Below, piece after piece: positions 1 through 64,000 of a stretch of DNA of 64,000 bases. The notes beneath the pieces were generated by a model. It was not told the DNA's origin. It searched no databases and saw only the letters and a list, made by a program, of their open reading frames with translations. This stretch comes from Desulfuromonas acetoxidans DSM 684. GTDB lineage: Bacteria > Desulfobacterota > Desulfuromonadia > Desulfuromonadales > Desulfuromonadaceae. The stretch lies in NCBI RefSeq assembly GCF_000167355.1, contig NZ_AAEW02000001.1:124001-188000 (forward strand), in the 5' to 3' direction. Position 1 is the stretch's first letter. Every line of letters starts with the position of its first letter. The position numbers and the translations under genes are program-made.

Positions 1-343
1 TGAACCAGGACCCGATCTCCTTGATCGAATCCACGGGATAATTCTGTAGCACCAGTTCCACGGTAAACGCATTGTAGGCATTGATAAGAAAAGCCAACTG
101 TTCGTTACGTGACCAGCGCTGGTATTCCCGTTCAGGGACAGCGGAAACTTGCTGCAGATAGCGCGTTAAAGCACCACGGTCTTTCTGCCAGGCCATGTAG
201 TCAACTTCAGAGGCCATCCCGTCACGTACCCAGACCACATATTTCTGCAACTGGTCGGTCCACTGCGTATGATGCTGATCAAACGCATGAGACGTTAACG
301 GAAACACCACCAGAAACAACGCCACCACAAACCAACGGGTCAT
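1..343 (-). CDS. DUF547 domain protein, N-terminal part (runs off window)
   Basis: Partial gene: only the first 114 codons are inside the window. The protein starts with a clear signal peptide (MTRWFVVALFLVVFPLTSHA) and continues with the conserved start of the DUF547 family, including the stretch LAFLINAYNAFTVELVL near residues 85-101. DUF547 proteins are mostly exported proteins of unknown function with a fold related to transglutaminase-like/peptidase proteins. The ATG overlaps the TGA of the upstream flavin reductase by four bases (ATGA), so it is very probably translated from the same mRNA as the reductase and the hybrid kinase above it. Family assignment is by recognition of the motif; function is unknown. 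Confidence 0.8.
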   Translation of the reverse strand, partial: MTRWFVVALFLVVFPLTSHAFDQHHTQWTDQLQKYVVWVRDGMASEVDYMAWQKDRGALTRYLQQVSAVPEREYQRWSRNEQLAFLINAYNAFTVELVLQNYPVDSIKEIGSWF

Positions 344-1818
344 GACACTCTCCGCATCCAGTCGTGAAAGCGCTTCAGCCAAGGCTTGAGTGCCGCCGGA
401 AAGTGGCGACGCTGCCATTCACCGGCCACCAGCTTGTTGCCTTCGGCCAGGGTGGGATAAACATGGATGGTGGCAAGGATCTTTTTCAGGCCAAGACCGT
501 TTTTCATCGCCAGGACAAATTCGGCCAGACAATCTCCGGCATGAGCACCAACGATGGTCACGCCGAGAATGGTGTCCTTGCCGGGAACCGTCAACACCTG
601 AATCCAGCCCGGTGTGGTAGTGTCGGTCACCGCCCGGTCCAACTCGCCGTAATCAAGGCGGGTAACTTCGTAAGCAATCTTTTGTCGCAGGGCATCCTGT
701 TCGTTGAGCCCGACGCGAGCCACTTCCGGATCGACGAAGGTGGTCCACGGCACCAGACTGACATCAACACGGCGCCGCCAGATACGATCAAACAAGGCAT
801 TAAGACTTGCCGTGGCCGCCTGATGGGCGGCCATGTGGGTAAATTGATATGGTCCCACCACGTCTCCGGCACAATAGATACTGGGAACGGAGGTGCGCAA
901 CGTCCCATCGGCCTGCAACGCGCCACGGCGATCAACAGTCCCGCCCAAGACTTCAAAACCAAAGCCTTGCGTCATCGGCTGACGACCAACGGCAAACAAC
1001 AGCGCGTCACCATGAACAGTCCGCTCCTCATCACCGACATGGCAAGTTAAAACAATCTCGTCCTGCTGACGGGCCACGTGCTGCAAATCACAGTTCAAAC
1101 ACAGTTCAACGCCTTCATCGTGGAACACCTGCTGAACCAATTCGCAGACAGCCCGATCCTCGCGCTTTAACAGGCGCTCGCCATGCACCACCTGCACCAC
1201 CTGACTGCCAAGCCGATTGAACGCCTGACTCAGCTCACAACCGATGGGGCCACCTCCCACCACAATCAGACGACGTGGCTTCTGTCGCAATGACCAGATG
1301 GTGTCCGAGGTATAATAATCAACGCTGTCCAGCCCCGCTAACTCCGGAACCACCGGCGTGGCACCAGTGGCCAACACGATCCTCCGTGTCGTCAGCACCC
1401 GATCACCAACCGCCACCTCATGCCCGGAGAGCAGATGCGCCTGACCGTGAAAACATTCCACCCCCAACGACTGGTAACGTTCAACGGAATCATGCGGTTC
1501 AATGGTGCGAATGGTCTGCTGAACCCGTTCCATAACCTGAGCAAAATCAACGTCAACATCCTGGCCAGGCAAACCGTAATGATCGGCCTGCCGCATCTGC
1601 TGTGCCAGATGGGCTGAGCGAATCAGCGCCTTGCTTGGCACACAGCCTCGATTAAGACAATCGCCACCCATCTGTGCCTGTTCAACTAATGCCACCCGCG
1701 CCCCGGCTGCGGCAGACAGATAGGCACTGACCAACCCGGCAGCACCGGCACCAACAACCACAAGGTTGTAGTCATAGCGTTGTGGCAACCAGTGTTGCAT
1801 CAGCTCCGCCATTTTCAT
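340..1818 (-). CDS. Class I pyridine nucleotide-disulfide oxidoreductase (mercuric reductase/Lpd-like)
   Basis: A 492-residue FAD/NAD(P)H flavoprotein of the dihydrolipoamide dehydrogenase and mercuric reductase family. Visible features are the N-terminal FAD-binding GAGAAG (about 23-28), the redox-active cysteine pair in GGDCLNRGCVPSKAL (Cys54 and Cys59), the NAD(P)-binding GGGPIG near the middle, the second FAD motif (YCAGDVVG) and the C-terminal dimer-interface HVYPTLAE that supplies the catalytic histidine. It lacks the NmerA heavy-metal domain and the C-terminal Cys-Cys pair of MerA, so Hg(II) reduction is unlikely; homologues are often mislabelled mercuric reductase. It is coupled by 4-nt overlaps both to the kinase upstream and to the DUF547 gene downstream. 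The physiological substrate is unknown. Confidence 0.85.
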   Translation of the reverse strand: MKMAELMQHWLPQRYDYNLVVVGAGAAGLVSAYLSAAAGARVALVEQAQMGGDCLNRGCVPSKALIRSAHLAQQMRQADHYGLPGQDVDVDFAQVMERVQQTIRTIEPHDSVERYQSLGVECFHGQAHLLSGHEVAVGDRVLTTRRIVLATGATPVVPELAGLDSVDYYTSDTIWSLRQKPRRLIVVGGGPIGCELSQAFNRLGSQVVQVVHGERLLKREDRAVCELVQQVFHDEGVELCLNCDLQHVARQQDEIVLTCHVGDEERTVHGDALLFAVGRQPMTQGFGFEVLGGTVDRRGALQADGTLRTSVPSIYCAGDVVGPYQFTHMAAHQAATASLNALFDRIWRRRVDVSLVPWTTFVDPEVARVGLNEQDALRQKIAYEVTRLDYGELDRAVTDTTTPGWIQVLTVPGKDTILGVTIVGAHAGDCLAEFVLAMKNGLGLKKILATIHVYPTLAEGNKLVAGEWQRRHFPAALKPWLKRFHDWMRRVS

Positions 1819-4800
1819 GGGAGTTCCCCGTCATCTTGCGGATTAAGAAATTCAGCAATCACCTGACGCAACTGCTCAATCTTAACCGGCTTTGTCAAAC
1901 AGGCATTGAGGCCCACCTGTTGAAATTTTTCCCACTGACGGCCGTCGGAAAAGGCCGTCAGGCCGACGATAGGCACCGTCACTCCGGCATCGCGAATCTG
2001 CTCGGTGGCTGTCAATCCATCCATCTGCGGCATGTGATAATCCATCAGCACCAGATCATAGGACTGGTTCAAACAACGCTCGATAGCGGCCAGACCGTCA
2101 CTGACCCGATCAACACACAGCTGCAACTCCTGCAGGCGTACTTTCATCAGGGTCGCAGTGGCATCATCATCTTCAACCAGCAACACACTACGCCCCATAC
2201 AGTTCTCCACCGGCAGTCGCGGTGCCACCCTGTCCATCGGTGGAACCAAGGCATCATCAGCAACGCGCATCGGCAATGAAAAATAGAAGCAACTGCCCTG
2301 CGTATCGTCCTGACAGCTCTCCACGCCAATCACCCCACCCATCTGCTCCACCAGGCCTTTACAAATGGCCAGGCCCAGACCGGTACCGCCGTATTTACGC
2401 GTTGTCGAGCTGTCTGCCTGGCTGAAACTTTCAAAAACCCGCTCACGCAAGGAATCGTCGATGCCGATGCCCGTATCACACACCGCGACATGGACCAAGT
2501 GATGGTCATCCTGCTGTTCGGCGTCCACCTTGACACTCACCTGCCCCTGCTCGGTAAATTTAATGGCATTGCTGACCAGGTTGACGAGAATCTGTCGCAC
2601 CCGATGCTGATCGCCCAGCAACAGATCGGGCAACGAGGCATTACTGGCCAGCTCAAGGCGTAATCCTTTTTGGCGAGCGTTAACACCGAGAATGGCCACC
2701 ACATTTTCAATACATTCACGCAAGTTAAACGGTGACTCCTCCAACACCAGCTTTTCCGCTTCGATTTTAGAAAAATCAAGAATATCGTTGATCAGGCTTA
2801 ACAATGAATCGGACGCATCATTCGCCATGGTCAGGTATTGACGCTGCTCGTCATCCAGCGACGACTCCAACACCTGCTGCAGAGCCGCAATGGTTACCGT
2901 CATCGGTGTGCGGATTTCATGACTGACCACCGCCAGAAATTCACTCTTGGCCCGATTCGCAGCTTCGGCTTCTTCCGTAGCCTGGCGCATAGCCAGAATG
3001 GAGCGATTGCGTTGCAACCGCTGCCAAGTCCCCTGTAACAGCAACACCATCTGGCGGATATCAAAATCGCTGTAAGGTTCCTCCTTGTCGAGCAGACCGA
3101 TCACGGCAACAATGTGACCGTCTTCCAACAGTGGCACCTGCAGATAACGATCATAGTTCAGACTCCCGTCCAACCACTCCTGCAAGCGATAATTGTACAA
3201 CTGCGGCTGGCGACAATCCGGCAAGCCGATCTGCCGTTCAAACCAATCAGCGCCTTCCTTAAGATTGCTCGCCTTAATGGTCAACTCGGTACAACCGCCA
3301 CCTGTCACCGCCAGAAAACCACCATGACTGTCACAAATACGCAACGCTTGGCCGAGAATGTAATGGCACACCTGTTTTTCCGGAAACTCAAGCATCTGCT
3401 GTAAGGTGAGCAGCGCTTCCATCCGAATCTCTTCACACTGGGCAGAACGATCGGCCTTCTTTCGTTCGGTGACATCAACAGCCGTGGTCAAACACAAGAT
3501 CTCTCCCCGCCAGGAAAACGATTCCAGGTAGACATCAAAATGGATCAGACCACCGTCACGATGCAAGCCACGCAGCTCCATATGGCAGCCCTCATCTGAA
3601 TTGATGGTCTGAGCGACACTGTCGAGATAATTGGCACAATCGTCCACGTGAATCCGTTCGCTGAGGGTCAAACTGAGCAGTTCCTCGAGTTCGTAACCGT
3701 ACATGCGACACGCCGCCGGGTTAGCATCCACCAACTGACCATTTCTGCGGTAGAGCAGGAACCCGTTGGAACCCAATTCAAAAATCGCCCGATAATGGCG
3801 CTCACGCTCGCGCAATGAACGCTCCACCTCACGAAAATCAGTGACATCGCGCATGGTCGCCAAAACCACTTCATCGCCATTGAGTCGCAGCGCCTGTAAC
3901 ACAACATCCGCTTCACGCAAATGGACGCCGCGCAAATATTGCCAGGAAAAGTATTGCGTTCCTTCACGCATTGCAGTTTCAGCATAATGACGCGCGGCGG
4001 ACAGGGAGCTACGCCCGTCAGGTTGAAATTCCGGAGCAAAGGAACTGACTGCTTGACCAACGACATCGTCCTCGTGGCGATCGAGCAATAAACAGCCCTG
4101 GCCATTTGTTTCAAGAATTTGCCCTGCCTTGACAACAAACACACCATCGGCCGTATTTTCAAACAAGGTCCGGTAACGCAGCTCCTTGTTTTCCAATCCG
4201 CGCAACAGGGGACGAGTAATTTTCCAGAACAGGAAGGTACCGGCCAAAACCAGCAAGCCGGCCACCAGGGTCAGATAAGGTGTCGCGTGTAAAAAGGGTT
4301 GCTTCAGGCTGGACAGTTCAACTTTCACCACCAGGCCGAGGTTAAGACGATGGATCGGTTCATACGCGGCAAGTGACGACTGCCCGTCACAATCCGTGAA
4401 CTCGATCACACCACTTTCACCCAGCAGTGCGCGCCGCATCGGCTCCGCTTGTCCGGAAGAGAAGGGGATCATTTTCCCCGCATGAATCCCCCTACTGTAG
4501 TGATGAACGATAAACTTAATCTTATCAAGATGGCGCAGGGCAATGACAAATTCGCCAAGATGTCCGTCATCGGGCATACCGTGATAACAGGAGCGGATCA
4601 GATCGAGAGCCTGATCTTTGTTTACCCCACCGGCATCATGGAGGACAAAGTCAATCGCCCGTTCAATAAAACGCGCCTGACTGTAGGCAATATTGCGCAG
4701 ATGGGCGGTCTCGTCGCGCACTTCAACGCGATAAAGCGTCCACATGGTGGCTCCACCAACACCTACCGCCACCAGTATCATCACCAGAAACAGTGTGATT

Positions 4801-4820
4801 ATCCGTCGTTGCTCCGCCAC
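1815..4820 (-). CDS. Hybrid sensor histidine kinase / response regulator (PAS-PAS-GAF-HisKA-HATPase-REC)
   Basis: A 1001-residue membrane kinase. TM1 is at about residues 8-30, followed by a periplasmic sensing domain of about 150 residues and TM2 at about 182-200. Then come two PAS domains (about 210-330 and 340-460), a GAF domain (about 475-620), HisKA with the phospho-acceptor in SHEIRTP, a HATPase_c domain with [15 protein letters not shown], and a C-terminal receiver ([13 protein letters not shown] with its aspartate, and TKPVK). I use a GTG start at 4820, preceded by GAGGGA at a suitable distance. Its stop overlaps the start of the flavin reductase (ATGA). No separate response regulator or transcription factor lies next to it, so phosphate probably leaves through an HPt protein elsewhere. 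The signal sensed is unknown. Confidence 0.9.
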
Positions 4821-4973
4821 AGTTCCCTCACATGAATAGACATGGAAAATTAAAATAGTACCTGATTCAGCGAAAGTCTAAAGTGTTTTTCTTGTATTTT
4901 AGGCGTTCAAGTCATCACCGTGGTGTTTCCGTGCTATTCTTGGGGCTACTTTTCCACGTCATCAGGGAGTCCC

Positions 4974-5717
4974 ATGGTTTATTCTGACAAAAGCTTACAA
5001 GTTGCAAAACTGGCCGCTGCCTACCGCCTGCTACCGCCACTGACTGACCAGCAGCAACGCCACCAACGTGAAGTGGATCGTCTGGCTCTGACATGGAGCA
5101 GTACCGCCCTGGCAGGCAATCAGCTCACCCTTGAAGAAACCCGCCTAGTTCTTACTGAAGATATCGCCGTCGGCGGCAAACCCCTCAGCCACCACGTACA
5201 GATTCTCGGTCACAGCGAGGCGTTTAACATGCTCTACCTTCTGGCCCGTCTTGAAGGTCTGGAATCCGCCCACGTCTGTGCACTGCACCAACTGTACAGC
5301 TACCGGCTTGATGCCGAACACGCCGGAAAATTTCGCACCGATCACCTGACCATCAGTGAGACCAGTTTCATGCCACCATCACCGGCCGAAATTCCCACAG
5401 CACTCAACGCCCTGATCGACCAATCCGAACAGCAACGCCAGCAAAATCCGCCCCTGGTTTATGCCGCCTGGCTGCACAACCAATGCATGGCCATCCACCC
5501 GTTTGCCACAGCCAATGACATTGTCGCCCGCCTGCTGCTCAATCTGGCGCTGTTGCAATGTGGCTATCCCATGGCCGTGATTGCCCCTCAACAACGAGAT
5601 GCCTACCTCAGCGCCTTACGTGCGGCCCACAACGGCGACCACCAACCGTTTATCAACCTGCTGTCCCATCAACTGGTTATCGCCCTGGAAAAACGTCTTC
5701 ACCAAGCATCCTCATAA
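4974..5717 (+). CDS. Fic-fold protein with degenerate active-site and inhibitory motifs
   Basis: Start chosen at ATG 4974, with AGGGAG just upstream; this gives 247 residues. The protein has the Fic layout: a segment matching the class II inhibitory helix (STALAGN, residues 43-49), a flap-like KFRTDHLTISETSFMPP (119-135) and the Fic core (IHPFATANDIVAR, 174-186). Compared with the consensus HPFx(D/E)GNGRxxR, the histidine (175), Phe (177), Asn (181) and last Arg (186) remain, but the acidic residue is Thr, Gly-Asn-Gly-Arg has become Ala-Asn-Asp-Ile, and the inhibitory glutamate is Ala (47). Canonical AMP transfer therefore looks lost or altered. It stands alone between divergent and convergent neighbours. 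A binding or scaffold role is conceivable but is inference. Confidence 0.75.
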   Translation: MVYSDKSLQVAKLAAAYRLLPPLTDQQQRHQREVDRLALTWSSTALAGNQLTLEETRLVLTEDIAVGGKPLSHHVQILGHSEAFNMLYLLARLEGLESAHVCALHQLYSYRLDAEHAGKFRTDHLTISETSFMPPSPAEIPTALNALIDQSEQQRQQNPPLVYAAWLHNQCMAIHPFATANDIVARLLLNLALLQCGYPMAVIAPQQRDAYLSALRAAHNGDHQPFINLLSHQLVIALEKRLHQASS

Positions 5718-5751
5718 AAAAACAGCACCCACCGGAAAGGATGAATGCTGC
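5715..5751 (-). terminator. Rho-independent terminator of the tautomerase/sbcCD operon
   Basis: Read on the minus strand, CAGCATTCATC pairs with GGTGGGTGCTG (11 bp with some G-U pairs) around a 6-nt loop and is followed by seven T. It lies 28 bases past the tautomerase stop and just touches the stop codon of the convergent Fic-like gene. Confidence 0.8.
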
Positions 5752-5778
5752 TTAAAACAGGTTATAACAGGGCAGACA

Positions 5779-5982
5779 CTATCGATTCTGCTGACGACGC
5801 ACGGTAATGGTTTCACCACCGACACCCCAGTTATCGGTCTCCACTTCGTCAATCACCACCAAGGTGGTGGCCGGATTTTTGCCCAGCACATCCACCAGCA
5901 ACTGAGTCGCGCCCTGTATCAGTCGCGCCTTCTGTTTGGCCGTAGCACCCTCTTTGGTAATTTTGATATTCACGTATGGCAT
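5779..5982 (-). CDS. 4-oxalocrotonate tautomerase family protein
   Basis: Start chosen at ATG 5982, which follows a perfect AGGAGG; the longer reading begins inside the sbcC stop region. The product is 67 residues, the usual size of the 4-OT family, and begins MPYVNIKITKEG so that the catalytic Pro1 is exposed after Met removal. The rest (KQKARLIQGATQLLVDVLGKNP, then TTLVVIDEVETDNWGVGGE) matches the family pattern. These small enzymes keto-enolise substrates such as 2-hydroxymuconate, but many genomic copies have no known substrate. It starts 11 bases after the sbcC stop and is probably the last gene of that operon, followed by a terminator at 5715-5751. Confidence 0.85.
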   Translation of the reverse strand: MPYVNIKITKEGATAKQKARLIQGATQLLVDVLGKNPATTLVVIDEVETDNWGVGGETITVRRQQNR

Positions 5983-5992
5983 GATAGGCCTC

Positions 5993-8437
5993 CTAATCAA
6001 TGCGATCCAGATCAATCATCTGATCAGTCACCTCGGTAAACGCCACATCGTGGCTGATAAGAAACAGCTGGTCATACCAGTGCTCCGTCACCTCTTCCTT
6101 GCCAACATCAATGGCACGAAAGGCATGGGCCAGATTCTCGCGACGGGCGGCATCCAGATTGGAGGTCGGCTCGTCAAAAAAGGCAATGCGCGCGCCAATG
6201 GTCTGCAGCATGGCCAGTCGCAGGGCCACCACTGCGCTCATGGTCTGGCCGCCGGACAACTGATCATCGGCGCGCTCGCGCAGTTCGCCGTCCGCCATGT
6301 CGCGCAACACAATCTGGTAGTTATCCCCCCAGGCCAGTTCCTCATCCACCTCGGCAATAATGCGATAGATTTGATTGGCCCGCTGGCTGATCTCTTCACG
6401 AAAGCGCTCCGACAATGACGCCGACACTTTGTTGAACACCCGGTTGCGCAAAAATTTGACCAGTTCCTCTTTCTCGCCATAGGCTTTAATTTGGGCCTGT
6501 TTGGCAATAATCTCTTGTTCGATGGCCTTCAAGGCGTCGATTTCAGCGGCCAGCCGCGTCATCTCTTGAGCCAGGCCTTTCAGCTTCATCTCCAGCGAAC
6601 CGACGTCACGACCAAGGCCATCCTTTTCGTCACGCAAGGACTGGTGCGCTTTAGCATCATAGTGTTCGGCGAGAGTCTTCTGTTCCTCCTGTTTCGTCGC
6701 CAGTTCACCCTGAAGCTGTTTTAGAAACGCCTCAAATTTTGCCAACTCCAGCTGCAACCCTTCCAGCTTGGCCGCCTGCCCCTGATGGGCCACGTAAAGA
6801 TCACGCGCCTGCTGATGGCGTTTCGCAGCGGCTTCAGCCGTTTCAATCTCCGCAGTAAGCGAGGCAAAGGTCGCCAGTTCTTCCTGCTTGGCGGCCAGAC
6901 GTTGACGCAACAATTCAAGCTCTTTTTGTGTGCTAGACAGAGCAGACTCACGACGATCAAGCTCTTTACCACGGCCTTCCAGCTGTCCCACCTGTTCCTC
7001 CACGGCCTTCCGCTGCACCACAAAAGCCTGGATCTGCTCATGGGCCTTCACCGCTTCAGCTTCTTGCCGCTCCAGATCAAGCAACTCTTCCTGCACGCGG
7101 CTGCGCGCCCCTGCCAGCTCATCCAGTTTGACGGAAAACACATCTGCGGACGGACTTTCAGCGAGGTTCAGGCATTTTTCCTGAAAAAACGGGCACACCC
7201 CTTCACCGAGCTTGTCACGGCCCTCTTCCAAACCAAAGCGACGACCATCCAGACGACCCAACTGGTCGCGCCGTTGCTTGATGGTCTCACGCAACTGCGG
7301 CAACTGCTCGGCTCGTTGCTGCACCGTCTCGGCAATATTCAGCAGCGCAGATTTCTGTTTCAGCGCCTCCCGTTCTGCAACCAGCTCCTGACGGGCCACG
7401 GCAATCCCTTTAGTCTCCGTCTCAATACTGGCGGACAACGCGGAACTCTGATTGGTCAAGGCGGCCAGCTCCTGATCGAGGCACCGTTGCTGCTTCTGTT
7501 GTTCGCGCAACCCGGTCAAACGCTGCTTCGCCTGTTCATAAGCCTGCTTTCCAGCCGCGTTGTCGGCAACAAGCTGGCGTGACTTCTCCGCCTCAACAAT
7601 CAAGATCTTGTGCCGGGTAATTTTTTCATGGCCGTTGTCAATGCGCTCGGTGAGCTTTTCCACCTCAACCGCCACCTGACGCAGGGCCTGTTCACGATCA
7701 TCAAGGGCTTTAAGCTGGTCAAAAAGCTGTTGAAGTTTCTGCTGTTTATCGGCCAGTTCTTTAGCCGTTGTCGCGTGATCCTGCTTGGCGGCTTTGTGGG
7801 CAACCCGTTTTCCCGGCAACGCCGCCACCTGATCTTTGAGCGGTCCGATGGCCCCTTCCAGCACTTCGACCCGATTTTTGATCGCCTTTTGCAGGGCATT
7901 GGTCTCGCTGAACGTCTTGCGCCACGAATCAATACCGAGAATCTCGTCAAACTTGTTGCGCCGTGTCGTCGGTCGCTTTTCAACGAACGGGCCGAGGAAT
8001 TCATTCTGAAACGGACCGATCACCAACTCAAACTGCTCCGCCAGGGAGCGACCGTTGTCCAGCCCGAGCAATTCTTTGAGCCGTGCCTCGGTTTCCTTGA
8101 TATCCTTGTGCTCCTCCACCTCGAAATCACCGCCGACCTCCTTGGCCAACAGCCACTTGCTCGGCGTACCCACGGTGCGGCTGACCTGATAATTCTCTTC
8201 GTCCACCATAAAGGTGACACCAATCTCGCCACGTTTGGCACCAATGGAGACAAACCGCTCCACCTTGCCGACAAAGCTCTGCGCATCCACGCCGAACAAT
8301 GCATAGCCGATTGCTTCAAACACGGTACTCTTGCCGACACCGTTGGGGCCGGACAACACATTGATGCCAGGCGCAAAGTTCAGCGTGGTATCGCGGTGGG
8401 ATTTGATGTTTTTCAGATGGATGGAAAGGATTTGCAT
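5993..8437 (-). CDS. sbcC: Rad50/SbcC-type AAA ATPase
   Basis: Start chosen at ATG 8437, one base after the sbcD stop, giving MQILSIHLKNIKSHRDTTLN and 814 residues. It has the SMC/Rad50 plan: Walker A in GPNGVGKST (about residues 33-41), two long glutamine/glutamate-rich coiled-coil arms, a central hook region with CPFFQEKC at about residue 430, then the ABC signature LSGGQTMSAVVALRLA and Walker B IAFFDEPTSNLD near the C-terminus. The hook has Cys-X6-Cys rather than CxxC. With SbcD it forms the Mre11-Rad50 complex, an ATP-dependent exo/endonuclease that opens hairpins and blocked DNA ends. Transcribed sbcD then sbcC then tautomerase. Confidence 0.92.
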   Translation of the reverse strand: MQILSIHLKNIKSHRDTTLNFAPGINVLSGPNGVGKSTVFEAIGYALFGVDAQSFVGKVERFVSIGAKRGEIGVTFMVDEENYQVSRTVGTPSKWLLAKEVGGDFEVEEHKDIKETEARLKELLGLDNGRSLAEQFELVIGPFQNEFLGPFVEKRPTTRRNKFDEILGIDSWRKTFSETNALQKAIKNRVEVLEGAIGPLKDQVAALPGKRVAHKAAKQDHATTAKELADKQQKLQQLFDQLKALDDREQALRQVAVEVEKLTERIDNGHEKITRHKILIVEAEKSRQLVADNAAGKQAYEQAKQRLTGLREQQKQQRCLDQELAALTNQSSALSASIETETKGIAVARQELVAEREALKQKSALLNIAETVQQRAEQLPQLRETIKQRRDQLGRLDGRRFGLEEGRDKLGEGVCPFFQEKCLNLAESPSADVFSVKLDELAGARSRVQEELLDLERQEAEAVKAHEQIQAFVVQRKAVEEQVGQLEGRGKELDRRESALSSTQKELELLRQRLAAKQEELATFASLTAEIETAEAAAKRHQQARDLYVAHQGQAAKLEGLQLELAKFEAFLKQLQGELATKQEEQKTLAEHYDAKAHQSLRDEKDGLGRDVGSLEMKLKGLAQEMTRLAAEIDALKAIEQEIIAKQAQIKAYGEKEELVKFLRNRVFNKVSASLSERFREEISQRANQIYRIIAEVDEELAWGDNYQIVLRDMADGELRERADDQLSGGQTMSAVVALRLAMLQTIGARIAFFDEPTSNLDAARRENLAHAFRAIDVGKEEVTEHWYDQLFLISHDVAFTEVTDQMIDLDRID

Positions 8438-8438
8438 G

Positions 8439-9686
8439 TTACGCCCCCTCCCCATCGAGCAACGCCAACAGCTCATCGCCATCGACATCGCCCTTTTGCA
8501 CGGCATCGCGCAACAGCAAAGATAGCTTTACCAGTTCCTCTTCGCGGCCTTGATAGTCACTCGACGCGCCCACCAGCTCATGCAACACATCCTGCTCAAT
8601 CTCGCTCAGGCTCTTCTTGGCGGTAGCGTTGTCTTTGGCGCGGGTGACCAGCGATAGATGATTTTTGATTTCGACATGCAAAGGCTGGGCGATGTCGTCG
8701 AGGGCGGCACGCAACCGCTCGCGGCCCAGTTCAAACGGATGAAAGCCCACCTTGCCAACCAGCTTCAGTTCCAGCAATGGGCGGCGGTTATCCGTCTGCT
8801 CAGCGACAAGTTCCTGCACCTGACGGGCAAAGGAATCCATGGCCTCGTCAGCATGCTGGGCACCGCCCAGATCAATGGCCGCTACCATCATCGGCCGTGG
8901 CATGGTGATTTTAAACTCTGCACAGACATGGCCATCCTCAATACTGACGAGATAATAGCCTTTGTCATACGTTTCTTCACCGAAATTGACCCGTTCCGGC
9001 GAGCCGGGATTGTAGGCATAGGGCGTACCGTCGGGCGTTTTCACCACGTAGGGTTTATGGCCGTGCCCCAGCGCGACGTAGCTGAACGTCTCCGCCAGGG
9101 GATGGGCTTCGTCCGGCTTCATATTGCCGATCTCCACCGGCGAATAACTCCAGATCCCAACATGGAACAACAACAGGTTGTTGTCCGTGGTCACGGCCTG
9201 ACAGATGCGCTCCACATGGCTACCAGCCTGGGCACCGATATAGCCAAGGCCGTAGATATTCACACCGTTGATATCGACGTGGCCACCCATACCGCTTTCC
9301 TCGTCAAAGGGCACAAAGTGGTAACCGCCCTCCTCAGTACGGGCCGGACGCAGCAGCTTGATATAGCCCATCTGCGACAACGCCTCCATCCACGAAATAC
9401 TGTCGCGGCGGTGAATCCAGTCGTGATTGCCCTCGATGGCAATGCAGGGGATGCCGGCATCCTTGAGCGGTTGCAGGGTTTCAATAGTTTTGGCAAAGGT
9501 CTTGGGCAGAATCTGGCCGACATGAAACAGATCACCACCGACCAACAGCGCATCGACCTGTTCGGTCACGGCATCGGCAACGATCTGGGCCAGGCAGGTG
9601 AAAAAATCCTCGTAGCGCTCGGTTTCTCCGGGCGCATTGCGGTAGGTTTTGCCGAGGTGAATATCAGAAGTATGGATAAAACGCAT
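8439..9686 (-). CDS. sbcD: Mre11/SbcD-type DNA repair nuclease
   Basis: Start chosen at ATG 9686 giving MRFIHTSDIHLGK; the longer reading would run into the DUF2779 gene. The 415-residue product carries the calcineurin-type metallophosphoesterase motifs in order: D-x-H (TSDIHLG, 7-13), GGDLFH (about 63-68), GNHDW (about 97-101), the histidine of LLFHVG and the GHGHKP motif (about 201). These residues bind the two catalytic metals. The C-terminal part should form the cap and Rad50-binding helices. It is the nuclease subunit of the SbcCD complex, and the sbcC start lies one base downstream, which suggests translational coupling. It lies 34 bases after the DUF2779 gene, so all four genes from 11208 to 5779 may form one repair operon. 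Confidence 0.92.
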   Translation of the reverse strand: MRFIHTSDIHLGKTYRNAPGETERYEDFFTCLAQIVADAVTEQVDALLVGGDLFHVGQILPKTFAKTIETLQPLKDAGIPCIAIEGNHDWIHRRDSISWMEALSQMGYIKLLRPARTEEGGYHFVPFDEESGMGGHVDINGVNIYGLGYIGAQAGSHVERICQAVTTDNNLLLFHVGIWSYSPVEIGNMKPDEAHPLAETFSYVALGHGHKPYVVKTPDGTPYAYNPGSPERVNFGEETYDKGYYLVSIEDGHVCAEFKITMPRPMMVAAIDLGGAQHADEAMDSFARQVQELVAEQTDNRRPLLELKLVGKVGFHPFELGRERLRAALDDIAQPLHVEIKNHLSLVTRAKDNATAKKSLSEIEQDVLHELVGASSDYQGREEELVKLSLLLRDAVQKGDVDGDELLALLDGEGA

Positions 9687-9720
9687 CAGGGGTCCGTTGA
9701 GTGGTGAAAAGTAATGGTGC

Positions 9721-11208
9721 TTATTGTGTAATGATGTTGGCGTGGAGCGCCTCCAGCACCTTGACCATCGCCCAGGTATCCATTTCACAATAACGCAGCA
9801 GGTCGCGACGCAGCTGGTCCAGCTCTTCCCCCAGCTCCATGGCGCACATGGTGTGATAAGCCTGCATGGCGGCCGAGCCGTCGGCAATGGTCAGTTCCTT
9901 GTAATTCAGCTCCGGCACCATGGCGGGCAGCACCTCTTTGATGGAGTAGGAGCCCTGCATCTGCCAGCGATAGAGGTCACGCTTACGGAACGGTTCCATC
10001 AGGTCACGGATGTTGGCGATGCGCTGTTGGAGGGCGTCGGCCAGATCGGGAAACTGCTTGGCCAGCTCACGCAGCACGCCCTTTTCGAAACTCTGGTTGT
10101 AGGTGAGGATACACGCATCTTCCGGGATCACCGCCAGCAGCTGCTCGGCCAGCTCGCGGCGAGGGTCAACATTGGGCGGGGCCAGATACTCGAAATGTTG
10201 GGCGTCACCACCGGCCACTTGCTGGGCATGGATGGAATATTGAAACGGCACCTGTTGATAGGGGCGCGTGCCATCGAATTTGGGGATCGGCGCACTGAAG
10301 GTTTCGAAATCAAGGTGATAGAGCGGATACCACAGGCTGTCGAGAAACGCCTGCACGCCCTCGGCATGAACGGTATCCTGCTGATGTAACGTGGCCTCCA
10401 CCTGCTGACGCTGCTTGGCATTCAGTTGGTCGAGGGGAATCTCGTCAAAAGTCACCACACCGCGGCGGTAGAGGTCGAACTTGTTGACGCCGCGTCCGCG
10501 CAGATCGAACACCGAGTTGGCCGGAATGTGCTGCCAGCAGTAGGGGATAAAATCGCACTCAAACGGATCGGTGCAGTGTGGGCCGATGTCGACATCCGGC
10601 TCGTTGAGTTGGCGCAGGGTTTCGCGCAGCTCGCGCACGCCATCGGGGATATGCTGCAGGCGCACCTTGACCTGAGTGGTGACCTCTTCGCTGTGAAACA
10701 GCTGGTGCACGTCAATCTCCCCCTGGCGCACGTAGCTGTTGTCTATATGGACAAGGAACGACTTGGAAATCGACAGCCCGCAACCGTTCAACACATAGTG
10801 CTGAATGGCTACATCGTCGAGGTTGACATCCTTGACCGAGGTGCCCATTTTCACTTCATGAATCTGCCACTGATCGCCGTCGCGCACCAGCAGGTCGACT
10901 TTGACAAAGATGGCGGAAAAGGAAAAGGACGCCTCGTAAATGACATCTGCCCCCTGCTCGATCAGTTCTTTGGTCTTGGCCAGCTGCGCCGGAACGGTCA
11001 GACCTTCATAAGGTACTTCGACTCCGCCAGGATAAAGCTGTTGGGCAAGGATGCCCACTTCGGTACCGGCGCGAAACTTGGCTTCGAGATCGGGACGTTC
11101 GGGCAGGACAAACTCCGGTGGCCGCTTGGTCAGCCATAACGCTTTGGGGCATTGAAAGCCTTTGAGCAGCAGCGATTTGCTCAGTCCCATGCTGACTTTT
11201 TTTGCCAT
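9721..11208 (-). CDS. DUF2779 protein: predicted Cas4/RecB-like nuclease with DnaQ-like domain
   Basis: A 495-residue protein starting at ATG 11208 after a strong AGGAGGGCTC. The N-terminus (LSKSLLLKGFQCPKALWL) is the first cysteine-containing motif of the Cas4/RecB nuclease group, and DPFECDFIPYCW (about 217-228) carries the later cysteines, so a 4Fe-4S cluster like that of Cas4/AddB is plausible. The PD-(D/E)xK part would include the IHEVKMG stretch (about 117-123). The C-terminal half is the DUF2779 domain, with YHLDFETFSAPIP resembling the D-x-E of DnaQ-type 3'-5' exonucleases. Its place directly upstream of sbcD and sbcC supports a role in processing DNA ends. The nuclease assignment is an inference from motifs. 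Confidence 0.8.
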   Translation of the reverse strand: MAKKVSMGLSKSLLLKGFQCPKALWLTKRPPEFVLPERPDLEAKFRAGTEVGILAQQLYPGGVEVPYEGLTVPAQLAKTKELIEQGADVIYEASFSFSAIFVKVDLLVRDGDQWQIHEVKMGTSVKDVNLDDVAIQHYVLNGCGLSISKSFLVHIDNSYVRQGEIDVHQLFHSEEVTTQVKVRLQHIPDGVRELRETLRQLNEPDVDIGPHCTDPFECDFIPYCWQHIPANSVFDLRGRGVNKFDLYRRGVVTFDEIPLDQLNAKQRQQVEATLHQQDTVHAEGVQAFLDSLWYPLYHLDFETFSAPIPKFDGTRPYQQVPFQYSIHAQQVAGGDAQHFEYLAPPNVDPRRELAEQLLAVIPEDACILTYNQSFEKGVLRELAKQFPDLADALQQRIANIRDLMEPFRKRDLYRWQMQGSYSIKEVLPAMVPELNYKELTIADGSAAMQAYHTMCAMELGEELDQLRRDLLRYCEMDTWAMVKVLEALHANIITQ

Positions 11209-11324
11209 GAGCCCTCCTGAAGGAAACGTTCTGCAACGGAATCAAACGCCATGATCATAGCTTGGCCATGCATCATTTTCCAGCCGTTTCCCTGCCTACA
11301 CTTTTGGCAAGAACAACAAAGAGG

Positions 11325-12272
11325 CTACAAAGAGGCCGTCGCTCCAAATGTCGTTAATACGTAGTTAACCCGCTCTTGAGCAGCATCATGTTTACGCTTG
11401 AGTTTTTCAATGTGGCGCAAGCGGGGCAATAAGCCCTGACCATTGGCGACCTGAATGGACAAGCCAGGTCGGGCATTGAGTTCTAGCAACAGCGGACGGT
11501 TGTCACTGTCGAGGACAATATCAGTCCCGATATAGCCAAGGCCGGTCATATCATGACAGCGTGCGGCCAGGTAAAGGATCTCCTGCCAGCCGGGGATGTC
11601 AATTTCAGACAGAATTCTGCCGGTATCGGGATGAACCTCCAGTGGCAGGGAGAATAGCACGGCGTCGAGTGAGGTACCGGTGGCGATATCAAGTCCGACA
11701 CCGATGGCCCCCTGATGCAGGTTGGCTTTGCCATCGGAGCGTTGGGTGGCCAAACGCAACATCGCCATTACCGGGTAGCCCTGAAAGACGATAATGCGGA
11801 TATCGGGCACCCCCTGATGGGAGAAGCCGGTGAACATGTCGGAAAACTCCACCAGTTCTTCGACAATCGCCACGTCCGGGGTTCCGGCCAGGGAGTAGAG
11901 TCCGGCGAGAATATTAGAGATATGGCGTTTGATATCGGTGAGCCCGAGACGAACGCCTGAGGTGGTGACAAATCGGCCCTGTTCCTGGGTTTTAATCACC
12001 AGAATCCCTTTACCGCCGGAGCCTTTAGCCGGCTTGATGGCAAAGCCGTCGAGTTTGCGAAACAGATTTTCCGCGTTTCTCAGCCGGTGCTGCTCACGGA
12101 TGACGAAATGCAGCTTTGGCGCGGGGATGTCAAAACGTTGGGCAAGTTTTTTGGTTTTCAGCTTGTCGTCCACCAGCGGATAGAGTTTGCGCTGGTTGTA
12201 ACGGCCAATGAACTCAATATTGCGAGCGTTCATGCCGAGAATGCCCATGTCTCGCAAGCTTTTGAACCACAT
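11325..12272 (-). CDS. RimK-related alpha-L-glutamate ligase-like ATP-grasp protein
   Basis: Start chosen at ATG 12272 (MWFKSLRDMGILGMNARN), which overlaps the upstream TGA by one base (TGATG); the product is 315 residues. ATP-grasp features are visible: FAIKPAKGSGGKGILVI (ATP-binding lysine and glycine-rich loop, about 77-93), the IVEELVE stretch, and the C-terminal DIVLDSDNRPLLLELNARPGL with metal ligands. The family is related to RimK, which adds glutamates to a protein or peptide carboxyl group. It is the third gene of a conserved three-gene unit with an inactive transglutaminase-7TM protein and a zinc protease; the substrate of this unit is not known. Confidence 0.85.
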   Translation of the reverse strand: MWFKSLRDMGILGMNARNIEFIGRYNQRKLYPLVDDKLKTKKLAQRFDIPAPKLHFVIREQHRLRNAENLFRKLDGFAIKPAKGSGGKGILVIKTQEQGRFVTTSGVRLGLTDIKRHISNILAGLYSLAGTPDVAIVEELVEFSDMFTGFSHQGVPDIRIIVFQGYPVMAMLRLATQRSDGKANLHQGAIGVGLDIATGTSLDAVLFSLPLEVHPDTGRILSEIDIPGWQEILYLAARCHDMTGLGYIGTDIVLDSDNRPLLLELNARPGLSIQVANGQGLLPRLRHIEKLKRKHDAAQERVNYVLTTFGATASL

Positions 12273-13789
12273 CACAGCCTCAACTTGAGCCGCAAGGCCC
12301 GGAAGCGACGCAATTCGGTCCATTTATAGCCGGTGTAATTGCCCATGGTCATAATCAAAGCGAGCACAATCAGGTTGATCTCGGGAAAGTTGAAACTGAG
12401 ATAGGCGGCGGTTGGCCAGCTCATCAGCAGATAGGCACAGACGGCCACCAGCAGACTGCCGCCCCCCTGCAGCACCACTTCGCGCGGGCCCTGGTCTTCC
12501 CATAAAATCGACATCCGTTCAATGGTCCAGGCAATAATGATCACCGGAAAAAATGTCACGGTCATGCCGGAGTTCAATCCGATCTGATAGCCGAACAGAC
12601 TCGAAAAGACAATAATCATCAGCACCAAAATCACGATGGTGGAAATACGCGCCACCAGCAGCAGATTAAAATGGGACAGATAACTGCGCAGCAGCAGGCC
12701 AAAGGAAACAATGGCGACAAAACTGACCAGGCCGGGTAGCAGAGCGGTTTGCAGAAACGACAGCGCTATGAGAATCGGCATAAAGGTGCCGGAAGTCCGC
12801 AGCCCAACTAAAACATTCATGAAGACCACCACCAGAGCGCCCAGCGGAATCAGCAACATCACCTTGAGCATATTCTGTTCTTCCACCGGTAGCCGCTGCA
12901 TATCAAACAGGGAAAAACGGGTCTGTTCAGGGCCATCCAAAGCTAACTGCTTGGCAGAAATACTCTGTCGGGTCACCGCAAAACTAACCTTGGAACTCCG
13001 TCCACCGCTGACATCCAGCAGGGAGAAATCATCCAGGTTCCACAACATAAAATTTTCCGGCGGTCCCTGCTTCCCGGAGGTCGGATCAAACATCACCCAA
13101 CCCTCGCCGTCATAAACGTTGAGCACTGGGGCAAGCAGCAGATTGTGACGATTTTCCTCCAAATGAAGCCCCTTGATAATCCGGGTTGGAATCCCGGCAT
13201 CATTAAGCAACCTCTCCAGTAAAATTTCGACCGGCATGGAAGACAACAGCAGCGAGACATTCTGATCTTTATCGCCGGCATTCACCAGCTTGATCAATTC
13301 ACTGCACATGGTCAGGACTGAATCTGACCGGGCATGAGCAAGCTCCAGCACATGGCGCGCTGCACCAAGCTGGGATTCCTCCCAGAAAATGTCCATCGGG
13401 GCTGGTGGTGCGGCGGCCCAACGGGTCTCTGACAGTGGTTCGGCAGTCACCTGCACTTTGTAATAAAGAGTCTGGGGTCCGGTGGAATTGCGTACCGTCC
13501 ACACCGCCCGGCGGTTGCCTCCACCGGCATCAATAATGGAAAAACCATACCCCGGAGACGCCGCCTGTTCATTGACTATTTTGAAGCGGGGGAGATGGTC
13601 CGGAATATCCAGACTGACCCGCACCGGTCCGCCTTTTGCGGCAAAATTGATTTTGGCCTCAACCAACCACACTTCGGCCTGTTCACCGGGGAGCAGCGGT
13701 GCGTTGGTCTGAGCATGACGCACCCACATTAGCCCCAGCCCAAGTACAAATAACGCGACAATAACACTGTAGAAAAGAACTCTAGGCAT
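12272..13789 (-). CDS. Inactive transglutaminase fused to seven transmembrane helices
   Basis: A 505-residue membrane protein. An N-terminal TM anchor (about 5-23) is followed by a periplasmic transglutaminase-like domain (about 40-330) and a C-terminal block of about seven hydrophobic helices (about 335-495). In the transglutaminase fold the catalytic cysteine position reads Ser-Met-Pro (in SMPVEILLERLLNDAGIPTR) and the usual HAW histidine motif is replaced by LAPVLNVYDGEGW, while the Asp of DPTSG remains, so the protein cannot be a standard transglutaminase. This agrees with the family name. It is tightly linked to the ligase downstream (1-base overlap) and 12 bases after the zinc protease, so the three products probably act as a membrane-associated system. 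Confidence 0.88.
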   Translation of the reverse strand: MPRVLFYSVIVALFVLGLGLMWVRHAQTNAPLLPGEQAEVWLVEAKINFAAKGGPVRVSLDIPDHLPRFKIVNEQAASPGYGFSIIDAGGGNRRAVWTVRNSTGPQTLYYKVQVTAEPLSETRWAAAPPAPMDIFWEESQLGAARHVLELAHARSDSVLTMCSELIKLVNAGDKDQNVSLLLSSMPVEILLERLLNDAGIPTRIIKGLHLEENRHNLLLAPVLNVYDGEGWVMFDPTSGKQGPPENFMLWNLDDFSLLDVSGGRSSKVSFAVTRQSISAKQLALDGPEQTRFSLFDMQRLPVEEQNMLKVMLLIPLGALVVVFMNVLVGLRTSGTFMPILIALSFLQTALLPGLVSFVAIVSFGLLLRSYLSHFNLLLVARISTIVILVLMIIVFSSLFGYQIGLNSGMTVTFFPVIIIAWTIERMSILWEDQGPREVVLQGGGSLLVAVCAYLLMSWPTAAYLSFNFPEINLIVLALIMTMGNYTGYKWTELRRFRALRLKLRL

Positions 13790-13801
13790 CGAAACAGTCC
13801 G

Positions 13802-14617
13802 TTAGCGCGAATGGGTGGGAACGGAAAGGAACTTCTTACTGACATCCACGGTCATCGAGTCCATGAGAATATTGCGGCCAATCAACACCGGATATTCAAC
13901 ATGCGCCCGATCCGACAGAGTAAACTCAGCACTACGAGTGACATTACCGAGGGCAACCAACAGTTCAACGACATAACGGCGCTCTTTCTCTTCGGTGATA
14001 GCCTGGATAATCTTGACCCGACGCACGACCCTGCACTCAAGAACAACCGGCTCGTCATTTTCCGGGTCGCTGATCTCGAAACGAACCCAGCGCTTACCAT
14101 CGCGCTCAAACGGCTCGATGTTGCGGGCATCAATGGAGGAGGTTGTGGCCCCGGTATCGATGCGGGCGTTGAGCAGAACACCGGGCGGAGAAATATACAC
14201 CTGCTCCACCGCACCAATCACCTGTCTGGTCGTTGTGTCGGTGTCAACAGCTACACTTTGCATATCGTTGTAACGCACCACGTCCGCAAAACGCTCCTGC
14301 TTTAAGCTGTCAAAGGCCTGATTCAGTTCAGCGAGCTGTTTTTTCAACGCCACCAACTGTTCATCTTGATTGGCCATCTTCTGCTGCAACTCAGTAACCG
14401 TCTGCGATTGGTTGGCAACCAGATCATCCTGCATCGATTCGAGTCGCCCGGTCAGTCTATCCAACTGATCCAATTGCTGTGTCTCCTGATCCAGCACCTG
14501 CTCCAGCATGATTTTGTCCTGCTGGGTGGCCAACACAAAATAAGGCTTGCAGCCGGCGGTTGTCAGCAACAGGGGCACTGCAACCAAAACGCTGAAAAAA
14601 TAAAAACGTCGTATCAT
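13802..14617 (-). CDS. RimB-like aspartyl-fold zinc protease family lipoprotein
   Basis: Start chosen at ATG 14617 with GGGAG upstream; the product is 271 residues. The N-terminus is a lipoprotein signal (MIRRFYFFSVLVAVPLLL, then TTAGC), followed by a coiled-coil stretch (about 35-110) and a C-terminal protease-like domain. That domain has ARIDTGATTSSIDA (retropepsin-like D-T-G-A motif) and LIGRNIL, typical of the family named ATP-dependent zinc protease or RimB-like (DUF785). It is the first gene of the conserved trio with the 7TM transglutaminase-like protein and the RimK-like ligase. A plausible reading is that the ligase adds amino acids to a target and this protein removes or trims them, but that is inference. 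Confidence 0.85.
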   Translation of the reverse strand: MIRRFYFFSVLVAVPLLLTTAGCKPYFVLATQQDKIMLEQVLDQETQQLDQLDRLTGRLESMQDDLVANQSQTVTELQQKMANQDEQLVALKKQLAELNQAFDSLKQERFADVVRYNDMQSVAVDTDTTTRQVIGAVEQVYISPPGVLLNARIDTGATTSSIDARNIEPFERDGKRWVRFEISDPENDEPVVLECRVVRRVKIIQAITEEKERRYVVELLVALGNVTRSAEFTLSDRAHVEYPVLIGRNILMDSMTVDVSKKFLSVPTHSR

Positions 14618-15096
14618 TAAAAAATCTCCCTTGGTGGACAACGCCACAAGAGTGTTTCCCATGGCGGCATCCAGAACCAACGCGTCCTCATACCAAGTTC
14701 CCTGACACTGTATTTTGGGCGCAAAAATCCTACAGCATCACGCCAATTGCGCGCGACACGGGTGGATCGGACCAGCGTACAACAGCCAGGCCAAGCCCAA
14801 GGCTTCAGCTGGAAGCCTTCTCACAGTGATGTGCTTTGGTAAAAATCAGGGAACCTTCATCCGCGTATTTCTCCTAGAGAATACAGGGACGTGACTGTCT
14901 TGATCTGCCAGGAGTTTCCCCCTACGGATGAAACCACGACAATCACGGGCGTGATGGGACGAAAAAAGAAACCACAAAACGGTCCGAAGACCAGAGGCTG
15001 TTCACAGTAGCATGCCTGACGCACGCTGTCCAGAAAACCACCAGTGGCGGACAGACTCCCGGCCCCCATTTTCACCATCAAGAACAGCTCCCGAAC
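14618..15096. other. 479-bp intergenic region between mgtC-like gene and zinc protease operon
   Basis: No convincing gene. A 74-codon open frame on the minus strand (14857-15081) has no ribosome-binding site and no recognisable content. An imperfect palindrome (GTATT-TCTC...GAGA-ATAC) lies at about 14863-14882. The promoter of the protease-7TM-ligase operon should lie here, but I see no strong -35/-10 pair. Confidence 0.4.
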
Positions 15097-15795
15097 CTAC
15101 TTGTAACGCACTCGAATCACACCGTTGAGTTCGAGAATTTCTCCGACCAGTTCCCGGCCGATCCGTTGTTGATGGCGGGTCAAGACAAAGTCGTAGCGAC
15201 GTTGCTTTTCCATCAGATTGACATCTTGCTCGATATTGGACACAAACACCTGATGGTTGGTAAACACCTGCTGCAATTGATCCAACACATCCACATCAGA
15301 GCCGGTCACCACACACAGGTTAAGAAAACGGTCTTTCTTCAGCACCGGTTCCAGTTTTTTCATGGCAATCAGGGCGATCAGGGCCAGGGCCGTGGCAACT
15401 GCGCCAATGAGAAACATGCCCATACCGAAGGCCATGCCCAAGCCGGCCACATACCACAGGCAGGCGGCCGTGGTCAGTCCACGTACCGACACCCCCTCCT
15501 TAAGGATCACCCCGGCACCGAGAAATCCGATACCGGTAATAATCTGCGCGCCGATACGCCCCGGATCAAGGCGCACAACACTTTGTGCCGAAAGATCGCC
15601 AAATTTGAAAAACACCCCCTCGGACACCACCATCATCAGACACGCACCGACACACACCAGAATATGGGTGCGCAGTCCGGCCGGACGGCCATGTTTTTCG
15701 CGTTCAATACCGATCAGGGTGCCGGCAACAAATGCCAGAACCAACTTTAAAATCAACAGAAACGGGCTGTTAACCATCGGATCATCCGCCCACAT
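15097..15795 (-). CDS. MgtC/SapB family membrane protein
   Basis: A 232-residue protein starting at ATG 15795 after AGGAGGCC. The N-terminal 140 residues form four to five hydrophobic helices with the family signature GTLIGIEREKHGRPAGLRTH (about 20-39), and later VRLDPGRIGAQIITGIGFLGAG. The C-terminal 85 residues form a soluble ACT-like domain (LNLCVVTGSDVDVLDQLQQV). MgtC proteins help cells at low Mg2+ and, in Salmonella, inhibit the F-type ATPase. It is monocistronic and divergent from the ABC-F gene. I looked for a magnesium-sensing leader upstream and saw none. Confidence 0.88.
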   Translation of the reverse strand: MWADDPMVNSPFLLILKLVLAFVAGTLIGIEREKHGRPAGLRTHILVCVGACLMMVVSEGVFFKFGDLSAQSVVRLDPGRIGAQIITGIGFLGAGVILKEGVSVRGLTTAACLWYVAGLGMAFGMGMFLIGAVATALALIALIAMKKLEPVLKKDRFLNLCVVTGSDVDVLDQLQQVFTNHQVFVSNIEQDVNLMEKQRRYDFVLTRHQQRIGRELVGEILELNGVIRVRYK

Positions 15796-15997
15796 GGAGG
15801 CCTCCTTGTTCGATTCGTGTTAGATCGCAGAGTAATGCCTAATGACCCGGTTTGTCGAGCATTTTAGCTCATCTGGGTTGTTTTCAATATCCCGTCCACA
15901 TCACCGCCCTGTTTATCCTTGTTTCTCATCGCCAACCATGCTATTCCCACGCACTTAACCACAACCAGTGACCTGACATAATCAGCAAGGAAGCGCC

Positions 15998-17632
<1,635 letters not shown>

Positions 17633-17699
17633 GAATTCTCTCAACCCAAAGGTTCGAAGGACGACATCTTTCGTGTTTAGGATGGAAGCAATCGCCGTT

Positions 17700-18821
17700 C
17701 TAAACTCTGACCAATTGCATTAACGGCTCAAAAGAATAAAGCGCTGGGCGGCGACCAGAGGCTTCTGCTTTCGTAATAATTAGTCCTTCATCTAAAAGAA
17801 TACGCGTAAACCGGGCAGCAGTTCCAGAAGGGATTCCGCTGTTATTTGTAAATTTGTTATTTCTAAATACGGGATTTGTAAAAACAAAATCCAAGGCATT
17901 TACGCTCCATTTTGAAGACAACAATTCTGAAAACTTAGACTTCATCTCTTCATATAAAGTTTTTATATTTTCAGCAATCTCTAAATTTCTAATCGCTTGC
18001 TGCTCTAAAGCTTTCAAAAAAAAGACACACCAGCTCTCCCAATCTCCTGTTTCAGAGACGCTTCGCATTGTATCAATATAAGTGTCTTTATTCTCTTCGA
18101 GAAAGCCACTGATATAAAAATGAGGTGCGGAAATCAGACCACAGTTCCACATCATCAATGTAATAAGCATTCGCCCTATACGGCCATTACCGTCTTTGAA
18201 TGGATGAAGGGCTTCAAACTCGACATGAGTGATCCCTGTTTTGATTAAAACAGGTTCTGTGCTGTTATGGATATATTCAAAAAGATGATCCAAACCGGAT
18301 TCCAAGGATTCCGGAGAAATTGGCACAAACAGGATATTTTTTTTGAATTTATCCGCCAAATAATTTTGTTCGGTTTTAAATTGTCCTGGTGATTTTTTAG
18401 CTCCACGCCCCAAAGACAACAAGCGTTGATGGATTGATTTAATCAGAGACTTCGAAAGGCCATAACCATCTGACATAGCTTGCTGCGTTGCCTTCAATGC
18501 ACGTTGATACAAAATTGTTTCAATAACCTCAGATCGCACATCACCGACCTCACCTGATTCACCACTATAGTCCGCTTCATATTGCAAAATTTCATCCATT
18601 GTGCTCACCGTTCCCTCCATCCGCGAGGAAATGACGGCCTCTTGATTTCGCAAAGGTGCGAGCAATATTTCACTATTGTGCATATTTTTCAGCATCTGGT
18701 CATAGCGTGCTAAAGCATCGGTTGCCTCTACGAGAGGTTGCACCAGGCGTCCATAATCAAGATTCTCAGGAGGAAACTTTCCGTAATGATAGCCAACCGC
18801 ATTTTCTAAACTGTGCTCCAT
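17700..18821 (-). CDS. Fic family protein (intact AMPylation motif, class II)
   Basis: A 373-residue Fic protein. It has an N-terminal inhibitory helix motif SSRMEGT (about 62-68, with the regulatory Glu), the flap region (KSPGQFKTEQNYLADKF), the intact catalytic motif HPFKDGNGRIGR (about 206-217), and a C-terminal winged-helix-like segment (about 325-370, SGIPSGTAARFTRILLDEGL). Such proteins transfer AMP from ATP to a target hydroxyl and are held inactive by the Glu. Base composition is clearly more AT-rich than the neighbours (many AAA/AAT/TTT codons), and the gene lies in an insert flanked by two copies of the ABC-F 3' end, so recent transfer is likely. The upstream 70-bp tandem repeats begin about 65 bases before its start. 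Confidence 0.92.
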   Translation of the reverse strand: MEHSLENAVGYHYGKFPPENLDYGRLVQPLVEATDALARYDQMLKNMHNSEILLAPLRNQEAVISSRMEGTVSTMDEILQYEADYSGESGEVGDVRSEVIETILYQRALKATQQAMSDGYGLSKSLIKSIHQRLLSLGRGAKKSPGQFKTEQNYLADKFKKNILFVPISPESLESGLDHLFEYIHNSTEPVLIKTGITHVEFEALHPFKDGNGRIGRMLITLMMWNCGLISAPHFYISGFLEENKDTYIDTMRSVSETGDWESWCVFFLKALEQQAIRNLEIAENIKTLYEEMKSKFSELLSSKWSVNALDFVFTNPVFRNNKFTNNSGIPSGTAARFTRILLDEGLIITKAEASGRRPALYSFEPLMQLVRV

Positions 18822-18889
18822 AATGTTTTACCCACTCACTTTGACTATTGAAAATTCAAATAAATTATCTCCAAAAAGCTTTGTCATTA

Positions 18890-19140
18890 TTTTTTTTGCT
18901 TTTTTGAGATGCAAAACAGTTTAGCATAAAAACTTAAAGCTCAAACCTGTTTGTCTCTCAATTTCTTCTTTTTTTGAACCTCAAAAGAATTTGACATAAA
19001 AACTTAAAGCTCAAATCCGTTTGTCTCTCAATTTCTTCTTTTTTTGAAACTCAAAAGAATTTGACATAAAAACTTAAAGCTCAAATCCGTTTGTCTCTCA
19101 ATTTCTTCTTTTTTTGAAACTTAAGAGATTGTCGTAAAAA
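18890..19140. repeat. 70-bp direct tandem repeat, about 3.5 copies
   Basis: The block AACTTAAAGCTCAAA recurs at 18931, 19001 and 19071, exactly 70 bases apart, and the whole 70-bp unit is nearly identical in the last two copies. A degenerate fragment precedes the first copy and another follows the last (about 19131-19145). Each unit contains a poly-T tract followed by GAAnCTCAAAAGAATTTGAC. The array is very AT-rich and lies upstream of the fic gene, read away from it. There are no unique spacers, so this is not a CRISPR array. Confidence 0.9.
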
Positions 19141-19243
19141 CTCAACACCGAAGGACTTTCTTTCCTATTTTCCTTTAAAGATGAACTACTGACAAAGAAT
19201 CCAGAGAAGGCAAAAGCAGCGGCAGGCTTGAAGGAATCCCGCT

Positions 19244-19331
19244 ACTGGTCAACCAGGGCGGCATGACCGCCTACGAAGGGGATTACGAATACTACTTGGA
19301 TAAGACTGGGCACGATCACCGGGCGTTATAG
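19244..19331 (+). pseudogene. Orphan copy of the ABC-F gene 3' end
   Basis: Bases 19257-19331 match 17558-17632 at 68 of 75 positions and encode the same 24 residues plus stop (GGMTAYEGDYEYYLDKTGHD, then HRAL). All seven differences are synonymous. Just upstream, ACTGGTCAACC at 19244-19254 also occurs in the gene (17527-17537), but about 20 bases between are missing here. There is no start codon or domain, so it is a remnant and not a gene. It marks the right edge of the AT-rich insert carrying the Fic gene. Confidence 0.9.
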
Positions 19332-19432
19332 GTTATTGTGCCTGCGATAACAGAACCTTAGGCTGATTGTATACTGTCGTAAAATATGCTTAGATGGTCG
19401 CTTACTGTTTTTTAATCGGGAGGGGATCATTC

Positions 19433-21088
19433 ATGCGTTTACGACGGCACCACACTTCGGCTCTTTTTATTGCTCTGACACTGTTGTTAGCCTTCCTTCT
19501 AACCGGTTGTAGCGACGACCATCACCACAGCCCGTACGATCAGGACTACGTCAATGCGCAACGGATTCTCGGCCTGGGTGGCGTTTTCCTATCTTTGCAA
19601 TCCGGTGCAGACCAGGAAGGACTGATTGAAACGGCAACACGTCTTTCCGGAGCTCTGGAAAAACAACCCGACACCTGTGAAGAACAAACGGCCTGGATCA
19701 CGGCCTGCGGTGATTTATTAGAGGCCTATATTGACGCCGGAGCCAATCCTGATGATGCCTTTGTTTTGGAACTGATTCAGCTCAGAGATGAACTGATCGG
19801 GCAATTAGGAGGCTCAGCCCAATCCTTGTGCGACAAAGTACAAATGGCGCGCATGGCTGCCGTGAGCCGAGTTTATCAAGGCATTGCCTATGATCCGGAC
19901 CGTAAAGACGAATTAATTACCTTTGCATTACAACTGTTTGGTCCTCCCGGTGACCCGGCCTCTTGGAGTATCGAGGTGGAGGCCGCGCGCCTGGCATCAA
20001 TGGAAGCGGTTTTCTCAGCACAGGCCCGCAATCCTGAAGCATCGGATTCGATCCTTGAAGCGGTGTCAGCCCTGGCTGGCGACGTCAGCTATGACCAGCC
20101 GATCGAAGAGCCAACGCTCCTTGCTGCTCGCATGGCCTCTTTGAGCGGCGTGTATTACGGCATCGGCCGCATTCCCGATCTCAAGGAGGATCTTGTCGCA
20201 ACCGCCTTGGCCCTGACCGGTCCCACGCCGGAGACGGCCGCTTTCCCGGCCAGCGTACAAGCGGCACGCCTGACCTCTTTCTCTACGATCTATGAGGGAC
20301 AAGCGCGCAACCCATCGGCGCTGCCGATCATTCTCGAAGCCGCATCGGAACTCTCCGGTGACGTCACCTATCCGCAAGCCATCACCGACCAGACTGTTCT
20401 CGCTGCACGCATGGCCTCGTTTGACGCACTCTACGCCGGTGTCGCCCGTAATCCCGAGTTAAAAAACGAACTGGTTGCCACAGCATTAGCCTTGACCGGC
20501 CCCACTCCATCGACCAGTACCTTCGGTTCCGCTGTACTGGCCGCACGCCTCGCCTCTTTTGATCAGGTCTATGAAGGTCTGGCGCGCAACCCTGGAACCA
20601 TGTCGCTCATACTGGAAGCAGTCACCTCTCTGGCCGGTACTATCACCTACGACCAAGCTATCACCGATCAAACGGTACTTGCAGCACGCATGGCCTCCTT
20701 CTCAGAACTTTTCTCCGGGATTGCCCGCAATCCGGAGATTTACAACCAACTGTTGAGCACCGCACTGCAACTGACCGGCCCGACCGGCGATCCGGCATCA
20801 TTCAACAACAGCGTACAGGCCGCACGCATGACCGCTCTCGACGGACTGTACGAAGGGCTGTTGAGAAACCAGGTAGTCGTCAATCTGCTGATTGAAGCCA
20901 GTGACGAGCTGATGGGCCCCGTCGGACAACCACTGTGCGAAGACCTGCCATATCAGGTTCAAGGGGCACGTATGGGCACACTGCACAGCCTGTATGAAAA
21001 CCTTTACCACCTGCCGGAAGAGGATAAGGAGACGGTGCTGGGCGTTGTTGAAGATCTGGCCGGAGCCCTGGAGAGTTCAGAGGACTAA
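19433..21088 (+). CDS. Lipoprotein made of about ten 46-residue helical repeats
   Basis: Start chosen at ATG 19433 with GGGAGGGG upstream; 551 residues. The N-terminus is a lipoprotein signal (MRLRRHHTSALFIALTLLLA, then FLLTGC) with the acylated cysteine followed by SDDHHH. From about residue 35 to the end the protein consists of roughly ten units of about 46 residues with the pattern AAR-x-x-S-F-x-x-x-Y-x-G-x-ARNP, then a helix, then ALxLTGPT or LSGDVTY. Two unit types alternate, giving a super-repeat of about 92 residues. I do not recognise a family; an alpha-solenoid-like surface or periplasmic binding protein is the simplest guess. A terminator follows at 21118-21156. Confidence 0.85.
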   Translation: MRLRRHHTSALFIALTLLLAFLLTGCSDDHHHSPYDQDYVNAQRILGLGGVFLSLQSGADQEGLIETATRLSGALEKQPDTCEEQTAWITACGDLLEAYIDAGANPDDAFVLELIQLRDELIGQLGGSAQSLCDKVQMARMAAVSRVYQGIAYDPDRKDELITFALQLFGPPGDPASWSIEVEAARLASMEAVFSAQARNPEASDSILEAVSALAGDVSYDQPIEEPTLLAARMASLSGVYYGIGRIPDLKEDLVATALALTGPTPETAAFPASVQAARLTSFSTIYEGQARNPSALPIILEAASELSGDVTYPQAITDQTVLAARMASFDALYAGVARNPELKNELVATALALTGPTPSTSTFGSAVLAARLASFDQVYEGLARNPGTMSLILEAVTSLAGTITYDQAITDQTVLAARMASFSELFSGIARNPEIYNQLLSTALQLTGPTGDPASFNNSVQAARMTALDGLYEGLLRNQVVVNLLIEASDELMGPVGQPLCEDLPYQVQGARMGTLHSLYENLYHLPEEDKETVLGVVEDLAGALESSED

Positions 21089-21117
21089 ACTGCCTCTCGT
21101 TCCATCAAGTCTAAACA

Positions 21118-21156
21118 CAAAGAGGACGTCACCATAAGGAGATGTCCTCTTTTACT
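21118..21156. terminator. Bidirectional terminator between convergent genes
   Basis: AAAGAGGAC and GTCCTCTTTT form a strong inverted repeat around a 17-19 nt loop. A T-run follows the stem on the plus strand and a shorter one on the minus strand. It lies between the stop of the repeat lipoprotein (21088) and that of the convergent GGDEF gene (21185). Confidence 0.75.
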
Positions 21157-21184
21157 TTATACATCCCGCCAGGGCATCGACTCG

Positions 21185-22465
21185 TTACGACTCATGACAG
21201 TCCATACTTGCTTCACAACAACGATTTCGACCATCCGACTTGGCCTGATAAAGCGCTTTGTCCGCTGCGGCCATCACTTTGCCGACATGAATCGGCAAGG
21301 GTGGCACCGTCGCAACTCCGATACTGACCGTGACAGAAACGAGCGTATCATCGTCAATCCGGATCTCGGTCGTTCTTACCTTTTCCAATAACCGCTCAAT
21401 AAGTTCAGCGGTATGATCAGGGCCCGTTTCGGGTAAAATAACCGCGAATTCCTCTCCGCCAATCCGGCCGAGAATATCCGTGGCGCGCAGGCAGCTCGAC
21501 ATGATTTTGCCAAGCTCAACCAGAACGACATCCCCTCCCAGGTGCCCATAGGTATCATTGACCTTTTTGAAATGGTCGATATCGATAATCAGGAATGAAA
21601 ACGGCCGTTGGTAGCGTTCGGCGATTTGAAACAGGCTCTTCGCCTCTTCCATAAATGCCCTGCGACTTTGCAGCCCCGTCACCACATCCGTACTGGCCAA
21701 CTCTTTGAGCTTTTGATTGGCTTCTTCCGCCGCTTTCTTGGCTTGAGCGAGTTTAATTTCCACCTTTTTAATGTCATCAATATCCGTTGCCGTGCCAAAC
21801 CATTTTATAATTTTCCCCGTTTCATCCCGAATCGGGAAAGCACGGCTCAAGTACCAGGTAAAGCGACCATTTGAACGTTTAATCCGATGCTTAATTTCGT
21901 ATGCGGTTCCAGTCTGATACGCCTTTTTCCAGGCTTCGATCGTTTCGTGCTGATCATCCGGATGAACAACAGGAGCCCACGACCAACTACCATCTTCACT
22001 TTGTGTAAACCCTTCAAACTCCTTTCGGCGCTCATTGTAATAATCAACATTCCCCGACGGGTCAGCCGTCCAGACCAGTTGCGGCATGAAATCAGCGATC
22101 TGATGAAAACGCATCTCGCTTTGCTTTAATTGTTCTATGGCCAGTTTGCTTTGAGTCACGTCCTGTCCATAAAAGTTGACGTACCCCTGCTCAACAATCG
22201 GCACTAGCGTTAACGAGTAAAAACGCCTTGAAAAACTCATCTCCAGAGATAAACGGATATTCTCCTGCAGTGACTCTTTGACTTTCTGGAAAATGAACTC
22301 AGGAACCTGCTCTCCAATAGCACAATGCCATGGATTTAATATCTTAAACGCAGCCCTGTTGGCATAAAGCAATTTTCCTTGCTTGCTCACACGCATGACC
22401 GGAAAAGGATTTTCCTCTGGAAACAGGGCAATTTCTCTACATTTTCCGTCGTTATAATCGGCCAT
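21185..22465 (-). CDS. PAS-PAS-GGDEF diguanylate cyclase under riboswitch control
   Basis: Start chosen at ATG 22465 with GGGGTGAG upstream (a GTG at 22492 lacks a site); 426 residues. There are two PAS domains (about 15-115 and 125-245, the second with PAC features such as YEIKHRIKRSNGRFTWYLSR), a short coiled coil and a GGDEF domain (about 260-420). The active site reads RIGGEEF, substrate residues are in HFKKVNDTYGHLGGD, and RATD five residues before GGEEF is an intact inhibitory I-site. It should make c-di-GMP in the cytoplasm; there is no membrane segment. Upstream on the same strand lie a GEMM-type riboswitch (22682-22767) and a terminator (22611-22645), so its expression probably responds to c-di-GMP itself. 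Confidence 0.9.
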   Translation of the reverse strand: MADYNDGKCREIALFPEENPFPVMRVSKQGKLLYANRAAFKILNPWHCAIGEQVPEFIFQKVKESLQENIRLSLEMSFSRRFYSLTLVPIVEQGYVNFYGQDVTQSKLAIEQLKQSEMRFHQIADFMPQLVWTADPSGNVDYYNERRKEFEGFTQSEDGSWSWAPVVHPDDQHETIEAWKKAYQTGTAYEIKHRIKRSNGRFTWYLSRAFPIRDETGKIIKWFGTATDIDDIKKVEIKLAQAKKAAEEANQKLKELASTDVVTGLQSRRAFMEEAKSLFQIAERYQRPFSFLIIDIDHFKKVNDTYGHLGGDVVLVELGKIMSSCLRATDILGRIGGEEFAVILPETGPDHTAELIERLLEKVRTTEIRIDDDTLVSVTVSIGVATVPPLPIHVGKVMAAADKALYQAKSDGRNRCCEASMDCHES

Positions 22466-22610
22466 GCTTTTACTCACCCCATGTTTTCTCACCTATAGAA
22501 CTGGATGGGATCGCGCGACTCGCCCTGTAAAAGGTACAATTTCAGCCGCATCAGGTTTCCTTCTCAGAGAAAACACCCCCCACTCAGAAAAAGCAGTTCA
22601 CCGCCCAAAA

Positions 22611-22645
22611 ACAAAAAGTGCCCTCCTTTACGCGAAGAAGAGCAC
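22611..22645 (-). terminator. Riboswitch expression-platform terminator
   Basis: On the minus strand GTGCTCTT pairs imperfectly with the GGAGGGCAC side around the CTTCGCGTAAA region, followed by TTTTTGTTTTT. It lies between the GEMM aptamer and the GGDEF gene start and so fits a transcription-terminating switch. Confidence 0.75.
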
Positions 22646-22681
22646 CTCTGTAGTCCTTCATTGACAAAGGACGGGAACCAG

Positions 22682-22767
22682 CCTCTTCGGGAACCCGGCG
22701 ATCCTGTCAAACAGGACCCGTGGCTTTGCGTCACCGGATTACTCCGGTTTTGCCTTTATCGGAGAGA
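22682..22767 (-). promoter_or_regulatory. GEMM-I (c-di-GMP-I type) riboswitch aptamer
   Basis: Read on the minus strand, the sequence contains the GEMM core in order: AAGGCAAAACC, GGTGACGCAAAGCCACGGG, a short hairpin TCCTGTTTGACAGGA, and CGCCGGGTTCCC. The outer P1 stem can form between CTCTCCG (22760-22766) and CGAAGAG (22683-22689). The base aligned with Vc2 G20 appears to be G, which favours c-di-GMP over 3',3'-cGAMP, but the alignment was done by eye. A terminator and a diguanylate cyclase gene follow on the same strand. Confidence 0.92.
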
Positions 22768-22990
22768 TATATCTACGTATGTTATGTTCAGTCTAGAAAC
22801 TATAAGAATCTGCTAACCATGCTAGCACAACATCTTACGAAGGCAAATTTTATCTCGGTTTGCCGACAGGAGGCACATGATAAAATTCGTCGCTACGACA
22901 AAGACTTGCTTTAATTGCACCATGCCGAGCATCCCTCGACGAACCATGCTCGAACATTTAACAGCCTCTGAAAGCGAAAGGCGCAGAAGG

Positions 22991-23115
22991 GGAGATTCGC
23001 AAACTACGCCAAACACTTCCTGTATTTGCCTGCGTCGGCTCCCCTTCGCTCGCTGACGCGGCCATCCCTGGCCGCTTTTCTGACATTCAGTCAGCGCTCG
23101 CTACGCTTCGAATCT
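22991..23115. repeat. Intergenic palindromic repeat region
   Basis: GGAGATTCG at about 22993 and CGAATCTCC at about 23107 form an inverted repeat enclosing about 110 bases with further hairpins, e.g. CGGCCATCCCTGGCCG and GCGTC...GACGC. No coding content. The outer repeat resembles the T-arm of the tRNA-Ser next to it, which may be chance. It looks like a degenerate interspersed repeat; I cannot name it. Confidence 0.4.
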
Positions 23116-23130
23116 CCTTACAGCATAATA

Positions 23131-23173
23131 AAAACAAAGGGACGTCGCCCGTTGGGCAACATCCCTTTGTTTA
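23131..23173 (-). terminator. Terminator downstream of tRNA-Ser
   Basis: On the minus strand AAACAAAGGGATGTTGCCC pairs with GGGCGACGTCCCTTTGTTT, leaving a small loop, and is followed by TTTTATTAT. The stem begins five bases past the tRNA CCA end, so it ends the tadA-tRNA transcript. Confidence 0.85.
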
Positions 23174-23177
23174 TTAA

Positions 23178-23265
23178 TGGCGGAGAGGGGGAGATTCGAA
23201 CTCCCGGTCCCTTTCGGGACAATTGATTTCGAGTCAATCACCTTCGGCCGCTCGGACACCTCTCC
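23178..23265 (-). tRNA. tRNA-Ser (anticodon CGA)
   Basis: An 88-nt tRNA read on the minus strand. The acceptor stem is GGAGAGG/CCTCTCC with discriminator G and an encoded CCA end. The anticodon stem ATTGA/TCAAT encloses the loop CTCGAAA, giving anticodon CGA. A long variable arm (TGTCCCGAAAGGGACC) is typical of serine tRNAs, and the T-arm is GGGAGTTCGAATCTCCC. It starts 11 bases after the tadA stop codon. Confidence 0.95.
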
Positions 23266-23276
23266 GTAATCATGAT

Positions 23277-23774
23277 TTACTCGTCCTTTGCGGAGCGCAT
23301 TCTAGCAGCCTTTTTCTTTTGACGCAATTGACGAAAGAAATTGGAGAGAATTTCGCTGCACTCTTCGGCAAGAACCCCTTCGGACACCTCGACACGATGG
23401 TTAAAGCGCTCATCGTCAGCCAGATCAAACACCGAGCCAACGGCACCGACACGGGGATCACGCGCACCAAACACCAGGCGGGGAATCCGCGACAGAATGA
23501 TGCCGCCCATGCACATGATACAGGGCTCGAGAGTGACATAGAGTGTTGCCTCTTCGAGTCGCCAGGAATCAATGCGTTTGGCAGCTTCACGCAGGGCAAT
23601 CAACTCGGCATGGGCGGTGGGATCTTGCCAGGTTTCGCGGCGGTTACCGGCAGCCGCGATCACCTTACCGTTGAGCACGACAACAGCACCGACCGGGACT
23701 TCGCCAAGCTGCTCGGCCTGACGGGCCAAGTCAAGCGCACGACGCATGTAGTGCTCATCCTGGGATTGATTCAC
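23277..23774 (-). CDS. tadA: tRNA-specific adenosine deaminase
   Basis: Start chosen at GTG 23774 with GAAGGAG at good distance; 165 residues. It has the cytidine/tRNA-adenosine deaminase zinc site: HAE (in PTAHAELIAL, catalytic Glu) and PCIMC (in LEPCIMCMGG). Other family marks are VPVGAVVV, the core glycines, and GARDPRVGAVGS followed by FNHRVEVSEGVLAEEC. TadA converts A34 of tRNA-Arg(ACG) to inosine and is essential in most bacteria. The tRNA-Ser gene follows directly on the same strand and may share the transcript. Confidence 0.95.
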   Translation of the reverse strand: MNQSQDEHYMRRALDLARQAEQLGEVPVGAVVVLNGKVIAAAGNRRETWQDPTAHAELIALREAAKRIDSWRLEEATLYVTLEPCIMCMGGIILSRIPRLVFGARDPRVGAVGSVFDLADDERFNHRVEVSEGVLAEECSEILSNFFRQLRQKKKAARMRSAKDE

Positions 23775-23889
23775 GCTAAAAACTCCTTCACCACTCTGTA
23801 TACAGCTGTACAGGCCGGGTTTTGATTGACATCTTGTCAAATAACGTTAACATTTCCCTGCCTTTAACATTAAATGATGGATTGTTACC

Positions 23890-24345
23890 ATGACGTCTTT
23901 ACCTGCGTTAGCGCAAGACAAATTTCGTTTTTTTCGCAACATGCCCAAAGAGGAGATCTCCAGCCTGCTGGAGTTCTGTACTCATCAGCGCGCTGAATCG
24001 GGTGAGACACTGTGGAAAGAGGGGGATGAAGATAATCAGGTCGCATTTATTCTGAAGGGACGCCTCGGCATCAAGAAAATGACCGAGTTTTCCGACCGCT
24101 ATATTATCGTCGGCACGTATGGTCCCGGCTCTGTCGTCGGAGAACTGTGTCTGCTGACAGATAATGTGCGCTCCGTCAGTGCCGAAGCGATCACGGATGT
24201 GGAGCTTCTGTTTCTGTCCAACGACAGATTTGAAGCACTGATTCAGACCAATCCCACATTGGGTCTGAAATTGCTAAAAGGGTTATTTAAGATGACCAGT
24301 AAACGCTTGAGCAAATCCTACGAACGCATTGCCTCAATTTTTTGA
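23890..24345 (+). CDS. Cyclic-nucleotide-binding (CRP-like) domain protein without DNA-binding domain
   Basis: A 151-residue protein that is essentially a single cNMP-binding beta-roll: GETLWKEGDEDNQVAFILKG (about 38-57) and the phosphate-binding cassette GELCLLTDNVRSVSAEA (about 83-99), with the conserved Glu and Arg in place. There is no helix-turn-helix, so it is not a CRP regulator. It ends 26 bases before the start of a Cache-GGDEF protein and is probably co-transcribed with it. It may act as a small sensory partner of that cyclase; this is inference from position. Confidence 0.85.
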   Translation: MTSLPALAQDKFRFFRNMPKEEISSLLEFCTHQRAESGETLWKEGDEDNQVAFILKGRLGIKKMTEFSDRYIIVGTYGPGSVVGELCLLTDNVRSVSAEAITDVELLFLSNDRFEALIQTNPTLGLKLLKGLFKMTSKRLSKSYERIASIF

Positions 24346-24371
24346 CCCACTCCGCGCACGGGACCTCCTGA

Positions 24372-25817
24372 ATGATCAGCAAACGCCGCCTTATTGTCAC
24401 ACTCACCCTGCTTTTGGCTAGTGGCTTTCTCCTCACCAGCCTGGCAAGCTATTATGCTTCGCTGAATTCCCTGCGTGTCCGAATTGACGACAATGAGTTG
24501 CCGTTGACCAGTGACACCATCTATTCAGAAATCCAGCGTGATCTGCTGCAGCCCCTGTTTATCTCATCACTCATGGCCAGTGATACGTTTTTGCGTGAAT
24601 GGGTGACGGAGGGGGAGCAGCACGCCGACAAAGTGGTGCGCTACCTCAATGAGATCAAGCAGCGCTACGGCACTGTTACCAGCTTTTTTGTCTCCGATCA
24701 TACCTATCATTACTACTATGCCGACGGGATTTTGAAAACCGTATCAGCGGATGAACCACGCGATGTGTGGTATTTCCGTGTCCGCGACATGCAGCAAGAT
24801 TACGAAATCAATGTCGACCCGGACATGGCCAACCATGACAGCATGACCATTTTTATCAATTACCGGGTAAAGGATTATCAGGATCAGTTCATCGGCGCCA
24901 CCGGTGTCGGGCTGACTGTTTCTGCGGTCAAAAACCTGATTGAAAATTATCAACAAAATTATCAGCGCACGATCTTCTTTGTCGATCCGCAGGGAGTGCT
25001 GACTCTGGCCGGCAAGGAGTTCCCGACATCGATCACCTCTTTGGCGGATATTGAAGGGCTGTCCGCCCATCGCGATCAGCTGCTCAATGAACAGCAAAAC
25101 ACCCTTGTGTATCAACGCAATGGCGAAACCTTTCACCTCAACACCCGCTACATTAGCGAATTCGGCTGGTACTTGATGGTGGAACAATCGGAAGAACCGA
25201 TGCTGCGCCAGATTCGCCTGACTCTGCTGATAAATGTGGCGATCTGCTTTACAGTGACCTTTATTGTCATCATCCTGACCCAGATGACCATCAACCGTTA
25301 CCAGAAGCGTTTGGAAGAGATGGCTCTGACCGATAAGCTGACGCGCATCGCCAATCGCCAAGCCATTGATCTTCACCTGCAACAACTGTTCAAAGAGCAA
25401 CAACGTCACCAGGTCCCGTTCAGCGTCATTCTGTTCGATCTCGATAATTTTAAACAGATCAACGACACCCATGGCCACATAGCCGGTGACGCGGTGCTGC
25501 AGAACATCGCCAATATCGTGACCACGGAACTTCGCGACTGTGATGTTGTCGGCCGCTGGGGCGGTGAAGAGTTTCTCGTACTACTCAAGCATTGCCAGCT
25601 TGACGACGCCCTGAAACGTGCAGAGTCGATCCGACTGGCTATTCAGTCCTACGCCATCGGCTTTGAGGAGCAAACCTTGTACACGACTGCCAGCTTCGGC
25701 GTGGTGGAATACCGTGATCAGGACGACCACAACACGCTGCTGAAACGGGCCGATCAAGCCCTGTATATCGCCAAGCAGAACGGCAAAAACCGCTGTGAAG
25801 TGATTGCCCAGCTTTAA
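24372..25817 (+). CDS. Membrane diguanylate cyclase with periplasmic Cache domain
   Basis: A 481-residue protein: TM1 at about 7-27, a periplasmic double-Cache-like sensor (about 35-275, with YSEIQRDLLQPLFISSLMAS and the YYADGILKTVSADEPRDVWY region), TM2 at about 285-308, a short linker, and a GGDEF domain (about 320-480). The active site is RWGGEEF, the substrate region is NFKQINDTHGHIAGD, and RDCD gives an intact I-site. It should couple an extracellular small-molecule signal to c-di-GMP synthesis. The TAA stop shares the palindrome TTAA with the convergent LysR gene, a 4-base overlap of stop codons. Confidence 0.92.
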   Translation: MISKRRLIVTLTLLLASGFLLTSLASYYASLNSLRVRIDDNELPLTSDTIYSEIQRDLLQPLFISSLMASDTFLREWVTEGEQHADKVVRYLNEIKQRYGTVTSFFVSDHTYHYYYADGILKTVSADEPRDVWYFRVRDMQQDYEINVDPDMANHDSMTIFINYRVKDYQDQFIGATGVGLTVSAVKNLIENYQQNYQRTIFFVDPQGVLTLAGKEFPTSITSLADIEGLSAHRDQLLNEQQNTLVYQRNGETFHLNTRYISEFGWYLMVEQSEEPMLRQIRLTLLINVAICFTVTFIVIILTQMTINRYQKRLEEMALTDKLTRIANRQAIDLHLQQLFKEQQRHQVPFSVILFDLDNFKQINDTHGHIAGDAVLQNIANIVTTELRDCDVVGRWGGEEFLVLLKHCQLDDALKRAESIRLAIQSYAIGFEEQTLYTTASFGVVEYRDQDDHNTLLKRADQALYIAKQNGKNRCEVIAQL

Positions 25818-26710
25818 CCAAGTGTCGCCACGACAGCTTTGTCAATCGCCTCAATCCAACTCTGCAATAATCTGCCCTGATAACGCCCCGGGCTGATCAG
25901 CACACTGAGCTGACGCGTTAAATCCAAAGGCGTCTTCACAGCAACCAACCACCCCTGTTCCAGTTCAGTTTGTACCGCCAGACGCGACAAGCAACTGACA
26001 CCCAGACCGGCCTGCACCGCTTTTTTTATCGCCTCGGTGTGCCCCAGTTCGACCACCGAGTCCAACTTTTGCACATCCCGACCAAGGGCCGCTTCAAAAA
26101 CTTCCCGTGTTCCGGAACCAATCTCGCGCATCATCCATTGACCGTCAAGCAGGGTTGATCGATCCACGCTGACAGCGGAGCACCACGGATGCTGCGGACC
26201 AACAATCACCACCAACTCATCATCACGCCAGAATCGGCACTCAAGGCGTTCAAGGTGACACGGCCCTTCAATGAGTCCGACATCGAGCTGACCCTCATCA
26301 ACCGCCTGTTCTATCTGCTCGGTATTGCCCACCTGCAACTGAATGGTGGCTTGAGGATAGCGGCGGGTGAAATCCGCCACTAGCAATGGGAGCAGATAGT
26401 TACCGATGGTGGTACTGGCACCGACATGCAGGTGACCACTCGGTTGATCATGCGCGTCTTCAAGCATTCGCCGAAAATTGTCCATATCCTGCACCAGCCC
26501 CACAGCCATGGGCAACAAGCGGCGGCCCTGTTCATTGAGCAACAGTCGACGCCCCTGACGATGAAACAGGGGGCCGCCATGGAGGTTTTCCAGGCTCGAC
26601 AACGCCATGCTGACAGCCGATTGCGTCAACCCCAGAGATTCAGCAACACGGGTGATCTGCCCCTGCTGTGCCACTTGAACAAACACATCGAGCTTCCGCA
26701 AACTGATCAC
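25814..26710 (-). CDS. LysR-family transcriptional regulator (YeiE-like)
   Basis: A 298-residue LysR regulator. The N-terminal winged helix-turn-helix is clear (RKLDVFVQVAQQGQITRVAE, then SLGLTQSAVSMALSSLE, about 5-42), followed by the two-lobed effector-binding domain. It is divergent from the YeiH-type transporter gene with a 126-base AT-rich gap, the same arrangement as yeiE-yeiH in enterobacteria, where YeiE activates yeiH and responds to sulfite. Regulation of the neighbour is therefore likely. Confidence 0.88.
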   Translation of the reverse strand: MISLRKLDVFVQVAQQGQITRVAESLGLTQSAVSMALSSLENLHGGPLFHRQGRRLLLNEQGRRLLPMAVGLVQDMDNFRRMLEDAHDQPSGHLHVGASTTIGNYLLPLLVADFTRRYPQATIQLQVGNTEQIEQAVDEGQLDVGLIEGPCHLERLECRFWRDDELVVIVGPQHPWCSAVSVDRSTLLDGQWMMREIGSGTREVFEAALGRDVQKLDSVVELGHTEAIKKAVQAGLGVSCLSRLAVQTELEQGWLVAVKTPLDLTRQLSVLISPGRYQGRLLQSWIEAIDKAVVATLG

Positions 26711-26836
26711 TATTCACCTCAATTTTTTTGATGATTAATTCAATTTTTATCTATTTTTATTTATACAATAGATTTGCTAGTGTTTTGTCAACACGAAGCT
26801 GATTCAACAGCAAAACACCGTGTCAAGGAGAGCATC
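26711..26836. promoter_or_regulatory. Divergent promoter region of the LysR gene and yeiH
   Basis: A 126-base gap, strongly AT-rich (TTTTTTTGATGATTAATTC and further runs), between two divergent starts. LysR regulators normally bind such a region at T-N11-A type sites; several candidate matches exist and I cannot pick one. AAGGAG at 26825-26830 is the yeiH ribosome-binding site. Confidence 0.5.
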
Positions 26837-27760
26837 ATGAATCCACTTGCCAAACCTGTCTACCTTCTCGCCATCGGCATCTGCCTACTGCCGATGGTCA
26901 GCGCCCCGGTTGCTTTGGCCATCGGCATCATTTACGGGCTAACCTGGCAGCACCCCTGGCCGCAGATCAATGCTGAAGCAAGCCGAAAATTGCTTCAAAC
27001 CGCCGTGGTCGGCTTGGGATTCGGCGTTCCATTGATTGAGGTCTGGCAGGTGGGAAAAGGCTCTTTTTTTTCAACGCTGGCCGGGATTCTCATCACTCTG
27101 GCCATCGGCAGTTTGTTGGGCCGCTGGCTCAAAGTTCCGCACGGCACCAGCCTGCTGGTCTCTTGCGGTACTGCCATCTGCGGCGGAAGCGCCATTGCCG
27201 CCATGTCACCGGTGATCAAAGCTGAAAACGACGAATCAGCTGTGGCCCTGGCCACCGTCTTTACTCTGAATGCCGTTGCGCTGCTGGTATTTCCACTTGT
27301 CGGCCACCTGTTTCACCTGGAACAACATCAGTTCGGCACCTGGGCAGGCATGGCCATTCACGACACCAGCAGTGTCGTCGGTGCTGCAGCCAGCTACGGC
27401 ATTGAGGCACTGGAAACAGCCACCACCGTCAAGCTGACCCGCGCGCTGTGGATTGCGCCTCTGGCTCTCATTGCCGGAATGCTCACCAACTCGGGACAAC
27501 GCGCGAAAATCCCTCTATTTATCGTGTTATTTATCGCAGCAGCGGCGGTTCATTCAGCCCTGCCCAGGTGGGAACCGGCCTGGCATAGCGTAGCCACAGT
27601 GGCCCGCCACGCCTTGGTATTGAGCCTGTTCTTTGTCGGTGCCGGACTCAACCGTAACTTATTGAAAAAGGTGGGAGCCCGCACACTGACTCAAGGCGTG
27701 ACCCTGTGGCTGATCATCAGCACCCTAACACTGGCCGCCGTTCATTATCGACTCATTTGA
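26837..27760 (+). CDS. yeiH: YeiH family putative sulfate/sulfonate export protein
   Basis: Start chosen at ATG 26837 after AAGGAG; 307 residues. The protein is almost all hydrophobic, with about ten predicted TM helices. It carries the UPF0324/YeiH signatures: VVGLGFGVPL, SCGTAICGGSAIAAMSPVI (about 107-125) and AIHDTSSVVGAAASYG (about 175-190). The divergent LysR gene matches the known yeiE-yeiH pairing. Transport of sulfate, sulfite or taurine products is proposed for the family; the direct substrate is not settled. A terminator follows at 27789-27822. Confidence 0.88.
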   Translation: MNPLAKPVYLLAIGICLLPMVSAPVALAIGIIYGLTWQHPWPQINAEASRKLLQTAVVGLGFGVPLIEVWQVGKGSFFSTLAGILITLAIGSLLGRWLKVPHGTSLLVSCGTAICGGSAIAAMSPVIKAENDESAVALATVFTLNAVALLVFPLVGHLFHLEQHQFGTWAGMAIHDTSSVVGAAASYGIEALETATTVKLTRALWIAPLALIAGMLTNSGQRAKIPLFIVLFIAAAAVHSALPRWEPAWHSVATVARHALVLSLFFVGAGLNRNLLKKVGARTLTQGVTLWLIISTLTLAAVHYRLI

Positions 27761-27788
27761 TCAACACGTAACATAAACAGCACCAACG

Positions 27789-27822
27789 AAAAAAGGCCCG
27801 CACAGTGTGCAGGCCTTTTTCG
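27789..27822. terminator. Bidirectional terminator between yeiH and chemoreceptor gene
   Basis: AAAAAGGCCCGCACA and TGTGCAGGCCTTTTT form a near-perfect hairpin with an A-run before and a T-run after, so it can work for both convergent genes. Confidence 0.88.
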
Positions 27823-27841
27823 TTGTTCAGCAGGGATAATC

Positions 27842-29782
27842 TTAATATTTCCCGAATTCATCGTCGTCCAGAGCAATGAAATCGCTGCTCTCAGCACCGG
27901 AACTCCCCCAACCACTGGCCGCGGAATTGTTTGCTGCCGGTTGCGGTGCCGCAGTTGGCTGGGCCTCAACCGGAGAAGCCAACGCGGGTTGTGGTGCTGA
28001 TGCGGGTTTCACGCTTACCGGAGCCTTTTGTCTCGACGAATAGAGGGTAAACCCAGCCAGCATCTCCTGCAGTTGAGCCGCCTGTGCAGCCAATTCCTCC
28101 GAGGTCGCGGCACACTGCACTGCGTTGGCTGTATTTTGCTGGGTCACTTCATCAATCTGTGTCAGACCAATACTGACTTGAGAAATACCTTGGGTCTGCT
28201 CATCCGAAGCGGCGGCAATTTCACCGACCAAGTCGGAAACCTTGGTAATGCCACTGACAATACCATCAAGAGCTTCGGCTGTACTTTCGGCGATCTGAGT
28301 ACCATTGCCGGCTTTCTGAACGGCTCCTTCAATCAATTCCGCCGTTTCACTGGCCGCTTTGGCGCTGCGTGCTGCCAGGTTACGGACCTCCTCGGCAACA
28401 ACGGCAAAACCTTTGCCGTGTTGACCGGCGCGCGCCGCTTCAACAGCGGCATTCAATGCCAGCAGATTGGTCTGGAAAGCAATCTCGTCAATAACCTTGA
28501 TGATGCGGGAAATATTCTGGGCCGATTCATTAATCTCGCCCATAGCTCCCACCATCTCCTGCATCTGCTCATTGCCTTTGGACGCCGCGGTGCTGGCCTG
28601 GGCCGCCAGTTGGTTGGCCTGCACGGCATTCTCAGCATTCTGCTTGGTGCGCGACGCCATTTCGCTCATGGATGCGGAGATCTCTTCAAGAGAGCTGGCC
28701 TGCTCGGTGGCCGCCTGCGACAATGTCTGGCTGGTGTCGGAAATCTGATCGGCACCGGAGGAGATCTGGTTACCGGCCAATTGTACCTGTCCCATACTGT
28801 CATTCAATGCGTCGTTGGCCTGCGCCAACGGCTGCTTAATCAAGCCGTGGGCGGCAAAGGTGAAATCACCGTGAGCCAGCTTGTTAAAAGCGGTGAGAAT
28901 CTCATGTTGCAGACTGTCGGCAAACGCATCCATAGCCCGGCCCATACGACCCATCTCGTCGTTATTTTCAAAGCGCAGACGCTGATCGAGTTTCCCTTCG
29001 CCCATCGCCTCGACCATGGCCACACTTTTGCCCAACGGTCGGATCAAATTACCCATGACAAACAGAGTCAACAGCGCTGCATAAATGATCAAACCACCGA
29101 TAACAGCACCGCCACCTTTCCACAGTGAGGCAGCCAACTGCGCATCCGCTTCATCCAGAGACTGAATCACTTCAAAGGCACCATGAATTTCACCGACTTG
29201 CCAATCTTCCATGCGGGCTCCGGTCGGGTCCAACCCTTGATCATTGCCCCACACGGCAACAGAGGTTGACGGGTCACCATGACAGGTCAGGCAGATTTCG
29301 CTCAACCGAACCGGTCGAAAATAACGTACGGCATTACGCACTTCATCAATCTCATAATATTCCGTGAGATTCTCAGCCTTTATTTTTTTCAGCGCCCGAG
29401 CTTCCAGAGCGTCCGGTTCATTGGCCGGATTGCGCGGACTGAACTTGGGCACCTTGAATTCGTAGCCCCCTTCACGGGCCTTACGCATGGCCGCATTCCA
29501 CGACGACACCACAGGCACAGAAGCAAGCAATTTATCCGCATGACCAGCGTCGGCAAATTCGCGCAACATAGCCGGTGTAAAGACACTTTTTTGATAAAGG
29601 TCTTCCATCCCCTCGCGGGTGGATTCAACCGTCACGGTAATAGTACGGGCCTTGTCAACATAGGTCGTAACAGCCGTGTTTTTTTCCTGAACTACATAAG
29701 CGGCAAACAGGCCACACAACAACAGTGTGGGCAGTAAAATACTAACGCCAATGACCTTGACTTTGATGGACAAGTTTTTCAT
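27842..29782 (-). CDS. Methyl-accepting chemotaxis protein with periplasmic c-type haem (Tll0287-like) domain
   Basis: Start chosen at ATG 29782 after GGAG; 646 residues. TM1 at about 8-30 is followed by a Tll0287-like/DUF3365 periplasmic domain (about 35-200) holding one CxxCH haem motif in [14 protein letters not shown]2 is at about 225-250, followed by HAMP and the methyl-accepting signalling domain, whose hairpin tip reads [21 protein letters not shown] (shown in part). The C-terminus is acidic and has no NWETF-type CheR tether. A haem-bearing receptor can sense redox state, O2, NO or CO; such receptors occur in Geobacter and relatives. No che genes are nearby. Confidence 0.9.
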
Positions 29783-29961
29783 GGAAGGGTCTCCGAACCT
29801 AAAAGAGGTAATCAAAGCAGCGCACCCGTACGGGCACACACAATAAAAGTGTCCTTGTCATATCAAAAAAGCACGACAGAGTAGTGGAAAAATTTTCCGT
29901 TTTCTAATGTAGCACCACTATTTCATGGACTCAAGTGCACAGTCATTACATTTTGTTAAAA

Positions 29962-30570
29962 CTAATCCAGCCGTCGCACCACCACATCAGTGGCTCTTTT
30001 TTTCGGTCCCGAGCTGTCCCGTTCGGCATAACCGATAGGCACAACCGCCATAAATTCACCCTGTCCTTCACCGAGAAACGCCATCACTTCATCCTTGATC
30101 AAAAACAGAACACCTAACCAGACACTACCAAAGCCCAAAGCGGTGGCCGCCAACAACATATTCTCCACTGCGGCGGCAGAACTTTGAATCTCCATGGTGC
30201 GAAAAAAGTCCTGGCTGACATAAGCATCTTCCAATTGAAAGAGTTTGGTACCATGCTCGATCAGCTCACCAGTATTGGCCACGGCCACCACGACCGGAGC
30301 GGTTGCGATGCTGCGTGCGGCCATGCGCAGCAGAGCTGAGGATGCTTTGGGAAAATCTGTTGCGCGTTGTTTGACCAGTTCCGCCAGTTGACGTTTCTTC
30401 TCTCCCGTCACCACCACAAAACGCCAGGACTGCTGATTATGCGCTGAAGGCGCTTGGTTGGCAGCGTGCAGAACAGCTTGCAACATCTCTTCGCTCACCG
30501 GCTGATCGGTAAATTTGCGGATACTGTGACGCCGGACTATCGTTTCGAGTGTGGCATTTATTTCAGACAT
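29962..30570 (-). CDS. Nitroreductase family protein (FMN), second gene of the fluoride operon
   Basis: A 202-residue nitroreductase-fold flavoenzyme. Family marks are the N-terminal RRHSIRKFTDQPVSEEMLQ (FMN phosphate contact), AANQAPSAHNQQSWRFVVV (about 33-51) and the later GFGSVWLGVL. Such enzymes use NAD(P)H to reduce nitro groups, quinones or flavins, or take part in thioether or dehalogenation chemistry. The start lies 15 bases after the stop of the CLC gene and nothing separates them, so it should be expressed from the fluoride-riboswitch promoter. Why a nitroreductase should be induced by fluoride is unclear. Confidence 0.88.
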   Translation of the reverse strand: MSEINATLETIVRRHSIRKFTDQPVSEEMLQAVLHAANQAPSAHNQQSWRFVVVTGEKKRQLAELVKQRATDFPKASSALLRMAARSIATAPVVVAVANTGELIEHGTKLFQLEDAYVSQDFFRTMEIQSSAAAVENMLLAATALGFGSVWLGVLFLIKDEVMAFLGEGQGEFMAVVPIGYAERDSSGPKKRATDVVVRRLD

Positions 30571-30585
30571 TATTATGACAACTCC

Positions 30586-31947
30586 CTATTCATCATGCGA
30601 CTGGCGATGCCACCAGAAACGGCGGGCATCACGCGCCGATTTGAGGGTATCCACCCCCCGATATCGAAAAACACCGCCTTTGGGTGCGGCAATCTGTTGT
30701 GACAGATAGATACTGGAGTGGCCGCTGAACAGGTAGGACAAAAAACAGGCGATGGCAAAATACTCCAGATACTGAGCGCCAAACAACTCCACCCCCATCA
30801 GGGTACAGGCCAGTGGCGTGTTAGTGGCACCGGCGAACACGGCAATGAAACCAATGCCGGCCAGCAGGTCCACCGGCACACCGAGCACACCGGCTAACGC
30901 CGCGCCCAGGGTTGCGCCGACAAAAAACAACGGCGTCACTTCGCCGCCCTTGAAACCACTGCTCAAGGTAATGGCGGTCAGCAGCAGCTTCCACCACCAG
31001 CTCCACGGCGTGACACCGACCCCGGAAAAGGCATTGACAATGGAGATGCCGTCGCCACTTGCCGAACCGACACCAAGACCCAGATAATCGCGGGTACCGA
31101 GCAGAAAACTGATGCCAAGGACAACAACCGCACCAATCACCGGACGCAACCAGTAGCGGGTCACATATTTTTTAAACAGCCCGGACAACGCATGGGTGAT
31201 CTCGGCAAACAGGAATCCGGCCAGGCCGAACAGAATCGACGCAAGCATCACCTTGGCCGCCAACACCAGCGATACATGGGCGACGGCGGCATCAATATGC
31301 AGCTCTGGAGCCACGATCTGATATTGGGTATGACCAATACCCCAGGCGGTACACACCAGATCACCGAGCACACTGGCCATCAGGCACGGGATCAGAGCCT
31401 CATAGCGCATCTTGCCTACAGCGAGCACTTCAAGAGCAAAAATCGCTCCGGCCAAAGGCGTGCCGAAGACCGCACCAAAACCAGCGGCCACCCCGCAGGT
31501 GAGAAGAATACGCGTATCCTCCTCGCTGAGGCGAAAGGGCCGACTGAACACCTGGGCAATGCTGCCGCCCATCTGCACGGCAGTTCCCTCGCGACCGGCC
31601 GAACCACCAAACAGGTGGGTGATCACCGTGGCAAACAACACCAGCGGCATCATCCGTTTGGGAATACCGGCGCCGGGTTGGTGGATCTGCTCCATAACCA
31701 GATTGTTACCGCCCCCGGCAGTACTGCCCATGGAGTGATAGCACCAGACAATAAAGATACCGGCCAGCGGCAACCCAAACACCAGCTCAGGGTGCGCCCA
31801 ACGGGTCTGAGTGGCCTCAGCCAGCAACCAGAGGAAAAAAGCCACGCTGGAACCAATCAGGACGGCAACCGGTGCGATCATCAGCAACCAGCGCACCACA
31901 AACCAGCCGAGACTCAAATGTTCACGCACATCCCAGCGTATCGGCAT
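30586..31947 (-). CDS. CLC family fluoride/proton antiporter (CLC-F / EriC-F type)
   Basis: Start at ATG 31947 after AAGGAG; 453 residues with about ten to twelve hydrophobic helices. CLC marks are GAGIPKRM (first selectivity-filter loop) and GSAGREGTAVQMGGSIAQVF (gating glutamate). GREGT instead of the GREGP of chloride-type CLCs, and the altered first loop, fit the CLC-F subgroup that exports F- against H+. The decisive point is the fluoride riboswitch directly upstream (32081-32140). It is followed by the nitroreductase gene. Function in fluoride resistance is very likely, by analogy with known EriC-F proteins. Confidence 0.9.
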   Translation of the reverse strand: MPIRWDVREHLSLGWFVVRWLLMIAPVAVLIGSSVAFFLWLLAEATQTRWAHPELVFGLPLAGIFIVWCYHSMGSTAGGGNNLVMEQIHQPGAGIPKRMMPLVLFATVITHLFGGSAGREGTAVQMGGSIAQVFSRPFRLSEEDTRILLTCGVAAGFGAVFGTPLAGAIFALEVLAVGKMRYEALIPCLMASVLGDLVCTAWGIGHTQYQIVAPELHIDAAVAHVSLVLAAKVMLASILFGLAGFLFAEITHALSGLFKKYVTRYWLRPVIGAVVVLGISFLLGTRDYLGLGVGSASGDGISIVNAFSGVGVTPWSWWWKLLLTAITLSSGFKGGEVTPLFFVGATLGAALAGVLGVPVDLLAGIGFIAVFAGATNTPLACTLMGVELFGAQYLEYFAIACFLSYLFSGHSSIYLSQQIAAPKGGVFRYRGVDTLKSARDARRFWWHRQSHDE

Positions 31948-32040
31948 GATAGTTTCTCCTTGTCCTTAAACACCATTGTGATCCCACAATGATCACGGGA
32001 AAATGGATCAAACAGACCCTTTTACAAAAAAGCTATCCAC

Positions 32041-32089
32041 AAAAAACTCCTGTACGAAAACCTTGCGAACAAAGTCCTCATACAGGAGT
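32041..32089 (-). terminator. Terminator of the fluoride riboswitch
   Basis: On the minus strand ACTCCTGTA pairs with TACAGGAGT followed by TTTTTT. The 5' arm overlaps the 3' strand of the aptamer (GACTCCTGTA), so fluoride-bound aptamer folding and the terminator exclude each other, as expected for an ON switch. Confidence 0.88.
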
Positions 32090-32140
32090 CATCAGCCTGA
32101 AAAATCGACAGGCGGTTACCGGGAGAACTCCATTCCCGTT
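32081..32140 (-). promoter_or_regulatory. Fluoride riboswitch (crcB motif)
   Basis: Read on the minus strand: GGGAATGGAGTTCTCCCGG, then TAACCGCCTG, a short loop, and CAGGCTGATGACTCCTG. This matches the fluoride aptamer consensus (GGNGATGGNNTTCNCC, AACNGCC, GGCTGATGRCYCCTAC) at nearly every conserved place. The terminator overlaps its 3' end and the CLC gene starts about 134 bases downstream. Confidence 0.95.
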
Positions 32141-32155
32141 AACATGTCGTCGAAT

Positions 32156-32184
32156 ACTCTAGCCCTCCCGACACTTTTTTTCAA
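32156..32184 (-). promoter_or_regulatory. Sigma-70 type promoter of the fluoride operon
   Basis: On the minus strand TTGAAA (32184-32179) and TAGAGT (32161-32156) are separated by exactly 17 bases, placing the start of transcription about 8 bases before the fluoride aptamer. Confidence 0.65.
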
Positions 32185-32206
32185 GCATATCGGGGTGGTG
32201 TTTACC

Positions 32207-33856
32207 TCACAGATGTTTTTCGCGCAGGCTGCGTTTATCTGTTTTCCCAACACTGGTTTTATCAATGCTATCGACAAATTTAAATCGGGTCAGCACCACC
32301 TGTTTGGAGATCACCCCGGTATCGGTATATTCATGCAGCAATGCCAGTAATTCCTTTTTCCCCGGTGGTGTTTCCAGATCCGGCTTGAGTACCACCAGGG
32401 CCAAGGGTCGTTCGCCCCACTTTTCGTCGGGCTGGGCAATAACCGCCACTTCGGCCACGGCCGGATGATGGGAAAAAATATCTTCGAGCTCCAGTGAGGA
32501 GATCCACTCGCCGCCGCTTTTGATCACGTCTTTAGTGCGATCGGTAATTTTCAGATAGTTTTTAGTATCGCGGGTGGCTACATCGCCGGTGTGCAGATAG
32601 CCGCCCTGCCACAACTGCTCAGAGTTGCGGGTATCCTTGAGATAGCCCTGGGTTAACCACGGCGCACGCACAACAATTTCACCTGTGGAGACACCGTCGC
32701 GGGGCACTTCCTGCATCTGTTCGTCGACCACCCGCACATCGACCAGCGGCATGGTGCGGCCGGTTTTGCAGCGAATTTCCGCCTGGGCATCATCCTCCAG
32801 CTCAAGCATCTCAGCGTCGAGATGCGCCAAAGAGAGAATCGGACAGGTCTCCGACATGCCATAGCCGGTGAAAAGATCAATCCCGCGTTGCATCGCTTCG
32901 AGACACAGACTACGCGACATGGCCGAACCACCGATAATCACTTTCCAGTGACTCAGATCCACCTGGTCGACATGGGAACTTTTCAACAGCATATGTAGAA
33001 TGGTTGGCACACAGTGGGAAAAAGTCACCTGCTCCCGATCGATCAGATCCAACAGCACCTCTGGAGCATAGCGCCCCGGATACACCTGTTTGACTCCCAG
33101 AGCCGTGGCCACATAGGGCAACCCCCACGCGTGCACATGAAACATGGGGGTGATCGGCATATAGACATCGCCTTGGTGGAGTCGGCCCTGGTGCTGCGGT
33201 GTCCCGAGGGCGGCAAGGACGCCCATGGTATGCAGGACCAGCTGACGATGGCTGAAGTACACCCCCTTGGGCAGGCCGGTGGTGCCGGTGGTGTAAAAGG
33301 TGGTCGCCCGGGTGTTCTCATCAAAATCGGGGAATTCCGCGTAAGGCGAGGCATCAGCCAGCCATGATTCGTATTCAGCCGTAAACGGTATCGAGCTGTC
33401 CAGCGCCGCCGCGCCATCGTTGAGGAGAATATAATGATCCACCATATCGATGCGCCCCTTGATCTGTTCAATGATCGGCACAAAATCACGATGGACCAGC
33501 AATACGTTGTCTTCGGCATGGTCAATGGTGTAAAGAATCTGCTCAGCAGAGAGTTTGACATTTACCGTATGCAACACCGCACCAATCATCGGCACGGCAA
33601 AAAAACATTCCAGATACCGGTGGCTATCCCAGTCCATCACGGCCACCGTGTCACCGGCCTTGACTCCGGAAGATAACAAGGCGTTGGCCAATCGGCACAC
33701 CCGCTCATGCAGATCACGATACGTATAACGCAACTGGTCGCGGTAGACGATCTCCTGTTGTGGATGATGCACCAGTGGCGATTGCAACAGATGTTTGATC
33801 AACAAGGGATACGTGTAAGCTGATTCGGTGCGGGGGATGCGATGATCACTCATCAT
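32207..33856 (-). CDS. Long/medium-chain fatty-acyl-CoA synthetase (AMP-binding)
   Basis: Start chosen at ATG 33856 with CAGGAG upstream; 549 residues. Adenylate-forming enzyme motifs are present in order: TTFYTTGTTGLPKGVYFSH (P-loop-like, about 175-193), the GYGMSETCP motif (about 325), YLHTGDVAT, LKITDRTKDVIKSGGEWISS and the C-terminal lysine in GKTDKRSL. It activates fatty or related carboxylic acids to acyl-CoA with ATP. The start overlaps the 3' end of the upstream MFS gene by 11 bases, so the two are co-translated; the exporter may move a related compound. Confidence 0.9.
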   Translation of the reverse strand: MMSDHRIPRTESAYTYPLLIKHLLQSPLVHHPQQEIVYRDQLRYTYRDLHERVCRLANALLSSGVKAGDTVAVMDWDSHRYLECFFAVPMIGAVLHTVNVKLSAEQILYTIDHAEDNVLLVHRDFVPIIEQIKGRIDMVDHYILLNDGAAALDSSIPFTAEYESWLADASPYAEFPDFDENTRATTFYTTGTTGLPKGVYFSHRQLVLHTMGVLAALGTPQHQGRLHQGDVYMPITPMFHVHAWGLPYVATALGVKQVYPGRYAPEVLLDLIDREQVTFSHCVPTILHMLLKSSHVDQVDLSHWKVIIGGSAMSRSLCLEAMQRGIDLFTGYGMSETCPILSLAHLDAEMLELEDDAQAEIRCKTGRTMPLVDVRVVDEQMQEVPRDGVSTGEIVVRAPWLTQGYLKDTRNSEQLWQGGYLHTGDVATRDTKNYLKITDRTKDVIKSGGEWISSLELEDIFSHHPAVAEVAVIAQPDEKWGERPLALVVLKPDLETPPGKKELLALLHEYTDTGVISKQVVLTRFKFVDSIDKTSVGKTDKRSLREKHL

Positions 33857-35249
33857 TGAGTACTCCTGATTGTTTTGAAGGGGATTGGTGTCGACCAAAC
33901 GAGCTGAAAACAGCAATCGCACACAACCCACTGAAGATCTGCAGGGCGATGTGCATGCTTTGAATAAACAAATCCTGGGTCTGCGGGGTGATTGGCTGGC
34001 CAGCCATCTGCCAAGAAAAAATCACTGTGACAATGGTCATACTGCCCATCATACCGAGCGTGCGCATGCTGGCGGAAAATCCGGACGCCACGCCCAGATC
34101 ACGCTCAGCAACACTGGTCATGATCACCCGCGTGTTCGGTGAGGAGAACAGGGCAAAGCCAAGCCCCAGCACCACCAGGATCACCACAATAAAAGACAGC
34201 GGCGAGACCGCCGTCAAGGTCGCGGCCATGCCGATACCCAGCGCACACAAGGCCATGCCTGCCGTTGCCACCCAGTCTGCGGGATAGCGATCGGACAGTC
34301 TCCCACAAACCGGCGAAAACAGCGTCTGCACTAAGGGTTGGATAATCAGGACACCGCCCGCCTCATGCGGCGCAAAACCGAGCACCACCTGCAAAAACAA
34401 ACTGAGGAAAAAGGTCATACTGAAGGTTCCGGCATAGTTGAACATGGCCGCAAGATTACTCAAGGCGAACACCCGGTTGTGCAGCAGCAAGTCCATATTC
34501 AGTAGCGGAAAGCGTCGTTTTGTCTCAAACCACAGGAACAGAACCACCCCGCAAACGCCACCCGCCAGCAACACGCGAAACAACACCCCTTCGGCAAGAT
34601 GAGTGGCCCCGACAACCAGAGAGGCGATAGACACGGCATAAATCAGCCAGCCCTGCCAGTCAAACGGCTCCCCCGCCGCACCGACCCATTCATCACGCAA
34701 CAGAAGTGTGGTGGTCAGTAACGCTGTGAGCCCCAAAGGAATACACAGATAAAAGATTGATCGCCAGCCGAGAATTGATACCAGAGTGCCGCCGATAAAC
34801 GGCCCGCAGGAGATCCCAGCATAGACACTGGCAACGGCAATGCCCAGGGCTTTGCCCCGATCTTTTTCCGGGAAGACCGCCACAACAATCGCCATGGTCG
34901 TTGCCATGACCATGGCGCCGCCCATGCCCTGAAAAAACCGCAGACCAATGACAACATCAACCGCCCAGGCCTGCGAGATCAAACCACCAGCCAGGGTAAA
35001 CAGGCCAAGACCGATCTGAAAGATTTTGCGGCGGCCGACAATGTCGCCAAGTCGGCCCATGGCCAGTAAAAAAATCGATGCCGAGGCCACATAACTGGTC
35101 TCAATCAGGCCAAGCTGTACGGCGCTGGCATGGAATTCCCGGCCAATGACCGGCAACGCCACACCCACGGCCGACATCATAAACGGCATCAGGAAGTGCG
35201 CGACGCACACCACACTCAGGGTAGCAAATCGCAAATTTTTCTCGGCCAT
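33846..35249 (-). CDS. MFS drug/solute exporter, DHA2-like (14 TM)
   Basis: Start chosen at ATG 35249 after GAGGA; 467 residues, with 13-14 hydrophobic segments. It begins with the usual first helix (SVVCVAHFLMPFMMSAVGVA) and has the MFS motif A between TM2 and TM3 (GRLGDIVGRRKIF) and motif C-like glycine-rich helices (GKALGIAVASVYAGISCGPF) typical of H+-driven exporters. Substrate unknown. It overlaps the acyl-CoA synthetase gene downstream by 11 bases. Confidence 0.88.
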   Translation of the reverse strand: MAEKNLRFATLSVVCVAHFLMPFMMSAVGVALPVIGREFHASAVQLGLIETSYVASASIFLLAMGRLGDIVGRRKIFQIGLGLFTLAGGLISQAWAVDVVIGLRFFQGMGGAMVMATTMAIVVAVFPEKDRGKALGIAVASVYAGISCGPFIGGTLVSILGWRSIFYLCIPLGLTALLTTTLLLRDEWVGAAGEPFDWQGWLIYAVSIASLVVGATHLAEGVLFRVLLAGGVCGVVLFLWFETKRRFPLLNMDLLLHNRVFALSNLAAMFNYAGTFSMTFFLSLFLQVVLGFAPHEAGGVLIIQPLVQTLFSPVCGRLSDRYPADWVATAGMALCALGIGMAATLTAVSPLSFIVVILVVLGLGFALFSSPNTRVIMTSVAERDLGVASGFSASMRTLGMMGSMTIVTVIFSWQMAGQPITPQTQDLFIQSMHIALQIFSGLCAIAVFSSFGRHQSPSKQSGVLNDE

Positions 35250-35518
35250 AGCGTCCTCTAATACAAAACCATCGTGTCGTAATACGCCAGGCACACCATC
35301 GATAATTCAACAGGATAGGTTATCGTTTCAATACGCGCCATCCGGTGAAGGTTAAAGTTACCCAGCAAATGGCGTATCCTATCATGAGGTCGATAAAGTT
35401 GCCATACAGCCGATAGCACGGCAAAACAAGACAGGACCATTAAAATAAGCACAAGTTCCTATTTTTTTGCCATACTCATACACATCGTTAACACTTTTAT
35501 CGATCAATGGGATCTCCC

Positions 35519-38122
35519 ATGTCTTTTTTAACAACCAAACTTTTGCGCACCATGATCCTGGTGAGTCTCTGGATTTCTTTATTGATCCCCGGCGGACTGC
35601 ATGCCCAAGAGAAGCACCATAATATTCTGGTGCTTCACTCCTACCATGCCGGGCTGGTGTGGACCGATGGTCTGCAAAAAGGTCTTGAACAGTACTTTGC
35701 CAACAGCCCCGTGCCGGTCCATCTCTATGTGGACTACATGGACACCAAGCGCAATCCTGGTAAAGAATACCTTCAACGGTATTCCACCCTACTTCAATAC
35801 AAATTACGTAACCTCGACTTTGATCTGATTCTGGTCACGGATAATGATGCCTACAACCTGGCAGTACAATACCGTGACGATTTGTTCGCAAGCCGCCCCA
35901 TCGTCTTTTGCGGCGTCAATGATTTCCATCCGGAAAAGTTTACCGCAGAACAGAATATCACCGGCGTTGCCGAGGACCTCAGTGTCGAAGAGACTCTGGA
36001 TGTCGCTCTGAAACTGCAACCCAACAGTAAGGAACTGATCTTGATCGGCAGCCGTCTTGGTGCCACGGACCTGGCCATCAATCAGGATATCGAACGCAGC
36101 CTGCGCCGCTACGGCCATGGCCTCAAAATCACCACATGGCGTGATATCCCCATTGAAAAGCTGCAGAAAAAGGTCGCCACACTCAAACCCGGACAACTGA
36201 TTTTCCTCAGCAGTGTGTTGACCCGCCGCGACGGGACGGTTTTATCCTTTCGTGAATCAATAAAAGCATTACGCTGCAACTGTCCGGTACCCATCTACAG
36301 CTTCTGGGACTTTTTTCTCGGTTATGGCCTGCTCGGCGGCAAGCTGATCAGTAGCGAAGCACAGGGCCGGGAAGCAGCCCGCCTGGCCGAGAAGATTCTC
36401 TCCGGAGTTCCGATCAATCAGTTACCCGTCATCACCGGCGACGCCAATGTGTATCTGTTTGACGATGTCGAACTCAAGCGCTTCGGTATTTCAGCCAGTC
36501 AACTGCCAGCCTCCAGCCAACGCATCAATAAACCGGCCGGGTTCTATCCGGTGGCCAAGCAGGATTTCTGGCTGCTCGGTGTTGCCGGGGGGCTGCTGCT
36601 GGTTCTGATCGGTCTGTTGCTGTGGAATCTGCATATCCGTAAAATTGCCGAACAGCTCATCTACGAAAAAGAGGAACGACTGCGTCTGGCTCTGGATGGC
36701 TCTCAGGACGGTTTCTGGGACTGGGACGTCTCGACAGGCAGCAATATCGTCGATGAACGCTGGTGCCGCATGCTCGGCTACGAACCCGATGAGATAGAAC
36801 ACCACATTGATGTTTGGGAAAAACTAGTCCACCCGGATGACATGAAAAAGACCCGCCCGGTTCACGAACGCTGCATGCGTGGCGAGATCTCCCACTTTGC
36901 CACAGAATTCCGCATGAGAACCAAGCAGGGCGGCTGGAAATGGATCCTCGGTCGCGGCATGGTGGTCAGTCGCGATCAGCAGGGCAACCCACTGCGTCTG
37001 ACCGGAACCCATAAAGATATCTCGCAGCAAAAAAACACTGAACACGCCCTGAAAAAAGCCCTTCAGGAATCGGAGGAGGCACGCAATAACATCAACGCCA
37101 TCCTCACCTCGCTCACCGACGGGATGATCGTTTCCAACCGCGACCACCACATCACCATGATCAACCGTGCTGCACAAAAGTTACTGGATGTTGACGAGCA
37201 CCAGGCCATCGGTCAGCTCGTTGAAACCATTGTCGATGGCCAGGTGTTCAGCGATGAACTCGGCTCAATCCTCTCCCAGGAAAAAACAACCACAACCATT
37301 GACGTGGAAATGATGGATCAATCCCGCCAGGAGATGCGTGTGATTCAGGCACGCTTTTCTGCCATTTATGACAACGAGTCAATCCCCAGCGGCGCCATTA
37401 CTCTTCTGCAGGATGTCACCCGCAGTCGTGAAATGGCGCGGCTGAAAAGTGAATTTATCTCCACAGCAGCCCATGAGCTTCGCACCCCGCTCACCGCGAT
37501 GCTCGGTTTTTCTGATCTGTTGCTGGAATCACCGGATATTTCCGCCGAGGAACGCCGGGAATATCTGCAGATCATCTCCAGTAAGTCCGAGAGCCTTGCC
37601 GCCATCGTCGATGACCTGCTTGACTTGAGTCGCATTGAATCCGGTCGCCTGATCACCCTGGATCAAAAGCAAATCCCTCTGCAGCAAACCCTGGTCGGCC
37701 TTATCGAGCAATATCGCGACAGTTGTCCGGACCATCAATTCATCACCCACCTCAACGACATCGACAGTATGTTGTACATCGATGAGAACAAGATGGCCCA
37801 GGTCATTGAAAACCTGCTCAGCAATGCGGTTAAATATTCTCCCGAGGGAGGCAACATTAGCATTGAGACCCGACGGGAACCGGACGGCTTTTTACTGACC
37901 ATCGCCGATCAAGGGATCGGCATGACTCCGGCTCAGGTGGAACGGATTTTCAACAAATTCTACCGTGTCGATGGCACCAATACCGCTGTTGGCGGACTGG
38001 GACTGGGCATGTCCATTGCCAAACACATTGTAGAGGCCCATCAAGGTGAAATCTGGGTGGAAAGCACCATCAACCAGGGCACCACCTCCTATGTGCGACT
38101 GCCCCTGTCCGACCTCTCATGA
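35519..38122 (+). CDS. Sensor histidine kinase with periplasmic ABC-substrate-binding-like domain
   Basis: Two in-frame ATGs (35507 and 35519) are possible; I prefer 35519, but neither has a strong ribosome-binding site. The 867-residue protein has a signal peptide (about 1-29), an ABC_sub_bind-type periplasmic domain (about 34-325; NILVLHSYHAGLVWTDGLQK, then LILVTDNDAYNLA), a TM helix at about 345-365, two PAS domains, HisKA (TAAHELRTPLTAML) and HATPase_c (GGLGLGMSIAKHIVEAHQG). The sensor probably binds a small ligand directly. There is no receiver domain. Its TGA overlaps the ATG of an exported DNA ligase gene, an unusual pairing. Confidence 0.9.
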   Translation: MSFLTTKLLRTMILVSLWISLLIPGGLHAQEKHHNILVLHSYHAGLVWTDGLQKGLEQYFANSPVPVHLYVDYMDTKRNPGKEYLQRYSTLLQYKLRNLDFDLILVTDNDAYNLAVQYRDDLFASRPIVFCGVNDFHPEKFTAEQNITGVAEDLSVEETLDVALKLQPNSKELILIGSRLGATDLAINQDIERSLRRYGHGLKITTWRDIPIEKLQKKVATLKPGQLIFLSSVLTRRDGTVLSFRESIKALRCNCPVPIYSFWDFFLGYGLLGGKLISSEAQGREAARLAEKILSGVPINQLPVITGDANVYLFDDVELKRFGISASQLPASSQRINKPAGFYPVAKQDFWLLGVAGGLLLVLIGLLLWNLHIRKIAEQLIYEKEERLRLALDGSQDGFWDWDVSTGSNIVDERWCRMLGYEPDEIEHHIDVWEKLVHPDDMKKTRPVHERCMRGEISHFATEFRMRTKQGGWKWILGRGMVVSRDQQGNPLRLTGTHKDISQQKNTEHALKKALQESEEARNNINAILTSLTDGMIVSNRDHHITMINRAAQKLLDVDEHQAIGQLVETIVDGQVFSDELGSILSQEKTTTTIDVEMMDQSRQEMRVIQARFSAIYDNESIPSGAITLLQDVTRSREMARLKSEFISTAAHELRTPLTAMLGFSDLLLESPDISAEERREYLQIISSKSESLAAIVDDLLDLSRIESGRLITLDQKQIPLQQTLVGLIEQYRDSCPDHQFITHLNDIDSMLYIDENKMAQVIENLLSNAVKYSPEGGNISIETRREPDGFLLTIADQGIGMTPAQVERIFNKFYRVDGTNTAVGGLGLGMSIAKHIVEAHQGEIWVESTINQGTTSYVRLPLSDLS

Positions 38123-38976
38123 TCCGAGCCCTCAACACACTTCTGCTCTTTGCAACACTTGCCGCTCAACTCTGGATTTGTTCCGCGGTTTGGGCCATGG
38201 AACCGTCAACCCTGATGCGGCCCCACCGTTATGACACAACCTTGGCAATCACGGGCTGGTGGATGAGTGAAAAACTTGACGGGGTACGCGGGTATTGGGA
38301 CGGCGAGCAGTTGTGGTCGAAAAACAGCCATCGGCTTCACCCTCCGCAGGAATTCATTGAGGATCTACCGCCTTTTGCCGTTGAAGGAGAGTTGTGGGCG
38401 GGCTGTGGCCGCTTTGAAGACACCGTCAGCATTGTCATGCAGGACCAACCGCATTCGGGCTGGTTAACTTTACAGTTGGCGATCTTTGATGTTCCGCAAG
38501 AACAAGGAACGTTTCAACAACGCATTGGCAAAGCACAAAATTGGTTTCAACACCATCCATCGCCTTACGCCCATGTCATCCCGCAGATTCCGATTCAATC
38601 GGTTGGCCACATGGAAGCGGAACTGGAGCGCATTGTCCAATCGGGCGGCGAGGGGTTGATCGTCCGCGACCCGCTGGCCAGCTACGAATCGGGACGCAGC
38701 CATTCGATTCTTAAAGTCAAACGTTATCAGGATGCCGAGGCAGTGGTCGTGGAACATGTGCCGGGAGCAGGGAGAAACCAGGGGCGACTAGGTGCGTTGC
38801 TGGTAGAGCGGCAAGACGGCGTGCAGTTTAAAATCGGCAGTGGTTTCAGTGATGCAGAGCGGGAGCATCCACCCGCCGTCGGCAGTGTGATCACCTATAA
38901 ATTTTATGGGATGTATCAATCGGGGCTGCCGAAGTTTCCGGTTTATTTGCGGCAGCGGTTGGATGCGGGGCTGTGA
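38119..38976 (+). CDS. Exported ATP-dependent DNA ligase (LigE-like)
   Basis: A 285-residue protein starting by 4-base overlap with the kinase. The N-terminus is a signal peptide (hydrophobic LLLFATLAAQLWICSAVWA), so the enzyme should act in the periplasm. Ligase motifs are visible: motif I KLDGVRGYWDG (active lysine, about 53), EGELWAG (motif III-like), GEGLIVRDP (motif IV) and ILKVKRYQDAE (motif V); the C-terminal 75 residues form the small OB domain. This matches the minimal two-domain Lig E class of proteobacteria, suggested to repair incoming or extracellular DNA, for example during natural transformation or in biofilms. Essential replication ligase would be the NAD+ enzyme elsewhere. 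Confidence 0.9.
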   Translation: MIRALNTLLLFATLAAQLWICSAVWAMEPSTLMRPHRYDTTLAITGWWMSEKLDGVRGYWDGEQLWSKNSHRLHPPQEFIEDLPPFAVEGELWAGCGRFEDTVSIVMQDQPHSGWLTLQLAIFDVPQEQGTFQQRIGKAQNWFQHHPSPYAHVIPQIPIQSVGHMEAELERIVQSGGEGLIVRDPLASYESGRSHSILKVKRYQDAEAVVVEHVPGAGRNQGRLGALLVERQDGVQFKIGSGFSDAEREHPPAVGSVITYKFYGMYQSGLPKFPVYLRQRLDAGL

Positions 38977-39591
38977 GAGAGTCTTTCAATGTGGCACTTC
39001 AAAACGATTCAAGATCAAAGTCAAGGTCGCCGGGACTCGCCCCGGCAGGCGACATCCTTTTGACTTGCCGCTCAAAAGGATGCAAAAACCGGCTGAACTT
39101 CTCCTGGACCTGGATTAACCTACACTGAGTCTGTTTCTGTTATGCATTGCAGGTTCGGCTTGCCTCCCTTTAGCTCGGCAAATCTTGCAACCATCATCTT
39201 TGGCGTAAAACGTTGATAACTATCCTGTGTCTTTCCCTATCTCTTCCGTGGCACGAGTTAAACGGGTGGCCGGTGGCCACCCTACAGAAGTGTGTTATTT
39301 AGCACCCAAGCCCTCCCGTACTGCAGCGCCGAACACAAGGAGCGTCGTCGTGATGGTTTTCGGCAAACTGTTTGAGCGTCAGCGAGTTTTTGCCGATATC
39401 ACGGCGTAAGCGACTGAAGTGAGGGGACTCGAAGAGCGCGAAGCCCGGGAGTCGTTTTTGCGGTACTTTTGTCGACGCAAAAGTGCCCCGACGTGCGGGC
39501 GCGGAAGCCCGCGTCACGTGCGTACCATCAAGGCAAACGGATGAAGATGGCCGGAGCAAGCAGCCTTATCTCAGGAACCACTTACTTCCGT
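38977..39591. repeat. 615-bp non-coding stretch with palindromic interspersed repeats
   Basis: No gene is convincing here. Clear inverted repeats are CATCCTTTTGA/TCAAAAGGATG at 39053-39082 (11 bp perfect, 8-nt loop), GCCGGG/CCCGGC at 39029-39046, GGTGGCCGGTGGCCACC at about 39266-39282, and ACTTTTG/CAAAAGT at about 39465-39485. The mosaic of such palindromes resembles the interspersed repeats common between genes in this group of bacteria. Confidence 0.55.
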
Positions 39592-40068
39592 TTAAAACTT
39601 CTGCGGCAACGTAATACACAAACACTCCGCCTCAGCAAAAACCGTCTCCCCCTGCACCAGGCGTCCCTGGACCTTGATCTTACGCCCTTCAGCAGAAAGT
39701 ACCGTGCTCACTACAGTAGCGACCGTTCCCAGCGGCAGCATGTTACGGAAACTGACATTGAGATTACCAACAACGATGCCATAACCGGCGGTCCAGGCCG
39801 CGAGACCGAGCACCTCGTCAAACACGGCGGCCATGGCCCCACCGTGGGAATGTCCCGGAGGACCTTCAGTTTCCGGGCCGAACCAGATCCGCGCCCGCAA
39901 CTCCCCTTCGGCATTGCGGTAATAGCGCACTCGGTAACGATTGCCATCCGGCTCACCGGAGACAAAACGCAACGACGCCCCAACCAGCGACGGCGCATCA
40001 AACGGGGTCCAATCGTCGTCGCCGCTGAGATCGACGCACGACGACACAACAGATGGTGTCTCTTCCAT
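39592..40068 (-). CDS. PaaI-like hotdog-fold thioesterase
   Basis: Start chosen at ATG 40068 after AAGGAG; 158 residues. It has the hotdog signature GHSHGGAMAAVFDEVLGLAA (about 88-107), where HGG and the acidic residue form the thioesterase site, then VGNLNVSFRNMLPLG on the next strand. Such enzymes hydrolyse acyl-CoA or aryl-CoA thioesters. It is a single gene ahead of a repeat-rich intergenic region; the substrate cannot be told. A longer reading (to 40287) has no start site and is rejected. Confidence 0.85.
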   Translation of the reverse strand: MEETPSVVSSCVDLSGDDDWTPFDAPSLVGASLRFVSGEPDGNRYRVRYYRNAEGELRARIWFGPETEGPPGHSHGGAMAAVFDEVLGLAAWTAGYGIVVGNLNVSFRNMLPLGTVATVVSTVLSAEGRKIKVQGRLVQGETVFAEAECLCITLPQKF

Positions 40069-40130
40069 GATAGAACTCCTTGAAAAATCCGGATTGCTCC
40101 CAGTCAGGGAAAACCGGTGGTCTAAGAATG

Positions 40131-40958
40131 TTACTGACGGCTCAACCGCCACTGAGGGGCGGTTCCGGGTTCCGTGCTGCGCCAGGGATTGATATCCAGG
40201 CCACCACGGCGGGTATAACGGGCGTAAACCGTCAGGGATTGCGGATGACAGTAACGCATCAGATCTGCAAAAATCCGCTCCACGCACTGCTCATGAAATT
40301 CATTGTGTTGCCGAAACGAAATCAGATACGCCAACAGCGCCCGACGCTCAAGACGGCCACCGCGATACGAGATCCACACACTGGCCCAATCGGGCTGCGA
40401 CGTAATCAGACAATTGCTTTTAAGCAGGTGACTGTAGAGGGTTTCCTCAACCGGGTCGGCTGAATCTGCGGCATCGCGCAGCAGATCGGCATTGAGCTGA
40501 TAATGTTCCACATCGAGATCGACACTGTCAAGACATTCACCCGGCAAGGTCTGCACCTGCCACAGGCTCTGATCATCGAGGGAAGATAGCTCAACCGTTA
40601 CTGAGCTGCCGCTGGCCTGGCTCAAATCGCGTTGCAGACAATCGATCACCGCCTGTTGATCATCAAAGCGGGTCTGGTTGAGTGAGTTGAGATACAGCTT
40701 GAACGATTTGGACTCGACCAGATTGGGTGACTGACAGGAAAAACGGAACACAGCCAACGCCACCACCGGCTTACCCTTGCGGTTGAGCCATGACAATTCA
40801 TAGCTGTTCCACACATCTTCGCCATAAAACGGCAGCGGCTCACTGATGCCCAGCTCATCGCGCTTGAGATGACGCGGCACCGGGTACAACAGTCCAGCAT
40901 CATACTGACTCGGGTATTCGGTGGTCTTGCCCAGCGGAATTTCGGTTAAATCGCTCAT
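40131..40958 (-). CDS. queF: NADPH-dependent 7-cyano-7-deazaguanine reductase (long type)
   Basis: A 275-residue protein starting at ATG 40958 with AAGGACAG upstream. It matches the long (E. coli-like) QueF class: N-terminal tandem half with NSYELSWLNRKGKPVVALAV and CQSPNLVESKSFKLYLNSLN, and C-terminal half with LLKSNCLITSQPDWASVW, where the catalytic cysteine lies in KSNCL. QueF reduces preQ0 to preQ1 in queuosine synthesis. I looked for a preQ1 riboswitch upstream and saw none. Confidence 0.93.
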   Translation of the reverse strand: MSDLTEIPLGKTTEYPSQYDAGLLYPVPRHLKRDELGISEPLPFYGEDVWNSYELSWLNRKGKPVVALAVFRFSCQSPNLVESKSFKLYLNSLNQTRFDDQQAVIDCLQRDLSQASGSSVTVELSSLDDQSLWQVQTLPGECLDSVDLDVEHYQLNADLLRDAADSADPVEETLYSHLLKSNCLITSQPDWASVWISYRGGRLERRALLAYLISFRQHNEFHEQCVERIFADLMRYCHPQSLTVYARYTRRGGLDINPWRSTEPGTAPQWRLSRQ

Positions 40959-41215
40959 GCTCTGTCCTTATCCAAAAAAGCCCTTCACACATCCACACTG
41001 TACAGCCACAGGGCAAAGCATCATAGCATGTTGCTGTTTTTTTTAAAGTACAACCCTGAACTGTGCATTTGCACCTTTTCCAAAACCAGCCTCAGGAGTA
41101 CAACTGTTTCCACCCTGTAACAATAAGTTACGCAACACCCCCTTGAATTTACGCCATTGCATGATTAGCGTGAACCCTGACCTGCAGCATTCTGTGTAAC
41201 TATGGAGAATAATTC

Positions 41216-42178
41216 ATGGAAACAATTCAACAGCACTTGGTTCAGCTCAGTCAGCGCCTTGATCAGCAGATCATCGGCCAACCTCTACTGATTGAACGCC
41301 TGCTGATCGCCCTGCTTGCCGATGGCCACCTGCTGGTGGAAGGCGCTCCCGGTCTGGCCAAAACCCGCGCTATCCGCCTGCTGGGTGATCATCTTGAAGG
41401 CAGCTTTCACCGCATTCAGTTCACCCCTGACCTGCTGCCCGCCGATCTGACCGGCACTGAGATTTACCGCCCCCAGCAAGGCCAGTTTGAATTCCAGCAG
41501 GGCCCGCTGTTTCACAATCTGGTGCTGGCCGACGAGATCAACCGTGCCCCGGCCAAGGTGCAGTCGGCACTGCTCGAAGCCATGGCCGAGCGCCAGATCA
41601 CCGTGGGTCAGACCACCTATCCGCTCAAAGAACCGTTCCTGGTCATGGCCACCCAGAACCCCATTGAACAGGAGGGCACCTATCCGTTGCCCGAAGCGCA
41701 ACTCGACCGCTTTCTGCTCCATGTGATGATCGACTACCCCAACGCCGAGGCCGAACGGCAGATCCTCCAACTGGCCCGTCGCGAAGCCGCTCATGTCCCG
41801 GAAGCGCCGCTGGAGCAACTGACCCGCAGCCAGCTTAAGCAAGCGCGGGCCGCGGTTCTCGATGTCTATCTGGCCGATGCTCTGGAAGAATATCTGCTGC
41901 AGATTATCCTTGCGACACGTGATCCGCGTGCTTATGGCGACGATCTGGCCGGGTGGATTCAGTACGGTGCTAGCCCGCGCGCCACCATTGCTTTGGACCG
42001 CTGTGCCCGTAGCCGCGCCTGGCTGCAGGGACGTGATTTCGTCACTCCCGAAGATATCCAGAACCTGGCTTACGATGTGTTGCGCCACCGCATTCTGCTC
42101 ACCTACGAGGCGGAAGCTCAGGGCATCACCGTGGATCAATTCGTGCGACAACTGCTGCAACGCATCCCGATCCCTTAA
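41216..42178 (+). CDS. MoxR-type AAA+ ATPase
   Basis: A 320-residue AAA+ chaperone. Walker A is GAPGLAKTRA (about 43-52), Walker B is LADEINRAP (about 103-111), followed by the family stretch MAERQITVGQTTYPLKEPFLVMATQNPIEQEGTYPLPEAQ (shown by position, about 122-162) and a sensor 2 region. MoxR ATPases work with VWA-domain proteins to assemble or activate partners. It is the first gene of a compact operon through 48101: moxR, DUF58, DUF4381, batA, batB/C fusion, batD. Confidence 0.92.
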   Translation: METIQQHLVQLSQRLDQQIIGQPLLIERLLIALLADGHLLVEGAPGLAKTRAIRLLGDHLEGSFHRIQFTPDLLPADLTGTEIYRPQQGQFEFQQGPLFHNLVLADEINRAPAKVQSALLEAMAERQITVGQTTYPLKEPFLVMATQNPIEQEGTYPLPEAQLDRFLLHVMIDYPNAEAERQILQLARREAAHVPEAPLEQLTRSQLKQARAAVLDVYLADALEEYLLQIILATRDPRAYGDDLAGWIQYGASPRATIALDRCARSRAWLQGRDFVTPEDIQNLAYDVLRHRILLTYEAEAQGITVDQFVRQLLQRIPIP

Positions 42179-42231
42179 TCATCAACTGTTGCTCATCGTC
42201 GTTACTGCACCATTCTTGCGTCAGGATCATC

Positions 42232-43179
42232 ATGAAACCTGATTTGGACATGAATTCACGCATCACCATTACCTTGCCGCAACTGATCGCCTTGCGCGAA
42301 CAGTTGGAGGCCAGTGTGCGCCGTCCGGCCTTGAGTCGTGCCCGACTCAGCGGCAGCTACCGTTCCCAGCAGCGCGGACGCGGTATGGAGTTCGCCGAAG
42401 TGCGCAGCTACCAGAACGGTGATGATATCCGTACCATTGATTGGCGGGTCACGGCACGCACCGGCAAACCGCACACCAAGCTGTTTCAGGAGGAACGGGA
42501 GCGGCCGGTGCTGGTAGCCCTTGATTATCGTCGCCCCATGTTCTTTGCCACCCGCGGCTGTTTCAAAGCCGTGCAGGCCTCCCATCTGGCGGCCCTGATC
42601 GGCTGGCAGGCGCACAAAAACGGCGATCGCCTTGGCGCGTTTCTGTTCTCAGAAGAGCGCCATGTTGAGCTGCGCCCGCAGTCCGGCAAACGTGGCGTGC
42701 TGCGGCTGCTGCAACAGATGGTCAACGCTCCAGCCTGGCAACGCCCGGCCCATCAACCGTTTGCTCCGCAGCAACGCCTGTTCAACACCCTGATCCGTTT
42801 GCGCCGCGTTGCCCGCCCCGGCAGTTTCGTCACCCTGATCAGCGATTTTTCCCAGTGGGACCATCAGGTCGAGGAACAGTTGATCCTACTGGCACGCCAT
42901 TGTTCGTTAAGGCTGATTTTCTGCTACGACCCGCTGGAAGCCTCTCTGCCGCAAAACGGCTGTTATCCGATCAGCGATGGTCATGACCAGGGTCTGCTCA
43001 ACAGTGACGACCACAGTTTTCGTCATCACTATCAGCAACGCTTCACCGACCACCTTGATGTACTGAGCCAGTTTTGTCAGCAACAGCGCGCCAGCCTGCT
43101 GCTGTGCGCCACCACGGACCAGCCCATGGACTGTCTGCGCGGCACCGGGCATGGTCGCGACAACGGAGGCCGCTCATGA
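42232..43179 (+). CDS. DUF58 protein (VWA-like, Bat operon)
   Basis: A 315-residue protein with the DUF58 signature GRGMEFAEVRSYQNGDDIRT (about 46-65) followed by IDWRVTARTGKPHTKLFQEE, and a degenerate VWA fold after it (VLVALDYRRPMFF). DUF58 proteins always accompany MoxR ATPases. There is a 53-base gap to moxR, and the TGA overlaps the start of the DUF4381 gene (ATGA). Confidence 0.88.
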   Translation: MKPDLDMNSRITITLPQLIALREQLEASVRRPALSRARLSGSYRSQQRGRGMEFAEVRSYQNGDDIRTIDWRVTARTGKPHTKLFQEERERPVLVALDYRRPMFFATRGCFKAVQASHLAALIGWQAHKNGDRLGAFLFSEERHVELRPQSGKRGVLRLLQQMVNAPAWQRPAHQPFAPQQRLFNTLIRLRRVARPGSFVTLISDFSQWDHQVEEQLILLARHCSLRLIFCYDPLEASLPQNGCYPISDGHDQGLLNSDDHSFRHHYQQRFTDHLDVLSQFCQQQRASLLLCATTDQPMDCLRGTGHGRDNGGRS

Positions 43180-43667
43180 ACCCGGCGGCGTTGCAATTAC
43201 GCGACATCCACCTTCCTGCCCCGATAAGCTGGTGGCCGCCGGCACCCGGCTGGTGGGTGCTTGTTGGCTTGTTCATCATGCTGGTGGTTATCGGAGCCTG
43301 GTGGCGTCACCGTCATCAGTGCCGTTATTACCGCCGCATCGCCCTGAGTCAACTGGCCGAGCTTGAAGAGCGCTGTCGCCAAACACCGCAAGAGGTGGCA
43401 TTAATCCCCGAGCTGTCACGCCTTCTGCGCCACATGGCCATCCTCCATTATCCATCTCACAACTGCGCTGGACTTGAGGGGCAGCAGTGGCTGACATTTC
43501 TCGATCAGCCCTTTGACGATGCCCCCTTCACCACCGGTGTCGGCCAGGTGTTGGCACGGGGACCGTATCAGCGTCAGGAGCAACTGGAATATCCAGATCA
43601 GCTGATCAGCCTGTGTCGCCGCTGGATCAACCACCTGCCAGCCGTCAAGCCACGGAGGATGCCATGA
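43176..43667 (+). CDS. DUF4381 membrane protein (Bat operon)
   Basis: Start chosen at ATG 43176, overlapping the DUF58 stop by 4 bases; 163 residues. It has one TM helix (about 23-45, WWVLVGLFIMLVVIGAWW) after a short periplasmic segment with PAPISWWPPAPGWW, and a C-terminal soluble helical part (about 50-160). This matches the DUF4381 family found between the DUF58 and batA genes. Its stop overlaps the batA start (ATGA). Confidence 0.88.
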   Translation: MNPAALQLRDIHLPAPISWWPPAPGWWVLVGLFIMLVVIGAWWRHRHQCRYYRRIALSQLAELEERCRQTPQEVALIPELSRLLRHMAILHYPSHNCAGLEGQQWLTFLDQPFDDAPFTTGVGQVLARGPYQRQEQLEYPDQLISLCRRWINHLPAVKPRRMP

Positions 43668-44653
43668 TTGCCTTTGCCTGGCCATGGGCGCTGGCCCTGC
43701 TGCCACTGCCTTATCTGGTTTATCGCCTGGTTCCACGCGCCCGGCAAAACAATGACGCCGCGTTATGGGTGCCAACTCTGTCGCCCTATCAGGGCGCATC
43801 ACAGCACAGCGGCGTCAAACCGCAACGGCGCTGGCTTAAGTGGCTCACTATCCTCGGCTGGGTGCTGCTGGTGCTCTCCTGCACACGTCCGCAATGGCTC
43901 GGAGACCCCATTGAACTGCCGGTCAGTGGCCGCGACCTGATGTTGGCAGTGGATCTGTCGGGCAGTATGCGTACCGATGATTTCCAGCTGTCCGGGCGTT
44001 CCGTTGATCGCCTGACCGCGCTCAAAGCCGTGGCCGGAGCCTTTATTGACCAGCGCCAGGGCGATCGTATCGGCCTGATTCTGTTTGGAGAGCAGCCCTA
44101 CATTCAGGCACCACTGACGTTTGACCACAACACCGTGACCCGACTGCTTCATGAAGCCGTCGTCGGCCTGGCCGGCAACAAGACCGCCATCGGCGATGCC
44201 ATCGGCCTGGCCGTGAAGCGACTACGCAAGGATCCCCAGGCAAAAAACGTGCTGATCCTGCTCACCGACGGCGCCAGCAACTCGGGCAGCCTTGACCCGC
44301 TCAAAGCAGCGAAACTGGCCGCGCAACGCGGGTTAAAAGTGTACACCATCGGTATCGGTGCCGAAGCTGTCGAGGTGGGGTCGTTCTTCTTCAAACGCAC
44401 GGTCAACCCGTCTCTTGATCTGGACGAAAAAACCCTCAAAGCCATTGCCGAGACCACCGGCGGCCGCTACTTCCGCGCTCGCGACACCGAAGAACTGGCG
44501 CAAATCTATCAACAGCTCGACCAACTGGAACCGGTGGAGAAAGACAAACAAGTTTATCGGCCCTACACGGATCTGTATCTCTACCCGCTGGCAGCGGCAC
44601 TGATAACCGCACTGCTGATTGGCGCGGCACATGGCCGGGAGGAAAGAGCATGA
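43664..44653 (+). CDS. batA: BatA: membrane VWA-domain protein
   Basis: Start chosen at ATG 43664; 329 residues. TM helices lie at about 2-20, 58-77 and near the C-terminus (about 305-325). Between them is a von Willebrand A domain with an intact MIDAS: DLSGSM (about 107-112), a central Thr, and TDGASNSG. This is the BatA protein of the aerotolerance operon first described in Bacteroides; a role in periplasmic stress or oxygen tolerance is by family only. Stop and next start overlap by 4 bases. Confidence 0.9.
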   Translation: MIAFAWPWALALLPLPYLVYRLVPRARQNNDAALWVPTLSPYQGASQHSGVKPQRRWLKWLTILGWVLLVLSCTRPQWLGDPIELPVSGRDLMLAVDLSGSMRTDDFQLSGRSVDRLTALKAVAGAFIDQRQGDRIGLILFGEQPYIQAPLTFDHNTVTRLLHEAVVGLAGNKTAIGDAIGLAVKRLRKDPQAKNVLILLTDGASNSGSLDPLKAAKLAAQRGLKVYTIGIGAEAVEVGSFFFKRTVNPSLDLDEKTLKAIAETTGGRYFRARDTEELAQIYQQLDQLEPVEKDKQVYRPYTDLYLYPLAAALITALLIGAAHGREERA

Positions 44654-46395
44654 TCGACACCTTCCATTTCATCCGACCGCTCTGGCTCGTGGCCTTACCC
44701 CTGCTATGGTGGGTGTGCTGGTGGCTGCAGCGCCGTCGTCAACGCAGCGGCTGGCAACAACAATGCGACGCCGAATTGCTGCCCCATATTCTCATCGGCA
44801 CCGCAGCCCGGCGCAGCTCCCTCCCTATCCTTCTGTTGTGGCTGACCGCGACCTTGGCACCCATTGCCCTGGCCGGACCAACCTGGCAGGAGCAACCACA
44901 ACCGATTTTTCGCCAGCAATCCGCGCTGGTTATTTTACTGGATTTGTCCCAGTCGATGAATGCCGCCGACCTCAAACCAAACCGGCTGACTCGGGCACGG
45001 CTGAAAATCACCGACCTGCTGCGCGAACGCCGCGAAGGACAGACCGCCCTGATCGCCTTTGCCGCCGATGCCTTCACCGTTGTGCCGCTGACTGAAGACA
45101 CCCACACCATCACCGCTCTGCTCAACAGTTTGCAGCCTGAACTGATGCCGGCACAAGGCAGCCAGCCCCAGCGCGCAATCAACCTCGGGGTACAACTTTT
45201 TCAGCAGGCAGGTGCCAAACAAGGCTTGCTGCTACTGGTCACGGATGACGATACTCCACAAGCCGCAACGGCGGCGGCGAACGCCGCCCAGCAGGCGGGC
45301 TATGCTCTGTCCGTGCTCGGTATCGGCAGCAAAGAGGGAGCCCCCATCCCCCTGAAACAGGGAGGATTTGTCAAAGATGCCAGCGGCCAAATGGTGCTGC
45401 CGCGTCTCAACAGTTCGGCACTCAAGGATTTGGCGCAAGCCGGAGGTGGCCTGTATCACGACCTGACCATCGACAACCGCGACTTGGATACGCTGCTCAG
45501 CCGCCTGGCAACCCGCACCGAAGATCCGCAACAGGAGTCCAGTCACTCAACCACCAAACGTTGGCAGGATGAAGGACCGTGGCTGCTCTGGCCCCTTGCC
45601 GTCCTTGTGGCCGCAGGCTTTCGGCGTGGCTGGCTGCTGATGCTGTGCCTGCTGGTGTGGCTGCCGCAACCGGCCCACGCTCTGCAATGGAAGGAGCTAT
45701 GGCGCAACGACAATCAACGCGGCCAACAGGCCTTCGAACAACAGGATTATGCCACCGCCGAAGAGCAATTTGATGATCCCGCCTGGAAAGCATCGGCCCT
45801 CTATCGTCAGGGGAATTTTGATCAGGCCGAGAAACTGTGGCAGGACAACGATACGGCTGATGCCTGGTACAACCGTGGCAATGCCTTGGCCAAATCGGGT
45901 CAGTATCAACAGGCGATTAACGCCTATGAAGAAGCCCTGCAGCGCGCTGCCGACCATGACGATGCCCTGGCCAACAAAAAGGTGGTTGAAGAGTTCCTCA
46001 AGAATCAACAGGATCAACAGGATCAACAGGATCAACAGGATCAACAGGATCAACAGGATCAACGGGATCAGCAGGATCAGCAGGATCAGCAGGATCAGCA
46101 GGATCAGCAGGATCAGCAGGATCAGCAGGATCAGCAGGATCAGCAGGATCAGCAGGATCAGCAGGATCAGCAGGATCAGCAAGATCAGCAAGATCAGCAA
46201 GATCAGCAAGATCAGCAGGATCAGCAGATGCAACAAGCGATGGCATCGGAATCCGACAATCAGGAGGATTTCACCGAGGCCCAGAAACAGCTGCTGCGCC
46301 GCATTCCGGATGATCCAGGCGGTCTGCTACGACGTAAATTTTTATACCAATACAACCAGCGCGATCAGCACACTTCGGGAGAGAAACCATGGTAG
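44650..46395 (+). CDS. BatB-BatC fusion: VWA domain, TM, TPR and (QQD)25 tract
   Basis: A 581-residue protein joining what are separate BatB and BatC proteins in other bacteria. N-terminal TM helices (about 8-25, 55-75) are followed by a VWA domain with MIDAS DLSQSM (about 98-103) and TDDDTPQ; then TM helices at about 310-345; then TPR repeats (about 350-450, with ALYRQGNFDQAEKLW and AWYNRGNALAKSGQYQQAI). Residues 452-526 are 25 tandem Gln-Gln-Asp triplets, and a short conserved C-terminus follows (LLRRIPDDPGGLLRRKFLYQ). The tract is strongly charged and should be disordered. It may vary in length between strains without breaking the frame. Confidence 0.9.
   Translation: MIDTFHFIRPLWLVALPLLWWVCWWLQRRRQRSGWQQQCDAELLPHILIGTAARRSSLPILLLWLTATLAPIALAGPTWQEQPQPIFRQQSALVILLDLSQSMNAADLKPNRLTRARLKITDLLRERREGQTALIAFAADAFTVVPLTEDTHTITALLNSLQPELMPAQGSQPQRAINLGVQLFQQAGAKQGLLLLVTDDDTPQAATAAANAAQQAGYALSVLGIGSKEGAPIPLKQGGFVKDASGQMVLPRLNSSALKDLAQAGGGLYHDLTIDNRDLDTLLSRLATRTEDPQQESSHSTTKRWQDEGPWLLWPLAVLVAAGFRRGWLLMLCLLVWLPQPAHALQWKELWRNDNQRGQQAFEQQDYATAEEQFDDPAWKASALYRQGNFDQAEKLWQDNDTADAWYNRGNALAKSGQYQQAINAYEEALQRAADHDDALANKKVVEEFLKNQQDQQDQQDQQDQQDQQDQRDQQDQQDQQDQQDQQDQQDQQDQQDQQDQQDQQDQQDQQDQQDQQDQQDQQDQQMQQAMASESDNQEDFTEAQKQLLRRIPDDPGGLLRRKFLYQYNQRDQHTSGEKPW
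46003..46227 (+). repeat. 25-copy 9-bp tandem repeat (GATCARCAR)
   Basis: A 225-base array inside the batB/C gene. Units are GATCAACAG at the 5' side, GATCAGCAG in the middle and GATCAGCAA near the 3' side, showing several rounds of local duplication. Nearly every unit holds a GATC site, about 24 in 225 bases. Frame is kept because the unit is nine bases. Confidence 0.95.
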
Positions 46396-48101
46396 GACGG
46401 TTGTTACTGACACTCGTGCTGCTGTTATGCACCTTGGGCAGCAGTTGGGCGGAAATCTCGGTCTCGGCATCTCGCAACCAGCTGAGCATCAACGACAGCC
46501 TGGTGGTGGAGATTGTCCTGTCCGGCGACAACGACGGTGACCCGGACCTGGCCCCGTTGGAAAAAGATTTTGAAATCCGCGGTCGTTCACAAAGCTCGCA
46601 GATTCAGATCATCAACGGCGAGATGAACCGTAGCACCAAATGGTCGTTATCGCTTACGCCCCGCCGCAGCGGTACCCTGACCATCCCGCCGCTCTGTTCC
46701 GGGCAGGAGTGTTCACAACCTGTGAGCGTCACAGTCATGCCGCAAACTGAGCAGGATGTGGCCAATGCCGATGTTCTGGTTGAGGTGGAAAGTCAGCCGG
46801 CTGAGCGCACCGTTGTCCAGGGGCAAGTGCTTTACACAGTACGTTTACTGCTCCGCCAGCCGGTGGCCCAGGCCAGCCTCAGTCCGCCGCAACCGCAGGG
46901 CGTGGAAACTCTGGTGCAGAAGCTTGGTGAAGACCAGCGTTCCGAAACTTACCGCAACGGTTGGCGCTATCAGGTCATTGAACGTCACTACGCACTGTTC
47001 CCCCAACAATCGGGGAAACTCCACCTGCCGCCATTAGAGTTTGAGGCTGTGCTGCAGAACGGGCGCAATCCGTTTGATCTTCAGAGCCGCATCATCCGCC
47101 AGCGCAGCAACAGCCTGGATCTGCAGGTGAACCCACCTGCCTCTACCGAACATCCTTGGCTTCCAGCTCTTGGCTTACGTCTCGAAGATGATTGGCAACA
47201 GCAGCCGCCGACGCTCACAGTCGGCGAACCAGCGACACGCACCATCACCGTCCGCGGAGCCGGAGTCACAGCAGCTCAATTGCCTGAATTCGCCTTGAAA
47301 GTCCCACAAGGGTTTAAAAGCTATCCAGACCAGCCCGCGCGCGAAGATGTCAGCAGTCCCACCGGCCTCAGTGGTGTATTGGTGCAAAAAGTCGCCGTGG
47401 TGCCCACTCATGCCGGACGTTTTGAGCTGCCACCACTGTCCCTCTATTGGTGGGATATCACGGCAGCACGCTGGCGCGAGGAGACCTTGCCCGCCATCAG
47501 TGTCGATGTGCTGCCGGCCGAGCGTCAGGCAACAGCACTGCCCGCCCCATCGGTGCTTCCCGACCAGGAGCCACCAGCGCCGTCGCCGGTCGCACCCAAA
47601 AGTGTTGCTGAACAAACGTTGCCAACTCCGCAGCCACAAAACACAATTGATCGAGAACAGCCATTGTGGTGGCAGTGGACAACCGCGGCCTGTGCTGTCG
47701 GATGGCTGATCACGGCTGTGCTATGGTGGCGACAACGGCGCCAAAAGCAACCCACGGCAGCGACACCACCTAGCGTCACCATGCAGAGTCCATCTCAGGG
47801 AGGCAAAGCAGCCGTTGTCAAAGCGGCGCAGACGAATGACGCTCGTGCAACCTATGATGCGTTATGTCAATGGGGACAACACCTTGCTAGCGGACATGTG
47901 ACAGGAGCCGACTACTGGCAGGAGTGTGGTGATGCGCAGGTCGCCGAGGAGGTTCTCCGGCTGCAACGCTGCCTGTACGCAGACAATCACGAAAGCTGGC
48001 AGGGAGGTGCCCTGATTGACGCGTTGAAGCAATGGACACCGACCAGCGCAGAAGAATCTGCGACAAAATTGCCGAGTTTCTATCCGCAAAACCGACCTTA
48101 A
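46389..48101 (+). CDS. batD: BatD oxygen-tolerance family protein
   Basis: A 570-residue protein with a signal peptide (about 1-21, ending SSWA), long beta-rich periplasmic region of the BatD family (about 22-370; SINDSLVVEIVLSG, FEIRGRSQSSQIQIINGE and SLTPRRSGTLTIPPL), a proline-rich linker, one TM helix near 435-455, and a C-terminal cytoplasmic tail. The ATG overlaps the batB/C stop region by 7 bases. It ends the operon; the next gene is convergent 18 bases away. Confidence 0.88.
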   Translation: MVGRLLLTLVLLLCTLGSSWAEISVSASRNQLSINDSLVVEIVLSGDNDGDPDLAPLEKDFEIRGRSQSSQIQIINGEMNRSTKWSLSLTPRRSGTLTIPPLCSGQECSQPVSVTVMPQTEQDVANADVLVEVESQPAERTVVQGQVLYTVRLLLRQPVAQASLSPPQPQGVETLVQKLGEDQRSETYRNGWRYQVIERHYALFPQQSGKLHLPPLEFEAVLQNGRNPFDLQSRIIRQRSNSLDLQVNPPASTEHPWLPALGLRLEDDWQQQPPTLTVGEPATRTITVRGAGVTAAQLPEFALKVPQGFKSYPDQPAREDVSSPTGLSGVLVQKVAVVPTHAGRFELPPLSLYWWDITAARWREETLPAISVDVLPAERQATALPAPSVLPDQEPPAPSPVAPKSVAEQTLPTPQPQNTIDREQPLWWQWTTAACAVGWLITAVLWWRQRRQKQPTAATPPSVTMQSPSQGGKAAVVKAAQTNDARATYDALCQWGQHLASGHVTGADYWQECGDAQVAEEVLRLQRCLYADNHESWQGGALIDALKQWTPTSAEESATKLPSFYPQNRP

Positions 48102-48119
48102 ACAATATGGTGGGCAGGA

Positions 48120-50438
48120 TTATAAATCTTCATCGTTGCGTGCAGAGGCCATATCGTCAAGGAAGCGGGAAAACGCATCGAGGGGAACCGGAGGACTGAT
48201 GTAATAGCCCTGGATGTAGTCACAACCGAACAGGGTCAGTTTTTCCAGGTGTTCCAGAGTCTCGACACCTTCGGCGACAACTCTGCGGTTGAGCGCTTTG
48301 GCCATGGCGATAATGGACTGAACCAGATTTTCGTCGTCGCGATGGATGAGCATATTCTGGACAAACTCTTTGTCGATCTTGATCTCTTCACAAGGCAGCC
48401 GCGACAAATACGCCAGAGAGCTATAGCCGGTGCCGAAATCGTCGAGCGCCACATGCACGCCTAATTGGCGAATCTGGCGCAACACCATAACCGCAGTTTC
48501 AAAATCAGCAATCAGCACCGATTCAGTGATCTCGATTTTCAGCAGGGACGCATCCAGCGACTGGTGCGACAATGCCTGCTGAAGCTGTTCAACAATCGGA
48601 CTGTACAGCAGTTGCTTGGCACTGATATTTACGGCGACCTGCATGGGAGTGTGGCGCTGAAGGTTCAATTGGCTGATATCCGTCAACGCCCGATTGAGGA
48701 CAAACTGGCCCAGTGCCTCAATCTGACCGCTCTCTTCAGCAACTTCGATAAATTCATCGGGACGTACCGGACCCAGTTCCGGGTTGTTCCAACGCAACAA
48801 GGCTTCGCAACAGGTCACCTGGTCGGTTTGCGGTTGATACAACGGCTGATAATAAACCGTCAGCTCCTCCCGCTCCAGGCCCTTTCTCAATTGGTTTTCT
48901 ACCAACAGCCGCCGCTGCGCCTGCTCATTCATCTCGGCACTGTAGAACAGAAACTCGCCACGTTTGACTGTTTTCGATTTATACAAAGCCAGATCGGCAC
49001 AACGCAGCAGGGCTTCAGCATTATCGCCATCGTCGGGATACACGCCAACGCCGATACTGGTGCCGAGGTTGATTTCGTAATGCTCGATGGTCAGGGTCTT
49101 TTGTGCGGCCTGTAAAACGTTTCGGACAACCTGCTGAATCCCACGATGGTCAGCAAGCTGCGGTGTGATAACAATAAACTCATCGCCACCTTGACGGCCG
49201 ACCAGGTGACATTGAGGATTTTCGCTGAGATGCTGGGCCATTTTCTTCAGCGCTTCATCACCGATGGCATGACCGAAATTATCATTGATCCGTTTAAAGT
49301 TATCCAAATCAAGAAACAGCACAGCAAAGCGATGACGCGTCACCTCGCACTCAGTAATCGTCTGAGAAATCTCCTCGTAAACCATGCGCCGGTTGGGCAA
49401 GCCAGTCAACGCATCATGAGTGGCCTGAAACAGGATCTGCGTCTGGGTGCGTCGGTACAGATTGGAGATATAGCGAAAAACAACAAAACATAACAGATTG
49501 ACAGCCAATAACGCGCCCAACACCGGCAATGAATTCTGCAACCAGGCTCGATACAGCAGATCCAGCGGCTCTTCAGTCACAATGTACAGACCATATTTTT
49601 CAATGTAGGACACTAGGCAATGGTAGCCTTTATTGATCTCAACCAGCTGATCCGGCTGTAATCGATAGCGGCGCAGCGCCTCAAGGGTTTCGTCGTCCAG
49701 TGACTGCAAAAACACGTTACCGGGGTCGTCGTCCAGAGGGTTGCGGGCAACGATATACCCATCCTTTTCCCGAATCACTTGGGTCACCAACCCCTCCTCG
49801 AGGGCACCATGGTGCCAGAGTGATGAGCGATCCGCCAAAGCCAGCCCGGCAATCATGACATGATGCACCTCATGAGTTTTCGGGTCCCGCAGGGCAACAC
49901 GCATTGGCAAAACCCACCGGCCTAATTCCGGCATGAAATAGGTTCGCCCCAGAACGAGATAATCTTGTTCAAGAACCTCCAGATAACCGGCCCGACTCTC
50001 CTCCTTTTTCAGCAGATTAGGCAGCGGCACACCGGGAGGAATTGTTGAAACCAATAACAGTTGGCCGTCAGGACGGGCAATCCCGAATCCACCCAACCCC
50101 TTGTTGATGGACTTCATCGACTCAATGGAATTGCGGCCATTTTCCGGATTTTCATCCACACCGGCTTCAACCAGGCGGTTGCCGGCAATCCGCAACAACG
50201 ATTCATATTGTTGCAGGGTCAGCTGAGTATCTTGGACTTCGAGGTGATTGAGATAGGCAAGGCGCTGGCGGTGTTCGGTGAGCGTGGTCTGGTAACTGTT
50301 GGCGAGAAAGACAATCGCCGCCAATAAGGCAATGACCACGAAAAACGCTAAAAAATAGCGTACCGGCTTCAGCGACAGTTTTTCCAGAGTCTTCGTTGAA
50401 CGAAAACGTTGCACGGGCAGTACCTCATGAGAATTCAC
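48120..50438 (-). CDS. Membrane GGDEF-EAL protein with periplasmic sensor
   Basis: A 772-residue protein; the start is a GTG at 50438 with no good ribosome-binding site and a stop seven codons upstream, so the start is uncertain by little. TM1 at about 28-48, a periplasmic sensor (about 50-300), TM2 at about 308-330, GGDEF (about 340-500; RQGGDEF, no RxxD I-site) and EAL (about 510-765). All EAL catalytic motifs are visible: EALLRW, NISAKQL, EITES, DDFGTGYSSL, IKIDKEFV and AEGVET. The phosphodiesterase is therefore likely active; the GGDEF also has NDNFGHAIGD and could be active too. It is convergent with batD. Confidence 0.9.
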   Translation of the reverse strand: MNSHEVLPVQRFRSTKTLEKLSLKPVRYFLAFFVVIALLAAIVFLANSYQTTLTEHRQRLAYLNHLEVQDTQLTLQQYESLLRIAGNRLVEAGVDENPENGRNSIESMKSINKGLGGFGIARPDGQLLLVSTIPPGVPLPNLLKKEESRAGYLEVLEQDYLVLGRTYFMPELGRWVLPMRVALRDPKTHEVHHVMIAGLALADRSSLWHHGALEEGLVTQVIREKDGYIVARNPLDDDPGNVFLQSLDDETLEALRRYRLQPDQLVEINKGYHCLVSYIEKYGLYIVTEEPLDLLYRAWLQNSLPVLGALLAVNLLCFVVFRYISNLYRRTQTQILFQATHDALTGLPNRRMVYEEISQTITECEVTRHRFAVLFLDLDNFKRINDNFGHAIGDEALKKMAQHLSENPQCHLVGRQGGDEFIVITPQLADHRGIQQVVRNVLQAAQKTLTIEHYEINLGTSIGVGVYPDDGDNAEALLRCADLALYKSKTVKRGEFLFYSAEMNEQAQRRLLVENQLRKGLEREELTVYYQPLYQPQTDQVTCCEALLRWNNPELGPVRPDEFIEVAEESGQIEALGQFVLNRALTDISQLNLQRHTPMQVAVNISAKQLLYSPIVEQLQQALSHQSLDASLLKIEITESVLIADFETAVMVLRQIRQLGVHVALDDFGTGYSSLAYLSRLPCEEIKIDKEFVQNMLIHRDDENLVQSIIAMAKALNRRVVAEGVETLEHLEKLTLFGCDYIQGYYISPPVPLDAFSRFLDDMASARNDEDL

Positions 50439-50756
50439 GTATTTAGGAATACTAGCCTACAATTAGAGAGTTGGCTAGTAACGATAGAAAAATCTGTTCT
50501 GTGCTGAGGTGGCAACTTTTTCCTGAAGGAGAAGACATCCCTGCTGAAGCGATTTTGATTGCGAAATAACTCGAAGATAAAAAATAGGAACCACAGCCAT
50601 CACGGCTGAAGGGATTGCGGTTGGCGAACGCGGGCTTGTTCCAATCAGTTTTTGGGGTCAGGTGACATTCTGTGAACACTGAGGACGCCAGAGAAAATGG
50701 AGGGGGAAATTACTTTATTGGTTACTGTTTCTCATCACGCAGCGCAGTAAAAGACG
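50439..50756. other. 318-bp intergenic region, possible repeat remnant
   Basis: No convincing gene. CTAGCC...GGCTAG forms an inverted repeat at about 50453-50479. GGGGTCAGGTGACATTC at about 50655 resembles short sequences found beside REP-associated transposases in related genomes; this is a weak likeness. A 75-codon open frame on the minus strand looks like repeat-derived sequence. Confidence 0.35.
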
Positions 50757-52412
50757 TTACAGTGCCAGACGCTCGACGCGACAACCGGCAGCAATCTGCC
50801 GTAGCTGATCAAAACAATCACGCAGTGATTCCTGGCGGGCCAACTCACACTGTTCCTGAAGCACGGCATCAAGGATGTCGTCCGAGGTCAGGGGGTTGGC
50901 CAGAACAACGCGGAACACGGTAATGGTTTCACCGTGATAGCGGGCGGGCTCAAGGCGGGTACGCGAAACAAAGGTTTTCCCTGCCTCGCGCTGTTCTTTC
51001 TGGATCATCTGGGTGATTTGGTCAAGAAGGATGTTGATCTCCTTGACGGTTTCTTCGGGGGCCTGAGCCATCACGCGCTGTAACCATGACGGATTATAGC
51101 GATAGGTGAGGATATTGAGTTCCGGCGGTGTCACCAGTTCAAAATCGTCATGGGCGACAATGCGATCGGCAAACCCTTGCGCGCGGGCAATGCCCTGATC
51201 AATCAACAGCTCGTAACCACGGCGGCCGATGATCGACAAACCGGCATGGACCAGCAAAGCTTTGCCGGGACGGGAACCCTCCAACGTGTGGCTACCGAGG
51301 TCTTTAGACCCATGGCGCAGGATATAGGCGGCATGATGCTCTATGGCAGACAACGCCGCCGGATCTTTGAACAGCACCATCCCCGCGCCCATCGGCACAT
51401 AAAGTTGCTTATGGGCATCAATGGTCACTGAATCGGCGCGTTCAATACCGCGCAACCGCCAGCGATGCGTCTCGGAAAACAGAGTCGGACCGCCCCAGGC
51501 GGCATCCACATGAAAATGGCAACCGAGTTCCTCGGCAAGATCGGCCATCTCTTCGAGCGGGTCGACATTACCGGTTTCAGTGGTTCCGGCAATTCCCACC
51601 AGAGCCATAACCCGTTTGCCTTCGTTTTGGACCCGGTAACAATGGTTGCGCAACTGCCGCATATCAACGCGACTGTTGTCGTCGGTATCAACGGCAATCA
51701 GATTGTCGCGCCCCAATCCGAGCAGATCAACGGCTTTGCCCAACGAGTAGTGGCCACGTCGCGAGGCCAGAACCACCAACCCTTCACAGTTGAGATGCTT
51801 AAGTGCTGCGAACAACCCCTCTTGGGCAATCCCCTGAAAGTCGCCATCTGGACCACACAACTGGTTACGCGCCGTCCACAATGCGGTGATATTGGCAATG
51901 GTACCACCGGAGCAGAACGCACCGAGTGCGCTCTGACTGTCGTGAATCCAACGCTGATAAAACGCATCATCATGGTTATAGATCAACCGGTTAAGCATGG
52001 CCAGAACCTGCCGTTCCAGTGGAGTAAACACTTTGGACGTCTCCACTTTGACCAGATTCTGGTTCAGAGCGATCATGATCCGCGACAGCGGCAACATGAA
52101 ATAAGGCATGGCCGAAGTCATGTGGCCGATAAATCCCGGCGACGCGGTATGCACGGATTGGGCAACCAGCTTTTTTTTAACAAACTCGGTGTAATCGGAA
52201 ACAAAGGTGGGCTGCTCGGGAATCGCGGTATCGACGAAATCGCGTTCGATCTCTTCAAGGTCACGTTCCAAAGCAACGATATGTTCTTGGAGAAATCCGG
52301 CAAGATTGTCAGTAATCGCCTGATCAATACTGCCTAACGTCGAGTCAGGAGCTTCCGGAATGGTAAAAATCCGGTAGAGATTTTTCAGGTTCGCTTGTGC
52401 ATTATCTGTCAT
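50757..52412 (-). CDS. panP: PLP-dependent aspartate 1-decarboxylase, PanP type
   Basis: A 551-residue group II PLP decarboxylase. The cofactor lysine lies in TIDAHKQLYVPMGAG (about 328), with upstream SGGTIANITALWTARN and HVDAAWGGP. The N-terminal stretch SPGFIGHMTSAMPYFMLPLS is typical of the family first called putative glutamate/aspartate decarboxylases and shown in Vibrio (PanP) to make beta-alanine from aspartate for pantothenate/CoA synthesis. Glutamate decarboxylase activity cannot be excluded from sequence. Confidence 0.85.
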   Translation of the reverse strand: MTDNAQANLKNLYRIFTIPEAPDSTLGSIDQAITDNLAGFLQEHIVALERDLEEIERDFVDTAIPEQPTFVSDYTEFVKKKLVAQSVHTASPGFIGHMTSAMPYFMLPLSRIMIALNQNLVKVETSKVFTPLERQVLAMLNRLIYNHDDAFYQRWIHDSQSALGAFCSGGTIANITALWTARNQLCGPDGDFQGIAQEGLFAALKHLNCEGLVVLASRRGHYSLGKAVDLLGLGRDNLIAVDTDDNSRVDMRQLRNHCYRVQNEGKRVMALVGIAGTTETGNVDPLEEMADLAEELGCHFHVDAAWGGPTLFSETHRWRLRGIERADSVTIDAHKQLYVPMGAGMVLFKDPAALSAIEHHAAYILRHGSKDLGSHTLEGSRPGKALLVHAGLSIIGRRGYELLIDQGIARAQGFADRIVAHDDFELVTPPELNILTYRYNPSWLQRVMAQAPEETVKEINILLDQITQMIQKEQREAGKTFVSRTRLEPARYHGETITVFRVVLANPLTSDDILDAVLQEQCELARQESLRDCFDQLRQIAAGCRVERLAL

Positions 52413-52918
52413 CGCAATTATTACAGCGGACGCGTCCTTGAGTTGACAAGAACAATGAACGCCCGAAATCCGTATCCCTGAAACAGATCAAATCATCAAA
52501 TAAAAAAGCCAGCGTTTCTGTATACAATTACCTCTTCCCCGCTGTCAAATTGTAATTCCTTACCACTTATCGCACAACGCCTAATTCCACATTGTCCGAA
52601 AAGAGAACGTTTTTTTACCACGCCACCGGGCGCTCCCCACAAACTCCTCACATAAAACAGGTCATGGCATAGCACCCTGAGCGTAAAAAAGGCCCATATC
52701 TCCAGCAGATGTCGCGTTGTCTTTTCCAAAAACAACCACAATGCCCCACCCTGTCACATCAAAAATATTAATACCTGCTTTCATAAAATCTTAACTTTAT
52801 CCTTTCATGTTTATTGTGAATCCAATAATATACGTAAAACACGTTAGAAAACCATCTTTCCGGACTCCGTTGGCTCCCCTCTCCACAGTGTCCATCAAGT
52901 CTCCCGTGAGGCTCTGTC
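52413..52918. other. 506-bp intergenic region between panP and amt-GGDEF
   Basis: No gene seen. The last 180 bases before the amt-GGDEF start are AT-rich (52770-52850) and should hold its promoter. I searched by eye for a sigma-54 element (TGGCAC-N5-TTGC), expected for ammonium transporters, and found no good match. Confidence 0.4.
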
Positions 52919-54739
52919 ATGACGTTACACAGCGAACTGGACTACCACTGGGTCATTCTGTGCGCCTTCCTGGTTTTTATGATGCAACTGGGTTTTGCCA
53001 TGGTAGAAACCGGCTGTGTCCGCTCGAAAAACACCATCAATGTCGCCATGAAAAACCTGGCTGACGCGACATTTGGCTTTATCTTTTTCTGGCTCATCGG
53101 CTATGGATTGATGTTCGGCCGTGACCTTAGCGGTCTTTTGGGAACATCTCATTTCATGATTGATGGCACAGACTTTTCCCAAAGTGCCTTCTTTTTCTTT
53201 CAGGCTATGTTTGCCACAACCTCTGCCACCATTGTCTCGGGAGCGGTTGCCGAACGGATGAAATTCAGCGGTTATGTCATTACCGCCATCATTGTGACAT
53301 CGTTGATCTACCCGTTGTTCGGCCATTGGGCCTGGGGCAGCGGCGGTTGGCTCAAGGAGATGGGATTTGTCGATTTTGCCGGATCAACGGTGGTGCACTC
53401 CATGGGTGCCTGGATCGGCCTGGCAGGTGCGCTGGTTCTCGGACCGCGGTTGGGGAAATTCCATCGCGATGAAGTCCGCATTTTCGCGCCGAGCAATCAT
53501 AACTTTATTGTTTTCGGCGTGTTTGTTTTATGGTTCTCCTGGTTTGGCTTCAACGCAGGCAGCTTACTGTCGTTTGCACCCTCGGTCGCATCGATTTTGA
53601 TGAACACTCTGCTCTCCGGTGCCACCGGTGGCATCAGCGCCTACCTGATCAGCCTGCTTTTTACCCGCCGAGTTGGTGTCGAGCTGTTCAGTTTCGGCAT
53701 CATTGCCGGTCTGGTCGGCATTACTGCGGGTTGCGCTGAATTCACCGCTCAGCAATCGGCCTGGGTTGGTTTTGTTTCAGCCATTGTCATGTTCCTTGCT
53801 GATCGTGCGTTATTGCAACTGCGTATTGATGATCCCCTCAGCGTGGTGGCAATCCACGGATTTACCGGCGTCTGGGGTACACTGGCCGTTGCGTTTTACG
53901 CTGAACTTCCAGCAGGACTCAGTCGGGGTGACTATATCCAGATCCAGGCCACTGGCGTTATCGCGGCATTTGCTCTGGCATTTTCCAGCGGCTTGGTCGT
54001 GTTTATGCTGCTCAAGAGCTTTGCCGCCCTGCGCGTGTCACGGCGCCACGAGGCCTTGGGACTCAACGTTACCGAGCACCAGGCCCGATTGCCCTGGGTG
54101 GACACGATTGAGAGCATTATTAAAATCATGCGCTCCGGCAATCTGCATAAAAAAATTCACGAGGAACGCGGTACTGAAGTAGGTGTAGTCGCCCGCTTTT
54201 TCAACTACCTGCTGATCCGCCTGCGCGACCGCCAGGTGGAACTGGTTGCCTCAAACAAATCCCTGCAATCCCAAGTTTATTTTGACCCCCTGACCAAGGT
54301 ATATAACCGCCGCGGCGCACTGGAAAAGATTCGTCGTCAGACCCCAGCCACCCCGATGTCGGTCATTATAATCGACATTGACCATTTCAAAACCATCAAC
54401 GACACCTACGGCCATGATGTGGGTGATGTCGTCCTTAAAGAGCTGGCCGAATTAATTCAACAGCTGATCCGCAATCAGGACCTGTTTGCCCGCTGGGGCG
54501 GTGAAGAATTCATTCTGTTGTGCGAAACATCGATACTTGATGAAGCACGACGCATTGCCGAGAAACTACGCTCCAGCATTGCCGCCTATCCATTCACCAC
54601 CGTTAACCACCTCACCTGCTCCTTCGGTGTCTGCTCACCGGAGCGACCAGACCAGCCATTCGATGCGTTGTTTAAAGATGCCGACGAAGCATTGTACCGC
54701 GCCAAGGAACTGGGACGTAACCGGGTGTGTTGCAGCTGA
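52919..54739 (+). CDS. Ammonium transporter-like domain fused to a GGDEF diguanylate cyclase
   Basis: A 606-residue fusion. Residues 1-375 are an Amt/Mep/Rh channel with about eleven TM helices: [20 protein letters not shown], the first twin histidine in [10 protein letters not shown] (about 162), and the second in [19 protein letters not shown] (about 310). A short HAMP-like or helical linker (about 395-450) leads to GGDEF (452-606) with RWGGEEF at 525-531, [15 protein letters not shown] and the I-site RNQD. It could report ammonium flux or availability by changing c-di-GMP production, like Amt-histidine kinase fusions (Amt5). No glnK lies beside it. Start ATG 52919 is chosen by homology; the ribosome-binding site (GTGAGG) is fair. 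Confidence 0.93.
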
Positions 54740-54984
54740 CCTAACAAGCTGCTGCTCCCCATGAACGCGCGACCTGAATTGAGTACAGGTTTTCATGCTC
54801 TTGATGTTGCCAACAACACGAAAATTGCATTTCCGGCGCGCATCGTTGCAGATGCCTCCGCATGAGACGTTCTCAACCTCCTGATAAGCCCCTCTGTCAC
54901 AATAGCCTCGTTATTCTGTCTTGCATTGTGCGTATTCTTGACCACAATAGAGTCCAGAACTGAACTTTTTTCCGGGAGGCCACC

Positions 54985-55452
54985 ATGAACCTTCGCACTT
55001 TAATCGGTATTTTTCTCACCAGCTCCCTTATTCTGCATATAACTATCACCTCGTTATGTGCACAGCAGACCGAAGAAGAATCGATCAGCCCGCAGATGCG
55101 CAACAACATCCAGCAAGGATATCGGGACATCACATCGTTTTCCCGTGAACAGCGTGATCAGGCCGTAACCAGTGCCCGCCGCGAATTACACGAGCTTGAT
55201 CAAAGCATTGACCGCCTGCAAAATGATCTCGATCAGCAATGGGACACCATGAATGCCGCAACACGGCGCGAAACCCGTCAATCGTTGGCGTCGCTACGCC
55301 GTCAGCGCAATGAGGTGGCTCAATGGCTTGGTGGACTGCGTTACAGCTCCAAAGAGACCTGGGACGAGGTCAAACATGGATTTAACGACAGTTTCGATGA
55401 TCTAAAGAATGCCTTCAGTGAAATGCGCGATCACTTTTCCTCTGCCGAATGA
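54985..55452 (+). CDS. Small exported coiled-coil protein
   Basis: A 155-residue protein starting after GGGAGG. It has a signal peptide (about 1-28, ending SLCA) and then is almost wholly helical and charged. There is a coiled coil at about 60-115 (ARRELHELDQSIDRLQNDLD) and a C-terminal SKETWDEVKHGFNDSFDDLK. I do not know its family with certainty; similar small periplasmic proteins occur in related bacteria. It stands 66 bases before a CoA-disulfide-reductase-like gene on the same strand and may be co-transcribed. Confidence 0.75.
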   Translation: MNLRTLIGIFLTSSLILHITITSLCAQQTEEESISPQMRNNIQQGYRDITSFSREQRDQAVTSARRELHELDQSIDRLQNDLDQQWDTMNAATRRETRQSLASLRRQRNEVAQWLGGLRYSSKETWDEVKHGFNDSFDDLKNAFSEMRDHFSSAE

Positions 55453-55518
55453 TCCCCTGAACCAGCCGTTTGCTATTTATCGATGACTGTCTACACTTAG
55501 GGAAAAAGGGAGGACAGC

Positions 55519-56871
55519 ATGGATCAACGTGTCGTTATTATCGGTGGAGATGCGGCGGGCATGAGTGCCGCATCAAAGATCCGCCGCGAACAGCCCGATC
55601 GCCCAATCATTGTTGTGGAACGTGGTGCTCATACCTCTTACGCTGCCTGCGGCATGCCTTACTACATCGGCGGTCTGATTGAAAACTCAGATCAACTCAT
55701 TGCCCGAACCCCGCAACAATTTCGTGACAAGTACCAGATTGACGTACGCACGCGCCATGAGGCCATCCGTCTCGACCCGGCGGCCAAAAGGGTGCTGATC
55801 AGGGATCTTAACACTAACGCCGAAAGCTGGTTGAACTATGGCGAGCTGCTGTTGGCCACGGGAGCCTGCCCCTTTTGCCCAGAGGTTGACGGACTGGACG
55901 CCCGAGGAATTTTTGGTCTTTCGACTCTGGAAAGTGGCTTACGGGTTCATGACGCTCTCAAACGGGAACAGCCGCAAAAAGCCGTGGTTGTCGGTGGTGG
56001 TTATATTGGTCTGGAGATGGCCGAAGCTCTGATCCGTCAAGGACTGGATGTTGCCCTGATCCAACGTGGGCCCCAGGTGATGGCAACCCTTGATCCTGAC
56101 ATGGGTGAACTGGTGTCCAAAGCGTTACGCCACATTGGTGTTCAGTTGCACCTCAATGAGGAGTTTTCCCATTTCACCGTTGAAAATAATCGTGTCAACG
56201 CAGTGGTAACCAACCAACGCAGCTTGCCCGCCGATCTGGTCATTCTCGGTATGGGCGTACGCCCCAACTCTCAACTGGCCGCTGAAGCCGGACTTCGTTT
56301 AAGCCACAAACAAGCCATTTGGGTTGATCAGACCATGCGCACCAGTCATGACCACATCTGGGCAGCCGGCGATTGCGCGGTCAGCACACACCTGCTCACC
56401 GAAAAGCCTGTCAATATTGCCCTCGGCACCATTGCCAATAAACAAGGCGTGGTGGCCGGAACCAACATTGCCGGGGGTAACGCCCGTTTCCCCGGTATTG
56501 TCGGGACAGCGGTCAGCAAAATCTGCGCTGTCGAGGTTGCACGAACCGGCCTGCAGGAAACAGAGTTGCATCACCTTGATATCGACTATGCCACGGCAAC
56601 CATTAAAAGCCGTACCCGGGCTGGTTACTATCCGCAGGCGGGAACCATTCATGTCAAAATGCTCGGTGAAAAAAAGACCGGGAAACTCCTCGGCGCACAG
56701 ATTGTCGGCTTCGAAGGGGCGGCTAAACGCATTGACATCCTTGCCACGGCCCTGACAGCACAAATGACCGTGGCCAACATCATTGACCTGGATCTGAGCT
56801 ATGCACCGCCATTTTCCCCGGTATGGGACCCGGTGCAGACAGCAGCGCGGAAACTGATCAAGGCATTGTAG
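55519..56871 (+). CDS. CoA-disulfide reductase / NADH oxidase-like flavoprotein
   Basis: A 450-residue FAD-dependent enzyme. FAD site VIIGGDAAGMSAASKIRR (about 6-23), the single active cysteine in YAACGMPYYIGG (Cys44), NAD(P)-binding VVGGGYIGLEMAEAL (about 158-172), second FAD motif WAAGDCAVS and a C-terminal dimerisation domain with LDLSYAPPFSPVWDP. One active cysteine, not a CxxxxC pair, fits CoA-disulfide reductase, NADH peroxidase/oxidase or NAD(P)H polysulfide reductase. No rhodanese domain is fused. In a sulfur-reducing relative a polysulfide or CoA-persulfide role is attractive, but it is inference. Confidence 0.88.
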   Translation: MDQRVVIIGGDAAGMSAASKIRREQPDRPIIVVERGAHTSYAACGMPYYIGGLIENSDQLIARTPQQFRDKYQIDVRTRHEAIRLDPAAKRVLIRDLNTNAESWLNYGELLLATGACPFCPEVDGLDARGIFGLSTLESGLRVHDALKREQPQKAVVVGGGYIGLEMAEALIRQGLDVALIQRGPQVMATLDPDMGELVSKALRHIGVQLHLNEEFSHFTVENNRVNAVVTNQRSLPADLVILGMGVRPNSQLAAEAGLRLSHKQAIWVDQTMRTSHDHIWAAGDCAVSTHLLTEKPVNIALGTIANKQGVVAGTNIAGGNARFPGIVGTAVSKICAVEVARTGLQETELHHLDIDYATATIKSRTRAGYYPQAGTIHVKMLGEKKTGKLLGAQIVGFEGAAKRIDILATALTAQMTVANIIDLDLSYAPPFSPVWDPVQTAARKLIKAL

Positions 56872-56936
56872 CTCGCAACGTCACTCAACCATCTGGGGCA
56901 AATATCTTCACACTCCTGCCTGGCTCTTGCTTTTCC

Positions 56937-56968
56937 AAAAATAAAAAGTGGCGGATGACACCACCACT
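56937..56968 (-). terminator. Strong Rho-independent terminator with no upstream ORF
   Basis: On the minus strand AGTGGTGG pairs with CCGCCACT (one G-U) around TGTCAT, followed by TTTTATTTTT. On the plus strand no T-run follows the stem, so it does not serve the flavoprotein gene. Confidence 0.85.
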
Positions 56969-57090
56969 TCGACCATTGTATTAAATCATCCCAGCAGAGT
57001 TATCTGCTCACGTCTGAAGACAGTAGCGCCCGAGACGAATCTCTCGTTAAGGGCTTTGAGCTCACCGTTGTTTCCCCCTGAGCACCGCCG
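56937..57090 (-). ncRNA. Candidate small structured RNA ending in an orphan terminator
   Basis: On the minus strand there is no gene between the convergent flavoprotein (ends 56871) and the divergent GGDEF gene (57256), yet a strong terminator lies at 56937-56968. Upstream of it several hairpins can form: GCTCA...TGAGC (about 57056-57079), GCCC...GGGC enclosing CGAGAGATTCGTCTCG (57028-57054), GTCTTCAGAC (57012-57021) and GCAGATAACTCTGC (56994-57007). This order of stems with a final poly-U is what a trans-acting or structured small RNA would show. I do not recognise an Rfam family, and no promoter is certain. Confidence 0.45.
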
Positions 57091-57255
57091 GAAAAATTAA
57101 TTACCGCAAACAGGAAAAAACCCATACATTCCACACCAGAAATCTATAACTATTTAATTTTAGACATTTTTTTCAACACAAACACCTTCTCTTTCCTTTG
57201 CAACCCTTCCCACAGAATGATAATATTTAAATAATTAAACCCCAACGGATTTCCC

Positions 57256-58836
57256 ATGTCTATACGTTCTAAAATCATTGCTCTGGTCATTTTTCTGCAA
57301 CTCATCCTGACCATCACCATGGGCAGCCTTTTTCTTCACGAGCACTCCAGCCATGAACAGGACACCCTGAACCATATTGGTAAAAATCTTAAAAACAACC
57401 TACTGCGTGAAAACCACGAAACGGAAACACTCTACCCGGCTCGGCTCAAAAAATTTGTGTCAACCACTGCCGGCCTCATAGCGGCATTCAGCCACAACAA
57501 CCAAGCTGTATTAGCTCAACTATCGCAACGCAAGCTTGCCGAGCTCCGCCAGGAAGACCCAGCATTTTCAGCCATTGCCTTTATTGCAAAAAATGGAAAC
57601 GTCATCTACCACACAACGGATCCGGCACGCATCGGCGACAATGTGGGTCATGTCCCGTTTGCAAAAGACTCCCTCGAAAACAGAAAACCCATCAATGGTC
57701 TTGTGCTTTCACTTGGCGGACTGGCTTATCGCTTCAGTTACCCTGTGTACCAGTCGGAACGCTATCTTGGTATCATTGTTTTTGCCGTCAAACCAACACG
57801 AGCTCTTGAACTGGCATCACAGGATTTCGGCGTTTGCTGTGGCATTTTTATCAACAACCGCTTTGTTGACAGACTGCAAAAAGAGGAGAGGTTTTCAAGA
57901 GAGGATAAAACGCTGATCACATCCACCGGAAGATGTTTTACCAACAGGGCATTTTTGGAGAAATTCCCTCTGGTGGCCACAGCACAGGCATTTAAGCTCC
58001 AACACCAGAGCTATCAAAAATTCCCCGCAATCCCCATCAAAAACTACCGTGGATCCGTCATCGGTGAAATTCAGGCAATGCTGAACACGACAGGCCTTGA
58101 GGAATCTTTTGAGCGCTCACTGTACCATTCAGCCCTGATCTGTTTAGGGGTTTTCATCATCACCATCATTGTTCTGCATGCCGGCACCGGGTTCTTTTTA
58201 CAGCGGGTCAAACAACTCCAAAGCCAGCTCGAAACCAAAGTTTTCCGCCGCACCCAGGCGTTACAAACTCTCAACGAGAAACTTTCTCAGGAGATCCGTG
58301 AGCGAAAACGCTCGCAAAAGGCACTTCAGAAAATGAGTGAAAACGACATGTTGACCAACATCTACAACCGCCGCAAATTTAATACCTACTTTAGTCGCGA
58401 ATGGGATGCGGCGTTGCGGGAGAAACGGGTTGTTTCATTATTGATGATCGATATTGATTACTTCAAAAACTACAACGACCATTATGGCCATCTAGCCGGA
58501 GATGATGCTTTGATCGCGGTGGCGGCAACCCTGAAGAACAAATTGACACGCCCGCGCGATTTTGTCGCCCGCTATGGCGGTGAGGAATTCGTTTGCCTAC
58601 TACCGGAAACATCCATGGACGCAGCAATTTACCTTGCTGAAAAGTTGCGTCTGGAAATCCAGAAGCTTAACTATGTTCATGAATATTCTGTTGCAGCAGG
58701 CCACATCACCATCAGCGTGGGCGTGGCAAGTGCTATCCCGACAGCAGGGCAAGCAAAGGAGGATCTTATTGACCAGGCCGACAAGGCTCTATACCGGGCT
58801 AAAGAGGCCGGGCGCAATTGCACAAAAGCCGTTTAA
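57256..58836 (+). CDS. Membrane diguanylate cyclase with periplasmic Cache-like sensor
   Basis: A 526-residue protein: TM1 at about 7-27, periplasmic Cache-type sensor (about 30-290; IAFIAKNGNVIYHTTDPARI), TM2 at about 294-316, a coiled-coil linker (LQSQLETKVFRRTQALQTLN) and GGDEF (about 355-520). The active site is RYGGEEF, substrate residues are in YFKNYNDHYGHLAGD, and RPRD is an intact I-site. The signal is unknown. It is convergent with another GGDEF gene 11 bases downstream. Confidence 0.92.
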   Translation: MSIRSKIIALVIFLQLILTITMGSLFLHEHSSHEQDTLNHIGKNLKNNLLRENHETETLYPARLKKFVSTTAGLIAAFSHNNQAVLAQLSQRKLAELRQEDPAFSAIAFIAKNGNVIYHTTDPARIGDNVGHVPFAKDSLENRKPINGLVLSLGGLAYRFSYPVYQSERYLGIIVFAVKPTRALELASQDFGVCCGIFINNRFVDRLQKEERFSREDKTLITSTGRCFTNRAFLEKFPLVATAQAFKLQHQSYQKFPAIPIKNYRGSVIGEIQAMLNTTGLEESFERSLYHSALICLGVFIITIIVLHAGTGFFLQRVKQLQSQLETKVFRRTQALQTLNEKLSQEIRERKRSQKALQKMSENDMLTNIYNRRKFNTYFSREWDAALREKRVVSLLMIDIDYFKNYNDHYGHLAGDDALIAVAATLKNKLTRPRDFVARYGGEEFVCLLPETSMDAAIYLAEKLRLEIQKLNYVHEYSVAAGHITISVGVASAIPTAGQAKEDLIDQADKALYRAKEAGRNCTKAV

Positions 58837-58847
58837 GCGGTGCGCAT

Positions 58848-59783
58848 TCAAGCCTCGGCGTCGAGCCAACCTGTTTTAGCTTGACAGCGTGTTGCTTTTT
58901 CGACTCGGTTCCGCCCCTGGTGTTTTGCTTCATAAAGAGCCAGATCCGCCCATTCGATCAGTTGCTCGGCCGTCACATTCTGACGGTCTTCAACGATATG
59001 GGTCGAACAGACACCAAGGCTGACGGTTACCTGCGGCGGGCCCTGGAGCTCATTGGCGGGGATGGTTTCAATCAAGTTGCGCACCCGTTCTGCTGCGGCA
59101 TAGGCTTCCGTCGCCGTTAAACCAGGCAGAATCACGGCAAACTCCTCGCCCCCATACCGGCACGGGATATCCAATTCGCGCAGGCTGCCGGCAATGCGGT
59201 TGGAAACCGCCTTGAGAACATGATCCCCCACCTGATGTCCGTAGCTGTCATTGACGCGTTTAAAATAATCAATATCGAGAATCACCAGACCAAAGGGGAT
59301 CGACTGCCGCTTGAAACGGGCTAATTCCACCTGGATCGCCCGATCAAACGCTTTGCGATTACACAATCCAGTGAGGGAATCTTCCATCATCGTCTGACTC
59401 ATGCTCTGCTTGTCCTGCGACAAACGTTTAATCTCACGTTTGCCAGCCACTGCAATCTTCAATCTGGCAGCAATTTCAGACAGATCCATTTCAAACGCCA
59501 GGCAATCAGAGCAACCTAGCTCAAGAACCTCCGCACGACTCGGATCATTTAACGAGGAAAGGTAGACAACGGGAATGCCGCGCGAAATCGAACTCAAGTG
59601 CAGATTGAGGTAAACCTGTTGTTTCTGGTCCACACCGGCAACAACAATAAAGATATCGCAATCATCAATACCGATAATTGCCGTCGGGCTGACAATCTTC
59701 ACCTCAGTCAACACATCGATCTGACTGAGAAGAAAGGCGATCTCCTCACGTCTGTGTTTAACGCAAAACACCAGAGCTTTCAT
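58848..59783 (-). CDS. GGDEF protein with degenerate receiver-like N-terminus
   Basis: Start chosen at ATG 59783 after GGAG; the longer reading uses a TTG. The 311-residue protein has an alpha/beta N-terminal domain (about 1-115) resembling a response-regulator receiver, but the phospho-acceptor position in CDIFIVVAGVD is Val and the conserved Lys is absent, so it is a pseudo-receiver. The GGDEF domain (about 140-305) has RYGGEEF, YFKRVNDSYGHQVGD and the I-site RELD. There is no membrane segment. It is convergent with the preceding Cache-GGDEF gene. Confidence 0.85.
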   Translation of the reverse strand: MKALVFCVKHRREEIAFLLSQIDVLTEVKIVSPTAIIGIDDCDIFIVVAGVDQKQQVYLNLHLSSISRGIPVVYLSSLNDPSRAEVLELGCSDCLAFEMDLSEIAARLKIAVAGKREIKRLSQDKQSMSQTMMEDSLTGLCNRKAFDRAIQVELARFKRQSIPFGLVILDIDYFKRVNDSYGHQVGDHVLKAVSNRIAGSLRELDIPCRYGGEEFAVILPGLTATEAYAAAERVRNLIETIPANELQGPPQVTVSLGVCSTHIVEDRQNVTAEQLIEWADLALYEAKHQGRNRVEKATRCQAKTGWLDAEA

Positions 59784-60077
59784 GGCGGGGTACTCCAAGC
59801 CGGTTTTAACATATCAATAGAAACCTCACTTCCAATGTACTCCCCGCCTCAGCTCTAATCAAGAGATAATTCTTCATTTGCTCTTCCGCCATAAATCCGG
59901 AAAACGCTTAATGGTTTCAAACAAATAGGACACTTTTCAACAAGCGAAATCCATCAAGAGATTCCAACTTCGCGCCTGGATGACACGAACAGTTAACCCC
60001 CTTTTAAATAAGCTCTTTTTCGTTGTTCCCACCCCAAAAAGGTGCGATCAGGAAGATGGACACGAAAGAATAAGACG

Positions 60078-60380
60078 ATGACTTTTGGGCGCAAAGATAT
60101 TCTTCGCTACCAACTTCGTGATGCAGCGATATATTGGCTGATTCTGCCCGGTTTCGTTCTTAGTGTGGGCGCTCTTTGTGACAGATTATTGCACTGGTCA
60201 GGCTTTGGATTAACGCCTGCCATTATTGCAACAGGCCTGCACCTCATCGCTCTTGGCAGCTTGGTGGTTTCAGCAGCCATGCGGGTTTTCTTCCAGCATT
60301 GGCCGAGAAACAGGCCGAGATCGTCTAACCGTTGTGGAGATGGTGTTTTTTCATCAGATCATAAAAAGTCGGTCGGCTGA
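60078..60380 (+). CDS. Short membrane protein, possibly the truncated start of a methyltransferase-like gene
   Basis: From ATG 60078 the frame encodes 100 residues with two hydrophobic helices (IYWLILPGFVLSVGALCDRL and ATGLHLIALGSLVVSAAM). The first 70 residues look like a real membrane protein start, perhaps of the isoprenylcysteine-methyltransferase type. The last 19 codons or so run through the 3' end of prsR on the other strand, and this tail is not hydrophobic or recognisable. The gene may have lost its 3' part when prsR came to lie next to it. The ribosome-binding site is weak. Confidence 0.4.
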   Translation: MTFGRKDILRYQLRDAAIYWLILPGFVLSVGALCDRLLHWSGFGLTPAIIATGLHLIALGSLVVSAAMRVFFQHWPRNRPRSSNRCGDGVFSSDHKKSVG

Positions 60381-61695
60381 CACCCAGCTCTTCTGACGCC
60401 TTGGCAACATTTCCATCATGATTTTTCAGACAGGCAACCAGCATATCCCGTTCCAGCCGGTCACGTGCCTCCTTCAAGGTTAAGCCGTGTGTCGAAAATT
60501 CGTGTTCCGGGGCTGCTTTATCTTCAAACCCAAGATCGCAAGGTTCCAGTACCGGACCATCCGCCAACAGAATGGCCCGTTTCACCTTGTTCTCCAGCTC
60601 CCGAACATTTCCCGGCCAGGAATATTCCTTTAACGCATGCTCAGCCGCAGAGCTGTATCCCTTGATTTTTTTAGAAAATTCCGTGACATAGCGGTTAAGA
60701 AAAAAGTTGGCCAACAAACAAATATCATCACTGCGATCACGTAATGGCGGCAGATCGATGGTAATGACGCCAATCCGGTAATACAGATCTTCACGAAAAT
60801 CGCCCCGCTCAATCGCTTGCTCAATATCAACATTGGTTGCCGCCACAATACGGGAGTCAACGACAATTTCATCCCGGCCACCAACGCGTTGGATGGTCTT
60901 TTCCTGAAGAAAACGCAACAGTTTCACCTGCAACGGCAAGGGCAGTTCGCCAATTTCATCAAGAAAAAGTGTGCCTTCATGGGCATATTCGACTTTGCCT
61001 TTTACCTGGCCGACAGCGCCGGTAAATGCGCCCTTCTCATGGCCGAACAACTCGGCCTCAAGCAAATTTTCCGGAATCGCGCCACAGTTGATCGGAATCA
61101 GCTCGCCCTTGTTGCGCAAACTCTGGGCATGAATCGCTTTGGCAACCAGCTCTTTGCCAGTACCGTTTTCGCCAAGAATCAAAACCGGAATATCTGCTGA
61201 TGCGATCTTGCGAATGGTGGTAAACACCTCTTCCATCTGCGGACATTGGCCAAGAATCCCATGCAGGTTGCTGAGTTCGGACGACGAAGCTGTCTGCAGA
61301 CGGTGGTTTTCCGTCTCCAGTGCCGCCAGTTGAAAGGCGCGCTGCAAGATAATTTTCAACTCAGCGAGATCAATGGGTTTGCGATAAAAATCATACGCAC
61401 CCAACTTCACGGCCTTCAAGGCGTTGTTGCGATCTTCATTTCCGGAGAGAACGACCACTTTGGTGTCCGGCTGCTGATGGAGAATCTCCTCCAAACAACG
61501 CAGCCCCTCTGTGGCACCATCGACATCAGGTGGCAAACCGAGATCCAGAGTCACCACCTTGGGCCTATGTTTGTTGAACAGTTTCAGGGCGCCACCAACA
61601 TCTTCTGCCAGCAGAACGTCATAATCTTTATTCAGCCCCCATTTCAACTGCTTACAAATTTCTGAGCTATCATCAACGATGAGTAATTTGTCCAC
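60325..61695 (-). CDS. prsR: PrsR: PEP-CTERM-type sigma-54-dependent response regulator
   Basis: A 456-residue NtrC-type regulator: receiver (about 1-120, VTLDLGLP with phospho-Asp, KPIDL), sigma-54 AAA+ domain (about 145-375; GENGTGKELVA Walker A, GAFTGA in GHEKGAFTGAVGQ, FLDEIGELP Walker B) and a C-terminal Fis-type HTH (ELGVSRPTFYDLMKKHHL). The long receiver insert (PPDVDGATEGLRCLEE) and the overall match fit the PrsR subfamily that pairs with PrsK and controls exopolysaccharide/PEP-CTERM genes. It lies 46 bases after prsK. No PEP-CTERM or exosortase genes are within the window. Confidence 0.88.
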   Translation of the reverse strand: MDKLLIVDDSSEICKQLKWGLNKDYDVLLAEDVGGALKLFNKHRPKVVTLDLGLPPDVDGATEGLRCLEEILHQQPDTKVVVLSGNEDRNNALKAVKLGAYDFYRKPIDLAELKIILQRAFQLAALETENHRLQTASSSELSNLHGILGQCPQMEEVFTTIRKIASADIPVLILGENGTGKELVAKAIHAQSLRNKGELIPINCGAIPENLLEAELFGHEKGAFTGAVGQVKGKVEYAHEGTLFLDEIGELPLPLQVKLLRFLQEKTIQRVGGRDEIVVDSRIVAATNVDIEQAIERGDFREDLYYRIGVITIDLPPLRDRSDDICLLANFFLNRYVTEFSKKIKGYSSAAEHALKEYSWPGNVRELENKVKRAILLADGPVLEPCDLGFEDKAAPEHEFSTHGLTLKEARDRLERDMLVACLKNHDGNVAKASEELGVSRPTFYDLMKKHHLHNG

Positions 61696-61741
61696 GAAAT
61701 GTCCTTATCTTTTTTCGTTTCCCCCTCGAGGAAAACACAAC

Positions 61742-63787
61742 TTACATCTCAACAGGCAACCACAGGGTGAATGTTGAGCCAACCCCGGGCTCGCTTTGCA
61801 CCTCAATGCGACCGCCATGTCCTTCAATAACCTGACGGCATTGATACAAGCCAATCCCCATCCCCTTTTTTTTCGTCGTTTCAAACGGTTTGAACAGTCG
61901 CTGGCGAATAAATACCTCACTCATGCCTGCTCCATGGTCCGTAACACGGATAAACGCCTGCTCGTCCCGGCCTACCTCAACCTCGATCGGCGCCTGGTCT
62001 GTCGAAGCTTCGCGGGCATTATGAAGCAGGTTAAGCAACACCTTGTCCACCTCAGCGCTATCGGCCCTGACGATGACGGCAGATCCACGAATCTGCACCG
62101 CAGAGTGACCGGACTGCTCAACGGCCCGTTGCGACAACGTCAGAAGGTCCGTGTCCGTGAATTCCAGGGTGGGCTGGCGTTTGACATTCTGCAACCGGAC
62201 AATGAGCCTGTTCATATTGTTCACAGTGTTGTCCAGTGTTTCAAACATATCCGCCCGAAACTCGGCATCATCAATATAATCGCGGGCATTATCAACAACC
62301 AGAGCCAGGCTGGACACAAGATTTTTAAGATCATGAATAACAAAGGTCGAAACACGACCGATGGCCGCCATCTCATTGGCGGCGACCAAGTCCGCGTACA
62401 GCTTCCGACTCAGCAGCACGCCAATCGCTTGGTGTGACAGCGTTTTCATCAGGTCGAAATCTTCGTAGGTCAGCGGGTCACCGTCGTAAACCCGTTCACC
62501 CAGCGCAATAACCCCTTCGATCCGTTGCTGAAAACACAATGGAACTAAAAACTTACACCCCTTTTGATGGAGGCTGGCCCAATCTTCGGTCAAGGTCGTG
62601 CGGTTTTCGCCCAGATCAACCACCCAATTGTCTTGTCGCATACGTGATTCTTCTGGAAGCCCCTCTCCTGGTGACAAGTGACTCATATCCATCTCGTGCT
62701 GAGCACTGCATAAGAATCGACCACTCTGCTGATCACGGAGAAACAAGGCAGCACCACGTAACGAAAATGTTTCGGCAAAAAAGGCCAGAATTCCCGCCTC
62801 AAGTTCTTCACGATTTTTCGCTTCAGCGAGTCGGGTGGTGAAATGAAGCCATTCATTGCGATAATCGTATTTTTTCTGATAAAAATTCTTGTGCAGCACG
62901 ACCTGAATCCGCCGCCGAACCCGTTCGGAAAGAAACAGCACCACCAGCAACACACCGGAAAAGACAGCCAGAGCGACAATAATCGTCCGATTTTGTGTCA
63001 CATCAAGATAACGAACACCGGTGCCAAACAACCCCAGGCCGATCAGATAGATCCCTACAACCAGAAACACCACGGAGCGATAGGCCACATGGCGTGACAC
63101 CTCAATGCGCATCACTTCGCCGCGATACAAGCGACTGTAGGTCATAAAGCCAAGGGCCAGGATCACACTGGCCGTGCGGACCGGAATCAGGTTCATATCC
63201 AGCGATCGATACAAAAGCGCCTGACTGTAGTGAATCACCAAAACGGCCAGGATCAACCCCGCACCGACAATTTCAAACTTGGCCCGCCAGCGATCCGGTC
63301 GCGACAAGGAGACATAGGTGCGTTCGAGATGGAACAGGCCGACAACCAGTGCACACATCAGCAAGACATAAAACAGATGACCTTGGGAACGCAGGAAGAG
63401 GATTCTCTCGTCGACAAAATCCGGAGAGTAAAACAACTCCAAGGGCGATAGAAAAAGAGCAATTGCGGGAAAAAACAGCATCGCAGCAAGCAGCAACTTC
63501 GACCGGGAGGAAACGTGCCCCTGCTGCCACTGGTGTGCATAGGTAAGGCTGAAAAACAACCACGTGAAAGGCAGGCTGGCTTCGGCAACAAGCCCCATCT
63601 TCTTCCAGCGCATCAAATCAGCGGGTTCAAGGAAGACGAGCAGGTCACTGATCTCCAGAACAACACAAGCCAAAAGCCCCATAAATAAGGCAATGGTCGC
63701 GGTCTGCCAACGCCCACGCAGCAAGACAACCAGCACGTAGATCACGGCAAGACTGATGACTGTAGTTGATAGAATCGGTTGCAGCAT
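61742..63787 (-). CDS. prsK: PrsK: PEP-CTERM-type membrane sensor histidine kinase
   Basis: A 681-residue kinase. The first 300 residues hold about eight TM helices, followed by a GAF domain (about 310-470; GAALFLRDQQSGRFLCSAQH), a phospho-acceptor helix with STFVIHDLKNLVSSLALVVD (His about 497) and a HATPase_c domain (LLNLLHNAREAS, KKKGMGIGLYQCRQVIEGHG). The IHDLKN H-box and the multi-TM input are typical of PrsK. It is followed by prsR on the same strand with 46 bases between, and the pair should control sigma-54-dependent promoters, probably of extracellular polysaccharide genes. Confidence 0.88.
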   Translation of the reverse strand: MLQPILSTTVISLAVIYVLVVLLRGRWQTATIALFMGLLACVVLEISDLLVFLEPADLMRWKKMGLVAEASLPFTWLFFSLTYAHQWQQGHVSSRSKLLLAAMLFFPAIALFLSPLELFYSPDFVDERILFLRSQGHLFYVLLMCALVVGLFHLERTYVSLSRPDRWRAKFEIVGAGLILAVLVIHYSQALLYRSLDMNLIPVRTASVILALGFMTYSRLYRGEVMRIEVSRHVAYRSVVFLVVGIYLIGLGLFGTGVRYLDVTQNRTIIVALAVFSGVLLVVLFLSERVRRRIQVVLHKNFYQKKYDYRNEWLHFTTRLAEAKNREELEAGILAFFAETFSLRGAALFLRDQQSGRFLCSAQHEMDMSHLSPGEGLPEESRMRQDNWVVDLGENRTTLTEDWASLHQKGCKFLVPLCFQQRIEGVIALGERVYDGDPLTYEDFDLMKTLSHQAIGVLLSRKLYADLVAANEMAAIGRVSTFVIHDLKNLVSSLALVVDNARDYIDDAEFRADMFETLDNTVNNMNRLIVRLQNVKRQPTLEFTDTDLLTLSQRAVEQSGHSAVQIRGSAVIVRADSAEVDKVLLNLLHNAREASTDQAPIEVEVGRDEQAFIRVTDHGAGMSEVFIRQRLFKPFETTKKKGMGIGLYQCRQVIEGHGGRIEVQSEPGVGSTFTLWLPVEM

Positions 63788-63931
63788 GAACCACCCCTCA
63801 GGGCTGATAAAAATTCAAAACGCAGACAGGCGCGCCATGAGGCGCTCCTGATCACATACAAGCATACCGTCTAATTGTGATTTCCAAAGGGGATCGGGCT
63901 GAAAACAGCGGTGTTACCATGCAGCATGTCT

Positions 63932-64000
63932 CTATTGCGGCAAAACGGCTTTGATCTTCGGATAGAAATCACGCACAAATTGTTCGACAGCAGATGAAGA
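63932..64000 (-). CDS. C-terminal end of an unidentified protein (runs off window)
   Basis: Only the last 22 codons and a TAG stop are inside the window (ending EQFVRDFYPKIKAVLPQ). The strand and the 144-base gap to prsK suggest a gene upstream of prsK, possibly in the same functional group. Too little is present to name a family. Confidence 0.5.
   Translation of the reverse strand, partial: SSSAVEQFVRDFYPKIKAVLPQ

Follow-up and report, generated by a model that had tools for sequence, protein, structure and literature searches.

A predicted OFF-type c-di-GMP-I riboswitch ahead of a diguanylate cyclase gene suggests negative feedback

The window, the whole 64,000-nucleotide stretch of Desulfuromonas acetoxidans DSM 684 that was analysed, carries on its minus strand a c-di-GMP-I aptamer, an intrinsic terminator and a PAS-GGDEF gene in succession. 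Sequence and folding together make it likely that this unit is a transcription-terminating OFF riboswitch before a canonical diguanylate cyclase, which would place the enzyme under negative feedback by its own product. The aptamer and the cyclase are ordinary and their pairing is uncommon; of the possible signs of the loop, the negative one has the best support. The leader contains the following elements.

22760..22767, minus strand: 5' strand of helix P1, TCTCTCCG (folding)
22763-22685, minus strand: c-di-GMP-I (GEMM-I) aptamer with a GUAA tetraloop and G20/A47/C92 (cmscan, RF01051 score, alignment)
22682..22689, minus strand: 3' strand of P1, CGAAGAGG, common to P1 and the antiterminator (folding)
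22653..22672, minus strand: spacer hairpin inside the antiterminator (folds)
22633..22640, minus strand: antiterminator partner CTTCTTCG / CUUCUUCG in the 5' arm of the terminator (8 bp to the P1 3' strand)
22614..22649, minus strand: intrinsic terminator hairpin, then a T-rich tail (terminator scan, folding)

The 187-nt leader folds better than its dinucleotide shuffles (z -2.79; 4 of 200 shuffles were as good). The intrinsic terminator proposed by the first-pass annotation is present as a terminator-like hairpin at 22649-22614 with 15 pairs (5 of them G-C) and a T-rich tail, and a scan of 3 kb on both strands yielded 11 terminator-like sites against a shuffle mean of 3.2. The hairpin starts 37 nt past the aptamer, is separate from P1 and folds alongside it. 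The 8-bp complementarity between the P1 3' strand and the terminator 5' arm, which can be read directly in the sequence, was reached by 1% of 3000 shuffles that preserved base composition alone. No promoter was found upstream of the leader by a consensus scan. The leader is probably a transcript separate from that of the upstream tRNA-Ser, because the tRNA has its own strong terminator (23172-23132). Just 5' of the aptamer lies a palindrome, TGCTAgcatggtTAGCA (TGCTA-N7-TAGCA; 22827-22811, minus strand), possibly a regulator site.

Folding of the nascent leader at successive lengths indicates which structures compete. At 155 nt, the P1 3' strand pairs with the terminator 5' arm in a 6-bp antiterminator register, and at 159-171 nt in an 8-bp register (22689-22682 with 22640-22633) that encloses the spacer hairpin. 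Between 155 and 171 nt, the antiterminator wins over aptamer plus P1 by 2.8-5.4 kcal/mol, a margin that ligand binding in the nM range could plausibly overturn. Ensemble energies point in the same direction, although the antiterminator share is variable, from 0.28 to 0.74, at 159-171 nt, where the P1 share without ligand is below 0.01. At lengths of at least 175 nt, the aptamer, P1 and the terminator co-fold and beat the antiterminator. The first-pass annotation had asked whether the terminator competes with P1; in these folds it does not, and it is the antiterminator that does. It speaks against the OFF reading that, in equilibrium folding, the full-length RNA terminates regardless of ligand, and that its ligand-free optimum, in which P1 and P3 are broken, beats the aptamer fold by 1.1-3.1 kcal/mol; the switch would therefore have to be kinetic. 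The OFF switch Cd1 is kinetic and follows the same logic of terminator, antiterminator and aptamer-completing strand, as far as the available part of its report describes (PMC9262584). By folding, the window leader has both marks of a Cd1-like OFF switch, namely a terminator compatible with the aptamer and an antiterminator that shares the P1 3' strand.

At low c-di-GMP, the P1 3' strand (22689-22682) would pair with the terminator 5' arm (22640-22633) in the nascent RNA, and RNA polymerase, with the antiterminator formed, would read into the cyclase gene. At high c-di-GMP, the aptamer and P1 would be held together and the antiterminator blocked, upon which the terminator would fold and expression would drop. 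Since ligand would favour P1 and P1 the terminator, the expression platform predicts an OFF switch, and thus negative feedback, for a loop whose sign the first-pass annotation had left open. c-di-GMP would lower the synthesis of the cyclase at the RNA level and probably also its activity through the I-site.

The layout was compared with that of other GEMM loci in the order. A first set of 133 loci was made up of 120 regions (the best-scoring of those listed among 684 matches in 98 genomes), the hits from the family and three loci of the own genome. This set has 158 aptamers in 127 loci, and six loci gave no nhmmer match (L005, L130, L131, L132, L134, and L135). A larger set, with a further 60 regions from five GEMM-rich genomes, has 192 loci, of which 186 have an aptamer, and 222 aptamers, the last figure being a slight overcount because G079:C99:139128 falls in two loci and L129 and L133 share partial copies. 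In the first set, 121 of the 158 aptamers have a terminator within 220 nt, which is clear of the P1 3' strand in 113 cases and overlaps it in eight. Complementarity of at least 6 bp between terminator and P1 3' strand occurs in 79 of the 113, against a mean of 14.5 and a maximum of 23 in 50 shuffles that again preserved base composition alone, and it favours the terminator 5' arm and loop (mean 6.40 bp) over the 3' arm (3.97). Own pairs (mean 6.40 bp) are only slightly better than pairs with swapped terminators (mean 6.12, maximum 6.35 in 300 swaps), and where the P1 strand deviates (35 loci) own terminators do no better than swapped ones (5.51 vs 5.42), so the pattern is mostly conserved sequence with little covariation. 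The P1 strand of the window pairs 8 bp with its own terminator and equally well with only two others of the 113.

The eight overlapping terminators, one of which (L240) leads a cyclase, have an ON-like layout and so speak for the opposite sign, in which c-di-GMP would prevent the terminator and the cyclase would amplify its own signal by positive feedback, as in Geobacter GEMM-Ib. Vc2 (PMC12564702) and the Geobacter cGAMP switches (PMC6456294) are ON switches in the available parts of both sources. The window terminator, however, begins 37 nt past the aptamer and co-folds with it, and because it is separate from P1 the ON reading is disfavoured and appears unlikely.

The predicted OFF riboswitch and its cyclase lie beside a tRNA gene, in a setting with these features.

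23178..23265, minus strand: tRNA-Ser (CGA), beside which the riboswitch-cyclase unit lies (ARAGORN, Rfam tRNA)
23132..23172, minus strand: terminator of the upstream tRNA-Ser (terminator scan, fold)
22977..22999, minus strand: degenerate repeat of the 3' end of tRNA-Ser, 87% over 23 nt (repeat D3; stretch shared with G008)
21120..21151, minus strand: terminator-like hairpin past the cyclase gene, with 35 of 50 aligned positions matching the tRNA terminator

The sister species G001 lacks the riboswitch-cyclase segment: there, the stretches 24341-23133 and 21133-19770 of the window lie side by side, and the tRNA-Ser terminator runs into an LRV-like gene. The site in G008 has a second tRNA 3' end with terminator, and in G002 the tRNA is followed by the apparent start of an integrase gene (by eye). 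Recombination seems to have a hot spot at the tRNA-Ser (CGA) site (23265-21088 in the window), where what follows the tRNA differs in G000, G001, G002, G007, and G008. Gain of the unit at this hot spot would fit the sequences, and loss from G001 is a possible alternative. Tentatively, a self-limiting cassette of about 2 kb, consisting of the OFF riboswitch and the I-site cyclase, may have been gained at the tRNA-Ser recombination site by a single species and have come with a brake of two layers, in which the RNA would stop new enzyme at low c-di-GMP and the I-site would stop the enzyme at higher c-di-GMP. If so, a newly acquired cyclase would not flood the resident network.

Searches of the genus (10 genomes), 277 class genomes, relatives' contigs and plasmids found no ortholog of the whole unit. 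The best non-self match in the genus search, which included the own genome among its 10, covers residues 175-426 at 42%. The 277 class genomes, searched at E <= 1e-44 with the best six candidates per genome scored, likewise yielded no full-length ortholog of the protein but gave 10 other matches: one in G067 (58% over residues 242-429), one in G098 (59% over residues 114-268) and eight at 33-37% over the PAS-GGDEF part. A scan of the relatives' contigs gave 28-47% in the best segment for the 80 relatives retained out of 592, and among 12 plasmid records the five listed match 8% of the query. By nhmmer, one of the 10 matching loci (L271) has a GEMM-like stretch, which is truncated. This stretch (L271:880-932) covers the first 53 of 81 positions at E 2.3e-6 and is joined to a frame resembling a PAS-histidine kinase, in which the PAS shares 59% identity with the PAS of the window cyclase. 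In the own genome, just one other GEMM-I (L004) exceeds the cut-off; it lies ahead of genes for a PAS-histidine kinase and a response regulator, and the same operon is also found behind GEMM in G001 and G008; no terminator was seen in the L004 leader, the hairpin 172 nt downstream being inside the gene.

This distribution bears on the reading that there is no ligand-dependent switch, only a decayed or constitutive attenuator before a cyclase acquired in one species. Among the 10 genus genomes the unit was found only in the own genome, and it is absent at the homologous site of G001; the best fold at full length disrupts part of the aptamer, and another locus of the order (L271) has a truncated GEMM. 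Against this, the ligand-contact positions, the tetraloop and the P1 pairing are kept, the aptamer scores 72.7 bits and the ORF is intact, and we regard this reading as quite improbable.

The window has other features of note around the unit. A second GGDEF gene (dCache-GGDEF; 24372-25817, plus strand) lies nearby in the opposite direction, behind a cNMP-binding protein. Three tandem copies of a 70-nt unit (18880-19128) and an 80-nt duplication (17554-17633 and 19253-19332; 90%) flank the frame 17700-18821, where the lowest-G+C kilobase of the window is found (0.392, 18001-19000). A fluoride riboswitch (32146-32076, minus strand; 53.5 bits) is located upstream of a 453-aa frame (31947-30586) that by eye looks like a CLC-type channel.

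The aptamer noted in the first-pass annotation is confirmed on the minus strand, where cmscan of the 64-kb window placed it at 22763-22685 (E 2.8e-13, 70.5 bits to RF03168). The GEMM-I model RF01051 matched the same aptamer in a search of the own genome at 72.7 bits (E 3.4e-14), above its threshold of 35. The RF03168 (c-di-GMP-I-UAU) threshold of 65.9 is also exceeded, yet the aptamer lacks U20 and U92: both columns are U in the UAU consensus and read G and C, respectively, here. We take residue numbers 20, 47 and 92 at the ligand to be those of the Vc2 structure, and the name UAU presumably denotes U at 20 and 92, the positions being taken from the model consensus. The aptamer carries the G20/A47/C92 of c-di-GMP-I riboswitches and does not have the A20 of GEMM-Ib (3',3'-cGAMP). 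Since RF01051 gives more bits than RF03168 and G and C stand where UAU has U, the switch is by its residues of the ordinary c-di-GMP type, from which the ligand is predicted. Position-20 G and position-92 C are invariant in 36 aligned aptamers from the genus, family and order, on which RNAalifold again predicts the inner helices of the aptamer; for 12 of 18 pairs, one or more sequences differ on both sides. Across the 158 aptamers, 127 are G20/A47/C92, 24 are A20/A47/C92, and the other seven have gaps or C20. Residues 20 and 92 disfavour UAU or cGAMP specificity, and the family reported by cmscan can mislead on ligand class if the key residues go unread.

A different ligand (cGAMP or that of the UAU variant), which would turn the loop into cross-talk rather than feedback, is suggested by the c-di-GMP-I-UAU call of cmscan and by how common A20 (predicted cGAMP) aptamers are in the order (the 24 of 158), but is very improbable given G20 and C92 in place of U and U, the higher RF01051 score and the finding, in the available text of the source, that cGAMP switches are distinguished by A20 and that the change A20G converts such a switch to c-di-GMP (PMC6456294).

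The gene behind the c-di-GMP-type aptamer encodes the following.

21185..22492, minus strand: ORF of the PAS-GGDEF diguanylate cyclase, likelier start ATG 22465 (ORF and domain search)
21221..21697, minus strand: GGDEF domain, residues 266-424 (Pfam PF00990, E 4.1e-47)
21476..21487, minus strand: I-site motif RATD, residues 336-339 (translation)
21446..21460, minus strand: active-site motif GGEEF, residues 345-349 (translation)
22473..22480, minus strand: likely ribosome-binding site GGGGTGAG (inferred from reading the sequence)

The ORF (22492-21185) is intact with 435 aa, although the likelier start is the ATG at 22465, 7 nt 3' of GGGGTGAG, which would give 426 aa. The PAS-PAS-GGDEF architecture claimed by the first-pass annotation holds for the GGDEF domain (E 4.1e-47) and the second PAS (PAS_3, 9.2e-15), whereas the N-terminal PAS is weak (PAS_8, 22.7 bits against a cut-off of 21.8) with no stretch below E 0.001 alone, so the assignment is firm for the second PAS only. 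The GG[DE]EF motif appears as GGEEF, a substrate-contact Asp is found in NDTYGHLGGD, and the RATD noted earlier as a protein I-site is present as an RxxD motif five residues ahead of GGEEF. The position of the base-contacting Asp in NDTYGHLGGD is one that we take from PleD. Relatives of solved structure, by sequence, are GGDEF proteins, including PleD and WspR. Hypr cGAMP cyclases have Ser where canonical cyclases have Asp, according to the part of the source available (PMC8835794), and the window cyclase retains the Asp. On these motifs and structural relatives, we infer that the product of the enzyme should be c-di-GMP, to which its own switch would respond, as had been proposed; the G20 aptamer agrees with this, and the I-site is a putative one.

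The aptamer and the cyclase are each of a known kind, and their combination is uncommon. In the order's GEMM loci, sampled best-scoring first and with other phyla outside the sample, a GGDEF gene lies downstream at 13 of 186 aptamer loci, where downstream genes are the first six same-strand ORFs of at least 70 aa up to the end of the contig or a distance of roughly 3 kb. The census counts GGDEF rather than HD-GYP genes, covers some 1.5 kb at L126-L135, and would miss a GGDEF gene farther down. Eight of the 13 are GGDEF-EAL genes, the 274-aa GGDEF frame of L165 looks truncated, and L238, L240 and L252 are stand-alone cyclases behind A20 aptamers, which leaves the window as the single case among the 186 sampled loci where an intact stand-alone cyclase follows a G20 aptamer. 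In all, six loci have an A20 (predicted cGAMP) aptamer before GGDEF, as L196, L216 and L249 precede GGDEF-EAL genes, and the GGDEF domains behind A20 aptamers keep the Asp in the printed frames (by eye). By sequence, this arrangement would let cGAMP control c-di-GMP enzymes. An enrichment of A20 before GGDEF genes in the first set (6/13 vs 18/114 others; Fisher p 0.017) was dropped in the larger set (6/13 vs 42/173; p 0.10).

c-di-GMP riboswitches mostly control outputs. In the window, the same molecule would restrain a single enzyme through both its RNA and its protein; the sign of this control is predicted, and the leader of about 190 nt is testable in vitro. GEMM was discovered upstream of certain diguanylate cyclase and phosphodiesterase genes among others, as stated in the available part of a review (PMC12564702); the window does not differ in kind from these RNAs and adds one more example, for which a sign is predicted. 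Geobacter GEMM-Ib with the Hypr cyclase GacA is similar in that the aptamer fold is the same and a GGDEF-family enzyme makes the ligand, as far as the accessible text reports (PMC6456294), but that system has A20, cGAMP and an ON switch, whereas the window has G20, the canonical enzyme Asp and an OFF layout. Cd1 of Clostridioides difficile, in the portion of its report available, combines a class I aptamer, an aptamer-compatible terminator and an antiterminator using the aptamer-completing strand into an OFF switch (PMC9262584), the arrangement that the window resembles. The organism and the downstream gene differ, the window gene encoding the presumed ligand-making enzyme, and the sign was measured for Cd1 while that of the window is predicted.
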